Assembly: GCF_000373365.1 (NCBI RefSeq)
Contig: NZ_KB891241.1
Span: 248,001-312,000, forward strand
Source: Parafrankia discariae
GTDB taxonomy: Bacteria; Actinomycetota; Actinomycetes; Frankiales; Frankiaceae
Length of the DNA stretch: 64,000 nucleotides
Reading direction: 5' to 3'
The notes under the pieces were generated by a model. That model saw nothing but the letters and a program-made list of their open reading frames with translations, was not told the DNA's origin and searched no databases. This document shows positions 1 to 64,000 of the stretch, piece by piece. Each line of letters begins with the position of its first letter. Positions within the stretch are counted from its first letter, which is position 1. Position numbers and translations under genes: made by a program.

Positions 1-389
1 ACGCTGAGCGGCACCGGCCGCGGCGCGCCGAACGCCAGCACCACCACGAGCACCCCGAGAACGGTGAGCGTGACCGCGACCAGGATGCCGAAGACCTCCT
101 CGAACCCGCCGAACCGGTACCGGCCCAGGTAGAGGTGCAGCGCCGTGCCCAGGAAGTGGAGCAGACACACGGCGAGGAAGACGATGACCCAGAAGCCGGG
201 CTCGGCGAGCGCGGCCGGGTCCAGGTCGAGCCGGCCGACCTGGGCGGCGATGAACCCGAGCGCGAGCGCGCAGACGTCCAGTGCTATCTGCAGACCGACC
301 CGCTGTCGGAGGTCGAGTCGCGACACGCGCCGCGCAACCGCCGCCGTCCACAGACCGTGACGTCGTCCGTCTACTCTACGTCTCCACAT
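1..389 (-). CDS. FlaA1/CapD-type nucleotide-sugar epimerase/dehydratase, N-terminus only
   Basis: The reverse strand is open from an ATG at 389 to the window edge, giving about 129 residues of an N-terminal region. After a basic start (MWRRRVDGRR) there are hydrophobic segments around residues 31-49, 67-85 and 100-120, with the motif YLGRYRFGGFEEVF between the last two. That arrangement, membrane helices followed by R-Y-R-F-G-S/G-F-E-E, is typical of the membrane anchor of polysaccharide biosynthesis proteins of the CapD/WbpM/FlaA1 type, which modify UDP-sugars for surface glycans. The catalytic Rossmann domain lies outside the window. It is divergent from the Wzz/BY-kinase gene, which fits an exopolysaccharide locus. 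The family call rests on the N-terminus alone. Confidence 0.6.
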   Translation of the reverse strand, partial: MWRRRVDGRRHGLWTAAVARRVSRLDLRQRVGLQIALDVCALALGFIAAQVGRLDLDPAALAEPGFWVIVFLAVCLLHFLGTALHLYLGRYRFGGFEEVFGILVAVTLTVLGVLVVVLAFGAPRPVPLS

Positions 390-504
390 GAGGCCATAGA
401 GTAATTGCCACTGTGAGTAAATGACCGACTACCGCTGAGGTACGTTGCGTCTGTCGAGTGTCACGGTGAGTGTTCGGGCGAGGGTCCGGGAGGGTGGTCG
501 ACGA
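390..504. promoter_or_regulatory. Divergent intergenic region of the polysaccharide locus
   Basis: This 115-bp gap separates the divergent sugar-enzyme and BY-kinase genes and must carry both promoters. It is noticeably richer in A/T at its left end (about 395-425) than the flanking genes. A GGGAGGG ribosome-binding site at 488-494 sits about ten bases before the chosen GTG start at 505. No clear operator repeat was found. Confidence 0.4.
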
Positions 505-2733
505 GTGGAACTGCGCGACTATATGCGCGTCCTGCGTCGAAGCTGGTTGCTCGTACTGACCTGCGTCGTGTTGGGAGGTCTGCTCGCGGCCGGCCTGAAC
601 TGGCGGGCGGACCGGGTCTACGCGGCCACGGTGACCATGGTGGTGTCGTCGTCCGACAACGGTGCGGACGCGGCCTCGGCGTACCAGGGCAGCCTGCTCT
701 CCGCGCAACGGGTGAAGTCCTACGCCAACCTCGTGGCGAGCGACCGGGTCGCCGAGGCGGTGATCGACCAGCTGAAGCTCGACGTCAGCCCGTCCGAGCT
801 GCGCGGGCGCATCCAGGCGCAGGCCGTCCCGGACACCGTCCTGCTGCGCGCCGTCGTGCGGGACGTCGACCCGCGCCGGGCGCAGTCGATCGCGGACGCG
901 GTCGGCGAGACGTTCTCCGAGGCGGTGGCCCGCATCGAGCGGCCGGCCGCGGACGAGCCGCCGACGGTGCGGGTCAGCGTCTGGGAGCACGCCAAGCTCC
1001 CCACCGTTCCGGTCTCGCCGCAGCCGGTGCGCAACATCGCGCTCGGCGTGCTGCTCGGCCTGCTGATCAGCATCGGCGCCGCCTTCCTGCGGCACCGGCT
1101 GGACACCAGCATCTCCGGCGAGGTGGACGCCGCCGGCGTCACCGGCCTGCCGAACCTGGCGATGATCAATTTTGACTCGAGCTCCGGGCGGCGACCGCTG
1201 ATCCTGCACACCGGCCCGCATACGCCGCGCGCCGAGTCGTTCCGCCAGCTCCGCACCAACCTGCAGTTCGTGGACGTCGACACCGCTCCCCGGTCGATCC
1301 TCGTCAGCAGCTCGGTGCCGGGGGAGGGCAAAACCAGTACCGTCTGCAATCTTTCCATCACGCTGGCGCAGGGTGGTGCCCGGGTGTGCCTGGTCGAGGG
1401 CGACCTGCGCCGGCCGTCCTTCGGCGAGTACCTGGGCATCGAGTCCGCGGCCGGGCTGACGTCGGTGCTGATCGGCGCGGCCGACCTCGACGACGTGCTC
1501 CAGCCCTGGGGTGAGGGCCGGGTCGGCGACGGCCGGATCGAGGTGCTGCCGAGCGGGCCGATTCCGCCCAACCCGAGCGAGCTGCTCGGCTCCCGCAACA
1601 TGTCCGACCTGATCGAGGTGCTCTACTCCCGCTTCGACATCGTCCTCATCGACGCGCCGCCGCTGTTGCCCGTCACCGACGCCGCGGTGCTGTCCACCCG
1701 GGTGGACGGCACCCTGCTGGTCGCCCGGGTCGGCCGGACCCGGCGCGAGCAGCTCCGCCGGGCCGCGGAGGCGCTGCGGGCGGTCGACGCGCGGATGATC
1801 GGAACCGTCCTCAACATGGTGCCGATGAAGGGGCTGAACGCCCACTACTACGGGCGGTACGAGAGCTACGCGCCGCGCGCCCGGCACGCGCGCGTGCCCG
1901 CGGCGAACCGGGCCCGCACGCCAGCCGCCCCCGACCGCGGCCTGCGTCCGGCCGGCAGCCGATCCGCGGCGACCGCCGGCAAGGCCGCCGTTCCAGCCCC
2001 TTCCCCTTCCCCTTCCTCGTCCACCGCCTCCTCTTCCGCCGCCGCCTCCGCGGCCTCCGCCGGGACGTCGTCCTCCGGCCGGTCGGCGGGACGACGCTCG
2101 GCGTCCCGTGCGGGGGCCACCCCGTCGAGCGGATCCCCGGCCCCGGGCGGCGCCGCGTCGGCGGCGCCGGCGAAGCCCGCCCCGGGCGCCCGCCAGGCCG
2201 CGACCGCGACCGGGGCCGAGCCCGGCGGCCGGACGGGTTCACGGGCCGGGCGCCAGCTGGGATCGAGGTCCGGCCCCCGGAACCCCGCCGGCGCGAACGC
2301 CAGCCTGACCGCCGCCGGCGCGAACGCCGGTCCGGGCGCGGCCGGCGCGGCTTCCGGGGGCGCGGTGTCCGCCGATGACGGGTCGGGTCTTTCCGTCCCG
2401 GCACAGGCATCCGCCGCGACCCCACCCGCCACCGGTGCTCCGTCTGACGTCGCGGCGTCGACGCCCGCCGCCCCGGCCGCGAAGCGATCGGCCGTCGGAC
2501 GGCTGGGCGCGCGGCGGCGGCAGGGCGCCGCGGCGCCCGGTCCCAATTCGCCGGGGCCCGCGGACGCCGCGCGGCAGGCGCCTGATCAGGTCGGCGAGGC
2601 CGGGGCGAACCCACCGACCGTCGAGATCGCCGCGCAGCGCGAGCCCGGGGACCACACCGCGCCGCTCGCCTATGGCACCGGTTCGTCCGAGCGTGGCTCC
2701 GAGCGCGGGTCCGACCGTTCGACAGGCCGGTGA
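505..2733 (+). CDS. Wzz-domain / BY-kinase (CpsD/CapB-like) polysaccharide tyrosine kinase
   Basis: A 742-residue fusion of a chain-length-determinant (Wzz) module and a bacterial tyrosine kinase that controls assembly and export of surface polysaccharide. Two membrane helices (about residues 11-31 and 175-195) bracket the Wzz extracellular region. The kinase has a Walker A with GEGKTST near residue 273, a Walker A' region with VEGDLRRP, and a Walker B with VLIDAPPLLPVTD near 380. A Tyr cluster (HYYGRYESY, about 447-455) follows and is the expected autophosphorylation site. Oddly, it is succeeded by a tail of about 285 residues made almost only of Ala, Pro, Ser, Gly and Arg. The GTG at 505 is chosen for its ribosome-binding site; a TTG at 445 is possible. 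It overlaps the next gene by four bases (GTGA). Confidence 0.88.
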   Translation: MELRDYMRVLRRSWLLVLTCVVLGGLLAAGLNWRADRVYAATVTMVVSSSDNGADAASAYQGSLLSAQRVKSYANLVASDRVAEAVIDQLKLDVSPSELRGRIQAQAVPDTVLLRAVVRDVDPRRAQSIADAVGETFSEAVARIERPAADEPPTVRVSVWEHAKLPTVPVSPQPVRNIALGVLLGLLISIGAAFLRHRLDTSISGEVDAAGVTGLPNLAMINFDSSSGRRPLILHTGPHTPRAESFRQLRTNLQFVDVDTAPRSILVSSSVPGEGKTSTVCNLSITLAQGGARVCLVEGDLRRPSFGEYLGIESAAGLTSVLIGAADLDDVLQPWGEGRVGDGRIEVLPSGPIPPNPSELLGSRNMSDLIEVLYSRFDIVLIDAPPLLPVTDAAVLSTRVDGTLLVARVGRTRREQLRRAAEALRAVDARMIGTVLNMVPMKGLNAHYYGRYESYAPRARHARVPAANRARTPAAPDRGLRPAGSRSAATAGKAAVPAPSPSPSSSTASSSAAASAASAGTSSSGRSAGRRSASRAGATPSSGSPAPGGAASAAPAKPAPGARQAATATGAEPGGRTGSRAGRQLGSRSGPRNPAGANASLTAAGANAGPGAAGAASGGAVSADDGSGLSVPAQASAATPPATGAPSDVAASTPAAPAAKRSAVGRLGARRRQGAAAPGPNSPGPADAARQAPDQVGEAGANPPTVEIAAQREPGDHTAPLAYGTGSSERGSERGSDRSTGR

Positions 2734-4763
2734 CCCGGCGGCCGACCGGGGAGACGAGGGGCCTGGCCGGGCAGGCACGACAGCCGGCCGGGACGAGGAA
2801 GTCGGCCGCGGTGCGGGAGTCGGCGGCGGCGCAGGAGTCGGCCGCGGTGCGGGAGTCGGCGGCGCAGGAGTCGGCCGCGGTGCGGGGACCGGCGGCGGGA
2901 GGGACCCGGCGGGGCGGCGGTGACGGCCCGAGCCTGTCGCCGCGGCGGGAGTGGCGACCGGACCGGCGGGTCGTGGCAGGCGCCGCGCTGCTGCTGGTCG
3001 TCCTGCTGCTGGCCGGCACCTGGATCGTCGTGCGCGGCCTGCTCGCGCGGTCGCACCTGGAGGCGGCCCGAGCTGAGATCTCCCGGCTACGGGCCGTCGT
3101 CGCGAGCGGGGCCGTTCCCGAGGGGGCCGAGCTGCGCCGGGCCGTCGACGAGATCACCGCGCAGACCAGGTCGGCCCGAGCGCTCACCGGTGACCCGCTG
3201 TGGTCGCTGGCCGGGCGAATGCCGATCGCGGGCTGCCCGCTGCGCTCGAGCGCGGACCTCGCCGCCGCGCTCGACGACGTGGCCGCGGGCGCGCTGCCAT
3301 CGGTCGTCGAGCTGGGGGACCGGCTGGCCCCGTCCCACCTGCGGTCGGGGACGGCGGTGAACGTCGGGGCGCTCGCCGCGGCGCGGGAACCCGCCGAGCG
3401 GGCCATGGCGGCCGTCGAATCGTTCGAGTCGGCGGCCGGGCGGGCCGCCGACTGCGGGTGGCTCGGCGGCGCGATCGGCCTCGACGACGCCCGGGGGCAG
3501 GTGGTCGACACCGGCTCCCGGCTGCACGGTGCGCTCGACACGCTGGTCCTCGCCACCCGGCTGGGCCCGGGGATGCTCGGCGCGGGGGGCCCGCGCCGCT
3601 ACCTGCTGGTGGTGCAGAACCCGGCCGAGTCCCGGGCGAACGGCGGCATCATCGGCGGGTTCGGCGTGCTGACGGTCACCGACGGCCGACTGGAGCTCGA
3701 CGACGTCACGGGCAACGGCACGCTGCCCGGCGGGCCGACCCTGGCCCGGCCGGCGGCCTCGCTGACGCCGGAGCTCGCGGCGCGCTACGGGGCGTTCTGG
3801 CCGGCCAGCGTGTGGGCGAACGCCAACCTCACCCCGGACTATCCGGTCGCGGGGCGGCTCTACTCCCAGCTGTACCGGGCCGGCACCGGGACGGCGGTCG
3901 ACGGGACGATCAGCCTGGACCCCACCACACTGTCCTACCTGCTGGCGGCCACCCGCCCGGCCGTGCTGCCCGACGGCCGGGTGATCACCGCGGGCGACCT
4001 GGTCGATCTGGTCGAGTCCCGGGTCTACCAGGAGATCGACGATGTCGCGGCCCGGGACGACTTCTTCGCCGCGGTCGGCGAGGCCGTCTATGCGGCGGTC
4101 GTGTCGGACGCGGGCGCCGCGGGCGGTACGGAGAACCTGCTCCGGGTCATGGCCCGGGCCGCCCAGGAGGGTCGACTCCTGGTGTCAAGTAACCACGCCG
4201 CCGAACAGAGCGCGCTTTCCTCGACCGCGCTCGGTGGGGCGCTGCCGACGGCGCCCGGCCCTTTCCTCGGGGTTGTCACGCAGAACGCGTCGGCGACCAA
4301 ACTCGACTACTGGCTGCGGCGTAGCACCAGCTACCGAATGGAGCGGCAGCCCGACGGGACCGGACAGGCGACGATCACGGTCCGGCTGACGAACGCCGCG
4401 CCGACGGGTCTGAGTGACTACGTCCGGGCCCGCAAGGACCTGCCCGGCCCTGATCAGGGGAACGAGGAAGCCCAGAACAAGGTGTGGTTCTCCCTCTACA
4501 CCGGGCGCGGCGGCTGGTTCGCCGGCGCGCGCCTCGACGGCAGCCCCGTCTCGCTGACCTCGGGTGAGGAACGCGGCCATCCGATCCTGTCGACATATCT
4601 GACGATCGACCGGGGCCAGACGCGGACGCTGGAGGTGCGCGTCCTCGAACCGGTGGCCGGCCCGACACTCGTCGTTCGGAAGCAGCCTCTGCCGTTTCCG
4701 GAGCGGCTGGTGGTAGAGGGGCTGCCCGCCAGCTCGCCATGGTCACGCAGAGTTGATAGGTGA
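2730..4763 (+). CDS. DUF4012 family membrane-anchored protein
   Basis: A 677-residue protein of the DUF4012 family, common in actinobacterial exopolysaccharide loci but of unknown biochemical role. It starts at a GTG inside the stop of the BY-kinase gene (GTGA overlap), so the two are very likely cotranslated. The first 60 residues are low-complexity copies of ESAA/AQESAAVR. One membrane helix (about 81-103) is followed by a short helical stretch and a large presumed extracytoplasmic domain. Family hallmarks are LLVVQNPAESRANGGIIGG (about 291-309) and, further on, the block GTISLDPTTLSYLLAATRP. A role in polymer attachment or assembly is inference from context. Confidence 0.82.
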   Translation: MTRRPTGETRGLAGQARQPAGTRKSAAVRESAAAQESAAVRESAAQESAAVRGPAAGGTRRGGGDGPSLSPRREWRPDRRVVAGAALLLVVLLLAGTWIVVRGLLARSHLEAARAEISRLRAVVASGAVPEGAELRRAVDEITAQTRSARALTGDPLWSLAGRMPIAGCPLRSSADLAAALDDVAAGALPSVVELGDRLAPSHLRSGTAVNVGALAAAREPAERAMAAVESFESAAGRAADCGWLGGAIGLDDARGQVVDTGSRLHGALDTLVLATRLGPGMLGAGGPRRYLLVVQNPAESRANGGIIGGFGVLTVTDGRLELDDVTGNGTLPGGPTLARPAASLTPELAARYGAFWPASVWANANLTPDYPVAGRLYSQLYRAGTGTAVDGTISLDPTTLSYLLAATRPAVLPDGRVITAGDLVDLVESRVYQEIDDVAARDDFFAAVGEAVYAAVVSDAGAAGGTENLLRVMARAAQEGRLLVSSNHAAEQSALSSTALGGALPTAPGPFLGVVTQNASATKLDYWLRRSTSYRMERQPDGTGQATITVRLTNAAPTGLSDYVRARKDLPGPDQGNEEAQNKVWFSLYTGRGGWFAGARLDGSPVSLTSGEERGHPILSTYLTIDRGQTRTLEVRVLEPVAGPTLVVRKQPLPFPERLVVEGLPASSPWSRRVDR

Positions 4764-4861
4764 GTGCGGAACGTTCTAGACACGGACAGTGACTCTCAGT
4801 AGTCTCCCTGTAGTCAATCATTCGACTGCTTGAACGGATCACATGCAGGGGGAGTGTCTGA

Positions 4862-6226
4862 ATGAAGTTCCGAACTCTCGGCGTCGCGCTGGTGGCGGGC
4901 GGCGGGCTGGCGCTCGCCGCGCTGCCGGCTTCTCCAGCGGCGGCATTTGACGACAAGCCGATAGATCCCGCATACCCGCCTGTCGCCTGCTCCGGACCCA
5001 CCGGAGAAGGCTCCGTCAGCAAGTCACTGCTCCTGGTTGGCGAGGCCACCTTCTTCAGCGGGTGCGGATTCCTGCCCGGATCGTCGGTGCAGATCGAGCT
5101 GGACGGCATCCTGGAGACGACCACGGTCGCGGACACGCTCGGTAACTTCAACATGCCGATCACGTTCGACGAGGCCGGCACGCACACACTCACCGGCCTC
5201 GGCCAGGCGGAGCACGACGCCGCCGCCACCGCGCCCGTGGTGGCCGAGCCGGACGGGATCTTCGACGGTTCTATCTTCCCCGACAAGGAGTCGAGCCTCC
5301 CCGGCGAGGACTCGATCTTCCCCGACAAGGAGCTGACCGAGGGGGACGTCGAGCCGGAGGGGCTCCTCCCGGACTCGATCTTCGGTGACAGGTCGCAGGC
5401 CGAGGTGACCGGGCCGGCGGCGGGCGTACCGGCTTCGATCCTTCCTGACCCCACGGTCGTGGACCCGGCGGCTCCGATCGTTCCCGCGGTTCCCGCCGTT
5501 CCGGCCGCTCCGGTGCCGGGCGCGTCGGACGAGGTCGCCGTCACCCCGATCCCGCCGGTGACCGCCGACCTGCCTCAGGTCGGCCTCGCCGCCCAGATCG
5601 CGCCGCCGCGGATCGCCCTCCAGGGCCCGCGTGCGGTCAGCGCGACGGTTGTCGTGATCGGCATCGGCGAGGGCGGCATCACCGGCCTGCCGATCGACCC
5701 GGCCCTGGTCGCGAGCTGGATCGGCAACTGGGGCAACTGGGGCTTCGACCACGACAAGGATCACGACAAGGACGGATCCTGCTTCGGCGACGACCGCGTC
5801 AAGGACGACAAGTTCGACCGCGTCAAGGACGACAAGTTCGACCGCGTCAAGGACGACAAGATCGACGGCGTCAAGGACGACAAGTTCGGTGAGAACCGCG
5901 GCGGTCTCGCCGCCCCGGTGGCCGCGCCGCTCGCCGACGGCTGGGATGACAAGAACGGCTGGGACGACAAGGACGGCTGGGACGACAAGGACGACAAGGA
6001 CCGCGGCGGCGACTGCGTCATCGCCGGCGGCGTGGTCGGAGTCGGTGTCGGTGGTGTCGGTGGTGTCGGTGCGGGTGCCGCCGGTGGCACGGCCGGTGGG
6101 GCGCTGCCCTTCACCGGTGTCGAGACCGGTGCCATGGCCTCCATCGCCATCGCGCTGCTCGGTGGCGGTGTGCTGCTGCGGGTGGCCGCTCGTCGTCGCC
6201 GCCTGACCGGCCGGGTGCAGGGCTGA
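4862..6226 (+). CDS. Secreted LPFTG-anchored surface protein with Asp/Lys repeats
   Basis: A 454-residue predicted wall-anchored protein. It has a Sec signal peptide (residues 1-28, ending ASPAAA before FDD), a beta-rich N-terminal region with two Cys (GFLPGSSVQIELDG context), and a middle region with IFPDKE-type repeats. Four perfect-length VKDDK repeats (about 311-342) and three GWDDK repeats (about 360-377) follow. The C-terminus has a complete sorting signal: LPFTG at 415-419, a hydrophobic stretch, then RRRR. This marks it as a likely sortase substrate. A strong ribosome-binding site (AGGGGGAG) lies just upstream. It sits behind DUF4012, after a 98-bp gap with its own likely promoter. 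The acidic/basic repeats could bind cations or polysaccharide; that is a guess. Confidence 0.8.
   Translation: MKFRTLGVALVAGGGLALAALPASPAAAFDDKPIDPAYPPVACSGPTGEGSVSKSLLLVGEATFFSGCGFLPGSSVQIELDGILETTTVADTLGNFNMPITFDEAGTHTLTGLGQAEHDAAATAPVVAEPDGIFDGSIFPDKESSLPGEDSIFPDKELTEGDVEPEGLLPDSIFGDRSQAEVTGPAAGVPASILPDPTVVDPAAPIVPAVPAVPAAPVPGASDEVAVTPIPPVTADLPQVGLAAQIAPPRIALQGPRAVSATVVVIGIGEGGITGLPIDPALVASWIGNWGNWGFDHDKDHDKDGSCFGDDRVKDDKFDRVKDDKFDRVKDDKIDGVKDDKFGENRGGLAAPVAAPLADGWDDKNGWDDKDGWDDKDDKDRGGDCVIAGGVVGVGVGGVGGVGAGAAGGTAGGALPFTGVETGAMASIAIALLGGGVLLRVAARRRRLTGRVQG
5792..5887 (+). repeat. Four 24-bp in-frame tandem repeats
   Basis: Four consecutive 24-bp units encode D-R/G-V-K-D-D-K-F/I. Units 1 and 2 are identical, unit 3 has a one-base change and unit 4 two. 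Near identity at DNA level suggests recent copy-number change by slippage or recombination. Confidence 0.9.
5939..5992 (+). repeat. Three 18-bp in-frame tandem repeats
   Basis: Three 18-bp units encode GWDDKD/N in the same surface protein, 50 bp downstream of the 24-bp array, and are followed by a partial extra copy (GACAAG). Confidence 0.85.
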
Positions 6227-6298
6227 CCCGTCCAGGCAGCGGAAGCGCGATCCGGCACCATGGGGAAGAGGTGATCCGGCACCATCTGTGAACGGCTC

Positions 6299-6331
6299 GG
6301 GCCGCTCGCGCGATTCTCGCGCGGGCGGCCC
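6299..6331 (+). terminator. GC hairpin after the LPFTG gene
   Basis: Arms of 15 bases (6299-6313 and 6317-6331) pair with a single G-U type change around a 3-base loop. No U-tract follows. It stands between the LPFTG gene and the convergent DadA-like gene and may stop both transcripts. A 13-bp direct repeat (GATCCGGCACCAT at 6249 and 6273) precedes it. Confidence 0.6.
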
Positions 6332-6399
6332 GTCGCCGTCGCGCCGCGAACCTCAGCCGGGCGCCACCTGCGGCCGGGCGCCACGGCCGGGCCCGGGCG

Positions 6400-7878
6400 C
6401 TACCGGTGCGGCCGGGCCGAACCGATGGGACGGGCCCGGCCGACCGGGCGGGGCCAGCGGGTCGGGCGGCGCAGCGGGTCGAACGGGGCCAGCTCGGGCG
6501 GTGTCCGCCCGTCGACCAGCGCCTCGGCCACCAGCCGCCCGGTGATCGGGCCCAGGGTGATGCCCCACATCCCGTGGCCGCCGGCGACGTGCACCCGCGG
6601 TGAGGACGTCGGCCCGACGAGCGGCAGCCCGTCGGGTGTGCACGGGCGCGGGCCGACCCATTCCAGGGTCCGGGAGCGCAGGTCGACCCCGCGCAGCAGG
6701 TCGCCCGCGGCCGCGGCGATCGCGTCGACGCGCCGCGGGTCGGGCGGGGCGTCGGGACGGCGGAACTCCATCATCCCGGCGATCCGCAGGCCGTCCCCGA
6801 TCGGGGTGCAGGCCACCCGGGAGTCCGGGAAGTAGATCGGCCCGGTGGGCGGCTCCCGCACCGCGGCGGTGAACGAGTAGCCGCGGCCGGCCTGCACCGT
6901 CGAACGCACCCCGTAGCGGGCCGCCAGCCGGGGCAGCCAGGCGCCGGTCGCCAGCACCACCGCGTCGAAGTGCACGGGTGGCTGGGTGTGGTCGGCCAGT
7001 GCGAGCACCACCCGGGAACCGATGTCGATGACCTTGTCGACGCCGACGCCCTCCCGGATGATCCCGCCGCGCTCGCGTACCGCGTCGGCCAGCGCGGCGA
7101 CGAACCGGCCCGGGTCGCAGTAGCGCTGCCCGTGCACCTGGACGACGTGGGTGATCCGCTCGGAGAGCAGGGGAGCGAGGTCCCGGGCGGTCAGCGGGTC
7201 GAGCGCGACCGCGTCGACCGGCTGGCCGCAGGCCCGGACGTCGTCGAGCTCGGCGAGCAGCGCGTCGGCGCCGCGCCGGTCGCGGTAACAGGCCAGGAAC
7301 GGGGCGGCGGCCCGGGTCGGCGCGGCCACCCCGCCGTCGGCGAGGTCGTCGAAGGCGTCCAGGCTGCGCCGGGTCAGCGGGGACAGCGCCCGCATCGCCG
7401 CCCGCCACCGGTCGTGCGTACTGTGCGCGACGAAACCGGCGAGGAAACGGGCGAGTGCCGGGTCGGCCGCCGGCGGCAGGTAGACGGGGCTGTCCGGCCG
7501 GAGCAGCATCCGCAGGCCGTAGCGCAGCACGGCCGGTTCCGGCAGCGGCGTGGCCAGCCCCGGGGTGAGCCAGCCGGCGCTGCCCCAGGACGCGCCGGCC
7601 CCGCCCCAGACCGGCCCGGGCGTCACCCGGTCGCGTTCGAGGACGGTGACACCGACCCCGCGTTCCTGCAGGAACCAGGCCACGCAGAGCCCGACCATGC
7701 CGCCGCCGACGACGGCCACGTGGTCGGGGCGTGGCCCCGGGGAGCGCGCCCCGGGGACCGAGGCGATGACGTGCACGGGACGAGGGTCCACGACCGGAGA
7801 TGTTCCCGCCCGCGGACGGTTCAGCCCTCCGGCCGCCGAGACACCCACCAACCGGGCACCCACGGGCCACCCCGCCAC
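6400..7878 (-). CDS. FAD-dependent D-amino-acid dehydrogenase / glycine oxidase family (DadA-like)
   Basis: An FAD-dependent amine oxidoreductase of the DAO family. The dinucleotide-binding motif is VAVVGGGMVGLCVAWFL, followed by an Glu-containing strand (VTVLERD) that binds the ribose. A central region has the QRYCDPGRFVAALADAVRERG block, and the C-terminus has the typical GHGMWGITLGPITGRL motif that contacts the flavin. Closest in style to DadA and ThiO/glycine oxidase; the substrate cannot be told. The first 34 residues look non-conserved, and a GTG at 7776 or 7791 may be the true start. It lies 73 bp after sdhB in the same direction, so cotranscription is possible but unproven. Confidence 0.78.
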   Translation of the reverse strand: MAGWPVGARLVGVSAAGGLNRPRAGTSPVVDPRPVHVIASVPGARSPGPRPDHVAVVGGGMVGLCVAWFLQERGVGVTVLERDRVTPGPVWGGAGASWGSAGWLTPGLATPLPEPAVLRYGLRMLLRPDSPVYLPPAADPALARFLAGFVAHSTHDRWRAAMRALSPLTRRSLDAFDDLADGGVAAPTRAAAPFLACYRDRRGADALLAELDDVRACGQPVDAVALDPLTARDLAPLLSERITHVVQVHGQRYCDPGRFVAALADAVRERGGIIREGVGVDKVIDIGSRVVLALADHTQPPVHFDAVVLATGAWLPRLAARYGVRSTVQAGRGYSFTAAVREPPTGPIYFPDSRVACTPIGDGLRIAGMMEFRRPDAPPDPRRVDAIAAAAGDLLRGVDLRSRTLEWVGPRPCTPDGLPLVGPTSSPRVHVAGGHGMWGITLGPITGRLVAEALVDGRTPPELAPFDPLRRPTRWPRPVGRARPIGSARPHR

Positions 7879-7951
7879 GTGGGCGGGGCGGCCGGCGTCC
7901 GAGCGGGGCGGGACGCCGCGTGGGCGGGCCGGCGGCGGAGCCGTCGCCGGG

Positions 7952-8695
7952 CTATCGCCGGGTGACGGCCCGCAGGAACTCGCGGTTCAGGTTCCCGATG
8001 CTCGTCAGCGGGATGCCCTTCGGGCAGGCGACGGTGCACTCACCGGTGTTGGTGCAGCCGCCGAAGCCCTCGTCGTCCATGGCCTCGACCATGCCGCGGA
8101 CCCGGCTCTCGCGCTCCGGGGCGCCCTGCGGGAGCAGGTTGAGGTGGGTCACCTTGGCCGAGGTGAACAGCATCGACGACCCGTTCGGGCACGCCGCCAC
8201 GCAGGCGCCGCAGCCGATGCAGGTCGCGTTGTCGAACGCGGCGTCGGCGACCGGCTTGGGGACCGGCGTCGAGTGCGCCTCCGGCGCACTGCCGGTGACC
8301 ACCGAGATGTAGCCGCCGGCGCCGATGATGCGGTCGAACCCGGAGCGGTCGACGACCAGGTCCCGCACGACCGGGAAGGCGGCGGCCCGCCACGGCTCGA
8401 CGTCGATGACGTCGCCGTCGTTGAACGAACGCATGTGGAGCTGGCAGGTCGTGGTGCGGTCCATGGGGCCGTGGGCCTGGCCGTTGATGACCACCCCGCA
8501 CGCGCCACAGATGCCCTCGCGACAGTCGTGGTCGAAGGCCACCGGGTCGTCGCCCTCGAGGATGAGCCGCTCGTTCAGTACGTCGAGCATCTCGAGGAAG
8601 GACATGTCCGGGCTGACGTCAGGCAGGTCGTAGGTGACCATGGCACCGCGGTCCTCCGGGCCGCGCTGCCGCCAGATCCGAAGGGTGAGGTTCAC
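7952..8695 (-). CDS. sdhB: Succinate dehydrogenase iron-sulfur subunit
   Basis: A 247-residue SdhB, the electron-transfer subunit that passes electrons from SdhA flavin to the membrane subunit in respiratory complex II. The [2Fe-2S] ligands are in [10 protein letters not shown] plus a later Cys in TTTCQLH. The two cluster motifs [14 protein letters not shown] and [14 protein letters not shown] supply ligands for [4Fe-4S] and the third cluster. The GTG start at 8695 is chosen because GAAGGAG lies eight bases upstream; the open frame extends further but without a site. It is last in sdhC-sdhA-sdhB, separated from sdhA by 123 bp. There is no separate sdhD, as in the five-helix cytochrome b type. 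Confidence 0.95.
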
Positions 8696-8818
8696 GGTCG
8701 GGGCTCCTTCGAGTGCTGTGGGCTCGTCGCGCGGCGCGCGGACGTCCATGATCGCGCCGACTGCCGGCCGCCACCGTACCGCCCGCACGGGGCGACAGGC
8801 GGCGGCCGACCAGGAAGA

Positions 8819-10783
<1,965 letters not shown>

Positions 10784-10784
10784 C

Positions 10785-11489
10785 TCAGTCCACCAATCCG
10801 GCCAGCACGGCGATGGGAACGACCATGAAGCCCGCCGAGATGACAACCGCCAGCACGGTCGCGACGGCCTTCAGGTTCTTTTCCCGGGCCGCACTGTGCA
10901 CGCCGAGGGTACGAGCGGCGCTCCAGAATCCGTGATGGATGTGGAGTCCGAGCGCCAGCATGGCGATGATGTAGAAAAGTGTGACCCACCACACGGAGAA
11001 GCTGGACACCACGTTGTCGTAGGCGGCGCCCTCGACCCCGTTGCGGTTGAGCGTCAGGGCCGTGAAATCGAGGAGGTGGTAGATGATGAACAGGCCGATG
11101 ATGATGCCGCCGTAGCGCATCGTGTTCACGGCGTAGCTCGCCTCGAGCCGCTGCCGGTGCGAGTACTTCTGCGGCCGGGCCTTCAGGTCGCGCCGGCTGA
11201 GCTGGTACGCCGACGTGGCATGCAGAACCACCGCCACGAGCAACAGGGCTCGCATGATCCAGAGGAACCAGGCTCCGTGGAGCGCCGGCACTCCGATCGA
11301 GCGCAGCCAGTGCGCGTACTCGTCGAAGCTCTCGCGGCCGAAGAAGATCTTCAGGTTCCCGAGCATGTGGGCGAGGAGATAGAGGAGCATCACCGCCCCG
11401 GTGACGGCCATCACGGCCTTCTTGCCGATGCTGGACCGCCAGATGATGCCTACGGGGGACGTAGGCCGCGCGTCGTTCGTTACAGCCAC
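10785..11489 (-). CDS. sdhC: Succinate dehydrogenase cytochrome b subunit (b558-type, five helices)
   Basis: A 234-residue membrane anchor that holds the heme and quinone site of complex II. It shows five hydrophobic helices: [71 protein letters not shown], and [17 protein letters not shown]. Histidines in helices 1, 2, 3 and 4 are candidate heme ligands. One fused anchor of this kind replaces separate SdhC and SdhD. The GTG at 11489 (MAVTNDARP) is preferred over a TTG at 11510, although its ribosome-binding site (TTAGGG) is weak. First gene of the operon; divergent from the LysR gene. Confidence 0.92.
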
Positions 11490-11548
11490 GTTGGGAAACC
11501 CTAAGGACAAGTCTCCAAGTGGTCCAAGACATGATGGGCCTGGTCTCG

Positions 11549-11563
11549 ATAGGCAGTAGCTAT
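11549..11563. promoter_or_regulatory. LysR-type (T-N11-A) palindrome between sdhC and lysR
   Basis: ATAG and CTAT form perfect 4-bp arms around a 7-base centre, giving the T-N11-A spacing typical of LysR-family operators. The palindrome extends to CGATAG/CTATCG (11547-11565). It lies 17 bp before the lysR start and 58 bp before sdhC, the expected place for autoregulation and control of a divergent target. Confidence 0.6.
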
Positions 11564-11581
11564 CGTCGGCTACCCTAAGGT

Positions 11582-12514
11582 GTGCAGCTTCATCAGCTCG
11601 CGTATTTCGTGGCCGTGGCCGAGACCAGGCACTTCACCCGTGCGGCCGAGCGTGAGCACGTAGCGCAGCCGTCCCTCTCGCAACAGATCCGTGCCCTGGA
11701 ACAGGAGCTCGGTAGTCCCCTGTTCAACCGAATGCGGGGCAACATCACACTCACTCCGGCAGGGGAGACCCTGCTCCCACTGGCACGAAGGATCCTCGCC
11801 GACACCGAGACGGCCCGCCGCCAGGTCCAGGAGCTGCTCGACCTGCGGCACGGCACCGTGCGGCTGGGTGCGACCCCGAGTCTGTGCACCGGGTTCCTGC
11901 CCGAGGTCCTGTACGCCTTCCACCTCGACTACCCGGGCATCCGGCTGCTCGTCGAGGAGGGCGGCTCGCGTGATCTCATCCGCGACCTGGCACAGGGCCA
12001 CCTCGACCTGGCGCTCATCATCCTTCCGCTGCACAGCTCGGACCCGGCGCTGTCGACCACGCCGCTGCTGCGCGAGGACCTGGTGGTCGTCACGTCGGAG
12101 AACTCGCCGCCGCCGGCGCGCGACGGCCACCTCCAGGTGTCCGACCTGCGCCACCGCCCGCTGGTGATGTTCCGCCGGGGTTACGACCTGCGGGAGTTCA
12201 CCGTGAGTGCCTGCCGGATCGCCGGCTTCGAGCCGACCTTCGCCATCGAGGGCGGGGAGATGGACGCGGTCGTCGGCTTCGTCGAGGCCGGGCTGGGTGC
12301 CGCGGTGATCCCGAGCATGGTCGCCCGGCGGCAGCGGTTGCGTACCACCGCCTTCGCTCCGCCCGGCCTGCACCGGACGATCGGACTGGCCCATCGCCGC
12401 GACGTCGAGCCGCCCCGCGCGGCCCAGGAGCTGCGGCGCAGTCTGCGGGCCTACCTGAAGCGCACGGCCGAGGCCGGAACACTCCCGCCGGGCACGGATC
12501 TCCTGCCCGGATGA
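11582..12514 (+). CDS. LysR-family transcriptional regulator, divergent from sdh
   Basis: A 310-residue LysR-type regulator. The N-terminal winged helix-turn-helix is clear: QLAYFVAVAETRHFTRAAE, then AQPSLSQQIRALEQELG and LFNR. The effector-binding domain starts near residue 90 (VRLGATPSLCTGFLP) and has the usual GEMDAVVGFVEAGLGAAVIP block. The GTG start at 11582 fits the family N-terminus (MQLHQL). No Shine-Dalgarno site is visible, so a very short leader or leaderless mRNA is likely. Its position, divergent from sdhC across a 92-bp gap holding a T-N11-A palindrome, suggests it regulates sdhCAB and itself; the effector is unknown. Confidence 0.88.
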   Translation: MQLHQLAYFVAVAETRHFTRAAEREHVAQPSLSQQIRALEQELGSPLFNRMRGNITLTPAGETLLPLARRILADTETARRQVQELLDLRHGTVRLGATPSLCTGFLPEVLYAFHLDYPGIRLLVEEGGSRDLIRDLAQGHLDLALIILPLHSSDPALSTTPLLREDLVVVTSENSPPPARDGHLQVSDLRHRPLVMFRRGYDLREFTVSACRIAGFEPTFAIEGGEMDAVVGFVEAGLGAAVIPSMVARRQRLRTTAFAPPGLHRTIGLAHRRDVEPPRAAQELRRSLRAYLKRTAEAGTLPPGTDLLPG

Positions 12515-12525
12515 CGTGTGTTTCG

Positions 12526-12544
12526 CGTGACCGATTCTGTCACG
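12526..12544. promoter_or_regulatory. Inverted repeat CGTGAC-N7-GTCACG
   Basis: Perfect 6-bp arms around a 7-base centre, 12 bp after the lysR stop. It could be a weak terminator hairpin for lysR or an operator; the neighbouring second palindrome makes an operator equally plausible. Confidence 0.4.
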
Positions 12545-12564
12545 GAGAGTATTACCCTCGCGAA

Positions 12565-12580
12565 TGTGATATACATCACG
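12565..12580. promoter_or_regulatory. CRP/FNR-family-like site TGTGA-N6-TCACG
   Basis: TGTGATATACATCACG matches the CRP half-site pair TGTGA-N6-TCACA except at the last base. It lies in an A/T-rich stretch upstream of the roadblock-like gene, 550 bp away, and just after lysR. Which gene it serves is unclear. Confidence 0.4.
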
Positions 12581-13133
12581 TTTATGAATTTGTAATTCCT
12601 GGTTAGCGTTGGCCACGAGCACTCCGTAATGTCCCTAACCGGCTGTTCGAAGCAATTCGGAGCCAGGGTGGGATTGGGGTGATGGTGCCGGGTGGCTGGC
12701 GCCGAAGTTGTTGCGGTGCAGGCGATTCCGTTGGCGGGTCCCGGTGCCGGGAACGGGGGGTCGGTGCTGTGGTGGACCATGTTCGCGGAGCCTTTTCTCG
12801 ATCTTTCCTGCCGGCTGGGAGCCGGCCGGTGCCGCGCTGGCGCCAAGGAGGGTCAGTGGTCGCCCTCGCTCGCTGCCTGTGGCCCACCCACCCAGCTGAC
12901 CGGCACATGTTCCCGGAGCTTCGTGGGTGTCCCGGCCTGGGAGGGGGCGCGGAGTCTTGACCGCGCTCGGTGATCGGGCGGGGCGCCTAGGCCAGTGGGG
13001 CGAGATGCGTAGACGGGCCGAGAACACCTGGTTCGAACGGTCGAAAGAAGCTGCGACTGAGCAGCAGGAGAACTCGTCGGAGCGTTCGGAACCCGGCGTT
13101 CCGGATACTCAGGAGATTCGTGCGGGAGGCAAT

Positions 13134-13505
13134 ATGAACAGCGTCGACATCGCTCTCAAAGAAGCGATGGAGATCGATGGTGCGACCGGGGTCGCGCTCG
13201 TCGACTTCACCAGTGGGATGACGCTCGGCACGCTGGGCAGCAGCCACACTCTGGACCTGGAGGTGGCGGCGGCCGGTAACACAGAGGTGATCCGGGCGAA
13301 GATCCGTACCATGGACAGCCTGGGCCTGGCGGACTCCATCGAGGACATCCTGATCACCCTGGGCCGCCAGTACCACCTGATCCGCCTGCTGCAGAGCCAC
13401 TCCGGGCGGGGTCTGTTCCTCTACCTGGTGCTCGACAAGTCGCGGGCGAACCTCGCGCTGTCCCGGCACCGCCTGCGCACCATCGAGGCACAGCTCGACC
13501 TCTGA
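13134..13505 (+). CDS. Roadblock/LC7-like small protein
   Basis: A 123-residue protein starting MNSVDIALKEAMEIDGA. The alternation of a first helix, a GVALVDFTSGMTLG strand pair, a helix with EVIRAKIRTMDSLGL, and a long amphipathic stretch ending LSRHRLRTIEAQLDL resembles the roadblock/longin fold used as a GTPase-partner module in bacteria. The ATG at 13134 is fixed by GGGAGG five bases upstream; an in-frame extension from 12927 has no such support. No GTPase gene lies next to it, so its partner is unknown. The fold assignment is from pattern only. Confidence 0.6.
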   Translation: MNSVDIALKEAMEIDGATGVALVDFTSGMTLGTLGSSHTLDLEVAAAGNTEVIRAKIRTMDSLGLADSIEDILITLGRQYHLIRLLQSHSGRGLFLYLVLDKSRANLALSRHRLRTIEAQLDL

Positions 13506-13584
13506 GTCACGCCGCCGGGCCCCCGGGGCCGCCGATCCGGCGGGACCCCGGGGGACGGGTACGCCGGCGAGGAGGATGGACCCT

Positions 13585-14679
13585 GTGACGACCACGCCGA
13601 CGCTGCGGATCACCGGCCACGTCCTGGTGGGGCCCGACGACATCCGGGACGAGATCTGGGTGGTCGACGGCAGGGTGAGCTTCGCCGCCCCGACCGGGGC
13701 CGCCGCGCGCGACGTGCGTACCGTGTCCGGGTGGGTGATCCCCGGCCTCGTCGACGCGCACTGCCACGTGGGCCTAGTCCACACCGGGGCCACCGACGCC
13801 GCGACCGCCGAGGAGCAGATCCGCGCCGACCGGGACACCGGCGCCCTCCTGCTGCGCGATGCCGGATCGCCGTCCGACACCCGGTGGATCGACGACCGCC
13901 CGGACCTGCCGCGCCTGATCCGCGCCGGCCGGCACATCGCCCGGCCGAAGCGTTACCTGCGCGGCTACGCGGCCGAGGTGGACCCGGGCGACCTCGTCGC
14001 CGAGGTCACCCGGCAGGCCGGCCGCGGCGACGGCTGGATCAAGCTCGTCGGTGACTGGATCGACCGCTCCGTCGGCGACCTCGCCCCCTGCTGGCCGGCG
14101 GACGCGGCCCGCGCCGCGATCGACGCCGCGCACGCCCACGGCGCCCGGGTGACGGCCCACTGCTTCGCCGAGAACTCCCTCGCCGACCTGGCCCGCGCCG
14201 GCATCGACTGCGTCGAGCACGCCACCGGGCTCACCGCCGACACCATCACGCTGTTCGCCGAGCGCGGCGTCGCGATCGTCCCGACCCTGGTGAACATCGC
14301 GACCTTCGAGGGGATCGCCGCCGGTGCCGAGGCGAAGTTCCCCGCCTACGCCCGCCACATGCGCGACCTGCACGCCCGCCGGTACGACACCGTGGCCGCC
14401 GCGCACGAGGCCGGCGTCCCGATCTACGTCGGCACGGACGCCGGCGGCTCCCTGCCACACGGCCTGGTGGCCGACGAGGTGGCCGAGCTGGTCACCGCCG
14501 GGCTCCCGCCGCGGACCGCCCTGAGCGCCGCCTGCTGGGACGCCCGCCGCTGGCTCGGCCGGCCCGGCCTGGAGGAGGCCGCGCCCGCCGACCTCGTGGT
14601 CTACCCCGAGGACCCGACGGTGGACGTCCGCGTCCTGGCCGCCCCCGACCTCATCGTCCTGCGCGGCCGCGCGGTCTAG
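13585..14679 (+). CDS. Metal-dependent amidohydrolase (imidazolonepropionase-like)
   Basis: A 364-residue amidohydrolase-superfamily enzyme. The metal ligands expected for the TIM-barrel fold are visible: H-x-H in VDAHCHVG, a Lys in WIKLVGDW, His in VTAHCFAENS and CVEHATG, and an Asp in VGTDAGGSLPHG. The C-terminal small domain ends with the usual ADLVVY...PDLIVLRGRAV pattern. The GTG at 13585 has GGAGG at a good distance, whereas the ATG at 13576 abuts the site. The substrate is unknown; members open cyclic amides or similar bonds. It stands alone, 79 bp after the roadblock-like gene. Confidence 0.82.
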   Translation: MTTTPTLRITGHVLVGPDDIRDEIWVVDGRVSFAAPTGAAARDVRTVSGWVIPGLVDAHCHVGLVHTGATDAATAEEQIRADRDTGALLLRDAGSPSDTRWIDDRPDLPRLIRAGRHIARPKRYLRGYAAEVDPGDLVAEVTRQAGRGDGWIKLVGDWIDRSVGDLAPCWPADAARAAIDAAHAHGARVTAHCFAENSLADLARAGIDCVEHATGLTADTITLFAERGVAIVPTLVNIATFEGIAAGAEAKFPAYARHMRDLHARRYDTVAAAHEAGVPIYVGTDAGGSLPHGLVADEVAELVTAGLPPRTALSAACWDARRWLGRPGLEEAAPADLVVYPEDPTVDVRVLAAPDLIVLRGRAV

Positions 14680-14727
14680 GAGGCGGATCCAGGCGAGGCT
14701 CGTCGGGCCGGCGGGCGTCGAAGCATC

Positions 14728-14751
14728 CCTTCGGGCCGCGCGGCCCGAAGG
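14728..14751. terminator. Perfect 24-bp palindrome
   Basis: The arms at 14728-14739 (CCTTCGGGCCGC) and 14740-14751 are perfectly complementary, and CTCTT follows shortly after. Lying 48 bp after the amidohydrolase stop and 76 bp before the next gene, it is probably its terminator. Confidence 0.65.
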
Positions 14752-14826
14752 AACCTCTTCGGGCGCCGCTCGTTCCACTTTGGTGAGCTGGGCCTATCAA
14801 GTGGGCCGGGCGACGCGGGGGACCGG

Positions 14827-15804
14827 ATGGCGGGGGACCGGATGGTGGAGCTGGTGTCCGGCGCGAACCTGAACCTGCCCGGCCCCGTGGTTTCGTTGTC
14901 ACTCCCTGGCCCCTTCGACCTGACCGCCCTGGTCCTCGGGCCGGACGGCCAGGTCTCCGGCGACCGGGACATGATCTTCTACAACCAGCCGACCGGCCCC
15001 GGCGTCACGTTGCGCGGCACCGCCGGCACCGCCGGTGTCTCGTCGATCGAGCTGAACCTGGACGCCCTGCGCTCCGGCGGCGAGCGGGTCGTCCTGGTCG
15101 CCAGCCCGGCCGACGGCTCCACCCCCTTCGGCCGGCTGCCGCCGCCGCTGGCCACCCTGCGCGCCGCCGGCCGCACGATCGCGACGCTGCGCCCACCCGG
15201 CCTCTCGGCGCAGACGGCTCTGCAACTCGCCGAGTTCTACCGCCGGGACCGACGATGGAAGATCCGTGCGCTCGGCCTTGGCTACGCGGACGGCCTCGCC
15301 GGTCTCGCCCGCGACTTCGGCGTCGACGTCGACGCTGGCGCTGGCGACAATTCCGGCGCTGGTGTCAATTCTGGTGCCGATGCCGTGCCGGCTCGGAATG
15401 TCTCCCGCGCGCCCGGCGGCGGGCACCTCGCCGAGGTCGTGGCGCTGACGAACGCGGAACGGGCCCGCGGCGGTCTGGCCGCGCTGGTCACCGAGCCGCG
15501 GCTGGCCGCGGCGGCGCACCGCCACAGCGCCGACATGGCGACCCGGGGATTCTTCGCCCACGACACCCCGGACGGCATCACCGTGGCCGACCGGGTGCTG
15601 GCCGCCGGCTACTCCTACGCCGTGGTGGCCGAGAACATCGCGGCCGGCCAGCGCACCGCAGCCGAGGTCGTCGCCGGCTGGATGAACAGCCCGCCGCACC
15701 GGGCGAACATCCTGCGCCCCGAGGTCCGCCAGATCGGCGTGGCCCGCTTCGACGGCGGCGAGTACGGCGTCTACTGGACCCAGGTCTTCGGCACGCCCCG
15801 CTGA
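14827..15804 (+). CDS. TerD-like domain fused to a CAP/SCP domain
   Basis: A 325-residue two-domain protein. Residues about 6-165 look like a TerD (tellurium/calcium stress) domain: LVSGANLNLPG, DLTALVLGPDGQV, IFYNQPTGPG, IELNLDAL and FYRRDRRWKIRALGLGYADG. A 25-residue Gly/Asn/Asp linker follows. Residues about 195-325 are a CAP domain of the bacterial YkwD type: LTNAERARGGL, HRHSADMATRGFFAHDTPDG, VAENIAAG, WMNSPPHRANIL and YWTQVFG. No signal peptide is seen, which is strange because CAP domains usually act outside the cell whereas TerD is cytoplasmic. The start may be the ATG at 14842. Function unknown; the domain calls are fairly firm. Confidence 0.75.
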   Translation: MAGDRMVELVSGANLNLPGPVVSLSLPGPFDLTALVLGPDGQVSGDRDMIFYNQPTGPGVTLRGTAGTAGVSSIELNLDALRSGGERVVLVASPADGSTPFGRLPPPLATLRAAGRTIATLRPPGLSAQTALQLAEFYRRDRRWKIRALGLGYADGLAGLARDFGVDVDAGAGDNSGAGVNSGADAVPARNVSRAPGGGHLAEVVALTNAERARGGLAALVTEPRLAAAAHRHSADMATRGFFAHDTPDGITVADRVLAAGYSYAVVAENIAAGQRTAAEVVAGWMNSPPHRANILRPEVRQIGVARFDGGEYGVYWTQVFGTPR

Positions 15805-16318
15805 CCGCCGTGACCCGCCCCCGCGGCGGTTCCGCGGAACACGGGCGGCCCTCCGGCCCGCCTGTCCGCCGGCGCACGCACACCGGGCCCGCCGGCCGCT
15901 CCACATACCGCCCCGCCGGCCGGTCCACCGGCGGGTGCCCAGGGTGACCGCCACTTTGGTGCGCCCCCGTGCGGGTGGAATTGGGGTGGCCGTTCATTGC
16001 CGTCGGTGGCCGGTGCGAAACGTGACGATTCGCCGGCGGCCGGTGTGACGTAGGGGTCGCCGGGCACCGGCCGAGGGCTGAATGCGCTGGTCCGGGCCCC
16101 TCGAAGCGGAGCGGCGGCTACCTGGAGGTGGCGAATTGTGGCTGGTTTGCTTGTCCGGTGACCATTCGCGACCTTAAATTCGCTCCGGTCACCGTGATCA
16201 GTATTCTCGCAGTGATCGTATGGTTCCGCGTATCGTCTCGCGGGCCTCCGGGGGTCCTCCGTGGCCATCCCGAGCGCAGGCGGGCACCGGTCACCGGTGC
16301 CATGTGAGGTGGGCGGCC
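15805..16318. other. 514-bp intergenic region upstream of the Liv transporter
   Basis: No gene is supported. The stretch holds several short GC hairpins just after the TerD-CAP stop (for example CCGCGG at 15821 and 15832). Further on, a long-spaced inverted repeat GGTGACC/GGTCACC (16157-16163 and 16187-16193) surrounds an A/T-rich core. The latter is a plausible promoter/operator for the transporter gene. Confidence 0.5.
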
Positions 16319-19300
16319 GTGGACGACGTCATGGGCTACGCCCTGTTGAGCCTGGGTGTCGGGGCGCTGTACGCGCTCGTCGCCACCGGCGTGGTCGTGA
16401 TCCAGCGCGGGGCCGGCGTGCTGAACATGGCGCAGGGCGCGCTGCTGGCGTGGGCCGCGTACGCGTTCCACGGGGCGCGTGAGGCGTGGGGCCTGCCGGC
16501 GGCGCCGGCGGCGGTGCTCGCCGTCGGGTCGACGATGGCCGTCGGCCTGGTGTTCCACCAGCTGGTGCTCCGCCCGATGCGCCAGGCCACCGCCGTGCTG
16601 CGGCTGATGGCCACGCTCGGGCTGCTGATCGTCATCCAGTCGCTGCTCACCCTGATGTACGGCGGGGACGTCCGGCGTTCACCCACCGTGCTGCCGACCG
16701 GCAAGGTGATCCTGTTCGACACCGCGGTCGGGGTGGACGTCCTGGTGCGGCTCGCCGTGGTGGCCGCGGTCGTGGCCGGGCTGTGGGCGGTGTTCCGGTT
16801 CACCGCGCTCGGGCTCGCGGCGACCGCGGTGACCGAGAACCCGCGCGCCGCCGCGTCGCTGGGCTGGTCGCCGGACGCGGTGGCGAGCTGGGCGTGGCTG
16901 GCCGGGTCGGCACTGGCGGGGCTGGGCGGTGTGCTGCTCGCGCCGCTGCAGAATCCGTTGTCGGCCGGTGGTCTGATGCTGCTGATCGTCCCGGGGCTGG
17001 CGGTGGCGCTGGTCGCCCGGTTCCGGTCGCTGCCGGCGGTGCTGGCCGGGGCGCTGGCGCTGGGTGTCGTGGAGCTGGAGACCCAGGTCCACCTGATCGC
17101 GGACCATCCGGCCTGGCGTGGTGTCGACCGGGCCGTCCCGCTGGCGGTGATCGTGTTCTACCTGGCGGTGCGCGGGCGGGGCATCCCCGACCGCGGCCAT
17201 GTCGCCGAGCGCCATCCGGTGCTCGGCAGCGGCCGGGTGCACTGGCGGGCGCTGGGGATCACGGTGGCCGGCGCGCTTGTCGCCGTGTGGTGGCTGCTGC
17301 CGGCGTCCTGGGTGAACGCGCTGAACGCGAACGCCATCTGGGCGACGATCATCCTGTCGGTCGTGGTGCTGGTCGGGTTCACCGGGCAGCTCTCGCTGGC
17401 GCAGCTCGCCTTCTCCGGGATCGCGGCCCTGATCGCCGGCCGGCTGGTCGCCACCCGGGGCTGGCCACTGGAGGCGGCTCTCGTGGTGGGCGTCGCCGGG
17501 ACGGCCGTCGTCGGCGTGCTGTTCGCGCTGCCGGCGCTGCGCACCCGGGGCCTGCAACTGGCCGTCGTGACCCTCGGCCTCGGCGCCGCCGTGGACGCGC
17601 TGCTGTTCCAGCGCGGGTACCACTCGCCGGCGGCGAGCCCGCTCAGTGCCCTCTTCGGTGATCTCGGCACGCTGGAGGGGACGGAGGTCGGCGACGCGAC
17701 CCTGTTCGGGATCAGCCTGGACAAGGTGACCCACCCGCGCGGGTTCGCGACCCTGTCGCTGCTCGCGTTCGTCCTGCTCGGGCTGGCGGTGGCGAACCTG
17801 CGGCGGGGGCGCGCGGGGCGGCGGCTGATCGCCGTCCGGACGAACGAGCGGGCCGCGGCGGCGCTGGGCATCAGCGTGGTCGGGGCGAAGCTGTACGCCT
17901 TCGCGCTGTCCGCCGCGATCGCCGGCTTCGGGGGAGTGCTGTACGCGTTCTACACCTACGGCGAGCGCGGCAACATCGACTACGGCGGCGGCCTGTTCTC
18001 GCCGTTCGCGTCCATTCTGCTGATCGCCTACGCGGTCGTCGGGGGAGTCGGCTGGATCAGCGGTTCCTTCGCCGGCGCGACGATGGCCGCCGAGGCGCTG
18101 GCGACGAGGGCCGGGGCCTGGGTGGGCAGCGTCCTCGGCCAGCTCGGGCTGCTGCTCCGCCTGCTCTTCGCCGCGGTCGCCGGTTCGCTGGGCCTCGCGG
18201 TCGGCCGCGCCGTCGTGCCGGCACCCGGGCCGGCGGCGGGTGCCGCGGGGCCGGGCGCGCCCGGCCCCGCGGTGCCGTCCGGTGCGGCGGCGGGTGCCGC
18301 GGGGCCGTCGGTCGCGGCGCGGGGCGCGTGGCCGCGGCGGGCGGTGCCGTGGGTGGTCACCGCGGCCTTCGCCGGAGCCGCCTTCGCGGCCGGGGGCCGG
18401 GTCGTCGACTGGCTGGCCGACCTCGACCGCTACGTCCCGCTGATCGGCGGCCTGGTGCTGGTCACGGTTCTCTCCCGGTCCGGGGGCGGTATGGCGCCGG
18501 AGAACGCCCGCACCGCCCGCCGGATCCTGGAGCGCCACTTCCCGAAGGCCGTCGAGCGGCGGATGGCCGCCGACACGGCCCGGGTCGTCCGCCTGCTCGG
18601 CCCCGTTCCGGCCCTCGAACCGGTCGCCACCGCACCGGCGGGCCCGGCGGGCCCGCCGGCCGGACCGCCGGTGAGCCCGGCGACAGGCCCAGGGACGGGA
18701 CCGGCGACGGGACCGATCCGCCGGGTCGGCACGGTCGCCTACCCGGGCCGGCCGGCCACCCTGTCGGTGTGGGGACTGTCGGTGAGCTTCGGGTCGGTGG
18801 CCGCGGTCAGCTCGGTCGACCTGCGGGTCGAGCCGGGACGGGTCGTCGGCGTCATCGGTCCGAACGGCGCGGGCAAGACGACGGTGATTGACGCGATCAC
18901 CGGCTACACCTCGTCGGTGTCGCGGTCCCTGATGCTCGGCGACACCCGGCTCGACCGGCTGCCGGCCCACCTGCGCGCCCGCGCCGGGATCAGCCGGTCG
19001 TTCCAGAACCTGGAGCTCTTCGAGGATCTCACGGTCATCGAGAACATCCAGGCCGCCTGTGACCCGCGGGACGCCCGCGCCTACGCCGGTGACCTGGTGC
19101 TGCCCCGCTCCCGGCCGCTGCCCGCCGCGGCCGCCGCCGCCGTGGAGGCCTTCGGCCTGCGCGACGACCTGCTCCGCACGGTCTCGGAGCTCTCCTACGG
19201 CCGCCGCCGGCTGCTGGCGATCGCCCGCGCGGTGGCGACCTGCCCATCCGTGCTGCTGCTGGACGAGCCGTGCGCGGGACTCGACGAGAACGAGAGCGCC

Positions 19301-19555
19301 GGGGTGGCCACGTTGCTGCGGCGGCTGGCGGACAACTGGGGGCTGGGGATCCTGCTCAACGAGCATGACATGGACGTGGTGATGCGGATCTGCGACCAGG
19401 TGGTCGTCCTCGACGGCGGCGAGGTGATCGCGCAGGGCACCCCGGGCCAGGTCCGGGTCGACCCACGGGTGCGCCGGGCCTACCTGGGTGACGCCACCGG
19501 CACCGGCCGCGTGGCAGCGGCGGGCACGGCCGGCTCGACCGGCTCGGCCGGCCGG
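16319..19555 (+). CDS. Fused branched-chain-amino-acid-type ABC importer: LivH + LivM permeases + LivG ATPase
   Basis: One open frame (stop near 19558) encodes about 1079 residues that normally occur as three proteins. Residues 1-285 are a LivH permease (YALVATGVVVIQRGAGVLNMAQG). Residues about 330-630 are a LivM permease (GFTGQLSLAQLAFSGIAALIAGRL). A linker region of about 200 residues has extra hydrophobic segments and a helical stretch (RRILERHFPKAVERRM). The C-terminus is a LivG-type ATPase with Walker A GPNGAGKT at 847-854, a divergent signature LSYGRRR near 958, and Walker B LLLDEP near 979. The GTG at 16319 has GAGGTGGG upstream. It overlaps livF by GTGA. The substrate may be amino acids, urea or another small molecule. 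Confidence 0.88.
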
Positions 19556-20295
19556 TGAGCCCGAACCCGCCGGTCCGCGGTGTCCCGCGGCCCCGGACGG
19601 GGCCCGTCGCGCCGGTGCTCAGCGCGCGCGGGCTGTCGGCCGGCTACGGCGAGGGCGGCCCGGTGGTCCGGGGGCTCGACCTGGACCTGCGGTCGGGGGA
19701 GGTGGTCACCCTGCTCGGGCCGAACGGCGCCGGCAAGACGACGACGCTGCTCGCGCTGAGCGGGGCGTTGCCGCCCAGCGGCGGCACCGTCTCGTGGAAC
19801 GGCCGGGTGACGACCGCCCCGCTGCACCAGCGGGCCCGGGCCGGCCTGGCCTTCGTCCCCGAGGACCGGTCCGTGATCATGGACCTGACCGTGCGGGAGA
19901 ACCTGCGGCTCGGCCGCGCCGACACCGAGGTCGCCCTGGAGACGTTCCCCGAGCTCGCCGGGCATCTCGACCGGCGGGCGGGGCTGCTCTCCGGCGGCCA
20001 GCAGCAGATGGTCGCGCTCGCCCGGGCGCTCGCCCGCCGGCCGGCGGCGCTGCTCGCCGACGAGCTCTCGCTCGGTCTCGCACCCCAGCTGGTCGAACGG
20101 CTGCTCGGTGCCGTCCGGGCCGCGGCCGACGGCGGCCTCGCCGTGCTGCTCGTCGAGCAGCACGTGCGCAGCGCGCTGGCGGTGGCCGACCGGGTGATCG
20201 TCCTGCGGCACGGCCAGGTCGCGTGGGCGGGCCCGGCGGCGGGGGTGCGGGCCGATCCCGACCTGCTCCTGGGCGCGTACCTCCCCCTGGCCTGA
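19555..20295 (+). CDS. livF: Branched-chain-type ABC importer ATPase (LivF family)
   Basis: A 246-residue second ATPase of the HAAT-type importer, forming the nucleotide-binding pair with the ATPase domain of the upstream fusion. Walker A is GPNGAGKT, the signature is LLSGGQQQM, and Walker B is modified to ALLADELS, with Ala in place of a hydrophobic residue but Asp-Glu kept. The H-loop lies in VLLVEQHVRSAL, a LivF hallmark. A 20-residue Pro/Arg extension precedes the domain. Its GTG start overlaps the stop of the fused gene, so expression is probably coupled. It is convergent with the substrate-binding protein gene. Confidence 0.9.
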   Translation: MSPNPPVRGVPRPRTGPVAPVLSARGLSAGYGEGGPVVRGLDLDLRSGEVVTLLGPNGAGKTTTLLALSGALPPSGGTVSWNGRVTTAPLHQRARAGLAFVPEDRSVIMDLTVRENLRLGRADTEVALETFPELAGHLDRRAGLLSGGQQQMVALARALARRPAALLADELSLGLAPQLVERLLGAVRAAADGGLAVLLVEQHVRSALAVADRVIVLRHGQVAWAGPAAGVRADPDLLLGAYLPLA

Positions 20296-20331
20296 CACCG
20301 CCGGCCCGGCGACGTCAGGCCGCGCCGCGGT

Positions 20332-21579
20332 TCAGGAGGCGCCGCGGGCCAGCAGGTCGAGCGCCGGGTACGTCTCCGGCCCGAGCGGGACGAAGGTGTG
20401 CGTGGCGCTGTCCCAGCGGGCACCGCGCATCGTCGTGTTGAAGACGCGCTGCACGCCCGGGATGGGGTTGGGCGTGGTGAAGTCCAGCGGCGGGATCACG
20501 CCGAGGTCGAGCCCCCTGGTCGCGCGGAGCTGCTCGAGCAGGCTCTTCGCCGTCAGGTCGTCCGAGACGGCGTTGCCGACCTTCTCGGCGATCTGGACGG
20601 ACAGCCACGCCCCGGTGGTCTCCGTGGAGTCCCGGAGCTCGGCGCGCGCGTCGGCGTCGCCCCCGGCCGCCTCGGCGTCCAGCTCGGAGAGCATCCGCTT
20701 GAGCTCGGGGAACTCGGCGGCCTGGCTGAGCTCGGGGAACGCGCTGGCGACGACGAGGTTGTCGGCGGCCGGCCCGAGTGTGGCGAGGTACTCCTTGGAG
20801 AGGGTGCCGGCCGCGTGGCAGGTACGCAGGTTCGGGTCCCCGCCGCCGATCACCGCGTAGGCGGCCTGGTCGAACACCACCAGGACGGCGCCGTCCGCGC
20901 CCGCCCTGCTCAGCTGCGAGACGGTCGGGGTGAGGTCGCTGCTGGTGATCGGGATGCGCAGCTCGGGGTCGATCGGCGTCCCGGCCGCGCGCCCGCCGGC
21001 CTGGGCCATCGTGATCAGGCGGTCACTCGCGCTCAGGTCGTAGCCGACCAGCCCGACCTTGGACGCTCCCGCCTTGCGCAGCAGCGACGGGCAGACCGCC
21101 GGGTAGAACGTGAGCGGGCTGACGACGAAGCTGACGTCCGAGCTGAGTTCCGAACCGTCGGCGGCGATCCCGGCCGACCCGATCGCCGGGATGCCGGCCT
21201 CCTCGAGGATCGGCATGATCCCGCCCGAGCCGTTGACGGTGGAGACCACGGCCAGGACGTGCTCGTCCACCGCCCGCTGGGCGCATTCCTTCGCCGCGGT
21301 GGCGTCGTTCTTCTCGTTGCAGTGCAGGATCTCCACCGGATGGCCCTTGATGCCGCCGCGTTCGTTCACGCCGCGGGCGGCGGCCCGGACCGCCGCCACC
21401 ATCTCGGGGTGGTTGGCGCCGGTGGTGCCGACGGGCGCGATGATCATCAGCTTGACCGGGTCGCCGGAACCGGTGGCCGGGCCACCGCCCTGCTCGCCGC
21501 CGTCGCCGCCGCACGCGGCGAGCGCCAGCGCGGCCCCGGCGCAGGCGGCCCCGAGCCGCAGACCCAGACGTCGTCTCAC
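20332..21579 (-). CDS. Periplasmic-type substrate-binding lipoprotein of the Liv importer family
   Basis: A 415-residue lipoprotein that would deliver substrate to the neighbouring importer. The GTG at 21579 is chosen because AGGAGGG lies eight bases before it. The N-terminus (RRRLGLRLGAACAGAALALAAC) is a signal peptide with the lipobox LAAC, and a Gly-rich tether follows. The fold I periplasmic binding pattern is clear: VKLMIIAPVGTTGANHPEM, ILHCNEKNDATAAKECAQR, VVSTVNGSGGIMPILEEAGIP and GADGAVLVVFDQAAYAV. It is transcribed toward livF rather than with it, so it is not in the same operon. Ligand unknown. Confidence 0.85.
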   Translation of the reverse strand: MRRRLGLRLGAACAGAALALAACGGDGGEQGGGPATGSGDPVKLMIIAPVGTTGANHPEMVAAVRAAARGVNERGGIKGHPVEILHCNEKNDATAAKECAQRAVDEHVLAVVSTVNGSGGIMPILEEAGIPAIGSAGIAADGSELSSDVSFVVSPLTFYPAVCPSLLRKAGASKVGLVGYDLSASDRLITMAQAGGRAAGTPIDPELRIPITSSDLTPTVSQLSRAGADGAVLVVFDQAAYAVIGGGDPNLRTCHAAGTLSKEYLATLGPAADNLVVASAFPELSQAAEFPELKRMLSELDAEAAGGDADARAELRDSTETTGAWLSVQIAEKVGNAVSDDLTAKSLLEQLRATRGLDLGVIPPLDFTTPNPIPGVQRVFNTTMRGARWDSATHTFVPLGPETYPALDLLARGAS

Positions 21580-21911
21580 CGGTTCGTCCCTCCTGAATGC
21601 TCCTGGCGTGCCGGTGGCGCGGCGGGGTCGTTCACCCGCACGGCGCCACAGGCCTCGCCACGGTAGACCCGTCCGTACGCGATCCCTACGGCAGGGTGAG
21701 CCGGGAATCTCCCAGTGTGTCTCCCGGGTGACGCTACGAAGCGTCGCGGGACCTGGCGCCAACGGGCCGTGGCGAGACCGCGCACACTCGCCCTGACCAG
21801 GCCGGACGCGGTGCCCGAAGGTCAGGGCGCGGGTGCCGGAAGGTGTCGTCGGGCGGCGCCGTTCAGATCATCCGGGACGTCGCCTCATCCGGGACGCCCC
21901 CCGGAGCACGG
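21580..21911. other. 332-bp intergenic region
   Basis: No gene is supported. A small perfect hairpin GACGCT-ACGA-AGCGTC lies at 21730-21745, and CCGGGA/TCCCGGG elements flank it. It probably contains the end of the FMN reductase transcript and the promoter of the substrate-binding lipoprotein, both on the minus strand. Confidence 0.4.
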
Positions 21912-22667
21912 TCAGATCACCTGGGACCACGCGTAGGCGAAGCCCATGATGTGGTCGGTCAGTGTCTCCAGGTGGCTCGCCGTCCGATTGTCGAGCACCT
22001 CGCCGTCCGGCCCGAAGGGCGGCGTCGAGGTGTCGATCGAGACGCCGAGCGGGGTCGGCCAGCCGCGTAGCGCGTGCACGGACGAGCGCAGCGTCGCGAG
22101 CGCGGTGCCGGCGGTCTGCGGGCCGTCCGCGCAGACGATCAGCCCGACCGCGCGGCCGTCGAGGTAGGGGCGGGGCGCGTCCCGCAGATCCTCCAGGTAG
22201 TCCAGGGCGTTCTTGACCAGGCCCGACATGCCACCGTGGTAGCCCGGTGTGGCGATGACGAGCCCGTCCGCCCGGGCGACCTCGCTGATCAGCCGCCGGG
22301 CCGCCGGCGTCCGCTCACGCCGGTCCGGGACGTACATCGGCAGGTCCAGGTCGGCCGAGCCGAGCAGGACGGTCTCCGCTCCCGCGCCGGCCATCGTCCG
22401 CAGGACGGTGTCCAGCGCGCGCAGCGTCGTCGAGTCCGGCCGGGTCGTCCCTCCGATGCCGACGATGGTCGGGCGGCGCCTCCGCTCGTGCCGGGCGGCC
22501 GGGCCCGTGAACCCGCTCAGCCCGCTGAGCGCGTCGAGGCCGCCCAGCGGGTCACCCCCCGACCGAGCGGGTAGCTCCTGACCGGGGCGTACCCGGCGCC
22601 GGGCCAGCAGGCCCTCGGAGTTGTGTCCCTCGCCGTTCGTCGCGAACGCGCCGTGCAGGTCGTCCAT
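21912..22667 (-). CDS. NAD(P)H-dependent FMN reductase
   Basis: A 251-residue flavodoxin-fold FMN reductase of the SsuE/azoreductase-like family. About 50 disordered residues precede the fold. The phosphate-binding loop is GIGGTTRPDSTTLRAL, and the second flavin-contact loop is ATPGYHGGMSGLVKNALDYLEDL. The ATG at 22667 has GAGGAGGGG just upstream; the open frame continues further with no site. It lies 224 bp downstream of soxR on the same strand. In Streptomyces the SoxR regulon is known to include a flavin reductase, so a role in handling redox-cycling compounds is a reasonable inference. Confidence 0.8.
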   Translation of the reverse strand: MDDLHGAFATNGEGHNSEGLLARRRVRPGQELPARSGGDPLGGLDALSGLSGFTGPAARHERRRRPTIVGIGGTTRPDSTTLRALDTVLRTMAGAGAETVLLGSADLDLPMYVPDRRERTPAARRLISEVARADGLVIATPGYHGGMSGLVKNALDYLEDLRDAPRPYLDGRAVGLIVCADGPQTAGTALATLRSSVHALRGWPTPLGVSIDTSTPPFGPDGEVLDNRTASHLETLTDHIMGFAYAWSQVI

Positions 22668-22891
22668 CGACCCCTCCTCGCCAGACCTCGTGCGGTTCCC
22701 CTGTGGGCCGCCCACGGCGCGGCGCCGGTCCGCGACCGGCCACCGCCCGCGACCGGGCCCCCGCCGAGGCCCGGGCGCCGGGCGCCGGACATCGGTCGGA
22801 TGTGTTGCATGACTTCTCATCTCATTACCGCAAAGACCAGGTCGGATGCGACGGATAGTGGCCGATCGGCGTGTCACGGGTGGTCGGTGTG

Positions 22892-23359
22892 TCAGGAGTG
22901 GTCGGGGCTGCGCCGCAGCGTGGCGGGCAGCGCGACCGCGCCCGGGCCGAACGCGGCGACCCGGTCGTCCGGGTTGGACATGTGGCAGTGCTGCAGGGAC
23001 AGACAGCCGCAGCCGATGCAGGAGTCGAGACCGTCACGCAGCCGTTCCAGCGCCTCGATCCGCTCGTCGAGGCGGGTGCGCCAGTCGCGGGAGATCGCCG
23101 TCCAGTCCGCGCGGGTCGGGGTCCGCTCGTCGGGCAGCCGGCGCAGCGCCGCGCGGACCTCCTCCAGGCTCAGACCGATGTTGCGCGCGGCCCGGATGAA
23201 CGCCAGCCGGCGCAGCACGTGGCGGGCGTAGCGCCGCTGGCCGCCGCTGGTCCGGCTCGCCGTGAGCAGGCCCTCCCGCTCGTAGAAGCGCAGCGCCGAC
23301 GGGGTGAACCCGCTGCGGTGCACGACCTCGCCGAGAGTCAGAAGATCCGTGGAGCGCAT
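22892..23359 (-). CDS. soxR: Redox-sensing MerR-family regulator SoxR
   Basis: A 155-residue SoxR, a dimeric activator whose [2Fe-2S] cluster is oxidised by redox-active compounds. The MerR-type winged helix is evident (LTLGEVVHRSGFTPSALRFYEREGLL, then RRYARHVLRRLAFIRAARNIGLSLEEV). The cluster ligands are C114, C117, C119 and C125 (CIGCGCLSLQHC), the exact SoxR pattern C-x2-C-x-C-x5-C. The -10 hexamer of its promoter ends about six bases before the ATG, so the transcript is probably leaderless. A SoxR-type palindrome occupies the 19-bp spacer, implying autoregulation. Confidence 0.93.
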   Translation of the reverse strand: MRSTDLLTLGEVVHRSGFTPSALRFYEREGLLTASRTSGGQRRYARHVLRRLAFIRAARNIGLSLEEVRAALRRLPDERTPTRADWTAISRDWRTRLDERIEALERLRDGLDSCIGCGCLSLQHCHMSNPDDRVAAFGPGAVALPATLRRSPDHS

Positions 23360-23373
23360 CGCCCGACGGTACT

Positions 23374-23393
23374 ACCTGAACCTGAAGTCAGGT
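23374..23393 (-). promoter_or_regulatory. SoxR box and promoter of soxR
   Basis: On the minus strand TTTACC, a 19-base spacer and TACCGT lead directly into the soxR start. Within the spacer ACCTGA-N8-TCAGGT is a perfect dyad (7-bp arms if the flanking T/A pair is counted). The overlong spacer with a central dyad is the hallmark of MerR-family promoters. Confidence 0.75.
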
Positions 23394-23411
23394 AAAGCTA
23401 ATGTGGGCGGC

Positions 23412-23676
23412 TCACCGACGGAACGGGCCGGACACCTCAAAAGCCATCCCGGCCCGGCTGCGGCCGTCCCTCCCCCGCTGGGAGGAGAAGTACAGCCGGC
23501 GTCCGTCGGGGCTGAAGGCCGGGCCGGTGATCTCGGAGTCGAGGTGGTCCGGCAGGTGCAGGAAGCGGGAGAGGGTGCCGTCGCCTGTGATCATGTGCAG
23601 CGCCGGACAGGGTGGCCGCTCCGGCGCTCGCGAGCGCCAGGCGCAGCACGGCACGGCGGTCCACGGTTGTCGCCAC
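23412..23676 (-). pseudogene. Internally deleted PhoX-type phosphatase remnant
   Basis: The minus strand reads a Tat-type signal start, VDRRAVLRLALASAGAATLSG, in one frame. Within about 15 codons it joins, in another frame, the typical C-terminal end of PhoX/DUF839 secreted phosphatases: SEITGPAFSPDGRRLYFSSQ, then FEVSGPFR. A full family member has over 600 residues, so nearly all of the enzyme is missing and the two ends are out of frame. This is a deletion remnant with no catalytic residues left. An intact PhoD gene occurs elsewhere in this window. Confidence 0.75.
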
Positions 23677-23820
23677 CTCGTGGCGGTCAGCCACTCGACC
23701 TTGAAGTGATAGCTCCAATACTGAGCGTAGTGAGAGATGTGATGACGGGTCGTTTGCCGGCGGCGGTGACGCATGTCTCTGGCACCGGAGGCGCCGGTAG
23801 GGCGTTGATACGGTTCGTCG

Positions 23821-25188
23821 GTGCTGGTCTCGGTTTTCCCGTCCGATGACGTTCCTGGTCCGGACGATCAGTCCGGGCCGGCTGGCGAGGACGACTGGCG
23901 CGGTGCGGCGCACCCGTCGGGCAACCCGGCCGCGGCCGGGTTGCCCGCCGCCGCGCCGCCGGCGAACGGGCCCGCGGCGCACCGGCGGCACGACCCGCTG
24001 GGCGATCGCTGGGTCATCGTCTCGGCGGGCCGGGTGTCGCGCCCGTGGCGTGGCGGCCAGGAGGTGGTCGCCAGCGCCGTGGGGACCTACGACCCCGAGT
24101 GCCACCTCTGCCCGGGAAACGTGCGCGCCTCCGGCGCGGCCAATCCCGACTACGCCGGCGTGTACGTGTTCGACAACGACTTCCCGGCGCTGCGCCCCGA
24201 ACCCGCCGGCCCGGCCGGGCCCGTGGAGCCGGCTGGGCCCGTGGAGTCGGCCGGGCCCGCCGACCACGCGGTGCCCGCTGATCCGTCCGGGCTGGGGGCG
24301 CGGACGGCGGGGCTGCTGCACGCCGAACCGGGCATCGGCACCTGCCGGGTCGTCTGCTTCGACCCGGGCCATGACCAGTCGCTGGCGAGCCTGGGGCCGG
24401 ACCGGGTGCGGGCGGTGGTCGACACCTGGGCCGACCAGGAACGTGAGCTCGGCCGGACCTGGAACTGGGTGCAGATCTTCGAGAACCGCGGCGCCGCGAT
24501 GGGGGCCTCCAGCCCGCACCCGCACGGGCAGATCTGGGCGTCGTCGTTCCTGCCCGACCTCGCCGCCGTCGAGGACCGCACGCAGCGCGACCATCTGCGT
24601 TCCAGGGGCACCTCGCTGCTCGTCGACTACGCCGAGCTCGAGGCCGAGCTCGCCGCCGCGGGCCGGCCCGTGGCGGGCCGAGTCACCCCGGGCCGAGTCG
24701 CCGACGGCGTGGACGGCGTGGACGGCCCCGGCCGGGCCGCGAACCGGGTGGTCGTGGCGAACGACCACTGGCTCGTCGTCGTCCCCTACTGGGCGTTCTG
24801 GCCGTTCGAGACGCTGGTGCTCCCGCGTCGCCCGGTCGGTCTGCTCCAGCACCTGACCGACGCCGAACGGGACGCGCTGGCGCAGGCGCTGCGCTCCCTG
24901 CTCGGCTGCTACGACGCGTTGTTCGACTCGCCCTTCCCCTATTCGATGGGCTGGCACGCGGCGCCGGGCGTGCGACCGGATCCCGCCGCGCCAGTGCCCG
25001 CGCACTGGCAGCTGCACGCCCACTTCCACCCGCCGCTGCTGCGGTCACCGACCGTCCGCAAGCACCTGGTGGGCTACGAGATGTTCGCGGGCGTGCTGCG
25101 TGACATCACCCCGGAGGACGCCGCCGACCGGCTGCGGGCCGCCGGGGCGCGCGCGGAGAGCCGACAGCGGAGCTCACACCAGGGCTGA
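23821..25188 (+). CDS. galT: Galactose-1-phosphate uridylyltransferase
   Basis: A 455-residue class I GalT, which exchanges UMP between UDP-glucose and galactose-1-phosphate in the Leloir pathway. The zinc-site motif CHLCPGN is present, and the active-site His-Pro-His lies at residues 233-235 in SSPHPHGQIWAS, with H235 the expected nucleophile. The C-terminal block WQLHAHFHPPLLRS holds the further metal-site histidines. It is about 100 residues longer than the usual enzyme because of a Pro/Ala-rich N-terminus, a PAGP-type insertion at about 124-160 and another low-complexity insertion near 290. No galK or galE is adjacent. Its stop lies four bases from the convergent esterase stop. Confidence 0.9.
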   Translation: MLVSVFPSDDVPGPDDQSGPAGEDDWRGAAHPSGNPAAAGLPAAAPPANGPAAHRRHDPLGDRWVIVSAGRVSRPWRGGQEVVASAVGTYDPECHLCPGNVRASGAANPDYAGVYVFDNDFPALRPEPAGPAGPVEPAGPVESAGPADHAVPADPSGLGARTAGLLHAEPGIGTCRVVCFDPGHDQSLASLGPDRVRAVVDTWADQERELGRTWNWVQIFENRGAAMGASSPHPHGQIWASSFLPDLAAVEDRTQRDHLRSRGTSLLVDYAELEAELAAAGRPVAGRVTPGRVADGVDGVDGPGRAANRVVVANDHWLVVVPYWAFWPFETLVLPRRPVGLLQHLTDAERDALAQALRSLLGCYDALFDSPFPYSMGWHAAPGVRPDPAAPVPAHWQLHAHFHPPLLRSPTVRKHLVGYEMFAGVLRDITPEDAADRLRAAGARAESRQRSSHQG

Positions 25189-25192
25189 CGGG

Positions 25193-26170
25193 TCAGCGGG
25201 TGCCGGGGAGGGCCGTCGTCCCGGACCACTGCTCGGAGAAGCCCCACAGGGTGCCCGTGGCCCACCACGGCCAGGCGTGCCCGCCGTCCCAGGGGATCCC
25301 CACCACCGTCGACGAGCTGGTGACCCGCTCCGACTCCGTGCGGGCGTCCGGGAACGTGACGTGGACGTAGTCCGACCAGCCTCCCCGCCAGGGCACGGTG
25401 GTGTCCGCCGTGCCGTGGATGTGCATCATCCGGACACGTGCCTGGTCGCAGGGGACGAGCAGGTGGCCCGCGACGACGCCGGCCGCCGCGAAGACGTCCG
25501 GTGCCTCGCAGACCGCGCGGGCCGCCAGCATCCCGCCGTTGGAGTAGCCCCAGACATAGACGCGGCCGCGGTCCACCGGGGTCCGCCGGGCCACGTCGGC
25601 CACGAGCTCGCGCAGGTAGGCGATGTCGTCCTGCCCGTTCGTCCCGGCGCAGCAGGTGCCGGCGTTCCAGGCTCCGTCCACGGCGTGCCCGTAGGCGAGC
25701 ACGAACCCGTGCTCGTCCGCGAACGGGGTGGCCCCGCTGATGTCGCGCATGTCGGCCGCGGTGTGGGCGTAGGCGTGCAACAGCACGACGAGCGGCCTGG
25801 GCGGCCCGGAACGGACGGTCGTGTGCAGGTCGTAGCTACGCCCCGATCGGAGCGTGATCTCCCTGGTGTAGGCCGGACCCCCGGTGGCGGCCTCGACCGC
25901 GGTCCGGTCGGTGGTTCTGTCGGTGGCCCGGTGCATGGTGGACGCGGTGGCCGGAGACGAGGGCGAGGGCGTGGATGTGGATGTGGCCGTTGTTACCGCG
26001 GGAGGTGATCCACCGTCGTACATCAGGGCCACCGGCACGGCGGCCAGCGGAATGCCGACGATCACGAACAGCGCCGCCAGGAGCCTGCCGCCGGCCGTCA
26101 CCCGCACCCCCAACCCCCGGCCCAGCGCGACCTGAGGCCACCGAAGACAAGAAGAAACGACCCTGCTCAC
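25193..26170 (-). CDS. Membrane-anchored PHB-depolymerase-like esterase
   Basis: A 325-residue alpha/beta hydrolase of the polyhydroxybutyrate depolymerase/feruloyl esterase (LpqC-like) group. A single hydrophobic helix (about 28-50) anchors it, followed by a Thr/Ser-rich linker. The catalytic triad is visible: Ser in WGYSNGGMLA, Asp in HIHGTADTTVPW, and His in GGHAWPWW. The oxyanion region is VVLLHAYAHTAAD, and CCAGTNGQDDIAYLREL is a family signature. It is likely an extracellular esterase; the true substrate cannot be told. Confidence 0.82.
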   Translation of the reverse strand: MSRVVSSCLRWPQVALGRGLGVRVTAGGRLLAALFVIVGIPLAAVPVALMYDGGSPPAVTTATSTSTPSPSSPATASTMHRATDRTTDRTAVEAATGGPAYTREITLRSGRSYDLHTTVRSGPPRPLVVLLHAYAHTAADMRDISGATPFADEHGFVLAYGHAVDGAWNAGTCCAGTNGQDDIAYLRELVADVARRTPVDRGRVYVWGYSNGGMLAARAVCEAPDVFAAAGVVAGHLLVPCDQARVRMMHIHGTADTTVPWRGGWSDYVHVTFPDARTESERVTSSSTVVGIPWDGGHAWPWWATGTLWGFSEQWSGTTALPGTR

Positions 26171-26385
26171 GAGGAGGTGAGATCGGGTGGATCCGGGAGA
26201 TGTTCGTACGTCGTTGTGATCGACACAGGCTTCTCGCCGGGGGTGTCATCGTAATGGGCGCCGCCGGCCGGTCGTCCCATGGGCGAGGCGGCTGACCGGC
26301 CGTGCCCTCCCGCACGCGAGCCGCAACCGGCGGTCGGCTGTCGGTGGGCGGCGGGCCCGGCGGGTGACGGGCGCGCGCGGCGAGG

Positions 26386-29300
26386 TCAGCCGGGGCGCAG
26401 CTGGTCGATCGCCCGGTAGACGCGCTCCTCGGAGACCGGGTACGGCGTGCGCAGCGCCTGGGCGAACAGGCTGACCCGCAGCTCCTCGATCATCCAGCGG
26501 ATCGCCTGGACCGGTTCGGACCCGGCGCGCGCCGGGCCCACCTCGTCGAGCAGCTCCTGGAAGGCCTCGACGACGTTGCGCACCCGGAGGGTGAGCTGGC
26601 GGTCCCGGGCGGCGTCGCCGGGCAGCCGGTCCAGGCGCCGCCGGGCGGCGGTGAGGTAGCGCTCCAGATCGGGCAGGCGCTCGGTACCCGCCTCGGTCAC
26701 GAAGCCCCGGTGGATCAGCGCGTCGAGCTGGGTGCGCAGGTCGGTCGCGGTCACCAGCAGCGCCGGGCTGCTCAGCGCCCGCACCCCGAGGCTGATCTCG
26801 TGGGCGGCGGCGAGCACCCGCTCGGTGCCGCGGACCACCGTCCACGCGGTGTCCGCCAGCTCCGCGCGCACCGTCTCGAGCAGCGTGGCGAAACCCGCCT
26901 CGTCCCGGGCGGGCCCGCCGGCGCGGCGCAGCAGCGTGTCCACGGCGGCGGCGACGCAGTCGTCCAACAGGTCGGTGACGTCGCGGTGCGGGTTGTTGCT
27001 CAGGGCCAGCTTCGCCGCGTTGGGCAGCCGGCCGATGATCCCCCGGACGGGGGAGGAGACGTTGAGGAGCAGCAGCCGGCGGGTGCCGGCCCACATCGCG
27101 CGGTCGGCCTCCGCCCGGTCGTCGAAGACCCGGACCGCGACCGAGCCGCCCTCGTCGACCAGTGCCGGGTGGGCGCGCACGACATGGCCGCCGCGGCTGC
27201 GCTCGATCACCGCGGGCAGCGTGCCGACGTCCCAGGTGCGCAGGCCGGCGCGTTCCACGCCGGCGGCCGCGGCCGTGACGACCGCCTTCGTCCGGGGCCG
27301 CAGCCGGGCCCGGAGCTCGGCCAGGTCCTTGCCCTCGGCGAGCGTCTTCCCGCCGTCGTCGACGACCCGGAAGGTCATCCGCAGGTGCGGTGGCAGCAGT
27401 TCGGCCAGCCGCGGCGGTGACCAGACGCCGGAGGGGAGCGCCGAGCCGCTCATCCGGTGCAGCTCACCGGCGACGGCGTCGGCCAGCGGGCGGTCGTCGA
27501 CCGGCGGCCCGCCGCCGTCGGCCGGGGAACCGCCGGGGGCCGGGCGGTCAGCGGGGGCCAGGCGGTCCAGGACGGCACGGGCGTAGTTCGGCGCCGGGAC
27601 GAAACCGCGCCGCACCACCTTGGGCAGCGCCCGGATCAGCGCCGTGACGAGCTCCTCCCGCAGCCCGGGCACCTGCCAGGTGAACGGCTCCGCGCGCAGC
27701 GTGCCGAGGACTGGCAGCGGCACCCGCACGGTCACCCCGTCGGCGGCCTCCCCGGGCGTGAACTGGTAGGTGAGGGCCAGCTCGATGCCGTCGGCGACCC
27801 AGATGTCCGGGTAGTCCTGCTGGCGGATCGCGCCCGCGCGGTCGTTGACCAGCATTGACGCGGAGAAGTCGAGCAGGTCCGGCTCGGTCCGACGGGTCGC
27901 CTTCCACCAGGTGTCGAAATGGCGGCCGGAGACGACGTCGGCGGGGATCCGCCGGTCGTAGAACTCGAACAGCGTCTCGTCGTCGACGACGATGTCGCGG
28001 CGGCGGGCCCGGTGCTCCAGCTCCTCCACCCCGGCGAGCAGCTCCCGGTTCGCGTGGAAGAAGGCGTGCCGGGTGTGCCAGTCGCCCTCGACGAGCGCGT
28101 GCCGGATGAACAGGTCCCGGCTGACGACCGGGTCGATCCGCCCGTACTGGACCAGCCGGGACGTCACCAGCGGGATCCCGTACAGCGTGACCTTCTCGTA
28201 GGCCAGTGCCGCGGCCTGCTTGCGAGACCAGTGCGGCTCGCTGTAGCTGCGCCGCAGCAGGTGCTCGGCGAGCGGCTCGACCCACTCGGGCTCCACCCGC
28301 GCCACCGTGCGCGCCCACAGCCGGGACGTCTCGACCAGCTCGGCCGCGACGACCCAGGTCGGGATGCCCGGTCCGCGTCGCCCGCCCGCCTCCGCCTCCG
28401 CTTCCGCCGGCGTCTCCCGGCCCCCGTCGCCGGCTTCGGGCCGGGACGGCCGCCGCCGCGCGAGCCCGGAACCCGGGAAGATCGCGAAACGCGCCCCGCG
28501 GGCCCCGAGGTAGTCCTTCTTCTCCGGCTCGTAGCGGCCGAGATGAGAGAGCAGCCCGGTGAGCAGCGCCTGGTGCACCGACCGGGCGTCGGCCGGGCTG
28601 TCGTTCGGCTCCAGCCCCAGGTTCCGGGCGATCGCGCGCAGCTGGCCGTGGACGTCCTGCCACTCCCGGATCCGCAGGTAGTTCAGGAACTCGGTGCGGC
28701 ACATCCGGCGGAACTGGTTGGACGACCGTTCCTCGCGCGCGGTACGCAGATGCCGCCACAGGTTCAGGATCGACAGGAAGTCCGACGTCGGGTCGGTGAA
28801 CCGGGCATGCCGCTCGTCGGCGGCGGCCCGCTGCTCGACGGGCCGCTCCCGCGGGTCCTGGATGGCCAGCGCGGAGGCGATCACCAGCACCTCGGACAGG
28901 CAGCCCAGCTCGCCGGCCGCGAGCACCATCCGGCCCAGCCGGGGATCCACCGGCAGCTGGGCGAGGCTGCGCCCGATCGGGGTCAGCCGCCTGCCGGGCT
29001 CGGCGTCCTCGACGAACGCGCCCAGCTCGGTCAGCAGCCGCATGCCGTCGGTGACCTGGCGTGACTCCGGCGGGTCGAGGAACGGGAAGTCCGCCATCTC
29101 GCCGAGGCCGAGCGCCTCCATCTGCAGGATCACCGAGGCCAGGTTGGTGCGCAGGATCTCGGGATCGGTGAAGGCGGGCCGGCCGGCGAAGTCCTCCTCC
29201 GAGTACAGCCGGACGCAGATGCCGTCGGACGTCCGGCCGCACCGGCCGGCCCGCTGGTTGGCCGAGGCCTGCGAGACCGGCTCGATCGGCAGGCGCTGCA

Positions 29301-30774
29301 CCTTCGTCCGGTGGCTGTACCGGGAGATCCGCGCCAGCCCCGGGTCGATCACGTAGCGGATGCCCGGGACGGTCAGCGACGTCTCCGCGACGTTGGTGGC
29401 CAGGACGATCCGGCGTCCGGTGTGCGGGGTGAAGACCCGGTGCTGCTCGGCCGAGGACAGCCGGGCGTAGAGCGGGACGATCTCGGTCAGCGGGAGGTCG
29501 CGGCGGGCCAGCGCGTCGGCAGTGTCCCGGATCTCGCGTTCCCCGCTGAGGAACACCAGGATGTCGCCCGGCCCCTCGGTGTACAGCTCGTCCACCGCGT
29601 CGCAGATCGCCGAGACCTGGTCGCGTTCGGTGTCGGCGCCCGCGGCCCCGGTCCGTGGGTCGCCACCGGCTCCCCGGCGGGCCTCGTTGCTGCCTCTCCG
29701 GCCGTTGCCGCCGGTCCCCCTGCGACCGTCGGCACGTGGCCCGCTCCGTGCCGCGGGAGCGGCACCGGAGTCGGAGTCGGAGTCGTCGTCGGCGCCCGGG
29801 CCGGTGTCGACCATGGGGCGGTAACGGGTCTCGACCGGGTAGGTGCGGCCGGAGACCTCGATCACCGGCGCGTCGTGGAAGTGGTGGGCGAACCGGTGCG
29901 GGTCGATCGTCGCCGAGGTGATGACCACCTTGAGGTCCGGGCGGCGGGGGAGCAGCCCGTGCAGGTAGCCGAGGATGAAGTCGATGTTGAGGCTGCGCTC
30001 GTGCGCCTCGTCGATGATCAGGGTGTCGTACTGGCGGAGCAGCCGGTCGGCGGTCAGCTCGTTGAGCAGGATGCCGTCGGTCATCAGCTTGATCAGCGTG
30101 GTCGGCCCGACCCGGTCGGTGAAGCGCATCTGGTAGCCGACCAGGCCGCCCCCGCCGCCCCCGCCGCTGTTCCCACGGCCGGCGTTGTTCCCGGTGTCGC
30201 TTCCGTCCGGGCCGGCCTGGGCCCGGTCGCGGCCGGTCTCGGGGATCACGCTGCCGAGCTCCTCGGCGATCCGCTCCGCCACGGTGCGCGCGGCGATCCG
30301 CCGCGGCTGGGTGTGCCCGATCATGCCGCGTACGCCCCGGCCCAGCTCCAGGCACAGCTTCGGCAGCTGCGTGGTCTTGCCCGAGCCGGTCTCGCCGGCG
30401 ATCACCACCACCTGGTTGTCCCGGATGGCGGTCAGGATCTCGTCCCGGCGCTGGCTGACCGGCAGCTCCTCCGGGTAGCCGATCACCGGGACGCTCGCCC
30501 GGCGCGTCTCCACCCGCAGGCGCGCGGCCTCGACGTCCGCCGCCAGCCGTGCGATCGAGGAGTCGCGCGCCGCCGGGTCGCGCATCCGGCGGGCCCGGTC
30601 GAGGTGCCGGCTCAGGCGGTGGGCGTCGCGTGCCATGAGCTGAGGCAGGCAGGCACGCAGCTCCGCCAGCGGCGGCGGTGCCGGCGGCGGCGTTTCAGCA
30701 GGAGAGATCACGGACGGCGTATTCCCGGGTGGTTGTCGGTTCGTGGTACCCCGGTCGAGCTGGGCACGGACCAC
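26386..30774 (-). CDS. hrpA: DEAH-box ATP-dependent RNA helicase HrpA
   Basis: A 1462-residue HrpA-type helicase, longer than the usual 1300 residues because of three low-complexity insertions. Helicase motifs are complete: motif I GETGSGKTT (127-135), Ia TQPRRIAART, II DEAH near 253 and III SATI. The C-terminal DUF3418 region characteristic of bacterial HrpA fills the last 600 residues (for example WLLL-free LLLLNVSSPVRGI and IRWMIEELRVSLFAQ). Insertions are a Gly-rich loop after Ia, an acidic/Gly-Arg segment of about 60 residues before motif IV, and a short Glu/Ala segment. The start is uncertain: GTG at 30774 or 30711. It acts on RNA in the cytoplasm, possibly in mRNA or ribosome rescue. 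Confidence 0.93.
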   Translation of the reverse strand: MVRAQLDRGTTNRQPPGNTPSVISPAETPPPAPPPLAELRACLPQLMARDAHRLSRHLDRARRMRDPAARDSSIARLAADVEAARLRVETRRASVPVIGYPEELPVSQRRDEILTAIRDNQVVVIAGETGSGKTTQLPKLCLELGRGVRGMIGHTQPRRIAARTVAERIAEELGSVIPETGRDRAQAGPDGSDTGNNAGRGNSGGGGGGGLVGYQMRFTDRVGPTTLIKLMTDGILLNELTADRLLRQYDTLIIDEAHERSLNIDFILGYLHGLLPRRPDLKVVITSATIDPHRFAHHFHDAPVIEVSGRTYPVETRYRPMVDTGPGADDDSDSDSGAAPAARSGPRADGRRGTGGNGRRGSNEARRGAGGDPRTGAAGADTERDQVSAICDAVDELYTEGPGDILVFLSGEREIRDTADALARRDLPLTEIVPLYARLSSAEQHRVFTPHTGRRIVLATNVAETSLTVPGIRYVIDPGLARISRYSHRTKVQRLPIEPVSQASANQRAGRCGRTSDGICVRLYSEEDFAGRPAFTDPEILRTNLASVILQMEALGLGEMADFPFLDPPESRQVTDGMRLLTELGAFVEDAEPGRRLTPIGRSLAQLPVDPRLGRMVLAAGELGCLSEVLVIASALAIQDPRERPVEQRAAADERHARFTDPTSDFLSILNLWRHLRTAREERSSNQFRRMCRTEFLNYLRIREWQDVHGQLRAIARNLGLEPNDSPADARSVHQALLTGLLSHLGRYEPEKKDYLGARGARFAIFPGSGLARRRPSRPEAGDGGRETPAEAEAEAGGRRGPGIPTWVVAAELVETSRLWARTVARVEPEWVEPLAEHLLRRSYSEPHWSRKQAAALAYEKVTLYGIPLVTSRLVQYGRIDPVVSRDLFIRHALVEGDWHTRHAFFHANRELLAGVEELEHRARRRDIVVDDETLFEFYDRRIPADVVSGRHFDTWWKATRRTEPDLLDFSASMLVNDRAGAIRQQDYPDIWVADGIELALTYQFTPGEAADGVTVRVPLPVLGTLRAEPFTWQVPGLREELVTALIRALPKVVRRGFVPAPNYARAVLDRLAPADRPAPGGSPADGGGPPVDDRPLADAVAGELHRMSGSALPSGVWSPPRLAELLPPHLRMTFRVVDDGGKTLAEGKDLAELRARLRPRTKAVVTAAAAGVERAGLRTWDVGTLPAVIERSRGGHVVRAHPALVDEGGSVAVRVFDDRAEADRAMWAGTRRLLLLNVSSPVRGIIGRLPNAAKLALSNNPHRDVTDLLDDCVAAAVDTLLRRAGGPARDEAGFATLLETVRAELADTAWTVVRGTERVLAAAHEISLGVRALSSPALLVTATDLRTQLDALIHRGFVTEAGTERLPDLERYLTAARRRLDRLPGDAARDRQLTLRVRNVVEAFQELLDEVGPARAGSEPVQAIRWMIEELRVSLFAQALRTPYPVSEERVYRAIDQLRPG

Positions 30775-30986
30775 GCTACGAGCGCGGCCGCACTCCGGCC
30801 CGGACCGCGGCGGCCGCCGTCGCGCGGCGAGGCCTTCGAGGCAGCCCCGTCAGGCAGTCTTTCGGGACGGCCCCTCGGGGCAGCATTGTGCCCGCGCCGC
30901 CGCGCGCCGGCACCTGGTTTTCTGCAGCACCGGACCGGCCGCCCGCATTCCCGGGGGGCGCCGGCCGGGATCGGTGGGTGCCGAGG

Positions 30987-31451
30987 TCAGTAGCTCGTGG
31001 TCGCCGCCAGCGCGAGCAGCACCAGCGCGCCGACGGCGGCGGTGGTGCGGATCGAGTTGAAGAAGTCCCAGCGGGCCCGCTGGGATTCCCAGTCCGCGGG
31101 TGGGGCCTCCGGTCGCCAGGTGGCCATCGCGTTGTTGATCGGGAGGTCGCCCCGCACCGTGACGAGAATGTTGGTGAACACGGCGACGGCTGCGACGGCG
31201 GCGATGATCGCGCAGGTGGACGCTCCGTCCACCGCGGCCGCGACGGCCAGCACGACCGTCGACAGCAGACTGCTGATCTGGAGCGGCTTCATCAGCTTCG
31301 GGTAGCTGACGTCGAACGCCTGCTTGACCAGCACATACGAAGTCGGGGGCAGGGAGTGCATCGCGGGCCGGACGGCGACCAGGCCGACGGCCATGGTTCC
31401 CGCGACGAGCCCGGTCAGGACGAGGGAGATCACGACAAGCGCCGAGACCAT
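30987..31451 (-). CDS. DUF1772 (anthrone-oxygenase-like) membrane protein
   Basis: A roughly 154-residue integral membrane protein of the DUF1772 group, related in sequence to fungal anthrone oxygenases but mostly uncharacterised in bacteria. Four hydrophobic helices are seen (VSALVVISLVLTGLVAGTMA; SSLLSTVVLAVAAAV; CAIIAAVAAVAVFTNILV; TAAVGALVLLALAA). The family block TNILVTVRGDLPINNAMATW and the following RARWDFFNSIRT are clear. The ATG at 31451 is preferred because GGAGA precedes it, but 31469 and 31496 are also possible. It lies alone between HrpA and the XRE regulator. Confidence 0.7.
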   Translation of the reverse strand: MVSALVVISLVLTGLVAGTMAVGLVAVRPAMHSLPPTSYVLVKQAFDVSYPKLMKPLQISSLLSTVVLAVAAAVDGASTCAIIAAVAAVAVFTNILVTVRGDLPINNAMATWRPEAPPADWESQRARWDFFNSIRTTAAVGALVLLALAATTSY

Positions 31452-31759
31452 GGTTTTCCGGCTCTCCATCCTTTGGGCATGGCTGAATGGGTGCATTCAT
31501 ACCAAGTTGGAGGAGTGCCCGGAAGCCGTTGCCCGAATGAAGGCCGGTTGCTGACGCCCGCCGGAGCGCCGGGGCCGCCGGAGCGCCGCGGCGGCCGGAA
31601 CGGCGCGGCGGCCGGAGCCGCTCGCGCCGTGGGCGCGAGGTGGCCGGGCGGCCTGGTCCCTCCGAGCCGGGGCCTGCCTCGTGCCGCCGGGCGGCACCGT
31701 ATGACTGGCTGGCCTCTCCGGCGTTGGGGTGAATCTCGTTGTGGTACGCCCGGCCGACT

Positions 31760-32626
31760 TCAGAGCTCGGCGATGATTTGGCTGAGAAGCTCGGGCGTGG
31801 TGGCCGGCGGCGGGCTGTCCACCGTCAGCCGGTTCATCGCTTCGGCGTAAATGTCCACATCTTCTCTTTTATCCATGTAGACGGCGCCGGTGAGCTGCTC
31901 CAGGTAGACCACATCGGGGAGGTCCGACTCCGGAAAACGCAGGATGCTGAAAGCGCCGCCCTCGGCCGCGTGGCCGCCGAAGGCGAACGGCATGATCTGC
32001 AGGGTCAGGTTCGGCAGGTCGCACAGGGCGATCAGCTGCTCGAGCTGGCTGCGCATCACCTTGGGGCCGCCGATCGGGCGCCGCAGGGCGGCCTCGTCGA
32101 CCACCACCCACAGCCGGGGCGCGTTCTCGCGGTGGAGGACCTTCTGCCGGTTCATGCGCACGTTGACCCGACGCTCGATGATCTCCGCGGGTACGCCGAT
32201 GTTACCCTGCGTGATCACGGCCCTGGCGTACTCCTCCGTCTGGAGAAGCCCGGGGATGAACTGGAGCTCGTAGGTCCGGATGAGCTGCGCCGCCTCCTCC
32301 AGCCCGATGTAGGGCTGGAACCAGTTCGGGAGCACGTCGCCGAAGCTGTGCCACCAGCCGGGCCGGTTGGCCTCCCGGACGAGCGAGAGCAGCGGCGCGC
32401 GCTCGGCGCTGTCCGTCACCCCGTACAGGGTGAGGAGATCGTCGACGTCGCGTTCCTTGAAGCTCACCCGCCCTAGTTCCATGCGGCTGATCTTCGACTC
32501 CGAGGCCCGGATGTGGTAACCGGCGTCCTCGCGGCTTATGCCCTTTTCCTCCCGAAGCCGACGGAGCTGTGAGCCGAGCAGGATCCGACGTACGGTCGGA
32601 CCGCCACCCAGCTGAGTGGTCGTCAC
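31760..32626 (-). CDS. XRE-family regulator with DUF5753 (Scr1-like)
   Basis: A 288-residue DNA-binding protein typical of Streptomyces and Frankia, where dozens of paralogs pair with DUF397 proteins. The N-terminal helix-turn-helix runs LGSQLRRLREEKGISREDAG...ASESKISRMELGRVSF. The DUF5753 region begins near residue 110 (QPYIGLEEAAQLIRTYELQFIPGLLQTEEYAR) and contains VNVRMNRQKVL and the ending TPELLSQIIAEL. The GTG at 32626 has GAGGGGG eight bases upstream, better than the ATG at 32644. It is divergent from, and 1.6 kb away from, the DUF397 gene, an unusual distance for such a pair. Confidence 0.88.
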   Translation of the reverse strand: MTTTQLGGGPTVRRILLGSQLRRLREEKGISREDAGYHIRASESKISRMELGRVSFKERDVDDLLTLYGVTDSAERAPLLSLVREANRPGWWHSFGDVLPNWFQPYIGLEEAAQLIRTYELQFIPGLLQTEEYARAVITQGNIGVPAEIIERRVNVRMNRQKVLHRENAPRLWVVVDEAALRRPIGGPKVMRSQLEQLIALCDLPNLTLQIMPFAFGGHAAEGGAFSILRFPESDLPDVVYLEQLTGAVYMDKREDVDIYAEAMNRLTVDSPPPATTPELLSQIIAEL

Positions 32627-33538
32627 TGTCGGCCCCCTCGCCATAGGTCAATGCAAGAGTACGGCATTCGATCTTCTACCCTCGTTCACCTCGCGCCTTC
32701 TCCGCCCCGTTCAACTCAGTCACGTCTCTCGGTGCGAACGAGATACGTATACACGGTTGACGGAGAGCGCTCGCGACCGACTCCCAATTACGGTGGGGTA
32801 CGGGACCCGGTGCGGCCGTTCCGCATACTGCCCGGTCATTGCATCCCACGCTGGGTATGCATTCCGAGGTCGTGCGGGCGCGGCCGGGTCCGGCGAAGCC
32901 CGGTTAGCGGGCGGTAACCCGTGTCAGCCCGGCCGGCCCCTGGGTCGGCTGCCGTTACCCCCCGCCATCGGGCATCCCCCGCGGTGGAACTACCGGAGGA
33001 GGTCTGGTAGCGCCTGCTTCCATCCGGATCCCCCTTGACCGGATCAGCCTTGCTCGGTCGCCACTGTGGCAGAAAGACCACGCAGGGTCGAGCAGTTGCC
33101 GGCCGTCGGAGTGCACCTCTGATCTCCTCACCGGTGATCCCGTCGCCGGGACCGCGACAGCGCCTGTTGGCGGCGCGGAGCACGCATCATTTCTCCGCTC
33201 GCCCACGGTGCTCGCCCACGGTGCCGCCGCGTTCGGTCCGGGATCCGCTTCGGCGGGCCGGAATCGGGCGTCGGGTCGACCGTACAGCGTCCCCGCGGGG
33301 CCGCCGGGCGTGATCGGGACCTTCGCCTCGACATGTAGGGCGGTCCGGCGCCGCGGCCCGGAGCCCGGTTCGCGCGCGCCGGGATTCAGGTGGAAACGCT
33401 GCTCGGGGCAGGCGCGGGCGGGCTGTCGGCAGGCCGGACGAGTGCCGCCGCGGCCGGAGTCGGACGGGCCGTTCACCACCACCCCCGGCGCCTGCGAGTG
33501 GGCACGATCGGGTGATCGTCGCAATGGATCCTTCGGGC

Positions 33539-33565
33539 GGCCGACTCGGCCGACTCGGCCGACTC
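33539..33565 (+). repeat. Three 9-bp tandem copies of GGCCGACTC
   Basis: Three perfect copies in the gene-poor region between the XRE and DUF397 genes. No function is evident. Confidence 0.8.
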
Positions 33566-33978
33566 GCGCTGGGCGGCTGGACCGGCGTCGACCGGGTCGA
33601 GTCGGGCCGGGCTGGCTGAGGACCGGTCGGTCGGGTGCCGATCGGGCGGGCGCCGGGTCGGGGTCGGCAGGGCCGGGGCCAGCCGGGTCCGGCTGGTCTG
33701 GCGGGGCCGGGCGCGCCGGGGCGCGGCCGGTGGGCTGTGGGTCCGTGGCGGACTCTCTTCCTTCCGATCTTCTTCGCTGCCGGAGAAAGTCCTACACCAC
33801 CGAGGATCCCGGGATGATCCGTGCACGTAACGACGACGAAATGTGGATGGAACATGGGATCGACGTTCGGTGGGCGGTATTCCGTAGGGCGTTCCGTGTG
33901 TCCTGGTGTGGATGTCGTGTGGCCACATCGTTGGTTGTGAGTGCTGCCCGAAAGGGGTGATCCGTGCCGGTCGAAAGT

Positions 33979-34017
33979 CGTGTGCACGCGGGCGCAGGTC
34001 GGATGCACGTGCACACG
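33979..34017. promoter_or_regulatory. 10-bp inverted repeat CGTGTGCACG / CGTGCACACG
   Basis: Perfect 10-bp arms at 33979-33988 and 34008-34017 are separated by 19 bases, about two helical turns centre to centre plus. Each arm contains GTGCAC, itself a palindrome, and a further GCACGTGC core occurs at the right arm. It lies 205 bp upstream of the DUF397 gene and is a candidate operator. Confidence 0.5.
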
Positions 34018-34222
34018 CGCGTGCTGTATCGTGAGCCGAAGTCCGTGCAAGCGCACGCGCCGACCCCCGGAGGGAGGTGGGACGAGGCCTCTCATCGGCC
34101 GAGGCTTCCCTGTGGCGGAGCGGTTCTGTGGCCGCGGACGAGCCGCGAGCTGCTCGAGCGGAAAGGTGCCCCGACCGCGGTAGCGATCGCCTGGCTCCGG
34201 ACGAATCTTCAGGAGACCGACC

Positions 34223-34459
34223 TTGTCCAAGATCTACAGTGGTATGCCTGCCACGGCCCTACAACGGGTTACCTGGCAGAAGAGTCGACGGAGCAATTCG
34301 CAGGGCAACTGCGTCGAGATGGCGCGGCTTCCTGGGGACGAGGTGGCCGTTAGAAACTCCAGGCATCCCGACGGGCCCGCGCTGGTTTACACGCGGGCTG
34401 AGATTGAGGCGCTGATCCTGGGCGCGAAGGATGGGGATTTCGACAACCTGCTCATCTGA
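34223..34459 (+). CDS. DUF397 domain protein
   Basis: A 78-residue DUF397 protein. The hallmarks are WQKSRRSNSQGNCVEMA, VAVRNSRHPDGPALVYT and the C-terminal FDNLL. In actinomycetes such proteins are partners of DUF5753 XRE regulators, sometimes with antitoxin- or anti-regulator-like behaviour. The TTG start is supported by AGGAG at 34211-34215; an ATG at 34244 would omit seven residues. Its likely partner is the divergent XRE gene 1.6 kb away. Confidence 0.85.
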   Translation: MSKIYSGMPATALQRVTWQKSRRSNSQGNCVEMARLPGDEVAVRNSRHPDGPALVYTRAEIEALILGAKDGDFDNLLI

Positions 34460-35117
34460 GCGGGGCGGTCTCACGGGGGTCCCCAGCACGTGGCGTTGTG
34501 GTCGCCCTCGGGGGTGGTGACCAGGCATCCGTCGGGGTGTCGTACGGCACGTGTGAACTAACGGACAGTGAACTGGTAAACGCACCAAGCGATCTCCAGG
34601 CGGCGCACGAACGGGACTCCGCGCCACGCACCACCGGCGCCACGAACCTCCGCCTGGGCGACTAGTGCCCGGCCGCACCATCACCGCTGACGAACGAGGC
34701 ACCGGGCCCACCGGCGCCGGCCGCTCGATCAGCACCAGGACGAGCTAGACGGATCCCGCTGTAGTCCGTCTCGCTCCGGATCACGACCGGACACCGGCGT
34801 CCGGTCATGATCGCAAGGTGAGATGTGTGGCTGGGAGATTCCGCCAGACCGTCTCCGTGACGCCCTGCGCGGGCCGCGGCCCGTCGCCAGGCGCCGACAC
34901 GGGGGTGGGCGGCACCCCCCCAAGAGCCTCGGCAGCACCTGCCAGGTCGCAGGACGGCCTGTGGACCGCCGGATCCACGCCCGTGCACCCGCAGCACCGA
35001 AGCGCCCGACCGCCGACGCGAGACCCGGAAGACCCGCCGCACCACGTACCGATGCGACACCGACCCCCGGGGCTGACGCGAGCGCTGCCATGCCCTGTAC
35101 GCGCACCGGAGAGCCGA
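34460..35117. other. 658-bp intergenic region with two adjacent hairpins
   Basis: No gene is supported up to the ATG at 35118; an upstream in-frame extension from 34818 looks non-coding (HPQHRSARPP-type composition). Two hairpins stand side by side at 34747-34771 and 34779-34812. Confidence 0.5.
34747..34812. other. Tandem stem-loops
   Basis: The first has 7-bp perfect arms (AGACGGA / TCCGTCT) with an 11-base loop. The second has 14-bp arms with one mismatch (34779-34792 and 34799-34812) and a 6-base loop. Both are 290-320 bases from the nearest stop and upstream of the next start, so terminator, leader RNA or protein-binding site are all possible. Confidence 0.55.
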
Positions 35118-35825
35118 ATGACGACCCTGACCATGGATCGGATCTTCACGTCCGGGGATCTCCCGCTCCTGTCCCTCCCACAGGCCGACGGGCTGATCAC
35201 CTGTAGATGGTTCCACGAGCCTGTCGTGGTGCGGGCACTGGCCGAGGACGGCGGTGACTCCGTCGGCGAGCGGCGGCGTGCACAGGTGGGCTTCGTGATG
35301 GTGGAGCCGAGCTGGCTGGCCCGGGCTGCCGCCGAGCGGGTCCGCGGCCCCGGGATCGACGCGGTCGTGATGCATGTGCAGGGTGGGCTGCCCGGCCGCA
35401 GCGCGCTGGCCCTCGCGTTCGCTTCCCACCTGCGGTCGATGCTGCTGCGCAGCGGGCGGGAGACCCATGTGGTCACCGCCGGTGTCCGCCCAGACCTGAC
35501 CGGCCTCGCGGACCTGGTGCGCATTCCGCACCTGGTCACCGTCACCGACGCCACCGGCGCGATCGCCGACACCGTGGTCTGGGAGGTCATGACCGACGTC
35601 CAGTTCGACGTGTGGCTCGACGGGGCCCCCCGGCCGGACCAGCACGCGATCGAGGCCCACCTCCCCGGCCTGCTCCGCCTGCGCGGGCTGCACCGGTCCG
35701 GTCGGCTCGACCGCCGGCGGGCCGGTGCCCTGCTGGACGTCCTCGAAGGCGGGACGCTGTCGACCCGGCTGATCCACCGCTGCCCCCGGGTCGTGCTGCC
35801 ACTCGCCGCGGCCGCGGCAGCCTGA
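35118..35825 (+). CDS. Hypothetical protein
   Basis: A 235-residue protein I do not recognise. The ATG at 35118 has GGAGA six bases upstream. It begins MTTLTMDRIFTSGDLPLLSL, contains Trp-Phe-His (CRWFHEPVVVRALAED) and reads as a compact alternating strand/helix fold: GIDAVVMHVQGGLPGRSALALAF, HVVTAGVRPDLTG, HLVTVTDATGAIADTV. No signal peptide or membrane helix is seen, and it ends with an Ala run. Composition and third-position GC are typical of real genes here. It is followed by the convergent replication-relaxation-like gene. Confidence 0.55.
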   Translation: MTTLTMDRIFTSGDLPLLSLPQADGLITCRWFHEPVVVRALAEDGGDSVGERRRAQVGFVMVEPSWLARAAAERVRGPGIDAVVMHVQGGLPGRSALALAFASHLRSMLLRSGRETHVVTAGVRPDLTGLADLVRIPHLVTVTDATGAIADTVVWEVMTDVQFDVWLDGAPRPDQHAIEAHLPGLLRLRGLHRSGRLDRRRAGALLDVLEGGTLSTRLIHRCPRVVLPLAAAAAA

Positions 35826-35899
35826 GGCCACGCACCGCGAACGGTCTGGCACAGGCGCTCGACCACGTGTGACCATCTCGTCGTCCGCAGACCGTTGCA

Positions 35900-36772
35900 T
35901 CACCCGGTGGGGCGGTGCAAACATGTACTAGCTGCCCGGGGATCCCCCCGTACCCCGGGCGGCCTTTTCATGTCACCGGCTTTCGTGTCACCGGCAGGGT
36001 CGTGGCAGCCGCCGGCCCGGGCCGACCAGCCGCCGTCCGGCTGGTCCTCCAACGCCCCGCGGAGCCGGTCGGGGATGCTGATCACCAGCGCCGTGGCCGG
36101 CTCCGCCCCCGCGAAGCGGATCTCCCGCGCCGCCGCCGCGACGGCCGACTCGATCACCGCCGCCACCCCGCCGCTCATCGCCGGGACGGCGTAGACCACC
36201 CGGGGGAACCTGCGCAGCAGGTCGGTGGCGACGTCGATCGCCGCGCTGATCCCGTGGTTGACCCGCTCGACCTGCACGGCGGCGCAGGAGCCGTCGGCGA
36301 GCCGGGCGACCCCGTCCGGAACATGCGCGCCGGCCAGCACCGCCGGTTCGTGCTCGTCCCGCCAGTGGCGCGCGCCCACCCACCCCACCACCGGGATGCC
36401 GGCCAGCGGCGGCCGGTGTTCCAGCAGCAGCCGGGTACGAGCCACCTCGGCGGTGTGCACGGCGGCGGTCACCGGGCCCGCGGCGCTGTGATCGACCTCG
36501 CCGACCAGGCGCGCGCCGTCGTCGGTGAGGCGCACGATCCGGCCCCGGTTGGCGAAAAGCCCCTCCGCCTGGACGAGATCCGCCTGCCTCCAGCGCCGCA
36601 GGACCGCCTTCGCCGCGTTCGGGGAGGTCAGCCGCGCCGGGTCGAGCACGATGGCGAGATCCTCCTCGTAGGCCGAGCTCATCTCCAGCAACCAGCTCAG
36701 ACACCGGAAGTCACGCGCGTTGATGCGGATGCTGCCCTTGTCGGATCGTTCCTTTCTGGTCATCTGGCTCAT
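35900..36772 (-). CDS. Winged-helix protein resembling replication-relaxation family
   Basis: A 290-residue protein starting MSQMTRKERSDKG, with GGAAGGG upstream. The N-terminus is winged-helix-like (INARDFRCLSWLLEMSSAYEEDLA...PNAAKAVLRRWRQADLV...RGRIVRLTDDGARLV). The second half has the alternating pattern HTAEVARTRLLLE, ARHWRDEHEP, HVPDGVARLADGSCAAVQVER and VVYAVPAMSGGVAAVI, similar to the nuclease-like half of actinobacterial replication-relaxation proteins found on plasmids and integrative elements. The match is by pattern, so the family is tentative. The upstream DNA (36859-36893) is unusually A/T-rich and likely its promoter. Confidence 0.5.
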   Translation of the reverse strand: MSQMTRKERSDKGSIRINARDFRCLSWLLEMSSAYEEDLAIVLDPARLTSPNAAKAVLRRWRQADLVQAEGLFANRGRIVRLTDDGARLVGEVDHSAAGPVTAAVHTAEVARTRLLLEHRPPLAGIPVVGWVGARHWRDEHEPAVLAGAHVPDGVARLADGSCAAVQVERVNHGISAAIDVATDLLRRFPRVVYAVPAMSGGVAAVIESAVAAAAREIRFAGAEPATALVISIPDRLRGALEDQPDGGWSARAGGCHDPAGDTKAGDMKRPPGVRGDPRAASTCLHRPTG

Positions 36773-37476
36773 CTGTGTGCCCTTCCCTGGGCTCCGGATC
36801 GGATGCCGCCTCCAGGCCGGCCCGGTCGCCGCGAGGGTCGTCCCGCGGCCGAATCGAGCAAAAAATTTATGTAGAGGATTATTCTCTGGCTGTTCGGCGG
36901 CACCCGCGGTGAGGTGGGTCTGACACCGTGCGGGATGTGGGAGGTGGGGTTCCGCCTCCGGGATATTCGCCTCCGGGGCAAAGGCACACGGTGGTATCGG
37001 TCGATCCCACGGATGAGGACGCCGATTCCTCATCCGATGTGCCGTCGTCTGCCGGAGGGCCCAATTCTGCCAAGCGGGCGAACGCTGTCAAGTGCTCATC
37101 CGGCCCGGGATCGGTATTCGCCCGGTCCGGCCCGCGACTGCTTTCCGTGAACCCGCTCCCGCCCGTACCGGCCGCGGGCCCGCGCCGTGGCCGGACGTCC
37201 GCCCGTGGCATGGGGGACCGACCGGTGCCGGGTCGCCGCCGCGCGGCCGTGCCGGACGTCGGTGGGCACGGGTGGACGGCCGGAGACGAGGGCCGGTCGA
37301 GACCCCATCGGGGGTACCGACCGGGACGTTCTGGCGCGCGAGGGTGTTTCTCCGGCATATCGGAATCATCCCGCCGGGGTGGTGAATCGGCCGGGCCGCG
37401 GATTCACGCCGGGGATCTTTCGGGCTTCTCCGCCACCCGGCGGGCGGCCCGGCGCGGCCCGGGCTACGTTCCGCGC
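36773..37476. other. 704-bp intergenic region with an A/T-rich promoter segment
   Basis: The left end (about 36859-36893, with AAAAAATTTATG and ATTATTCTC) is the most A/T-rich stretch in this part and probably holds the promoter of the minus-strand winged-helix gene. The rest is open in several frames, but third-position base use is mixed and no start has a binding site. Confidence 0.5.
37465..37470 (+). promoter_or_regulatory. Possible -10 of a leaderless PPOX gene
   Basis: TACGTT ends six bases before the ATG at 37477 and no Shine-Dalgarno site is present, the usual arrangement for leaderless actinobacterial genes. Confidence 0.35.
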
Positions 37477-37884
37477 ATGCCGTCAGCCGTCACCCTGCCT
37501 GCCTGGACCGAAACGTCGAAGTACCTGTCGCTGACCACCTTCCGCAGTGACGGGCGATCCGTCGCGACGCCGGTGTGGTTCGTGGTCAACGGTGCCGAGC
37601 TGCTCGTTCTCACCGACGAGAAAAGCGGAAAGGTGCACCGCCTGCGTAACTCCCCGCGGGCGACGGTCGCCCCGTGCGACGCCCGCGGAAAGGCGGCGGA
37701 GAGCCCGGTGGAGGTGATGGCCGAGGTCGTCCCGGAACGTACCGGTGCCGCGCGGGCCATGGTGCACCGCCGTTACCGGGTCGCGGCGCCGCTGGTCTCG
37801 ACCGTCTCGAAGGCGGTGCGCGCGGTACGCCGTCGCCCCCCGGAGACGCAGACCGCCATCCGGATCACCCTGCCCGGCTGGTAG
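37477..37884 (+). CDS. PPOX-class (F420/FMN-dependent) oxidoreductase
   Basis: A 135-residue protein with the split-barrel flavin/F420-binding fold of the PPOX class. It begins MPSAVTLPAWTETSKYLSL and shows the expected TFRSDGRSVATPVWFVVNG, LLVLTDEKSGKVHRLRNSPRATVAPCDARGK and a strand pattern ending TAIRITLPGW. The size fits the small Rv-type F420-dependent group common in actinobacteria. Substrate unknown. It appears leaderless. An in-frame extension back to 36928 exists but is not protein-like. Confidence 0.72.
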   Translation: MPSAVTLPAWTETSKYLSLTTFRSDGRSVATPVWFVVNGAELLVLTDEKSGKVHRLRNSPRATVAPCDARGKAAESPVEVMAEVVPERTGAARAMVHRRYRVAAPLVSTVSKAVRAVRRRPPETQTAIRITLPGW

Positions 37885-37923
37885 CCCGGCCGGCACCCGC
37901 CAGCCGGTACCGGGGCGGCGGCC

Positions 37924-38547
37924 TCACGTGCCGTGGACGCCCCCGGACATCGCCGCCGACCGCAGCCGTCGGCCGACCGTCTGGTCCACGATCTTCCGCT
38001 GGACGGTGGCCCGGGGGTCGCGGCTGGCGACGCCTTTGATCCCCAGGTTGGCGGCCAGCTCCCGCAACCGCGTCACCGGGAGCGGGCCGAGGTCGTCCAG
38101 GAGCTGTTCCGCGGCCGCGCGGCTGGGCGCGCCCAGCAGGGATCGGCGCAGCTCCTCCAGGTCGGCTCCGCCGGGTACCTCGACGACCTGGGCCCGGCCC
38201 GCGGCGCTCGCCGCTCGGCCCGCGGTGTCCGTCGCCGGGCCCGCGGGACGTGCGGTGGCGGTGGTCACCACCGTGAGTCGGGCGCGGCCCGCCACCAGGT
38301 CGGCGACCTGGCGGCCGTCGAGGCCGGCCAGCAGCCGGGCCACCTGGCCCAGCAGCAGCGCGCCGAGGTCCGCGGGTGACGCGCCGGCGTCGGCACCCGC
38401 CGAGCCGGCACCCGCCGAGCCGGCACCCGTCGAGTCGACATCCACGGGGCCGGCACACACGGGACCGGCACACACGGGGCCGGCGGCGGTGTCGCCGGCG
38501 TTCACGTCGCCGGAATCTGTGCCCGGCGTGTCCGGGTCAGTACCCAC
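37924..38547 (-). CDS. Putative partner protein of ParA, unknown family
   Basis: A 207-residue protein whose GTG start (38547) overlaps the end of the parA-like gene by 11 bases, so the pair should be translated together. The first 60 residues are low-complexity Gly/Ala/Pro/Thr with short repeats (CAGPV; AGSAGA). The rest has two helical parts: DLGALLLGQVARLLAGLDGR and EELRRSLLGAPSRAAAEQLLDDLG, then LPVTRLRELAANLGIKGVA. The last resembles a SAP/Rho-N-like helix-extended-helix used for nucleic-acid binding. Position next to a ParA ATPase makes a centromere-binding or adaptor role possible. No family was recognised. Confidence 0.5.
   Translation of the reverse strand: MGTDPDTPGTDSGDVNAGDTAAGPVCAGPVCAGPVDVDSTGAGSAGAGSAGADAGASPADLGALLLGQVARLLAGLDGRQVADLVAGRARLTVVTTATARPAGPATDTAGRAASAAGRAQVVEVPGGADLEELRRSLLGAPSRAAAEQLLDDLGPLPVTRLRELAANLGIKGVASRDPRATVQRKIVDQTVGRRLRSAAMSGGVHGT
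38391..38479 (+). repeat. Imperfect 15-bp tandem repeats inside the ParA partner gene
   Basis: Three 15-bp units (CGGCACCCGCCGAGC type, 38391-38435) and two further units (38450-38479) encode the Gly/Ala/Pro segments of the partner protein. They suggest slippage in a disordered region. Confidence 0.7.
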
Positions 38548-39478
38548 GGTTGGCAGCCCCGATCCGTCGGAGGAACTCGTCGACCAGTGTGCGCAGCTCG
38601 AGAGCGAGTCCACGGGGGATGCGCTCGGAGAGCACGACGGGGAGCTGGGTCCCGGCCGCGCCGGCGAAGTAGCTGTTGCTCTCCCGGAGCATCGCCTCGA
38701 ACACCGGCGCGTCGAGGCCTCTGGCCAGCTCGATGTGCGGCTGCATCGCGGCGATCGGCTGGCCGCCGTAGTACTGCACCATGGTGAACACGATGCCCAG
38801 GATCTCCGGGTCGAGCCGCTTGACCCCGGGGTAGCGGTCCGACTGCATGTCCGCGACCCGGTTGTACTCCCACGCGAAGCGGCGCAGCCGGGTGATCAGG
38901 TGCTCGATGCCCAGCGTCGACAGCTCGTCCGGCCGGGCCGGGACGAGCAGGAAGTCGCAGGCGGCGACCGCCATGCGGGTGATCACACCGAAGTTCGGCG
39001 GGCAGTCGATGAGCACCAGGTCGTAGTCGGCGGGGTGGAACGTCGCCAGCCCGGCCGCCAGCCGCTGGTAGACGTCGAAGTAGTACCGGGTCGAGCGGCG
39101 GACCTGCGCCCCGCCGAGCCGCGCCGCCAGGTTCATCTCGACGTCACCGAGCGAGAGGTGCGACGCGACCAGCCCGAGCCCGCCGCCGTTGTGGGTGATG
39201 GCCGCGTTGACGACCGGCGGGGTCGTGACGAACGGCGAGAGGTGCGGAACGTAGGACTCGCCGCGCCAGGCCTCGAACCACTCCTTGATGGTCCGGTCGT
39301 CGGCGAGATTCGCCCGCCACTCCTCCGGGCGGTAGAACGAGAACGTGAGGCTCGCCTGCGGGTCGAGGTCGATCATCAGGACGCGCTTTCCCCAGCGGGC
39401 GATGTCCGCGCCGATGTTCGCGGTGAGCGTCGTCTTTCCCACCCCGCCCTTGTAATTGACGACTGCCACGACTTTCAC
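38537..39478 (-). CDS. ParA/MinD-like ATPase, orphan
   Basis: A 313-residue ParA-family ATPase beginning MKVVAVVNYKGGVGKTTLTAN, with the deviant Walker A motif KGGVGKTT. Walker A' lies in VLMIDLDPQASLTFSF, and Walker B in DLVLIDCPPNFGVITRMA. A family-specific insertion (RPEEWRANLADDRTIKEWF...) follows A'. The GTG at 39478 has GAGGA upstream. No parB or parS-like repeat is adjacent, and no replication genes are near, so it is unlikely to be the main chromosome-partition locus. Its partner may be the overlapping downstream gene. Relatives move plasmids, carboxysomes or other cargo. Confidence 0.8.
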   Translation of the reverse strand: MKVVAVVNYKGGVGKTTLTANIGADIARWGKRVLMIDLDPQASLTFSFYRPEEWRANLADDRTIKEWFEAWRGESYVPHLSPFVTTPPVVNAAITHNGGGLGLVASHLSLGDVEMNLAARLGGAQVRRSTRYYFDVYQRLAAGLATFHPADYDLVLIDCPPNFGVITRMAVAACDFLLVPARPDELSTLGIEHLITRLRRFAWEYNRVADMQSDRYPGVKRLDPEILGIVFTMVQYYGGQPIAAMQPHIELARGLDAPVFEAMLRESNSYFAGAAGTQLPVVLSERIPRGLALELRTLVDEFLRRIGAANRGY

Positions 39479-39686
39479 GGCATCCTCGCTCCCGTATCCC
39501 GCCGGTGCTGGTAAGAGGAAACCACACGCCGGCGTGAGATTCGTGCGGCGGGGCGCACGCGGAGATTCGCGCGGAGCGGGTTTGTGCGGAGAGTGTTTGC
39601 GTGGCGGGGCCGGGACCGGGCGGATTCGCCACGCCGGGTGCGCCGTTCCGCCTGACGGAAAGCGTGGCGGACCGGCCTGCCGGCCG

Positions 39687-41489
39687 TCAGGGCGGCGCGT
39701 AGCCGATGAGCCCCTCCGCTGTCTGGCCCTCGCAGTCGGCCCGGGGGGAATCGAAATGATCCGCACCGATACGGCACCGGTACACCGCCAGGGTGGCCGG
39801 CTCCGCCGGCTTCGCCGCGTAGATCCAGCCCAGCACGCCCACGGGTGTGCGGCTCTCGCACGAGGACGCCAGGGAGGTGAACGACTCCGACCCGTCGAGG
39901 CACGTGTAGACGGGGACCGTCCCCGGGACGTCCCCGCTGGTGAACAGGTTGCCCAGCACCTGCTCCAGGTGGAAGCCGGCGGCCGGCGTCGCGCTCGTGA
40001 GCGTGGCGTGGTCCTGGCCGTTGTAGTAGCGGTAGAGCGGCGTGGCCGGTGGCAGCCGCGGGGCCTGGGACGGTGCGGGCGCGGGTGCCGGGGCGGTCGG
40101 TGCCGGCGCGCCCGGTGTGCCCGCCGAGGGGCTCGGCCCACCCGGGCCCGGTGTGCCGTCCGGCGCCGCGCCGGGGGAGTCGGGGGCGGTCGAAGCCGGC
40201 CCCGGCCCCGCGGGACCGGTGGCCGGGAGGCCGGGCCGGCTCGCGCGTGCCCCCTTGCCCGCCGGCGCCGGGGGTGCCATGTCCTTGAGCGCCCCGACCT
40301 GCATCCGTGCGTCCTGGCCGGTCCCGTCACCGCTGGCGGCCGACCGGTCCCGTCCCACGCCGGTCACGGCGAGCGTGACCGCGAGCACGGCGAGGACCAG
40401 GCCGGCGGCGGCGAGACCGGTCAGCAGGCCGGAGCGGCGGGCACCCGCGGCGCCGCCACCTGCCCGGCCGGCTGTCGCCGGCGAGCCGGTCGTCGATACC
40501 GAGCCGGCCGCTGGTGGCGAGCTGACCGCCGGTGGCGGTGGCGCGCCGATCACCGGCGACGGTGCCGCCAGGGTCCGGACGCCCGACACGTCGGGCGGGG
40601 GGCCGGCGCCCGGCGGCGTCGGTGGCACCCAGCCGGTTCCGATCAGGCCGCGGGCCGCGGCGTCGGCCTCGTCGAGGCTGGTCACGGCGACCCCGGCCAG
40701 GCTGGACACCACCTGCGTCGCCGTCGGACGCAGACCGGGGTCCTTGGCGAGGGCGCCGGCGAGCAGCGGGAGCAGGTGGTCGGGCACTCCGGTCAGATCG
40801 GGGTCGTCGGCGAGCATGCGCAGCGCGGACACCGCCGGCGCGTCGGCCGGGAACGGGTGCCGCCCCCGTGCCGCGAAGACCACACACAGGGCCCAGGCGA
40901 AGATGTCTCCGGGTGGTCCGACCCGCTCGCCGCGGAGCTGCTCGGGGGCCATCCAGGCGACCGTCCCGAGCACGCCGCCGGCGGTGGTGTGGCTGGTGGC
41001 GTCGAGCGCCCGGGCGATGCCGAAGTCGATGATCTTCGGACCGTCCCAGGCCAGCAGCACGTTGGACGGCTTGAGATCGCGATGCACCAGGCCGGCGGCG
41101 TGCACGGCCACCAGCGCGTTCGCCAGGCCGGCGGCGAGGCCGGCGAGCATCGGCCCGTCGAGTCGCCCGCGCCGGCCCACCGCCGTCTGCAGGCTCACCC
41201 CGTCGACGTACTCGGTCGCCATCCAGGGCGTCGGCGCGTCGACGTCGGCGTCGAGAACGGCGGCGACGAACGAGCCGCGCACCCGCCGGGCGGCGGCGAC
41301 CTCCTGGCGGAACCGGCCGCGGAACTCGGCGTCGCCGAGCAGGTCGGGTCGCACGACCTTGACCGCCGCGGGCCGGCGGGCGGGGTCGAACCCCAGGTAG
41401 ACGGCGCCCATCCCACCCGTGCCCAGCCTGCCCGACAGCCGGTACGGCCCGATGGCACGCGGGTCGGAGTCGATGAGCGGCTCCAGCAT
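39687..41489 (-). CDS. Transmembrane Ser/Thr protein kinase with extracellular YRYYN-type sensor
   Basis: A 600-residue Hanks-type kinase. The N-lobe has a Gly loop GTGGMGAVYLGF and a lysine in AAVKVVRPD. The catalytic loop is HRDLKPSN, followed by DFGIAR and MAPEQL. A juxtamembrane Pro/Ala stretch, one helix (LLTGLAAAGLVLAVLAVTLA, near 375-395), a Pro/Ala/Gly linker and a C-terminal domain of about 117 residues follow. That domain has PLYRYYNGQDHATLTS and a second half with YTCLDGSESFTSLASSC, resembling DUF5648-like repeats of secreted proteins. It lacks PASTA repeats, so its signal is not the usual muropeptide. The ATG at 41489 has AAAGGA upstream. Divergent from the SCP2 gene. Confidence 0.85.
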   Translation of the reverse strand: MLEPLIDSDPRAIGPYRLSGRLGTGGMGAVYLGFDPARRPAAVKVVRPDLLGDAEFRGRFRQEVAAARRVRGSFVAAVLDADVDAPTPWMATEYVDGVSLQTAVGRRGRLDGPMLAGLAAGLANALVAVHAAGLVHRDLKPSNVLLAWDGPKIIDFGIARALDATSHTTAGGVLGTVAWMAPEQLRGERVGPPGDIFAWALCVVFAARGRHPFPADAPAVSALRMLADDPDLTGVPDHLLPLLAGALAKDPGLRPTATQVVSSLAGVAVTSLDEADAAARGLIGTGWVPPTPPGAGPPPDVSGVRTLAAPSPVIGAPPPPAVSSPPAAGSVSTTGSPATAGRAGGGAAGARRSGLLTGLAAAGLVLAVLAVTLAVTGVGRDRSAASGDGTGQDARMQVGALKDMAPPAPAGKGARASRPGLPATGPAGPGPASTAPDSPGAAPDGTPGPGGPSPSAGTPGAPAPTAPAPAPAPSQAPRLPPATPLYRYYNGQDHATLTSATPAAGFHLEQVLGNLFTSGDVPGTVPVYTCLDGSESFTSLASSCESRTPVGVLGWIYAAKPAEPATLAVYRCRIGADHFDSPRADCEGQTAEGLIGYAPP

Positions 41490-41724
41490 CCGGTGTCCTT
41501 TCCGCCGTGGCTCGGTGTCGACGGCGCCGGGCCGGCCGCCCGGTCGCCGATGGTATCCACCGGCCACATGCGCCCGAACATGCCCAAATGCCACACGGCC
41601 GTGTCCGCGGCCGGCTGTCACCTTCGGTAGGGGGTCGCTCCGTGGGCTCCGAGGGGGCGCGACATCATGGGGCGTACCGGCGTATGGCCGGCCATCCGTA
41701 TCGGCGCGGCACCTGGGAGCACCC

Positions 41725-42192
41725 ATGTCCGACCTGTCCGTTGATCTGAACGCCGACCCGGCCACGCTGGTCGACGCGCTGGGCTCGTTGTCGGAGTCCC
41801 AGACGGAGACGGTCCTGCGCGGCCCGTCGGGCGACGCCGTCCTCGACGAGCTGTTCGCGCGGATGCGCGACAGCTTCCAGCCGGAGAAGGCCAAGGGCGA
41901 GGACGCGCTGGTCCAGTTCGTCCTCAACGGTGGCCCGGGCGGTGCGACGCGGGTGTACGTGCTGGCCGTGCGTGGCGCGGCGTGCGAGCTGACCGTCGAC
42001 CCGCCCGGCGGCACGGCGCCGGGCGGCGGGCGGACGGTGACCATCACGACCGACCGGGTCCGCCTGGTGCGCGTCGTCACAGGGCAGGCGAACGCCGCCA
42101 AGCTCTACCTCACACGCAAGATCAAAATTGATGGTGACCTCAAGTTCGGCGGGCAGGTCGTCTCCTGGTTCGGGGTTCCCTCAGAGAACTGA
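41725..42192 (+). CDS. SCP2-like lipid-binding protein
   Basis: A 155-residue soluble protein of the SCP-2 sterol carrier fold: SFQPEKAKGEDALVQFVLNG in the first strand, a central block ACELTVDPPGG with a Gly-rich insertion, then TITTDRVRLVRVVTGQAN and AAKLYLTRKIKIDGDLKFGG. The end resembles the lipid-cavity helix of the family. It starts at the ATG at 41725, with TGGGAG five bases upstream. Divergent from the kinase gene. Which lipid or CoA ester it binds is unknown. Confidence 0.75.
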   Translation: MSDLSVDLNADPATLVDALGSLSESQTETVLRGPSGDAVLDELFARMRDSFQPEKAKGEDALVQFVLNGGPGGATRVYVLAVRGAACELTVDPPGGTAPGGGRTVTITTDRVRLVRVVTGQANAAKLYLTRKIKIDGDLKFGGQVVSWFGVPSEN

Positions 42193-42303
42193 ACATCGTC
42201 GGTCACCGAGCGCGCACCGTTGCGGGGTCGCGTTATGGTCCGGGTGGGTCTGTAAACGGGCTGTAATCGACCCGGGGGTGGGTCGGGCCGGCCTCGGGGT
42301 TCG

Positions 42304-42335
42304 TCGCGGTGGCCGGTCGGCCGGCCACCGCGACA
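42304..42335. terminator. Strong 14-bp perfect hairpin after SCP2
   Basis: Perfect arms (42304-42317 and 42322-42335, GTCGCGGTGGCCGG) around a 4-base loop, 112 bp after the SCP2 stop. Two CAGCTG palindromes follow at once (GACAGCTGTC at 42333-42342, AACAGCTGTT at 42345-42354). No U-tract. Terminator or composite regulatory element ahead of the next small gene. Confidence 0.6.
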
Positions 42336-42418
42336 GCTGTCGGAACAGCTGTTGCCCGGGGTGTTGCCAAGACTTCCTGCTCACGCAACCATCTATCACC
42401 GTGACATGTGACGAGGTA

Positions 42419-42673
42419 ATGCAGGTAACTGACCCGATCGAACGCGCGGGGCTTGCCGACGAGCTGATGTGGACGTCGCATCCGCAGCGTTCGGCCCTGC
42501 GCGCAATCCGGGCGGCCGCCATCCGACAGGCGCTTGACGGCGGGTACGCCCCGACCGATCTCGCCAGCCGGATGAAGGTGACGGTCGCCGACGTCGGCTG
42601 GATGGCGGACCACCCGGTCTCCGTGCTGCCAGCCGCGCCGCGTCTGGCCGAACGAGCGGTCCGCATCGCCTGA
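42419..42673 (+). CDS. Small HTH-like protein, unknown
   Basis: An 84-residue protein starting MQVTDPIERAGLADELMW. It is strongly helical: RSALRAIRAAAIRQALDGGYAPTDLASRMKVTVADVGWMAD looks like a helix-turn-helix whose recognition helix would be VTVADVGW. It has no obvious Shine-Dalgarno; ACGAGG lies almost against the ATG, so an upstream GTG (42401-42403) or a leaderless start is possible. Third-position GC and length are consistent with a real gene. No close family was recognised. Confidence 0.5.
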   Translation: MQVTDPIERAGLADELMWTSHPQRSALRAIRAAAIRQALDGGYAPTDLASRMKVTVADVGWMADHPVSVLPAAPRLAERAVRIA

Positions 42674-43058
42674 GCCGGCTGTCGGGACCGCGCCGAGGGA
42701 CGTAGTCCGGTCAACGGCGACCGGGCACACCTATCCCCGGCCCTGGAATCGCGCCGGCCCTTCGCCGGCCCTGGAATCGCCGAATCCAGGGATGGCTCCC
42801 GCCGGTGGATCCGCCTTTCCGCCCTTCCACCTTTTCCTTCCGCCGGGCTGTGTCGGTCGGAAGAGCTTGACCTGAAGTCAACTTCAGGTATTAGCGTCCG
42901 AACCGGCTCGTGAGCCCCCGGCCGTCCAGCCGCCGCGGGGCACCCGCGCCCCGAACGCCGCCGGCGCGTCCACCTGGGACGCGCGGAAAACTGTCGGACC
43001 TCCATGTTCCGATGCGTGCGGCCGTACGGACCTCGGCGACGGACAGGTGGTGTTCAGG
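42674..43058. other. Upstream region of the SoxR-controlled exporter
   Basis: No gene is supported here. It contains a 16-bp direct repeat (CCGGCCCTGGAATCGC at 42737 and 42765), a short inverted repeat CCTGGA/TCCAGG at 42770-42790, and the SoxR-type promoter at 42867-42897. The 5' leader from that promoter to the gene would be about 155 bases. Confidence 0.55.
42867..42897 (+). promoter_or_regulatory. SoxR-type promoter and operator
   Basis: TTGACC (42867-42872) and TAGCGT (42892-42897) are separated by 19 bases. Overlapping them is a 20-bp dyad, ACCTGAAGT-CA-ACTTCAGGT (42870-42889), with perfect 9-bp arms. It shares ACCTGA-N8-TCAGGT with the soxR promoter 19.5 kb away and resembles the classic SoxR box (CCTCAAGT...ACTTGAGG). 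Confidence 0.8.
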
Positions 43059-45011
43059 ATGAGCATGGAGTTCGCGGCCTGGAACTCGATGTACTCGGCG
43101 ATGCACGCCCAGGAGGAGCGCCGCCCGTTCTCCCGGGCGACCGTGCGCCGGATCGCGGGTTTCGCCCGGCCGCACCGCCGCACGCTCGGCCTGTTCCTGA
43201 TGACGAGCATCGCCGGAGCCGTCCTCGCGGTGGCGACGCCGGTGCTGGCCGGTCGGGTCGTCACCGCGATCGTGGCCGGCTCCCGCCCCCACGTGGTCGT
43301 CGTCCTCGCGGCGCTGATCGCGGCGATCGCGGTCGCCGAGGCCGCCCTCGGGGTGCTCAACCGCTGGCTGTCCGCCGGCATCGGCGAGGGCCTCATCCTC
43401 GACCTGCGCACCACGGTGTTCGACCACGTCCAGCGGATGCCGGTCGCGTTCTTCACCCGCACCCGCACCGGTGCCCTGGTCAGCCGGCTGAACAACGACG
43501 TGATCGGCGCGCAGCGCGCCTTCAGCGACACCCTGTCGGGAGTCGTCGGCAACCTGGTCGCGCTCCTGCTCACCCTCGCCGTCATGATCAGCCTGTCCTG
43601 GCAGATCACCCTGCTCGCGCTGCTCCTGCTCCCCGTGTTCGTCCTGCCGGCGCGGCGGATGGGCTCCCGCCTCGCCCGGCTGGAGCGCGAGGCCGCCCAT
43701 CACAACGCCGTCATGGGCTCGCGGATGACGGAGCGCTTCTCCGCCCCCGGCGCCACCCTGATCAAGCTGTTCGGCCGGCCCGCCGACGAGTCCGCCCAGT
43801 TCGCCCGCCGCGCCCGGCGGGTGCGCGACATCGGCGTGCGCACCGCGATGGTCCAGTGGGTGTTCATGACGGCGCTGACCCTCGTGTCCGCCCTCGCGCT
43901 GGCGCTCGTCTACGGGCTGGGCGGCTACCGCGCCCTGAGCGGCGAGCTGGAGCCCGGCGCCGTCGTCGCCCTGGCGCTCCTGCTCACCCGCCTCTACGCG
44001 CCGCTGACCTCGCTGGCCAGCGCCCGGGTGGAGGTGATGAGCGCCCTGGTCAGCTTCGAGCGGGTCTTCGAGATCCTCGACCTCGAGCCCCTCATCGTGG
44101 AGCGCCCCGACGCCCGCGCGCTGCCCGCCGGCCCGGTGTCGGTCGAGTTCGACCACGTGCACTTCACGTACCCCTCGGCCGAGGCCGTGTCACTGGCGTC
44201 GCTGGAGGAGGTGGCCGTGCTGGACGAGCGCGAGAGCGGCGAGGTGCTGCACGACGTCTCGCTGCGGGCCGAACCGGGGCGGCTGATCGCCCTCGTCGGC
44301 TCGTCCGGGGCCGGAAAGTCGACGATCGCGCAGCTCATCCCGCGCCTCTACGACGTGGGCGCCGGCGCGATCCGGCTGGCGGGGGTCGACATCCGCGACC
44401 TCACCGCGGACTCGCTGCGCGAGACCGTCGGCATGGTCACCCAGGATGACCATCTCTTCCACGACACCGTCCGGGCGAACCTCCTGCTGGCCCGGCCCGA
44501 GGCCACCGAGGCCGAGCTGTGGGACGTGCTCGGCCAGGCCCGGCTGACGGACCTGGTGACCCAGCTTCCCGACGGGCTGGACACCGTCGTGGGGGAGCGG
44601 GGCTACCGGCTCTCCGGCGGGGAGCGCCAGCGCCTCACGATCGCACGCCTGCTGCTGGCCCGCCCCCGGGTGGTGATCCTGGACGAGGCCACGGCACACC
44701 TGGACTCCACCTCCGAGGCGGCCGTGCAGGAGGCGCTCGGCGCGGCGCTGGCCGGCCGGACGGCACTGGTGATCGCGCACCGACTGTCCACCGTGCGAGC
44801 GGCCGACGTCATCCTCGTCCTCGAGGCCGGCCGGATCGTCGAGCGCGGCAGCCACCCCGAGCTCATCGCCGCGGGCGGTCGTTACGCCGAGCTGTACCGC
44901 ACCCAGTTCGAGCAGCGGGACCCCGCCGAGGAGGTGCCGCTCCAGCCGGAGCCGGAGCCGGCTCCTGTCTCGGCTCCGGCCGGAGCGCCCGCGCTCGCCG
45001 GCGCCGAGTAG
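43059..45011 (+). CDS. ABC exporter half-transporter (MsbA/LmrA-like)
   Basis: A 650-residue fused membrane-ATPase exporter. The membrane half has six helices (AGAVLAVATPVLAGRVVTAIV; VVLAALIAAIAVAEAALGV; LVALLLTLAVMISLSW; ITLLALLLLPVFVLPA; and others), with the coupling-loop block VFDHVQRMPVAFFTRTRTG. The ATPase half shows Walker A GSSGAGKST, the Q-loop VTQDDHLF, signature LSGGERQRL, Walker B VILDEAT and H-loop IAHRLST. An insertion (AEAVSLASLEEVAVLDERES) lies between the first strands of the ATPase. It probably exports drugs or redox-active compounds. The SoxR-type promoter upstream matches the known Streptomyces link of SoxR with ABC exporters. Start uncertain among 43047, 43059 and 43065. 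Confidence 0.9.
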   Translation: MSMEFAAWNSMYSAMHAQEERRPFSRATVRRIAGFARPHRRTLGLFLMTSIAGAVLAVATPVLAGRVVTAIVAGSRPHVVVVLAALIAAIAVAEAALGVLNRWLSAGIGEGLILDLRTTVFDHVQRMPVAFFTRTRTGALVSRLNNDVIGAQRAFSDTLSGVVGNLVALLLTLAVMISLSWQITLLALLLLPVFVLPARRMGSRLARLEREAAHHNAVMGSRMTERFSAPGATLIKLFGRPADESAQFARRARRVRDIGVRTAMVQWVFMTALTLVSALALALVYGLGGYRALSGELEPGAVVALALLLTRLYAPLTSLASARVEVMSALVSFERVFEILDLEPLIVERPDARALPAGPVSVEFDHVHFTYPSAEAVSLASLEEVAVLDERESGEVLHDVSLRAEPGRLIALVGSSGAGKSTIAQLIPRLYDVGAGAIRLAGVDIRDLTADSLRETVGMVTQDDHLFHDTVRANLLLARPEATEAELWDVLGQARLTDLVTQLPDGLDTVVGERGYRLSGGERQRLTIARLLLARPRVVILDEATAHLDSTSEAAVQEALGAALAGRTALVIAHRLSTVRAADVILVLEAGRIVERGSHPELIAAGGRYAELYRTQFEQRDPAEEVPLQPEPEPAPVSAPAGAPALAGAE

Positions 45012-45036
45012 ACCCGGCGGCGGCGAACACGGGCGG

Positions 45037-45052
45037 GGGCGCGAGTGCGCCC
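45037..45052. terminator. Hairpin between convergent exporter and PhoD genes
   Basis: GGGCGC-GAGT-GCGCCC, perfect 6-bp stem with 4-base loop, midway in the 53-bp gap between two convergent stop codons. Probably a bidirectional terminator. Confidence 0.55.
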
Positions 45053-45064
45053 GTGGCGGGGCGG

Positions 45065-46720
45065 TCAGCGGGCCGGCAGCGCCTTCGACCACAGCACGCC
45101 GCCGGCCGCGTCCCGCAGCTCGACCGTCAGCGCGCGCGAGCCGCCGTCGATCGCGAGGCGGCCGAAGAACTGCAGCCCGGCGGAGGGCGGCAGGTTCGAC
45201 TGACCGGGCGGCGGCGTCCGGGCGAAGACCTGCTCGGGGCCGAAGGTGGGGTCGAGCGCGTTCGGGCCGAACGTGCCCGCGTTGAGCGGCCCCGCCACGA
45301 ACTCCCAGAACGGGTCGAAGTCCTTGGTGGCGGCCCGGTCGGGGTGATAGCTCAGCGCCGCGGTGTAGTGCACGTCCGCGGTGATCCACACGGTGTTGCG
45401 TACCCGGTTGCGCCGGATCGCAGAGAGGACCTGCCCGATCTCGACCTCCCGGCCCAGTGGCACCCCGGGCGAGCCCTGGGCCACTCCCTCGATGGCGGTG
45501 GCGCCGTCCGGGACGACGATGCCGAGTGGCAGGTCGTTCGCGATCACCTTCCAGGTCGCCCGGCTGCTGGTCAGGCCGTCGATGAGCCAGTCCCGCTGGC
45601 GGGCGCCGAGGATCGCCGCGCCGGCCGGGTCCGTCTGCCCCACCCCGTTGTCGTTCTTGTAGCTGCGCATGTCCAAAACGAACACGTCCAGCAGCGGGCC
45701 GTAGGAGATCTTCCGGTACAGCCGGCCCGCGGGGTCCGGCCGGCCCGGCAGCGTCGGGGTGTACTCGAACAGCGCCTGCCGCGCCCGGGCGGACAGCACG
45801 TCCACCCGCTTCTCGGTGTACCGGTCATCGACGAGGATCTCGCCCGGGTACCAGTTGTTCGTGGTCTCGTGGTCGTCCCACTGGAACACCCAGGGGACCT
45901 CGCGGTTGAACGCCAGCAGGTTCGTGTCCAGGAAGTTGTAGCGGAAGTTCCCGCGGAACTCGGCGAGGGTCTCGGCGACCTTGCGTTTCTCGTCGGTGAC
46001 CAGGTTGCGCCACACACCGCCGTCGGGCAGCGCCACCGTCTCGGCCAGCGGCCCGTCGGAGTACACGAAGTCGCCCGAGCAGATGGCGAAGTCCGGTGCC
46101 AGCCGGCGCATCGTCTCGAAGATCGTCATGCCGCCGCGGTCGGGGTTGATCCCCCAGCCCTGGCCGCAGACATCACCGGACCACACCAACGACACGTCCC
46201 GGGGGCGGACCGGCGCGGTCCGCAGCCGCCCGACCAGGCTTTCGCCGACCCGGCGCGGGTCATCCGCCGCCGCCAGCCGTACCCGGTAGAAGACCTCGCT
46301 GCCGGGTGGCAGCCCGTTCACCGCGACGACCCCGGTGCGGTCCGTGGCGTCGGTGAGGCGGGTGACACCCACCGTCCGCGCCGACCGGAACGACTCGCTG
46401 CCCGACACCTCCACCGTCATCAGCGCCGGACGGTCCGAGCGGGCCCAGATCACGGCGCCGCGGGTGTCGACGTCGCCGGCCTGCACCCCGGAGGTGAACG
46501 CCGGGCGCCCGCCCAGCACCTGCCCGGCCCCGCCACCGGCGACCGCCGGCGTCCCGGTCGCGGCGCCGGCCCGTCCGGCCCCGCTGCCCAGCCCTACAAC
46601 GCCGGCCGTCGCCACGACGGCGCCGCCGCGCAGCAGCGCCCGGCGTCCCGGCCCGGCCGGCCGCCGCACCTCCGGACCGTTCTCGAGGGGTGGCGTGGAT
46701 CGGTGGTCAGGTGCGGTCAT
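45065..46720 (-). CDS. phoD: Alkaline phosphatase D (PhoD), Tat-exported
   Basis: A 551-residue PhoD-family phosphodiesterase/alkaline phosphatase, secreted to release phosphate from organic esters. The Tat signal has a twin arginine (GRRALLRGG) and a hydrophobic stretch ending GRAGA. The Ig-like N-terminal domain (FTSGVQAGDVDTRGAVIWAR) and the metal-binding phosphatase domain are visible: WSGDVCGQGWG, FAICSGDFVYSDG, WDDHETTNNWY, LDMRSYKNDNG and ITADVHYTAAL. The ATG at 46720 has GAGGAGG upstream. It probably responds to phosphate limitation, but no PHO box was identified. Confidence 0.92.
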   Translation of the reverse strand: MTAPDHRSTPPLENGPEVRRPAGPGRRALLRGGAVVATAGVVGLGSGAGRAGAATGTPAVAGGGAGQVLGGRPAFTSGVQAGDVDTRGAVIWARSDRPALMTVEVSGSESFRSARTVGVTRLTDATDRTGVVAVNGLPPGSEVFYRVRLAAADDPRRVGESLVGRLRTAPVRPRDVSLVWSGDVCGQGWGINPDRGGMTIFETMRRLAPDFAICSGDFVYSDGPLAETVALPDGGVWRNLVTDEKRKVAETLAEFRGNFRYNFLDTNLLAFNREVPWVFQWDDHETTNNWYPGEILVDDRYTEKRVDVLSARARQALFEYTPTLPGRPDPAGRLYRKISYGPLLDVFVLDMRSYKNDNGVGQTDPAGAAILGARQRDWLIDGLTSSRATWKVIANDLPLGIVVPDGATAIEGVAQGSPGVPLGREVEIGQVLSAIRRNRVRNTVWITADVHYTAALSYHPDRAATKDFDPFWEFVAGPLNAGTFGPNALDPTFGPEQVFARTPPPGQSNLPPSAGLQFFGRLAIDGGSRALTVELRDAAGGVLWSKALPAR

Positions 46721-47181
46721 GAGCGTCCTCCTCCGGCCGCACCGTCCCCGCGCGCGCCCCGACGGTCGCCCCGCGTGGCCGCCGTCGCGCGCGGCGGCTC
46801 CGGCGCGGCGTCAGCGCGGTGGCCCCCAGCGGGGAGAAGCCTGGCAATCGCGGCGATCCGGCGACCGACACCCCGCCGACGCCGCGCGTACGGCGCGATG
46901 AACGTTGCGGAACGGCTGGGCCGGGCGGGGACGCTTCGAACCCGGCGGCGAGCCCGCGAACCCGGCGGCGAGGCCCTGAACCCGACCCGACCCCGACACC
47001 CGCCGCGCGCGGCGCCGGGACAGCACCGGTGGCGATCTGGTCCGGCCGGAGGGTGCCTTCGCGCAGGCGCTCCTGACCAGCGCGGACGGGACCACCAGGT
47101 GGTCTCGCCGGCGCGTGCATAGCCTATGATTTCCGCCCCAAGCACTGTTTTCCGTGTGGTGCGCCGGAGGGAGACCCTGGA
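46721..47181. other. 461-bp divergent intergenic region of phoD and the LCP gene
   Basis: No gene is supported. It holds a 16-bp direct repeat (CGAACCCGGCGGCGAG at 46937 and 46957) and a TATGAT hexamer at 47125-47130, about 50 bp before the LCP start. The hexamer is a plausible -10 for that gene. Confidence 0.45.
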
Positions 47182-48765
47182 TTGGGCGGGCGACCGGGTG
47201 TGCCACGGGATCCAGAACGGCGGTCCAGGACGCTTCCGTTCGACCTGCGCGGCGGCGGCCGACCACGCCGCAGCGCGTCCTCACAGCTCTCCCGGGTGCT
47301 CCTCAGCTTCCTGTCCGTCCTGGTCTTCACCGTCACCGCGGGTGGCTGGGCGGTGTACACCTACGCGAACAGCCGCATCGGGCAGGAAGACCTCGACCTC
47401 GGCGACGACCGGCCCGAGGAGATCGAGGGCACCACCAACTTCCTGCTCGTCGGAACAGACAGCCGCGCCGGCTCGAACGGCGCCTACGGCGACGTCGAGG
47501 GCCAGCGTTCCGACACGACGATCCTCGCGCACTTCAGCGCCGACAAGACCGTCACGATGCTGTCCATCCCCCGCGACACCTACGTCACCATCCCCGAGTA
47601 CACCGACGCCGACGGGCGCAAACACACCCGGCACAAGGGCAAGTTCAACTCCGCGATCTCCGACGGCGGCCCGTCCCTGCTGGTCCGCACGATCGAGTCG
47701 CTGACCAACCTGCGCATCGACCACTACGTCTCGATGGACCTCGAGGGCTTCAAGTCGATCACCGACGCGATCGGCGGCGTGGACGTCTGCGTCCTGGCCT
47801 CGGACCACAAGGAGTACGTCGCCGAGAACGGCCGGACCAGCCGCAACACCAACGACCCGATGAGCGGCTTCGTCGGCGGCCCGGGGGTGATCCACGTCGA
47901 CGGCGAGCAGGCACTCGCGTTCGTCCGACAGCGCCACGGCCTGCCCGGCGGCGACATGGACCGCATCAGCCGCCAGCAGCAGTTCCTCGGCGCGGTGTTC
48001 GACAAGGTCGTCGGCGGCGGGGTCCTGAAGAACCCGGGGCAGCTCAAGCAGCTCCTGTCCACCGCCACCGGGGCGCTTACCCTGGACGACAACACCGACC
48101 TCTTCGACCTGCAGGAGCTCGCGACCCGGCTGAAGGGCATCGTCTCGGGCGGAGTCGGCATGCAGACCCTGCCGACGCATCCCCCCACCCGGGCCGAGGG
48201 CGCGGTGAACGACCGCGGCGAGATCCTCGTCGGCGGCCAGCGGGTGTCCGTCCAGTTCTACAGTCCGGCCGATCTGGAGCGCATCGTCGCCCCGCTGGGC
48301 GGTTCCACCGGCTCGGCCCCGGGCGCCGGTGGCGGAGCCGACGCCACCGAGGTCGCCGTCCAGGTCTTCAACGGCAGCGGGATCGCCGGCCTGGCCGCCG
48401 ACGCCGTCGACGAGCTGACCACCAAGGGCTTCCGCGCGACGAACGCCGGGAACGCCTCCACCAGCAACTACGTGACGTCCCGGGTCCGCTTCGGCACCGG
48501 CCTGGACGCCGCCGCGGCCACCATGCAGACCCTCGTTCCCGGGGCCCGCCTCGAGAGCGACCCCGGCATCGACGGCCTGCAGCTGATCCTCGGATCGTCC
48601 TTCGACGGCATCGCCGACGTCCCGGTCACGGCTCCCGCGCCCGTCGCGCCCGCCGCCGGCGCGGAGACCGCCGCCGCCGGCACCGCGGCGGCCGGAACCG
48701 CCCCCGGCGCCCCCGCACCCCCCGCCGCGGCCACCCCGCCCCCCGCCCCGAACTGCACCTACTGA
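47182..48765 (+). CDS. LytR-CpsA-Psr (LCP) family ligase with LytR_C domain
   Basis: A 527-residue LCP-family enzyme that transfers polysaccharides such as arabinogalactan-like or teichoic polymers from lipid carriers to peptidoglycan. One helix (LSFLSVLVFTVTAGGWAVYT) anchors it. The catalytic domain shows FLLVGTDSRAG, QRSDTTILAHF, MLSIPRDTYV, GVDVCV, and the end block AFVRQRHGLPGGDMDRISRQQQFL, with Arg and Asp residues that bind the pyrophosphate. A LytR_C domain follows (VAVQVFNGSGIAGLA). The C-terminus is Ala/Pro-rich. The TTG start is backed by GGAGGGA nine bases before it. Likely acts outside the membrane; polymer unknown. Confidence 0.9.
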   Translation: MGGRPGVPRDPERRSRTLPFDLRGGGRPRRSASSQLSRVLLSFLSVLVFTVTAGGWAVYTYANSRIGQEDLDLGDDRPEEIEGTTNFLLVGTDSRAGSNGAYGDVEGQRSDTTILAHFSADKTVTMLSIPRDTYVTIPEYTDADGRKHTRHKGKFNSAISDGGPSLLVRTIESLTNLRIDHYVSMDLEGFKSITDAIGGVDVCVLASDHKEYVAENGRTSRNTNDPMSGFVGGPGVIHVDGEQALAFVRQRHGLPGGDMDRISRQQQFLGAVFDKVVGGGVLKNPGQLKQLLSTATGALTLDDNTDLFDLQELATRLKGIVSGGVGMQTLPTHPPTRAEGAVNDRGEILVGGQRVSVQFYSPADLERIVAPLGGSTGSAPGAGGGADATEVAVQVFNGSGIAGLAADAVDELTTKGFRATNAGNASTSNYVTSRVRFGTGLDAAAATMQTLVPGARLESDPGIDGLQLILGSSFDGIADVPVTAPAPVAPAAGAETAAAGTAAAGTAPGAPAPPAAATPPPAPNCTY

Positions 48766-48803
48766 CCACCCGGGATGCCCACCCGGACGGGGTCGGGGCC
48801 GGA

Positions 48804-49325
48804 TCAGTCGGGATCCGGTTCGTCGGTCGCGTGGCTGACGGAGCCCTTCGGGACCCGTTGGCGTGGACTCAGCGCGGCCCAGTCCTGAGCCCAGGCGGAC
48901 AGCGGCTCCAACACGCCCAGCAGCCGACGTCCATGGCTGGTCAGGCGGTACTCGCCGACCTCGTCGACCTCGACCAGGCCGGCTTCGCGCAGCTCGCGCA
49001 GCCGCTGCGAGAGCTGGGACTCCGGCGCGCCGACCCGTCCGGCGAGAGACCGGAAAGCGGACGAGCCGCCGCGCAGGCTCCAGAAGGCGGCCAGCGCGTA
49101 CCGGCGTCCCAGCAGTTCCAGGACGGCGGCGAGCTCCTCCGGCACGCCGGCCGCCGCCGGACTGATCCCGGGCCCAGGCCCGGAGCCGGCGCTCGACCCC
49201 GGCGGTGTGCCGCCGGCACGCGTGGACGTCCGTCGGCCGCCGGGGCCGCGCCGCCCCCGGTCAGCGCGCGCGGACACCGGTGCGGCCGGCAGCGGCCGGG
49301 CGGGCCCGCGACGAGCGTTCGCCAA
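48804..49325 (-). CDS. HxlR-family winged-helix regulator
   Basis: A 173-residue regulator with a Gly/Pro/Ala-rich leader of about 60 residues and then a typical HxlR winged helix: VLELLGRRYALAAFWSLRGGSSAF, SLAGRVGAPESQLSQRLRELREAGLVE, then VGEYRLTSHGRRLLGVLEPLSAWAQDW. Members sense electrophiles or quinones and repress nearby enzymes. The start is uncertain because the leader is poorly conserved. It is preceded (49336-49363) by a 28-bp perfect palindrome. Convergent with the LCP gene. Confidence 0.78.
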   Translation of the reverse strand: MANARRGPARPLPAAPVSARADRGRRGPGGRRTSTRAGGTPPGSSAGSGPGPGISPAAAGVPEELAAVLELLGRRYALAAFWSLRGGSSAFRSLAGRVGAPESQLSQRLRELREAGLVEVDEVGEYRLTSHGRRLLGVLEPLSAWAQDWAALSPRQRVPKGSVSHATDEPDPD

Positions 49326-49335
49326 CAGGACGGAC

Positions 49336-49363
49336 CCGGGCGGCCTGGGCCCAGGCCGCCCGG
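49336..49363. terminator. Perfect 28-bp palindrome upstream of the HxlR gene
   Basis: Left and right 14-bp arms (CCGGGCGGCCTGGG and its complement) abut with no loop base. Located between the stop of the YtxH-like gene (49440) and the HxlR start (49325), both on the minus strand. Terminator of the former or operator of the latter. Confidence 0.6.
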
Positions 49364-49439
49364 AATCGGCGTTTCCCGGAGTGGTCCCTCAGGTGGGGTA
49401 GGCCCGGCGCCTCGGTGTGATGGGGGATGCTGGTCGTCG

Positions 49440-49718
49440 TCAGTGGGAGTGCACCCCCACACCGTTGGAGCTGTGTGCCCCCAGGGACGCGGCGAAGGTG
49501 GTGCCGTCGCTGTCCTGGGAGCCGCCCAGCGCGGTGCGGACCCGCTGGGCGATGGCGCCGGCCTGGGCGGAGACCACCCCGGCGACGCTCTGAACCTCAG
49601 GGCGTTCCCTGACCTCGCGCGCCTGGCGCATGATCGCGTCGTAGTGGTCGCGCCCCGCACGGGCACCGAGGACGTACCCGATGCCGAGGGCCAAGACCAC
49701 ACTGGGCCTGATGCGCAT
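49440..49718 (-). CDS. YtxH-like single-helix protein
   Basis: A 92-residue small membrane protein. The ATG at 49718 is set by AGGAGG-type sequence just upstream; the frame runs further back without support. It has one helix (SVVLALGIGYVLGARAG) followed by an amphipathic stretch YDAIMRQAREVRERPEVQS, the familiar pattern of YtxH-like proteins in actinobacteria, and then a Ser/Gly/His-rich tail. Function unknown. Confidence 0.65.
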   Translation of the reverse strand: MRIRPSVVLALGIGYVLGARAGRDHYDAIMRQAREVRERPEVQSVAGVVSAQAGAIAQRVRTALGGSQDSDGTTFAASLGAHSSNGVGVHSH

Positions 49719-49943
49719 GGTTCCTCCCGGGGCAGGGACCGGGCGGCCGCGGCTGATACCGCGGTTGCTCCGGCTTGTCACAGGCTTGTTTACTACCCCA
49801 CCGACAGCCGTGGCGGAACCTCAGGTAGGCTGACGATGTCAGGCACGATCCAGCGCGCCACCCACTGGGTGGTGAGCGACCAGGTCGCGGAGTACGCAGG
49901 TCCTCGGCGGAACTGGGCGGTTCGGGCCTGATGGACATGACGG

Positions 49944-50016
49944 TCCCGCGTAGCTCAATTGGCAGAGCAGCCGGCTGTTAACCGGCAGGTTAGAGGTTCG
50001 AGTCCTCTCGCGGGAG
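49944..50016 (+). tRNA. tRNA-Asn (GTT)
   Basis: A 73-nt cloverleaf: acceptor TCCCGCG pairs with CGCGGGA, and the D-arm runs GCTC...GAGC. The anticodon stem is GCCGG/CCGGC with loop C-T-GTT-A-A (anticodon 49977-49979), and the T-arm is AGAGG-TTCGAGT-CCTCT. No CCA is encoded. It marks the left edge of an accessory region with an integrase remnant, as tRNA-Asn genes often serve as attachment sites. Confidence 0.95.
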
Positions 50017-50058
50017 CACATCCGCCCAGGTCAGAGGTCATCCAGGCAAGACTCTGGG

Positions 50059-50076
50059 GATCTTGAAATAAAGATC
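50059..50076. other. A/T-rich hairpin after tRNA-Asn
   Basis: GATCTT-GAAATA-AAGATC is a perfect 6-bp stem, 43 bp after the tRNA, within an A/T-rich segment and followed by TGTCTTTATC. Candidate tRNA transcription terminator. Confidence 0.45.
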
Positions 50077-50115
50077 ATCCTGTCTTTATCCCGTTCTGGA
50101 GCCGGATCCGGGTGT

Positions 50116-50685
50116 TCACCCGGATTCCAGCTGGGCTCCTGGGCCCGGCTCAGGGCCGGTTTTCGCCGCTAGATGTGCCGTCGGATGGGCGTCGGTCCGG
50201 CTGTTGCAGTAGGCGATGCCGATGTGGGGCCGGAACCCGTGCGGCTTGACCACCACCGCGGCGGGCCCGAGTGCGGCCGTGATCGCATCGATGATCCCGT
50301 CCCGGATGGCGACTGGCGGTGCCCAGGGCAGGACACTGAAGTGGAGGGCACCGGAGGACCCCGCCAGCGGCCCCACGGTCAACGAGAACGGCTTGGTACC
50401 GGCCAGCCGGGCACGTGTCTGCTCGACGGCCCTGCCGATGTCAGCCCGGCCGATCTGGTCGGTGAAGGCGAGACGTCGAAGCGTCAGATGCAGCCCGTCG
50501 GGCGGTACCGAGTCGAGGACGGGCAGGCGTAGCCGCCGCTGGCACCGGTCGGCAGGGGTGTGCGGCTCGGTGGCGTCCTGGAAGGTCGGCATCCAGTGGT
50601 AGGAGCGGCGTCCGGGCGTCCAGCCGGGCCGGTTCCAGTGGTTGTCGAGCCGGTCGATACTGGCGAAGTGGTGCCAGTCGTCCAT
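50116..50685 (-). CDS. 2H-phosphoesterase (LigT / 2'-5' RNA ligase-like)
   Basis: A 189-residue protein with the two His motifs of the 2H superfamily: HLTLRRLAFTD and RPHIGIAYC. The second motif has Gly where Thr/Ser is usual, so catalysis may be altered. Between them a central helix and strands are consistent (GRAVEQTRARLAG; FSLTVGPL; GALHFSVLPWAP; AIRDGIIDAITAALG). Family members hydrolyse or transfer cyclic phosphates on RNA or nucleotides. The ATG at 50685 (MDDWHHFASIDRLDNHW) is the probable start. A 66-bp stretch of the gene is repeated near 58.8 kb. Confidence 0.7.
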   Translation of the reverse strand: MDDWHHFASIDRLDNHWNRPGWTPGRRSYHWMPTFQDATEPHTPADRCQRRLRLPVLDSVPPDGLHLTLRRLAFTDQIGRADIGRAVEQTRARLAGTKPFSLTVGPLAGSSGALHFSVLPWAPPVAIRDGIIDAITAALGPAAVVVKPHGFRPHIGIAYCNSRTDAHPTAHLAAKTGPEPGPGAQLESG

Positions 50686-50699
50686 GACCGGGTCCGTGG

Positions 50700-51360
50700 T
50701 GGGTGACGTGGGCACCGGCGCGCGGGAACAGGGACGGCGAGCGCGCAGGACGCTTCCGCGAGTTCGGTGACCGGGCCGGTCTGTTGCCATGGCCTGGCAC
50801 GGGCGACCAGCTCATGCCGCGACGTCGGATGGACTCGATCGGGTTGCCGGCTGTGGTGGTCAGCGCCTCGATCCCCAGCGCGGCGGCCTGCTCCGGGTCG
50901 GGAGCGTCAGACAGGAGCAGCGCGGTCGCCAGGCCGAGGCGGACGAGACACCAGCTCCAGATCGACACTCGCAGGTTCCCGAGCCCCGGGAGGATCTGCC
51001 GGTCGAGCGGGTCCCGGTACGACCGCGGGGTGCCGGGCGACCTGCCCTGCTTCTGGAAGTCGAGCCACCACAGCTCGGCGACCACGGTGACCTTCGTGCC
51101 CGGTGTGATCTCCTCCGAGCCGGACACGTGCACGCGGTCCCGGAAGGGCGGTCTTCAACTCCCGCTCGGCGGCGGCCGACGTAGACCCGTAACGCTCCAC
51201 CTGACGGGTCACGCCGCCGAAGCCGCGGTACTCGCACCGGTACCGGGCGCCGAGGGTGCAGGAGAGGGCCCGACGGGGGTCGGCCCCGAGCCGGACGGGC
51301 AGACGGAGGTCTGCTACGAAAGCGTCACCTGCCCGTAGGGGCTCATGGGCCGGCCCGCCG
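50700..51360 (-). pseudogene. Decayed tyrosine integrase N-terminus joined to an unrelated fragment
   Basis: Minus strand, from 51260 down: ARYRCEYRGFGGVTRQVERY and AAERELKTAL in one frame. Then, after a one-base insertion near 51147, the reading continues ITPGTKVTVVAELWWLDFQK...SPGTPRSYRDPLDRQILPGLGNLRVS in another frame. This is the arm/core-binding N-terminal part of a phage-type integrase. The catalytic domain is missing. Around 50950 the frame continues into LATALLLSDAPDPEQAAALGIEAL, resembling the C-terminus of actinobacterial regulators and not integrase. It is 700-1300 bp from tRNA-Asn, consistent with a degraded integrative element. Confidence 0.7.
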
Positions 51361-51567
51361 CTGTGGTTTCTCGCTGTAATCTGCCGTCAGTCCGGGAGGC
51401 GGAGCTCCGGACCCTGAACCCCCCGACCGGCACGACGACGGTGACGGCGACACTTCTACCCTCATCCGAAGTCGCCGAGATCTCGTATTCACCTCCGACC
51501 GGTGCGCTGAGAACGAAGCGGCCGGTGGGGCTTGTCAGGGCGGCAACATCGATGACCGCTTCCTAAA
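51314..51567 (-). pseudogene. Possible C-terminal fragment with an Ig/carboxypeptidase-regulatory-like strand pattern
   Basis: The minus strand is open for about 83 codons after an in-frame TAG at 51568-51570 and contains SPTGRFVLSAPVGGEYEISA and SDEGRSVAVTVVVPVGG. It has no usable start codon. The beta-rich pattern looks like a surface-domain remnant. A plus-strand frame (51345-51566) also exists, so the call is weak. Confidence 0.3.
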
Positions 51568-51967
51568 ATGTCTCAGGTCTTCCAGGAGGCCAGGTCGTCG
51601 AACACCGGTTGAATGATCCGGCGACCTGTTTCTGGGTAGTCACGCTCTCCCGCGACGGGCCAGGCAGCCGAGTGGCTCACCGGGCCACGCCCAGTTGGGT
51701 GACCAGGGAATGATCTCCAAAACGCTCCGAGGCGCGCGACGCGCCGACATCCCCGACCGTGGCTCTCTCTGGTGTTCGAGACGTCCGTGGCGGTGTTGAC
51801 GTATCCGCGTACCTCAGTATCTCGGCGTACCGCGCCCACGCCGAACCGAACCGCGAATCCGAGCCGCTTCCCATCCGGGTCCGACGCGGCCCCTTCGCTA
51901 GCATGACCGGGGCGGCTGCGAGGTCAGCCGTCGGAGATGGCATCGGAGCCGACACCGGGGGCGAGAG

Positions 51968-54900
51968 ATGCGGCATCGGAAGTGGCTGCTCAGGCAGGTG
52001 CGGAGGCGGTTGCGGCACTCCGCTCGCAGCCATGATCCGTCGATGGTGCTGAGTCAGGAAGCCCTGGACGAAGTTGCCGCCCTGCTGGAAACGATCACCG
52101 ATCCGAGTGCGGACCTCGAGGTGTCCCAGGCCGCCGGGATGATGCACTGGGCGCGTTTTCTCGCCCTTGGCCCGGATGACGGCCAGGCGGATCTCGCCGC
52201 GGCGATCACTCTGTTCGCCCCGGTGCGCGAACTGAGCCCTCGGGCGGTTCCGCAGGGCCTGCGCGCCTATCTCGACAAGGAGCTGAGCGCGGGGAGCGGC
52301 CAGATCGAGGCCTGGGTTCAGCGCGCCGACAAGCTCATGAACGATGCCAGGAGGACGGGCGACCGGGCCGGGCTGAATACCGCGGTCGACCTGCTCCGCC
52401 GTTCGCTTGACGCCCTCCCGTCAGACCATTCCGCCCGCGGCCCCTTGCTGTACAACCTCGGCAGTGCGCTGCTGGCCCGCTTCGAACACGTCGCCGACCC
52501 GGCGGATCCGGCGGCTGCCGTCAACCTGCTGCGGGCAGCGGTGGACGCCACGCCCGTCAGGGATCCCAACCGTGTCCTGATGCTTGCCAATCTGGGCGCC
52601 GCGGTGGTGGCCTGCCTCGAATCCGCCGGCGATCCCGTGGGTCCAGCGGATCTGGACGCGGCCATCAACCTGTTACGTGCTGGTGCGGAAGCTACGCCCA
52701 GCACAGATCCCAACCGCGTCATGTTGCTTTCCAACCTCGGGGCCGCGCTGATCCTCCGGGGTCAGCGGACCCTGGACGCCGCGGATCTGGCCGCCGCTGT
52801 CGCCATCGTGGGGGCGGTCGTCGACCTCACCCCCGTCGACGACCCGAGGTACGCCAGCCGGATGTCGAACCTCGGCGCGGCCCTGCACCTCCAGTACGGG
52901 CAGACCAACAACGTCACGCAGCTGGAGGCCGCCGTCACCGCCCACCGGTCGGCGACGGGCGGCGCCCCGCCGGGTCATCAGCTGCACGCCAGGTGTCAGG
53001 CCAACCTCGGCGATGCCCTGCGGGACCTGTACGAGCTGACCGACGACCTGGCGGACCTGGACGCCGCCGTCGCCTGCCTGCGGGCGGCCGTCGACGACAC
53101 TCCCCGCACGCATCCCGACCGGGTCAGGATGCTGTCGTCGTTGAGCAACGCGTTGGACACCCGTTACGAGGAGACCGGGGACTTCGCGGCTCTGGAGGGC
53201 GTCATCGCCGCCCGGCAAGCCCGTGGCGACCTCGTCGGCACCGACCCGGCGAGCGACACCATGAACCGGTCGATCCTCGGCAACGCGCTACGCCTCCGGT
53301 TCGAGCATGCCGGCGACCCGGCGGATCTGGAGGCGGCCATCAGCCTGCTTCAGATCGCCGTCGACGCGGCCCCGTCCACCCCGTCCACCCCGTCCGCTCC
53401 GTCCGACCGGTCTGACCACGCCCGATGCCTGTCCAACTTCGGCCTCGCGCTGCGGATCAGGTTCCAGCAGGTCGGGGACCTCGCCGATCTGAACACCGCG
53501 ATCGACGCCCTGCGGGCGTCCACGGATGTCATTCCCACCCACCATCCCGACCAGGCCGGGATGCGGCTCAACCTCGGCACCGCGCTGCTGTACCGGTTCC
53601 AGCGGACGGACGACCTCGCGGATCTGGACGCCGCTGTCACGAACCTCCGGACGGCCGCGGACCTCATTCCCACCGGCCACCGCAGACGCGGCCTGATGCT
53701 GGCCAACCTCGGTGGCGCACTACAGATCCGGTCCGCCCGGACCGACGATCCCGCCGACCACGAAGCGGCCATCGCCGCCTTCCGGACGGCAGTGGACGTC
53801 ACCCCCGCCGGCCGCCCGGACCGCGGGACGATGCTGGCCAACCTCGGCGGCGCGTTACGGCTCCGGTTCCAGCGGACGGACGACCCCGCTGACCTGGAGG
53901 TGGCGCTCACCCACCTGCGGACCGCGGTGAGGATCACTCCTGCCGACCGCCCGGACCGCGCCTCGATCCTGTCCGAGTTCGCGAACGCGTTGTGGAGCCG
54001 GTTCGGCCAGTCCCATGATCCGGCGGATGTGGACGCCGCGCTCGACGCGCTGCGGGCAGCTGTGGATGTCCAGGCGGCACCGCCGCGGATACGGATGGCC
54101 GCGGCCCGCGGCTGGGGGCTCATCGCCGGCGCCGAGCAGCGATGGCAGGACGCGATGGCCGGCCACGAAGCGGCGGTCGCGCTGCTGGGGCGGCTCGCGC
54201 CCCGCGGTCTGGACCGCGGCGACCAGGAACACCTGCTGGCCGAACCGGGAACACTCGGTGCGGACGCGGCGGCGTGCTGTGTCCGCGCGGGCCGTCCCGA
54301 GAGGGCGGTGGAGCTGTTCGAGCAGGGGCGAGGTGTCTTGCTGCGGCAGGCCCTGGACACCCGCACCGACCTGACCGCCCTCGCCGAACGGCATCCCGGC
54401 GTCGCCCGCCGGTTCACGGCCCTGCGCGCCCGGCTCGACCAGGTCGCCGAGCCAGACGGACGCCCGGCGCCCGCACGGCGCAACGCGGCGGCGGCGTTCG
54501 ACCGACTGATCAACGAGATCCGGGAGCTGCCCGGGTTCGACGGCTTCCTGCGGCCACCGCCGGTGGCGGAGCTGCTGGCGGTGGCCGCCGCCGGCCCGAT
54601 CGTCATCGTGGCGGTCTCCTCGTTCGGATCCTGCGCGCTGATCCTGACCGAGGACGGAGTCGACGCCGTGCCGTTGCCCGGGCTGGAACCGCTGACGGTC
54701 CACGAGCAGGTGCTCACGTTCCTGGACGCGCTCGAGCACCGCCGGAAGGGCACCGGCGAGCGACAGCTGGTGGACGTCCTCGGCTGGCTGTGGGACGCCC
54801 TGGCCGCCCCGGTGCTCGAGCGACTGGGCATCACCGGGCCGCTCGGGGAGGAACGGCCGAGGCTGTGGTGGTGCGTCTCCAGCCTGCTGCCGTTCCTCCC

Positions 54901-55672
54901 GATCCACGCCGCCGGCCATCACTCCAGCCGGTTCAGCCCGGCTCCGGCCACGCTGATCGACCGGGCGATCTCCTCGTACACACCGACGGTGCAGGCCCTG
55001 GCCCATGCCCGCGGCAGCGGCCCGGTGGACGTCCGCGGGCGGGCCGGTGCCGCTGGCCCGGGCGAACGGGGCGGCCGGATCGCGCTCGGCGGTGGACGGG
55101 TCCTGGCGGTGGCGATGCCGCAGACCCCGGGCGTCCCCACGGACCTGCCTGGCGCGCGGACCGAGGCCGCTGAGCTGCGGCGGAAGTTCCCCGGCCGAGT
55201 CGAGGTCCGCACCGGGCCCGAGGCGACCCGCGACGTGGTGCTCGCCGCGTTGCCCACCGCGCGGTGGGTGCACTTCGCCTGCCACGGCACCGCCGAGGCG
55301 GATGATCCGTCCAACAGCCGGCTGTATCTCTGGGACCGGCCGTTGACCACCGTCGACGTGGCCCGGCTCCGGCTCGACCAGGCGGAGCTTGCCTTTCTTT
55401 CCGCCTGCGAGACCGCGCGTCCGGGAAACCGGCTCCCCGACGAGGCGATTCATCTGGCGTCCGCGTTCCAGCTCGCCGGCTACCGGCATGTCGTCGCCAC
55501 CCTGTGGCCTGTCGCGGACAAGAGCGCCGCCGCCGCCGCGAAGAGCATCTACGCGTCGCTCGCCTTGGACGGAGACGTGGCCGGCGCCGTCCATTCGGCA
55601 ACCCGGGCGCTCCGCGACTTCTGGCCTGGTGATCCATCGGTGTGGGCGTCCCATGTTCATTCCGGGGCCTGA
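51968..55672 (+). CDS. TPR-repeat CHAT-domain caspase-like protease
   Basis: A 1234-residue cytoplasmic protein. After a short basic N-terminus and a first helical domain, about twelve TPR-like repeats (residues about 160-700) follow the pattern NLGxALxxRF...DPADLdAAi..LRaAvd.tP. The linker (700-890) has further helices (ELFEQGRGVLLRQAL). The C-terminal CHAT domain (about 870-1234) has the caspase-like dyad: H1106 in VHFACHG and C1147 in LSACETARPG, plus VVATLWPVAD and VWASHVHSG. CHAT proteases are activated through their repeats and cut partner proteins. A start at M26 (52043) is possible. It heads a three-gene set with the two genes below. Confidence 0.88.
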   Translation: MRHRKWLLRQVRRRLRHSARSHDPSMVLSQEALDEVAALLETITDPSADLEVSQAAGMMHWARFLALGPDDGQADLAAAITLFAPVRELSPRAVPQGLRAYLDKELSAGSGQIEAWVQRADKLMNDARRTGDRAGLNTAVDLLRRSLDALPSDHSARGPLLYNLGSALLARFEHVADPADPAAAVNLLRAAVDATPVRDPNRVLMLANLGAAVVACLESAGDPVGPADLDAAINLLRAGAEATPSTDPNRVMLLSNLGAALILRGQRTLDAADLAAAVAIVGAVVDLTPVDDPRYASRMSNLGAALHLQYGQTNNVTQLEAAVTAHRSATGGAPPGHQLHARCQANLGDALRDLYELTDDLADLDAAVACLRAAVDDTPRTHPDRVRMLSSLSNALDTRYEETGDFAALEGVIAARQARGDLVGTDPASDTMNRSILGNALRLRFEHAGDPADLEAAISLLQIAVDAAPSTPSTPSAPSDRSDHARCLSNFGLALRIRFQQVGDLADLNTAIDALRASTDVIPTHHPDQAGMRLNLGTALLYRFQRTDDLADLDAAVTNLRTAADLIPTGHRRRGLMLANLGGALQIRSARTDDPADHEAAIAAFRTAVDVTPAGRPDRGTMLANLGGALRLRFQRTDDPADLEVALTHLRTAVRITPADRPDRASILSEFANALWSRFGQSHDPADVDAALDALRAAVDVQAAPPRIRMAAARGWGLIAGAEQRWQDAMAGHEAAVALLGRLAPRGLDRGDQEHLLAEPGTLGADAAACCVRAGRPERAVELFEQGRGVLLRQALDTRTDLTALAERHPGVARRFTALRARLDQVAEPDGRPAPARRNAAAAFDRLINEIRELPGFDGFLRPPPVAELLAVAAAGPIVIVAVSSFGSCALILTEDGVDAVPLPGLEPLTVHEQVLTFLDALEHRRKGTGERQLVDVLGWLWDALAAPVLERLGITGPLGEERPRLWWCVSSLLPFLPIHAAGHHSSRFSPAPATLIDRAISSYTPTVQALAHARGSGPVDVRGRAGAAGPGERGGRIALGGGRVLAVAMPQTPGVPTDLPGARTEAAELRRKFPGRVEVRTGPEATRDVVLAALPTARWVHFACHGTAEADDPSNSRLYLWDRPLTTVDVARLRLDQAELAFLSACETARPGNRLPDEAIHLASAFQLAGYRHVVATLWPVADKSAAAAAKSIYASLALDGDVAGAVHSATRALRDFWPGDPSVWASHVHSGA

Positions 55673-55694
55673 CCGGACCTCCACCAGCACCGAC

Positions 55695-55722
55695 GACACA
55701 GCACTGATGACACAGCACTGAT
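55695..55722 (+). repeat. Two 14-bp tandem copies of GACACAGCACTGAT
   Basis: Perfect duplication just after the CHAT stop, followed by a GACAG start of a third copy. It probably arose by slippage; no function evident. Confidence 0.8.
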
Positions 55723-55789
55723 GACAGCGGCGGCGGCAATGCGCGACAACGCGAGACAGTGACGACAGCGGAGACAGGAGGGCCTCGGC

Positions 55790-56203
55790 ATGAACGGCGG
55801 CGACGGCGTGTGGGAAGCGGCGCGGGCGATCCGCCCCTACCTCGCCGACCTGCTCGGTCCACTCGCGGCCGAGCTGGACCAGCGCCTGGCCGAGGAGCTC
55901 ACCGCCGACACCGAGCGGTCGGAACGTGAGCCGCGGCTCCGTGACCTGCTGGAGCGGTACCCCGGCACCCGATGGTTCCTCGCCGAAGTCCTCGCCGACG
56001 CCCCGCACCACAGGCCGCCCTACGAGCAGCCCCGCCATGAGCGCCACTACGCCGACGCCGGGCCGGCCGGGGACCCCAGTCCCGTCACCGCCGACCGCTA
56101 CGTCTGCCCGCACAGCAGCCACGACTACGCCTGGTACCGGCGAGACGTCGCCGAGCCCGTCCCCCAGTGCGCGACACACCATGTCACGCTGATCCGCGGC
56201 TGA
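55790..56203 (+). CDS. Small Cys/His-motif protein of the CHAT locus
   Basis: A 137-residue protein with AGGAGGG upstream. The first half is helical (LADLLGPLAAELDQRLAEEL; RLRDLLERYPGTRWFLAEVLAD), then a Pro/His-rich linker. The C-terminus carries RYVCPHSSHDYAWYRR and PVPQCATHHVTLI. The C-P-H...D-Y-x-W-Y-R...P-x-P-x-C-x-x-H pattern looks like a zinc ribbon or knuckle. Similar C-termini occur on proteins near CHAT, TPR and trypsin-like conflict systems as I recall, but I cannot check this. It may be adaptor or substrate of the CHAT protease. It is 117 bp after CHAT and one base before the membrane protein gene. Confidence 0.6.
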   Translation: MNGGDGVWEAARAIRPYLADLLGPLAAELDQRLAEELTADTERSEREPRLRDLLERYPGTRWFLAEVLADAPHHRPPYEQPRHERHYADAGPAGDPSPVTADRYVCPHSSHDYAWYRRDVAEPVPQCATHHVTLIRG

Positions 56204-56204
56204 G

Positions 56205-57143
56205 ATGCTCGCCGCGTTCTGGCAGGCCGTCGGCGGCAAACTCGCCGAGCGGGCAGCAGCCGTCTCGATACCGGCGCTGATCTTCTGGCTCGGCGGTCTC
56301 GCCGCGTGGACCCTCGGGCAGGGCGGCCCGCACGCGCTGTCGAGACCCGCCCGGTGGCTGGATCAGCAGACCGCACCGACCCAGCTCGCGGTGATCCTGA
56401 TGGTGCTGCTCGCCGTCAGCGCGTCAGGGGTCATCGTCAGCCAGGCGGCGACCCCCGTACTGCGGCTGCTGGAAGGCTACTGGCCGGGGTGGACCGAACC
56501 GGTGCGCCGCCGCCTCGTCCACCGCGCCGTCACCCGGGCCGCGGACGACAGCGCCGCCTGGCAGACCGCGTACGCCCGGGTACATCCCCCGGCCACCCCC
56601 ACCAGCAAGGAGGTGGCCGACTACACCCGCCTCGAACGCCGCCTCCGGCGACGCCCGTCACCGGCGACCCCCGGCTATTTCCTGCCCACCTCGATCGGGA
56701 ACATCCTGCGCGCCGCCGAACGCCGCCCGCTGAACAAATACGGCCTGGACACCGTCGTCCTCTGGCCTCGGCTCTGGCCGGCGCTCCCCGACAACACCCG
56801 AGCCGACATCCTGGCCGCCCGGACCGCCCTCGACAGCGCCACCTGCGCCGTGATCTGGGGGGTGCTCTTCTGCGCGTTCGCGCCCTTCAGCGTGCTGGCC
56901 GTTCCGCTCGGGATCGCGGTCACCACCGTCGCGATCGTCCTCGTCATCCCGGCACGCGCCCAGGTATTCGGCGATCTGCTCGAAGCCGCCTACGACCAGC
57001 ATCGCACCCTGCTTTACACCCAGGTCCGCTGGCCGCTGCCCGGAAATCCCCGCGAGGAAAGGGAAAACGGCCAGCGCCTAACCGCCTACCTGTGGCGCGG
57101 TTCCGACGACACCATCCCGGTGTTCACCCGACCGCCCGACTGA
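56205..57143 (+). CDS. Multi-spanning membrane protein of the CHAT locus
   Basis: A 312-residue protein whose ATG follows the preceding stop by one base (TGAGATG), so it is coexpressed with the Cys/His protein. Hydrophobic helices lie at about 21-40 (IPALIFWLGGLAAWTLG), 61-82 (AVILMVLLAVSASGVIVS), and 210-250 (VIWGVLFCAFAPFSVLAV and IAVTTVAIVLVIPA). A charged cytoplasmic region of about 125 residues separates the pairs, including RRLVHRAVTRAADD and DYTRLERRLRRRP. No known family recognised. A membrane effector or anchor for the CHAT module is a hypothesis from context alone. Confidence 0.6.
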   Translation: MLAAFWQAVGGKLAERAAAVSIPALIFWLGGLAAWTLGQGGPHALSRPARWLDQQTAPTQLAVILMVLLAVSASGVIVSQAATPVLRLLEGYWPGWTEPVRRRLVHRAVTRAADDSAAWQTAYARVHPPATPTSKEVADYTRLERRLRRRPSPATPGYFLPTSIGNILRAAERRPLNKYGLDTVVLWPRLWPALPDNTRADILAARTALDSATCAVIWGVLFCAFAPFSVLAVPLGIAVTTVAIVLVIPARAQVFGDLLEAAYDQHRTLLYTQVRWPLPGNPREERENGQRLTAYLWRGSDDTIPVFTRPPD

Positions 57144-57461
57144 CCTGAATATCGCTGACCGATGAGAAAGGCCAGCGGCCCGGACCGGAGGTGTCACACC
57201 GAAAACGCGGCTCCGCTCCTCGTCGACACGGCATCGCGGCCGGGTGGCCCCCACTCCCCGCGGGGAAGGGCACCCGCTGCCACCTTCATGAGATAGGCCA
57301 TGGCCTGCGGTTTTGCGTCCGCACGCATAGCATGTCATGAAAAACTGGTAGGAGTCCCTTACGGGGTAGTACCCTACCTCCGCGCCGTCGGCGTGACGGA
57401 TTCGTCCGACGGGGGCCGTTGACAGGGGCAGCCGGAAAGACTCGGCTTTGGTGGGGGAACT
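57144..57461. other. 318-bp intergenic region upstream of the acyltransferase
   Basis: No gene seen. It includes the palindrome GGGTA-G-TACCC (57364-57374) inside a larger GGTAGG...CCTACC setting (57347-57379), a plausible operator for the acyltransferase gene, and TTGACA at 57419. Confidence 0.5.
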
Positions 57462-58760
57462 GTGCGAGATCGAAAGGTGCCGGCGTCAGCCGTGCATTAC
57501 CACTACATGGACGCGTTGCGCGGCACCTTCATGCTGGTCGGCGTCTTCGTCCATGCCTCGTCGCTCGGGCGGGACCCGTTTTTCGACGGGATCGCGTACG
57601 CCTCCGGCCTCTTCCGGATGGAGGACTTCTTCCTCATCTCCGGGTTCCTCTCCGCGATGCTGGTCGGAAAGTACGGGCCGAGCCGTACCGTGCGCCGCCG
57701 CCTCGCCAGCGTGGGAATCCCGCTGCTGTGCACGGGGCTGCTGCTCAACCCGGTCGCCATCTGGCTGAGCTACAACTTCCACAACGACCCGGACGTCTCG
57801 TTCCTGGACTATCTGCACGGGCGGACCATCGCCGACCCGGCGGGTGAGCTGCGCTGGCACCTGCACCTGTGGTTCCTGGTCGTGCTCATCCCCTACGCGC
57901 TGATCACGCCCGCCGCGGTGTTCATGCTGACCCGCCTGGCCTCGCTCTCCCTCTTCCGGCGGGCGACCACCGGGCGGCTACCGGCCATGGCCACGATCAT
58001 CTTCCTGGCCGTGGCGGGGGTCGTCGTCGTCCGCGGCACGCACAAGGCCCTGCTGGACCCGATCTTCGCCGGGACGGCCCTCGACTACCCGGTCGAGCAG
58101 ACGATGGAGTACCTCCCGTTCTTCCTCCTCGGCGTGCTCCTGTACCTGGGGCGGGACCGGCTTCTGCCGTCCTTCCAGCGACCCGCGCCGGTGCTGCTCG
58201 CCGTGTCCGCGTCGGGGCTGTTGGCGGGTTCGCGGGGATGGGTCGGCGTGCTGGCCTCCAACAACGGCAGGCTGCTCTGCGAGACGGTGTTCACCATCGC
58301 GCTCACCGCCACGCTCTTCGCCCTGGCGGGCCGGCTCATCACCCGGCAGCGGCCCGTCATCAGGTACCTGGCGGACGCGTCCTACACGGTCTATCTGTTC
58401 CACTACTTCTGGATCTATGTGATCGCGACTCTGCTGGGGTTCGACTCCGAGGTCAGGTGGCCGCAGATGCTCCTTGTCACCTCCCTGACGTTCGGTGTGA
58501 CGTTCGCGATTCATCATTTCGTCATCCTGCGTTCCCGGGTCCTGCGCGGAATCTTCAACGGGAAGTTCCCGATCAGAACGCGTGGGTCTCGGCGGGCGCC
58601 CGGCGTCCACCAGCCCTCCGCCGGGACCCCCGCCCCCGCCGCCGCCTTGACCATGTCCGGAGCGCCCACGATCCCGCTGCACAGGGTGACCACTGGAGCC
58701 GGTGGTCCCACACTCCCCCCGATGGCCGGAGCGCCCACGAGGCCGCTCCGGATTCGGTGA
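57462..58760 (+). CDS. Acyltransferase-3 family membrane protein (OpgC/OafA-like)
   Basis: A 432-residue membrane acyltransferase with about ten helices. The family signature HYHYMDALRGTFMLVGVFVHAS at the N-terminus carries the essential His, and the second helix region FRMEDFFLISGFLSAML includes the further conserved Phe/Ser/Gly residues. A later block VEQTMEYLPFFLLGVLLYLGR and the final FHYFWIYVIATLL are typical. It probably O-acetylates or succinylates a surface polysaccharide or glucan. The GTG start follows GGGGGAA. The last 45 residues form a Pro/Ala/Gly tail. The gene lies at the right side of the accessory region. Confidence 0.82.
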   Translation: MRDRKVPASAVHYHYMDALRGTFMLVGVFVHASSLGRDPFFDGIAYASGLFRMEDFFLISGFLSAMLVGKYGPSRTVRRRLASVGIPLLCTGLLLNPVAIWLSYNFHNDPDVSFLDYLHGRTIADPAGELRWHLHLWFLVVLIPYALITPAAVFMLTRLASLSLFRRATTGRLPAMATIIFLAVAGVVVVRGTHKALLDPIFAGTALDYPVEQTMEYLPFFLLGVLLYLGRDRLLPSFQRPAPVLLAVSASGLLAGSRGWVGVLASNNGRLLCETVFTIALTATLFALAGRLITRQRPVIRYLADASYTVYLFHYFWIYVIATLLGFDSEVRWPQMLLVTSLTFGVTFAIHHFVILRSRVLRGIFNGKFPIRTRGSRRAPGVHQPSAGTPAPAAALTMSGAPTIPLHRVTTGAGGPTLPPMAGAPTRPLRIR

Positions 58761-58779
58761 CCACCGGGGCCCGCGGCCG

Positions 58780-58845
58780 CCCGGCTGATCCGGTCGGTGA
58801 AGGCGGGACGTCGGAGCGTCAGGCGCGGCCCGTCGGGCGGTACCG
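58780..58845 (-). repeat. 66-bp degraded copy of part of the 2H-phosphoesterase gene
   Basis: This segment matches 50445-50510 over 66 bp with about seven mismatches, all transitions, in the same orientation. On the minus strand it encodes VPPDGPRLTLRRPAFTDRIS, corresponding to VPPDGLHLTLRRLAFTDQIG, with the catalytic His changed to Arg. Homology ends at both sides, so it is a remnant. Confidence 0.75.
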
Positions 58846-58894
58846 GGCCGAGTCGGCGAACGCCGTCGATGACGGACGACAGACGATGACCATG

Positions 58895-58930
58895 GCCGGA
58901 GATCGGCCGACCGGTCATCCGATCTCCGGC
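58895..58930 (-). terminator. 12-bp perfect hairpin overlapping the map stop codon
   Basis: Arms GCCGGAGATCGG (58895-58906) and its complement (58919-58930) flank a 12-base loop that contains the stop codon. Probably terminates map. Confidence 0.6.
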
Positions 58931-59706
58931 AGCATCTGCTTCGGCAGGGTGAGGATCTCGGCTCCGTCGTCGGTGATGGCGATCGTGTGCTCGCTGTGTG
59001 CCGTCCGGCAGCCGGTCGCGCTGCGCAGGGTCCAGCCGTCGGCGTCGATGACGAGCTCGGCGGTGTCCGCCATCACCCACGGTTCCAGGGCCAGCAGCAG
59101 ACCGGGGCGCAGTCGGTAGCCACGGCCGGGCCGTCCGGTGTTCGAGACGTGCGGGTCCTGGTGCATCGTCGATCCGATGCCGTGACCTCCGAACTCGGTG
59201 TTGATCGGGTACCCGGCCTCGCTGAGGACGGAGCCGATGGCATGGGAGATGTCACCGATGCGAGCTCCGGGCCCGGCGGCGGCTATCCCCGCGTACAGCG
59301 CGCGTTCGGTCGCGTCGATCATCGCGACGCTCTCCGGGGGCTGTGAGTCGCCCACGATGAAGCTGATGGCGGAGTCCGCGGCGACCCCGTCCTTGGCGAC
59401 GGCGAGGTCGAGCGTCAGCAGGTCGCCGTCGGCGAGCGGGTAGTCGTGGGGCAGCCCGTGGAGCACGGCGTCGTTGACGGCCGTGCAGATGTAATGGCCG
59501 AACGGCCCGCGTCCGAAGGACGGCTCGTAGTCGACGTAGCAGGACTGCGCCCCAGCCTCGACGATCATGGTCTTGGTCCACCGATCGATGTCCAGGAGGC
59601 TCGTGCCGACCCTGCTGCGGCTCTCCAGCGTCCGCAGGATGTCGGCGACCAGGGCGCCGGTGTCCCTCGCCTGGGCGAGTTTGGCGGCGTCCAGGATTTC
59701 GATCAT
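58915..59706 (-). CDS. map: Type I methionine aminopeptidase
   Basis: A 263-residue MetAP, which removes initiator Met from nascent proteins. Metal ligands are in place: DLLTLDLAVAKDGVAADS (two Asp), GHGIGSTMHQDPHV (His), ALEPWVM (Glu) and SEHTIAI (Glu). VNDAVLHGLP carries the substrate-binding His. The ATG at 59706 has GAGAAGGG; eight more residues could be added from 59730. Divergent from an XRE regulator across a shared A/T-rich promoter region, an arrangement suggesting regulated, perhaps second-copy, expression. Confidence 0.92.
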   Translation of the reverse strand: MIEILDAAKLAQARDTGALVADILRTLESRSRVGTSLLDIDRWTKTMIVEAGAQSCYVDYEPSFGRGPFGHYICTAVNDAVLHGLPHDYPLADGDLLTLDLAVAKDGVAADSAISFIVGDSQPPESVAMIDATERALYAGIAAAGPGARIGDISHAIGSVLSEAGYPINTEFGGHGIGSTMHQDPHVSNTGRPGRGYRLRPGLLLALEPWVMADTAELVIDADGWTLRSATGCRTAHSEHTIAITDDGAEILTLPKQMLPEIG

Positions 59707-59746
59707 GCGGCGCCCTTCTCGCGTTGCCAATAACTATACCGTCCAT

Positions 59747-59765
59747 ATTATACCGGTACTATAAT
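59747..59765. promoter_or_regulatory. Divergent TATAAT hexamers with central ACCGGT
   Basis: On the plus strand TATAAT lies at 59760-59765; on the minus strand TATAAT lies at 59747-59752. The palindrome ACCGGT is between (59752-59757). The plus hexamer ends seven bases before the XRE start, so that mRNA is probably leaderless. The near-symmetry suggests the XRE protein binds here to control itself and map. Confidence 0.6.
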
Positions 59766-59772
59766 TGGAGTC

Positions 59773-60075
59773 ATGGTCAGGTTGCCGCTCACTCCGGCAG
59801 AGGTCGAGCGTGGGCGGCGCCTCGGCGCCCTCCTGCGGCGAGCCAGGGGGCAGCGCTCGATGCTCGACACCGCGCTGGACGCGGGCGTGTCACCGGAAAC
59901 CCTTCGGAAGATCGAGTCCGGTCGCGTGGCCACCCCGGCCTTCCCGACCATCGCGGCGATCGCCGATGTCCTCGGCCTTTCCCTCGACGAGGTGTGGGCC
60001 GAGATCAACAAGCCTGACGGCGAGACCGGACACGCGGGATCGGGTCGCAACCCACGGGAGCGGTTGGCCTCGTGA
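59773..60075 (+). CDS. Small XRE-family regulator divergent from map
   Basis: A 100-residue DNA-binding protein with a helix-turn-helix: GALLRRARGQRSMLDTALDAGVSPETLRKIESGRVATPAFPTIAAIADVLG. A C-terminal DEVWAEINKPDGETGHAGSG tail follows. The -10 is so near the ATG that a leaderless transcript is likely. It is placed to regulate map and itself. What signal it senses is unknown. Confidence 0.82.
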   Translation: MVRLPLTPAEVERGRRLGALLRRARGQRSMLDTALDAGVSPETLRKIESGRVATPAFPTIAAIADVLGLSLDEVWAEINKPDGETGHAGSGRNPRERLAS

Positions 60076-60127
60076 GTCTCGCGCCTCGAGTTTCCCGAGT
60101 TTCCCGAAAGTCTTCGCGGACCGCGGC

Positions 60128-60159
60128 TTGACCTTGACCCTGCGTCAGGCTTCCAGCAT
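60128..60159 (+). promoter_or_regulatory. MerR-type promoter of the DrrAB-like operon
   Basis: TTGACC (60128-60133), a 20-base spacer and CAGCAT (60154-60159; 19 bases gives CCAGCA) form a promoter with the overlong spacer of MerR targets. The dyad CTTGAC-N5-GTCAGG (60133-60149) sits in the spacer. The GTG at 60166 is seven bases after, so a leaderless mRNA is likely. The regulator is probably the MerR encoded third in this operon. Confidence 0.65.
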
Positions 60160-60165
60160 GGCGGG

Positions 60166-61154
<989 letters not shown>

Positions 61155-61158
<4 letters not shown>

Positions 61159-61970
61159 GCACCACCTACACCTTCCGCGACTCCACGACGATGTTGCGGC
61201 GCAACCTGCGGCACGTCCGCCGCTACCCCTCGCTGTCGATCATGCTGGTCGCGCAGCCGATCCTGTTCCTGCTGCTGTTCGTGTACGTGTTCGGCGGGAC
61301 GCTGGGCGCCGGCCTGCCGGGCCAGGCGGGCGCCCAGCCGAGCCGGGCCGCCGGAGGAGACCGCGGCGACTATCTCGTGTTCATCACGCCGGGCATCCTG
61401 TTCATGACCGTCGCCAGCGTGGCGCTCGGCACCGCGATCTCGACCGCGACCGACATGAGCACCGGGATCATCGCCCGGTTCCGCACGATGAACATCGCCC
61501 GGGTGTCGGTGCTCACCGGCCACGTGCTGGGCGCCGTCATCAGAACCGGCCTCGCCGTGGTGATCGTGACGGCGTTCGCGTTCCTGCTCGGGTTCCGTTC
61601 CGACGCCGGTCCGCTCGGCTGGCTCGGCGCGATCGGGCTGCTGATCCTCATCGCGTTCTCGCTCACCTGGCTGAGCGTCGGCCTGGGCCTGGCGGCGGAC
61701 AGCGTCGAGACGGCCAGCAACACCCCGCTGTTCCTGATGATTCTGCCGTTCGTCAGCAGCGGCTTCGTGCCGACCGACGCGATGCCGGCCGGGCTGCGCC
61801 AGTTCGCGGAGCACCAGCCGTTCACCCCGATGATCGACACCCTGCGCGCGCTCGTCACGGGCGCTCCGACGGACTCCGACCGGTGGCTCGCGATCGGCTG
61901 GTGCGTCCTCATCGCGCTGCTCGGCTACCTGTGGTCGCGCCGGCTGTTCCTCCGCGTGCCCGCGAAATAG
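61155..61970 (+). CDS. ABC-2 type exporter permease (DrrB-like)
   Basis: A 271-residue membrane protein with about six helices. It starts MSTTYTFRDSTTMLRRNLRHVRRYPSL, typical of DrrB permeases, and continues with SIMLVAQPILFLLLFVYVFGG, DYLVFITPGILFMTVASVALG, a central block RFRTMNIARVSVLTGHVLG, and the conserved LMILPFVSSGFVPTDAMPAGLR. The GTG start overlaps the ATPase stop, so both are coupled. It forms the transmembrane part of the exporter. Confidence 0.9.
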
Positions 61971-61982
61971 GAGACTGGTGCG

Positions 61983-62741
61983 GTGCTGACGATCAGCCAG
62001 CTGGCGTCGTACGCGGGCGTCACCGTGCGCGCGGTGCGGCACTACCACGCCAAGGGCCTCCTGCCGGAACCGGAGCGCGACCGCTCCGGCTACCGGCGCT
62101 ATGACGCCCACGCCGTCGTCGAGCTCATCAAGATCCGTACGCTCGCCGACGCCGGCGTGCCGCTCGCGCGGGTCCGCGAGCTGCTGGCCGCGGGCGAGGA
62201 GGAGTTCGCCGTCGCCGTCGCCGACATCGACCGGCGCCTGCGCGCGGAGATCAGGCAGCGGCAGCGGCACCGCGAGCGGATCGCGCAGCTGGCCGCCGGC
62301 GACAGCCTGGCGCTGCCACCCGAGGCGGTGGCGTACCTCGACCGGCTGCGCGAGCTCGGACTACCGGGCCCGATGATCGGGGGCGAGCGGGACGCCTGGA
62401 TCCTGGTGGCCGCCCGGCTCCCGGAGCACATGCCGCTCTACATGAAGATGAAGCAGCAGGAGCTCGACGATCCGGCAGTCGTCGAGCTCTACCGCGATCT
62501 CGCCATGATGATCGACTGGGAGGTGGACGACCCGCGGCTGGCGGCCGTGAGCGACCGGCTCGTCGCCTCTCTCGAGGCCGCCGACACCGAGGAGTGGGAG
62601 AACGAGATGCCCGACGAGCTCGCGGAGCTCCTCGACTCCGTCTTCCTCGACTCGGTGCCGATCGCCCGGCAGCTCCTGGGACGGCTCGAGGAGCGCGGCT
62701 GGCGCGGCTGGACCAAGTTCGAGCGGATCCGCCCGGCGTAG
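61983..62741 (+). CDS. MerR-family regulator of the exporter operon
   Basis: A 252-residue MerR-type regulator. The DNA-binding part is LTISQLASYAGVTVRAVRHYHAKGLLPEPERDRSGYRRYDAHAV. A coiled coil (VAVADIDRRLRAEIRQRQRHRERIAQL) follows. A larger C-terminal domain (residues about 110-252) with acidic helices may bind the inducer. AGGAGA precedes the GTG start. Twelve bases after the permease gene, so cotranscribed. It probably binds the overlong-spacer promoter at 60128 to activate its own operon. Inducer unknown. Confidence 0.88.
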   Translation: MLTISQLASYAGVTVRAVRHYHAKGLLPEPERDRSGYRRYDAHAVVELIKIRTLADAGVPLARVRELLAAGEEEFAVAVADIDRRLRAEIRQRQRHRERIAQLAAGDSLALPPEAVAYLDRLRELGLPGPMIGGERDAWILVAARLPEHMPLYMKMKQQELDDPAVVELYRDLAMMIDWEVDDPRLAAVSDRLVASLEAADTEEWENEMPDELAELLDSVFLDSVPIARQLLGRLEERGWRGWTKFERIRPA

Positions 62742-62937
62742 CCGCCCGCCGCCTCGGGGGCTCCGGTGGCCCGAGGCTGGAGAACCGCCCCGGGCCACCG
62801 CGGCGGCCATCCTCCACGCTCGCCGCGCCGGTCTGGGTGAACCCTGACCACCCTCCGGCGGCCCGAACGGGCAGGTGAGGAAGGCGCGCGCGGCCTGGCG
62901 CAACCAGCCCGCAACAGGACGCCGTTAATGTCCAGCC

Positions 62938-63360
62938 ATGACCCTGAGCATCCGTAATCGGCTCGCTGGCACCGTCGCTGATATCACGATTGGTGCGGTC
63001 ATGGGCACTGTCCGCATCGCGCTCGCGAACGGCGACATCCTGACCTCGGCCGTCACCATGGACGCCATCAAGGAGGTCGGCATCGGCATCGGCTCGGCGG
63101 TCGAGGTGCTGGTCAAGTCGACGGACGTCTCCCTCGCCACGGGGGCGACGGCGGGTCTGACCATCCGCAACCAGCTGGGCGGGACACTGGTCGGGATCGA
63201 CACCGGCGGCGCGATGGCGCTCGTCCGCATCGATCTCGGTACGGACCTCGAACTGACCGCGGCGATCACCCGCGCCGCCGCCGACGAGCTCAAGCTCGCC
63301 CCGGGCCTGCCCGTGACCGCGTTGATCAAGTCAACCGAGGTGGCCTTCTCCGCGCTCTGA
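62938..63360 (+). CDS. Two-TOBE (Mop-like) molybdate-binding protein
   Basis: A 140-residue protein made of two tandem copies of the Mop/TOBE fold: LSIRNRLAGTVADITIGAV...VLVKSTDVSL and LTIRNQLGGTLVGIDTGG...ALIKSTEVAFS. Such dimop proteins bind molybdate or tungstate in the cytoplasm for storage or homeostasis. The start ATG at 62938 fits the domain edge. Upstream DNA (62742-62937) shows no gene and no evident riboswitch. Convergent with the PPOX gene across a hairpin. Confidence 0.85.
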   Translation: MTLSIRNRLAGTVADITIGAVMGTVRIALANGDILTSAVTMDAIKEVGIGIGSAVEVLVKSTDVSLATGATAGLTIRNQLGGTLVGIDTGGAMALVRIDLGTDLELTAAITRAAADELKLAPGLPVTALIKSTEVAFSAL

Positions 63361-63369
63361 CCCACCCGC

Positions 63370-63387
63370 GGGCCCACTCGTGGGCCC
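63370..63387. terminator. GGGCCCAC-TC-GTGGGCCC hairpin
   Basis: A perfect 8-bp stem in the 53-bp gap between two convergent stops; the surrounding sequence repeats CCCACCCGCG three times. Likely bidirectional terminator. Confidence 0.6.
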
Positions 63388-63413
63388 ACCCGCGCTTCTG
63401 ACCCACCCGCGAC

Positions 63414-63866
63414 TCACATCTTGCGGAAGTCCCAGCTTGTGATCTTCTCCGGGGTCACCCGCAGCCAGGCGTGCCGGCCGTCGTAGTGCATCTCGTCGCG
63501 GCCACCGTACTTGCGGGCGTAGATCAGCTCCGGCGTGGTCAGGACGGGGTCCGGGGTGCCGACCCGGGGCGCCTCGCCGACGCTCTCGGCCCGGCCCCGG
63601 ATCTCCACCCCGCGCAGCTCGGTGAACTCGTGCCCGGCGTCCACGACGATCGCCACCCGCGGGTCGCGCCCGAGATCGGTCCAACGCTGGCTCCTGACGA
63701 TCGAGTTGAGCCACAGCGCCTGCCCGTCCCAGGCGAACCACAGGGGTGTCAGATGCGGCCCGTCCGCGCTGCTCGTCGCGACCCGGCAGGTCCGCTCCTC
63801 GGCGAGGAACGCGTCGACCTCGGCCGGGCTCATGGCGATCTTGCGACCTCGACGCTGATCTCTCAT
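63414..63866 (-). CDS. Pyridoxamine-5'-phosphate-oxidase-like (PPOX) protein
   Basis: A 150-residue split-barrel flavin-type protein: MSPAEVDAFLAEERTCRVATSS, DGPHLTPLWFAWDGQALWL, VRSQRWTDLGRDPRVAIVVDAGHEF and LRGVEIRGRAE. This is the general PPOX family (heme/F420/FMN-binding). Its ATG overlaps the TGA of the upstream gene (ATGA), and GGAGGGG lies before the start, so the two are translated together. Actual cofactor and substrate unknown. Confidence 0.82.
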   Translation of the reverse strand: MRDQRRGRKIAMSPAEVDAFLAEERTCRVATSSADGPHLTPLWFAWDGQALWLNSIVRSQRWTDLGRDPRVAIVVDAGHEFTELRGVEIRGRAESVGEAPRVGTPDPVLTTPELIYARKYGGRDEMHYDGRHAWLRVTPEKITSWDFRKM

Positions 63867-64000
63867 CGGTTCCCCTCCAGGTGTGAACTTCCCGCGGCGT
63901 CGGCGGTGGCCGCCGCCTCACCGAGGGCCTCGTTGAGGGCCTCGCCCTTGGCGAAACCGTAGTAGACGGAGAAGTGCAGCACGATCTCGTCCAGCTCCGC
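63863..64000 (-). CDS. Carboxymuconolactone-decarboxylase-type protein, C-terminal end only
   Basis: The minus strand, from the window edge to a TGA at 63863-63865, encodes 45 residues: AELDEIVLHFSVYYGFAKGE, then ALNEALGEAAATADAAG and SSHLEGNR. The DEIVLHFSVYYGF stretch is characteristic of the last helices of gamma-CMD-like proteins, which include AhpD-type peroxidase partners. The rest lies outside the window. It is coupled to the PPOX gene. Confidence 0.6.
   Translation of the reverse strand, partial: AELDEIVLHFSVYYGFAKGEALNEALGEAAATADAAGSSHLEGNR

What the first reader, a model, noticed from the sequence alone, without database searches (positions are those of the whole stretch)
14827..15804. 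TerD domain fused to a CAP domain, without a signal peptide
TerD-like (stress, calcium-binding) and CAP/YkwD-like domains rarely share a polypeptide, and CAP domains usually work outside the cell. Absence of a signal peptide means a cytoplasmic CAP protein or non-classical export.
Basis: partly seen in the sequence, partly recalled or inferred. Interest (0 to 1): 0.55.

Follow-up and report, generated by a model that had tools for sequence, protein, structure and literature searches.

The report
Cytoplasmic TerD–CAP fusion of actinomycetes
This gene joins a bacterial stress-protein domain (TerD) to a CAP domain of a kind that is normally secreted, and the protein family appears to stay inside the cell, which makes it an unusual but widespread protein of soil and plant-associated actinomycetes.

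Summary
ORF 14827-15804 (+) holds TerD (PF02342, E 7e-18), a flexible linker and CAP (PF00188, E 2e-22), with no earlier start and no signal peptide. Orthologues place the start at ATG 14842.

It is neither rare nor an artefact: TerD and CAP share one open frame in 26 of 35 Frankiaceae genomes and 79 of the 80 best named loci, 66 of them Streptomyces, under purifying selection.

Location, tested indirectly: 55 of 55 stand-alone CAPs examined carry a conserved cysteine pair; 0 of 97 distinct fused CAPs, and 0 of 12 more, do. Fused CAPs form one clade. This favours a cytoplasmic CAP, by one old change rather than many.

'Calcium-binding' is not supported for the window protein: of five acidic calcium-ligand positions it keeps one. 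In 29 of 66 Streptomyces loci an AIM24 gene lies downstream on the same strand; in the window's genome AIM24 is fused to another TerD.

Best guess: a TerD adaptor carrying a metal/lipid-binding CAP to the inner membrane face, like eukaryotic GAPR-1. Biochemistry is unproven.

The parts
14842..15804 (+). TerD-CAP fusion gene, orthologue-supported start ATG 14842 (320 aa plus stop)
   Evidence: ATG at this place in 21 of 21 rows (the window's own copy included)
14827..14829 (+). alternative upstream ATG (adds MAGDR); first start after the in-frame stop
14815..14845 (+). gcgggggaccggatgg twice, 15 bases apart, which duplicates the likely ribosome-binding site and start
   Evidence: read directly; ribosome-binding role inferred
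14842..15333 (+). TerD domain, residues 1-164; most of the canonical calcium site missing
15337..15417 (+). disordered, fast-evolving linker, residues 166-192
   Evidence: pLDDT under 50; residues 165-193 dN/dS 0.46 in the closest pair, 1.24 in one and saturated in three others
15421..15801 (+). CAP (SCP/PR-1/YkwD-like) domain, residues 194-320; lacks the cysteine pair of stand-alone actinobacterial CAPs
15559..15561 (+). His240, conserved CAP histidine (96 of 97 distinct fusions)
15631..15633 (+). Glu264 of the AENIA motif (97 of 97 fusions)
15664..15666 (+). Glu275 (E in 91, D in 6 of 97 fusions; variable in stand-alone CAPs, E in 13 of 44)
15697..15699 (+). His286, conserved CAP histidine (96 of 97 fusions)

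Best explanation
An intracellular CAP protein. The N-terminal TerD domain, without the usual calcium loop, acts as a docking module that brings the CAP domain, on a flexible tether, to TerD/AIM24-type assemblies at the inner face of the cytoplasmic membrane. The CAP domain, with its His/Glu residues intact, binds a divalent metal and/or an acidic lipid there, much as the cytosolic eukaryotic CAP protein GAPR-1 does at Golgi membranes, and so helps hold or remodel the membrane under stress. Shown by sequence: the two domains, their conservation as one protein, no leader upstream, absence of the stand-alone CAPs' cysteine pair, reduced TerD calcium site, retained CAP His/Glu residues, and AIM24 next door in many Streptomyces. 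Inferred: cytoplasmic location (likely), docking role of TerD (plausible). By analogy only: metal/lipid binding and membrane role.
For: No start or leader upstream. Cysteine pair: 41 of 41 stand-alone CAPs against 0 of 97 distinct fusions; second set 12 of 12 against 0 of 12; of six doubtful CAP copies read afterwards, the two that proved stand-alone have it and the four that are halves of cut or broken fusions do not. Fused CAPs are one clade, support 98/89, in an 86-row tree with 15 Streptomyces fusions drawn at random. In the same genome, TerD domains lacking the loop Asp are joined to a second TerD (L004), AIM24 (L006) and DUF2510-HNH nuclease (L008); an HNH nuclease points to the cytoplasm (inference). 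AIM24 starts 49-115 bases downstream, same strand, in 26 of 66 Streptomyces loci and about 1 kb downstream in 3 more. Purifying selection: dN/dS 0.22-0.40 for TerD, 0.12-0.35 for CAP, five orthologue comparisons. His240, Glu264, His286 nearly invariant in fusions. GAPR-1: cytosolic leaflet of Golgi, affinity for negatively charged lipids, zinc at two conserved His (PMC6900432, passages). Aim24: inner-membrane protein affecting cardiolipin (PMC3975624, abstract).
Against: No localisation, binding or knock-out data. Leader detection was crude hydropathy taken anywhere before the domain in the open frame, not a trained predictor, and the two groups overlap: fusions reach 1.94 (in TerD strands), 6 of 41 stand-alone CAPs lie at or under 1.94. 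No AIM24 lies near the Frankiaceae copies, nor in any of the 14 non-Streptomyces named loci, so the AIM24 link may hold only in Streptomyces. Streptomyces proteins carry an additional divergent CAP (21 of 34 rows of A2: 20 Streptomyces and Wenjunlia), so their role may differ from that of the window protein.
Confidence: 0.5

Rival explanations
1. Exported without a signal peptide (lysis, vesicles or a dedicated secretion system), so that CAP works outside the cell as other bacterial CAPs do.
For: The stand-alone CAPs examined carry a hydrophobic stretch before the domain (41 of 41, maximum 1.54-3.11; 12 of 12), so the domain's ordinary place in these bacteria seems to be outside.
Against: The cysteine pair of all 55 stand-alone CAPs examined is missing from the fusions; TerD relatives in the same genome carry a nuclease and AIM24. 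I recognised no secretion genes among the 16 neighbour clusters printed, but only three of those were run through Pfam, so this is weak.
Confidence: 0.12
2. A cytoplasmic TerD stress protein in which the CAP domain is a passenger or an oligomerisation module, with no metal or lipid function of its own.
For: In Streptomyces the first of two CAP domains has drifted from the consensus (GEHLVS for GENIA), which shows CAPs can become structural parts.
Against: In the C-terminal CAP, His240 and His286 are kept in 96, and Glu264 in 97, of 97 sequences (one row, L100, is the divergent first CAP of a locus), and CAP dN/dS is as low as that of TerD.
Confidence: 0.25
3. A calcium-regulated protein: TerD senses calcium and gates the CAP domain.
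For: Canonical TerD binds calcium at two sites (PMC8779313, passage). The Asp matching Asp42 is kept in 48 of 48 rows, and the column of Glu89 is acidic in 28 of 48 rows, though Ser in the window.
Against: Asp40 is Pro or Gly in 48 of 48 rows, Asp78 falls in a gap in 48 of 48, Asp88 is missing in 46 of 48; three stand-alone TerDs in the same genome keep all of these.
Confidence: 0.1
4. Gene-model or assembly artefact joining two neighbouring genes.
For: Some relatives show interrupted or contig-split copies (G007, G018, G024; G008, G025, G027, G033).
Against: One open frame in 26 of 35 Frankiaceae genomes and 79 of 80 named loci from many assemblies.
Confidence: 0.01

Closest known systems
TerD family (PF02342): K. 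pneumoniae TerD 2kxt, S. coelicolor TerD 3ibz, SCO6318 2qz7, SAV2460 2qng
   Same: Profile match over cut-off; same fold, Z 14.5-19.1 over 148-152 residues.
   Different: Calcium site mostly missing; fused to CAP; no other TerD in the window.
Bacterial YkwD-like CAP proteins (PF00188; TIGR02909; DalA NF052539; solved: B. anthracis 4ifa)
   Same: Profile and fold, 4ifa Z 22.0 over 123 residues, 32% identity; His/Glu residues kept.
   Different: No leader and no cysteine pair; below the curated cut-offs of TIGR02909 (107.8 vs 171) and DalA (69.7 vs 200).
GAPR-1/GLIPR2, the eukaryotic cytosolic CAP protein (1smb, 4aiw, 5vhg)
   Same: CAP fold, Z 14.7-15.5 over 116 residues; a CAP on the cytosolic side of membranes (PMC6900432, passage).
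   Different: 16-18% identity; no TerD domain (recalled); lipid and zinc binding of the window protein untested.
TerD-AIM24 gene neighbourhoods (Anantharaman, Iyer & Aravind 2012, known here only as cited in PMC5822837)
   Same: AIM24 downstream of TerD-CAP in 29 of 66 Streptomyces loci and fused to a TerD in the window's genome.
   Different: The passage seen does not mention a CAP domain; the original paper is not held.

Membership tests
TerD domain family (PF02342) | profile score above Pfam cut-off | tested here: met
   65.1 bits vs 25.3; 34 of 34 rows of A2 match at E 0.001
TerD domain family (PF02342) | TerD fold | tested here: met
   3ibz Z 19.1, rmsd 2.2, 151 residues
TerD domain family (PF02342) | two-site calcium loop (positions 29, 40-42, 78, 79, 82, 84, 88, 89 of K. 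pneumoniae TerD, PMC8779313 passage) | tested here: not met
   Of the acidic positions 40, 42, 78, 88, 89 the window keeps only 42 (numbering). All 48 fused rows: 40 none, 42 48, 78 none, 88 2, 89 acidic in 28. Positions 29, 41, 79, 82, 84 not scored one by one; calcium binding itself not tested
Ter stress operon | ter genes next to it | tested here: inconclusive
   the only TerD match in the window's stretch is this gene; TerB and TerC were not searched
CAP superfamily (PF00188) | profile score above Pfam cut-off | tested here: met
   80.9 bits vs 21.1
CAP superfamily (PF00188) | alpha-beta-alpha CAP fold | tested here: met
   4ifa Z 22.0, rmsd 1.2, 123 residues
CAP superfamily (PF00188) | conserved His/Glu site residues | tested here: met
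   His240, Glu264, Glu275, His286; that two of them match the GAPR-1 zinc histidines is inferred from the motifs
Exported actinobacterial CAP proteins | N-terminal signal or membrane anchor | tested here: not met
   no start before 14827 and no K/R before residue 42; by crude hydropathy only, no trained predictor
Exported actinobacterial CAP proteins | conserved cysteine pair (81 residues apart; 80 in L178) | tested here: not met
   0 of 97 distinct fusions vs 41 of 41 stand-alone; 0 of 12 vs 12 of 12; 2 more stand-alone with it
YkwD spore family TIGR02909 | curated cut-off | tested here: not met
   107.8 bits vs 171
Known anti-phage defence proteins (PADLOC 2023) | profile match | tested here: not met
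   0 families at E 0.01
GAPR-1-like cytosolic CAP (functional analogue) | binds acidic lipid or zinc on the cytosolic side | not testable with these tools
   needs purified protein

The most novel reading that the evidence does not exclude
Actinomycetes have a lineage of CAP proteins that works inside the cell: a CAP domain that lost secretion and its cysteine pair once, was joined to a TerD adaptor without the calcium loop, and forms with AIM24 an inner-leaflet membrane-maintenance complex. It would be one of a set of interchangeable 'TerD adaptor plus payload' proteins (CAP, AIM24, HNH nuclease, a second TerD) in one genome.
Probability: 0.3. Interest if true: 0.65.

Novelty: new variant of a known kind. 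Interest (0 to 1): 0.45.

Why it matters
What CAP domains do is still argued over, and most are studied as secreted proteins. A cytoplasmic bacterial CAP tied to the TerD/AIM24 stress network offers a simple genetic setting (Streptomyces knock-outs) to ask what the CAP fold does when it is not a secreted effector, and what TerD domains do when they lack the usual calcium site.

Tried and rejected
Upstream start giving a leader: rejected. Two Streptomyces fusions (L180, L186) flagged a hydrophobic stretch in the stop-to-stop frame; it lies 445 and 287 codons before the TerD start, outside the gene. Calcium sensing: disfavoured on sequence, though the Glu89 column is acidic in 28 of 48 rows. Defence system: no PADLOC match. 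Partner genes in Frankiaceae: amidohydrolase, branched-chain amino-acid transporter, solute-binding protein and LysR genes recur nearby, in varying order and strand; I read them as inherited neighbourhood. Structure hit 9a6r_B (GLPD-SCP2, Z 21.5) hinted that TerD-type proteins bind partners; the one paper search for it found 0 papers, so it is not used. Literature, all ten searches, read as listings only: 'TerD' with 'CAP domain' 0 papers; 'AIM24' with 'TerD' 1; a five-term search at two terms 149 papers, 20 listed, none of those with a TerD count; intracellular or bacterial CAP, 15 listed, none on CAP-domain proteins by title. So I saw no description of the fusion in those searches of the open-licence library; subscription papers, including Anantharaman 2012, were not seen. 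Papers opened: PMC8779313, PMC6900432 and PMC5822837 (passages), PMC3975624 (abstract).

Rows and limits. Before the cysteine count I dropped L025, L026 and L032, which the script called 'CAP only' but which are cut or frame-broken fusions. The stand-alone set was chosen by hand from the cut-off list (39 places, 34 in Frankiaceae and 5 in other families) plus two of the own genome. I had left out five further CAP hits as suspected fusion halves and later checked them, with G024 and G006: G015:C43 and G020:C788 are stand-alone and have the pair (for G015 the part before the domain is cut by the contig end); G008:C259, G025:C28, G018 and G024 are cut or frame-broken fusions without it; G006 is fused, without it. 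So G020 shows no fusion. The second set of 12 was also hand-picked from the cut-off list. One of the 97 fused rows, L100, is the divergent first CAP. In the class survey (393 genomes, at most four candidates scored per genome, list cut off) 12 full-length matches outside Frankiaceae were listed, all in genus g24, of 39 g24 genomes with any match counted by eye; both are lower bounds. In one search some loci end soon after the fusion, so AIM24 may be undercounted; gaps there run between alignment ends.

Full report
What is there. The ORF at 14827-15804 (+) encodes TerD (PF02342) followed by CAP (PF00188), both well above Pfam's cut-offs. A stop closes the frame upstream and no ATG/GTG/TTG lies before 14827. 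Two ATGs 15 bases apart sit in a short tandem repeat. In 21 of 21 rows read (20 orthologues and the window's own copy) an ATG stands two codons before [E/D]LV, which puts the likely start at 14842 and the protein at 320 residues. The N-terminus MVELVSGANLNLP belongs to the TerD domain in the model, has no positive charge before residue 42, and does not look like a leader.

Where the window lies. The match in genome G002 (same genus) has the contig length and position of Parafrankia colletiae Cc1.17; likewise other genomes of family f1 match named Frankia and Pseudofrankia contigs. So the organism is most likely a Parafrankia and f1 is Frankiaceae; this is inference.

How common it is. In 35 Frankiaceae genomes (own plus 34) TerD and CAP share one open frame in 26 (G006 and G014 through). 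The other nine: G007 has a stop inside; G018 and G024 are frame-broken; G008, G025, G027 and G033 are cut by contig ends; G020 shows only a stand-alone CAP; G034 gave only weaker matches. Among named genomes, the best 80 loci hold 79 fusions: 66 Streptomyces, 7 Frankiaceae, 3 Pseudonocardia, and one each of Embleya, Yinghuangia and Wenjunlia (in L100 the CAP found in frame is the first, divergent one). One copy on a Streptomyces fungicidicus replicon is annotated 'CAP domain-containing protein'. In a sample of 393 genomes of the class, full-length matches outside Frankiaceae were listed for 12 genomes, all of genus g24, which is Streptomyces by identity of one contig and position with S. aureus NRRL B-1941; this is a lower bound. 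All 34 members of alignment A2 match both Pfam families.

Selection. Between the window and five orthologues, dN/dS is 0.22-0.40 for TerD and 0.12-0.35 for CAP; for the linker it is 0.46 in the closest pair, 1.24 in one, and saturated in three. AlphaFold gives two confident domains and a disordered linker.

Inside or outside. I compared the fused CAPs with stand-alone CAPs. Forty-one stand-alone CAPs (2 own, 34 Frankiaceae, 5 other families) all have a hydrophobic stretch before the domain in the open frame (17-residue Kyte-Doolittle maximum 1.54-3.11), many with a lipobox-like motif. At two alignment columns 41 of 41 have Cys and 0 of 97 distinct fusions do; the spacing is 81 residues, 80 in L178. 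A second set, 9 Streptomyces and 3 other stand-alone CAPs against 12 Streptomyces fusions, gave 12 of 12 and 0 of 12. CAP hits that I had set aside by suspicion were then read: the two that are stand-alone have the pair, the four cut or broken fusions do not. Hydropathy alone does not separate the groups: fusions reach 1.94, in TerD strands, and 6 of 41 stand-alone CAPs lie at or below that. In an 86-row tree (45 fusions, 41 stand-alone) the fused CAPs are one side of a branch with support 98/89, so loss of the pair is best read as one old event kept since. Many fusions (67 of 97; none of 44 rows classed as CAP only) have a single cysteine in GENIAC-GQ beside the conserved glutamate. Together this favours a reducing, cytoplasmic location. 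It is not proof.

The TerD half. K. pneumoniae TerD is reported to bind calcium at residues 40, 41, 42, 78, 79, 89 and 29, 82, 84, 88 (PMC8779313, passage). The own genome's three stand-alone TerDs keep the acidic ones. In 48 fused rows (two genomes occur twice) position 40 is Pro or Gly in all, 42 is Asp in all, 78 is a gap in all, 88 is Asp in 2, and 89 is acidic in 28, but Ser in the window. The same genome has other TerD domains that lack Asp78 and are joined by long linkers to a second TerD (L004), AIM24 (L006) and DUF2510-HNH (L008); a further one, L005, has a long C-terminal extension without a Pfam match. I read these as adaptor TerD plus interchangeable payload. That reading rests on one genome and was not surveyed.

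Neighbours. No other TerD lies in the window and no AIM24 on its contig. In the Frankiaceae the AIM24 genes lie on other contigs or hundreds of kilobases away. Around the Frankiaceae copies the recurrent genes are an amidohydrolase, a fused branched-chain amino-acid transporter, a solute-binding protein and others. In Streptomyces, AIM24 (PF01987 for one example) begins 49-115 bases after the fusion on the same strand in 26 of 66 loci, and about 1 kb after it in 3 more; in the 14 other named loci it was not found. PMC5822837 (passage) reports, citing Anantharaman 2012, that AIM24 genes often neighbour TerD genes and that the proteins may interact. Of 34 rows of A2, 21 (20 Streptomyces and Wenjunlia) carry two CAP domains, the first divergent.

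Mechanism. Shown: architecture, conservation, no leader, no cysteine pair, reduced calcium site, CAP His/Glu residues kept, AIM24 downstream in many Streptomyces. Inferred: cytoplasmic location, docking by TerD. [quoted passage not shown] and a membrane role for AIM24, as mitochondrial Aim24 affects inner-membrane architecture and cardiolipin (PMC3975624, abstract).

Verdict. Observation confirmed; interpretation partly supported. A real, conserved variant combining two known domain families, of which I saw no description in the listings of the ten paper searches. The main gain is sequence evidence that the fused clade is intracellular.

Noticed in passing
window 16220-19558 (+): Branched-chain amino-acid ABC transporter with two permease stretches and the ATPase in one 1112-aa polypeptide; its gene cluster occurs in 18 of 25 Frankiaceae loci, some genomes counted twice, with a 1040-codon ORF in L049.
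   Followed up: partly
window 12927-13505 (+): ORF without a Pfam match, with look-alikes (by eye) in a cluster found in 9 Frankiaceae loci; it looks like a Roadblock/LC7-type protein (recalled, not tested).
   Followed up: no
L004, L006, L008 (own genome): Other TerD fusions in the same genome: TerD-TerD, TerD-AIM24 and TerD-DUF2510-HNH; the N-terminal TerD of each lacks the loop Asp.
   Followed up: partly
G000 C162:73261-75469: Three AIM24 domains in a row in the own genome, the first fused to TerD.
   Followed up: no
Streptomyces loci, e.g. L074 10001-11485: TerD-CAP-CAP: a second, divergent CAP domain (GEHLVS in place of GENIA) between TerD and the C-terminal CAP.
   Followed up: partly
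fused CAP domains, column of window residue Ala268: Single cysteine in the GENIAC motif beside the conserved glutamate in 67 of 97 fusions and in none of 44 rows classed as CAP only.
   Followed up: no
Streptomyces loci, e.g. L079 7391-9895, L080 11259-12563: A beta-lactamase-like serine hydrolase (PF00144 in L079) near the fusion, on its strand in 25 of 25 placed cases.
   Followed up: no
Streptomyces loci, e.g. L101 12321-13442: A TPR-repeat protein close downstream of the fusion, on its strand in 12 of 12 placed cases.
   Followed up: no
G007 C156, G018 C29, G024 C264: Interrupted copies of the fusion (internal stop or broken frame) in draft Frankiaceae genomes.
   Followed up: partly
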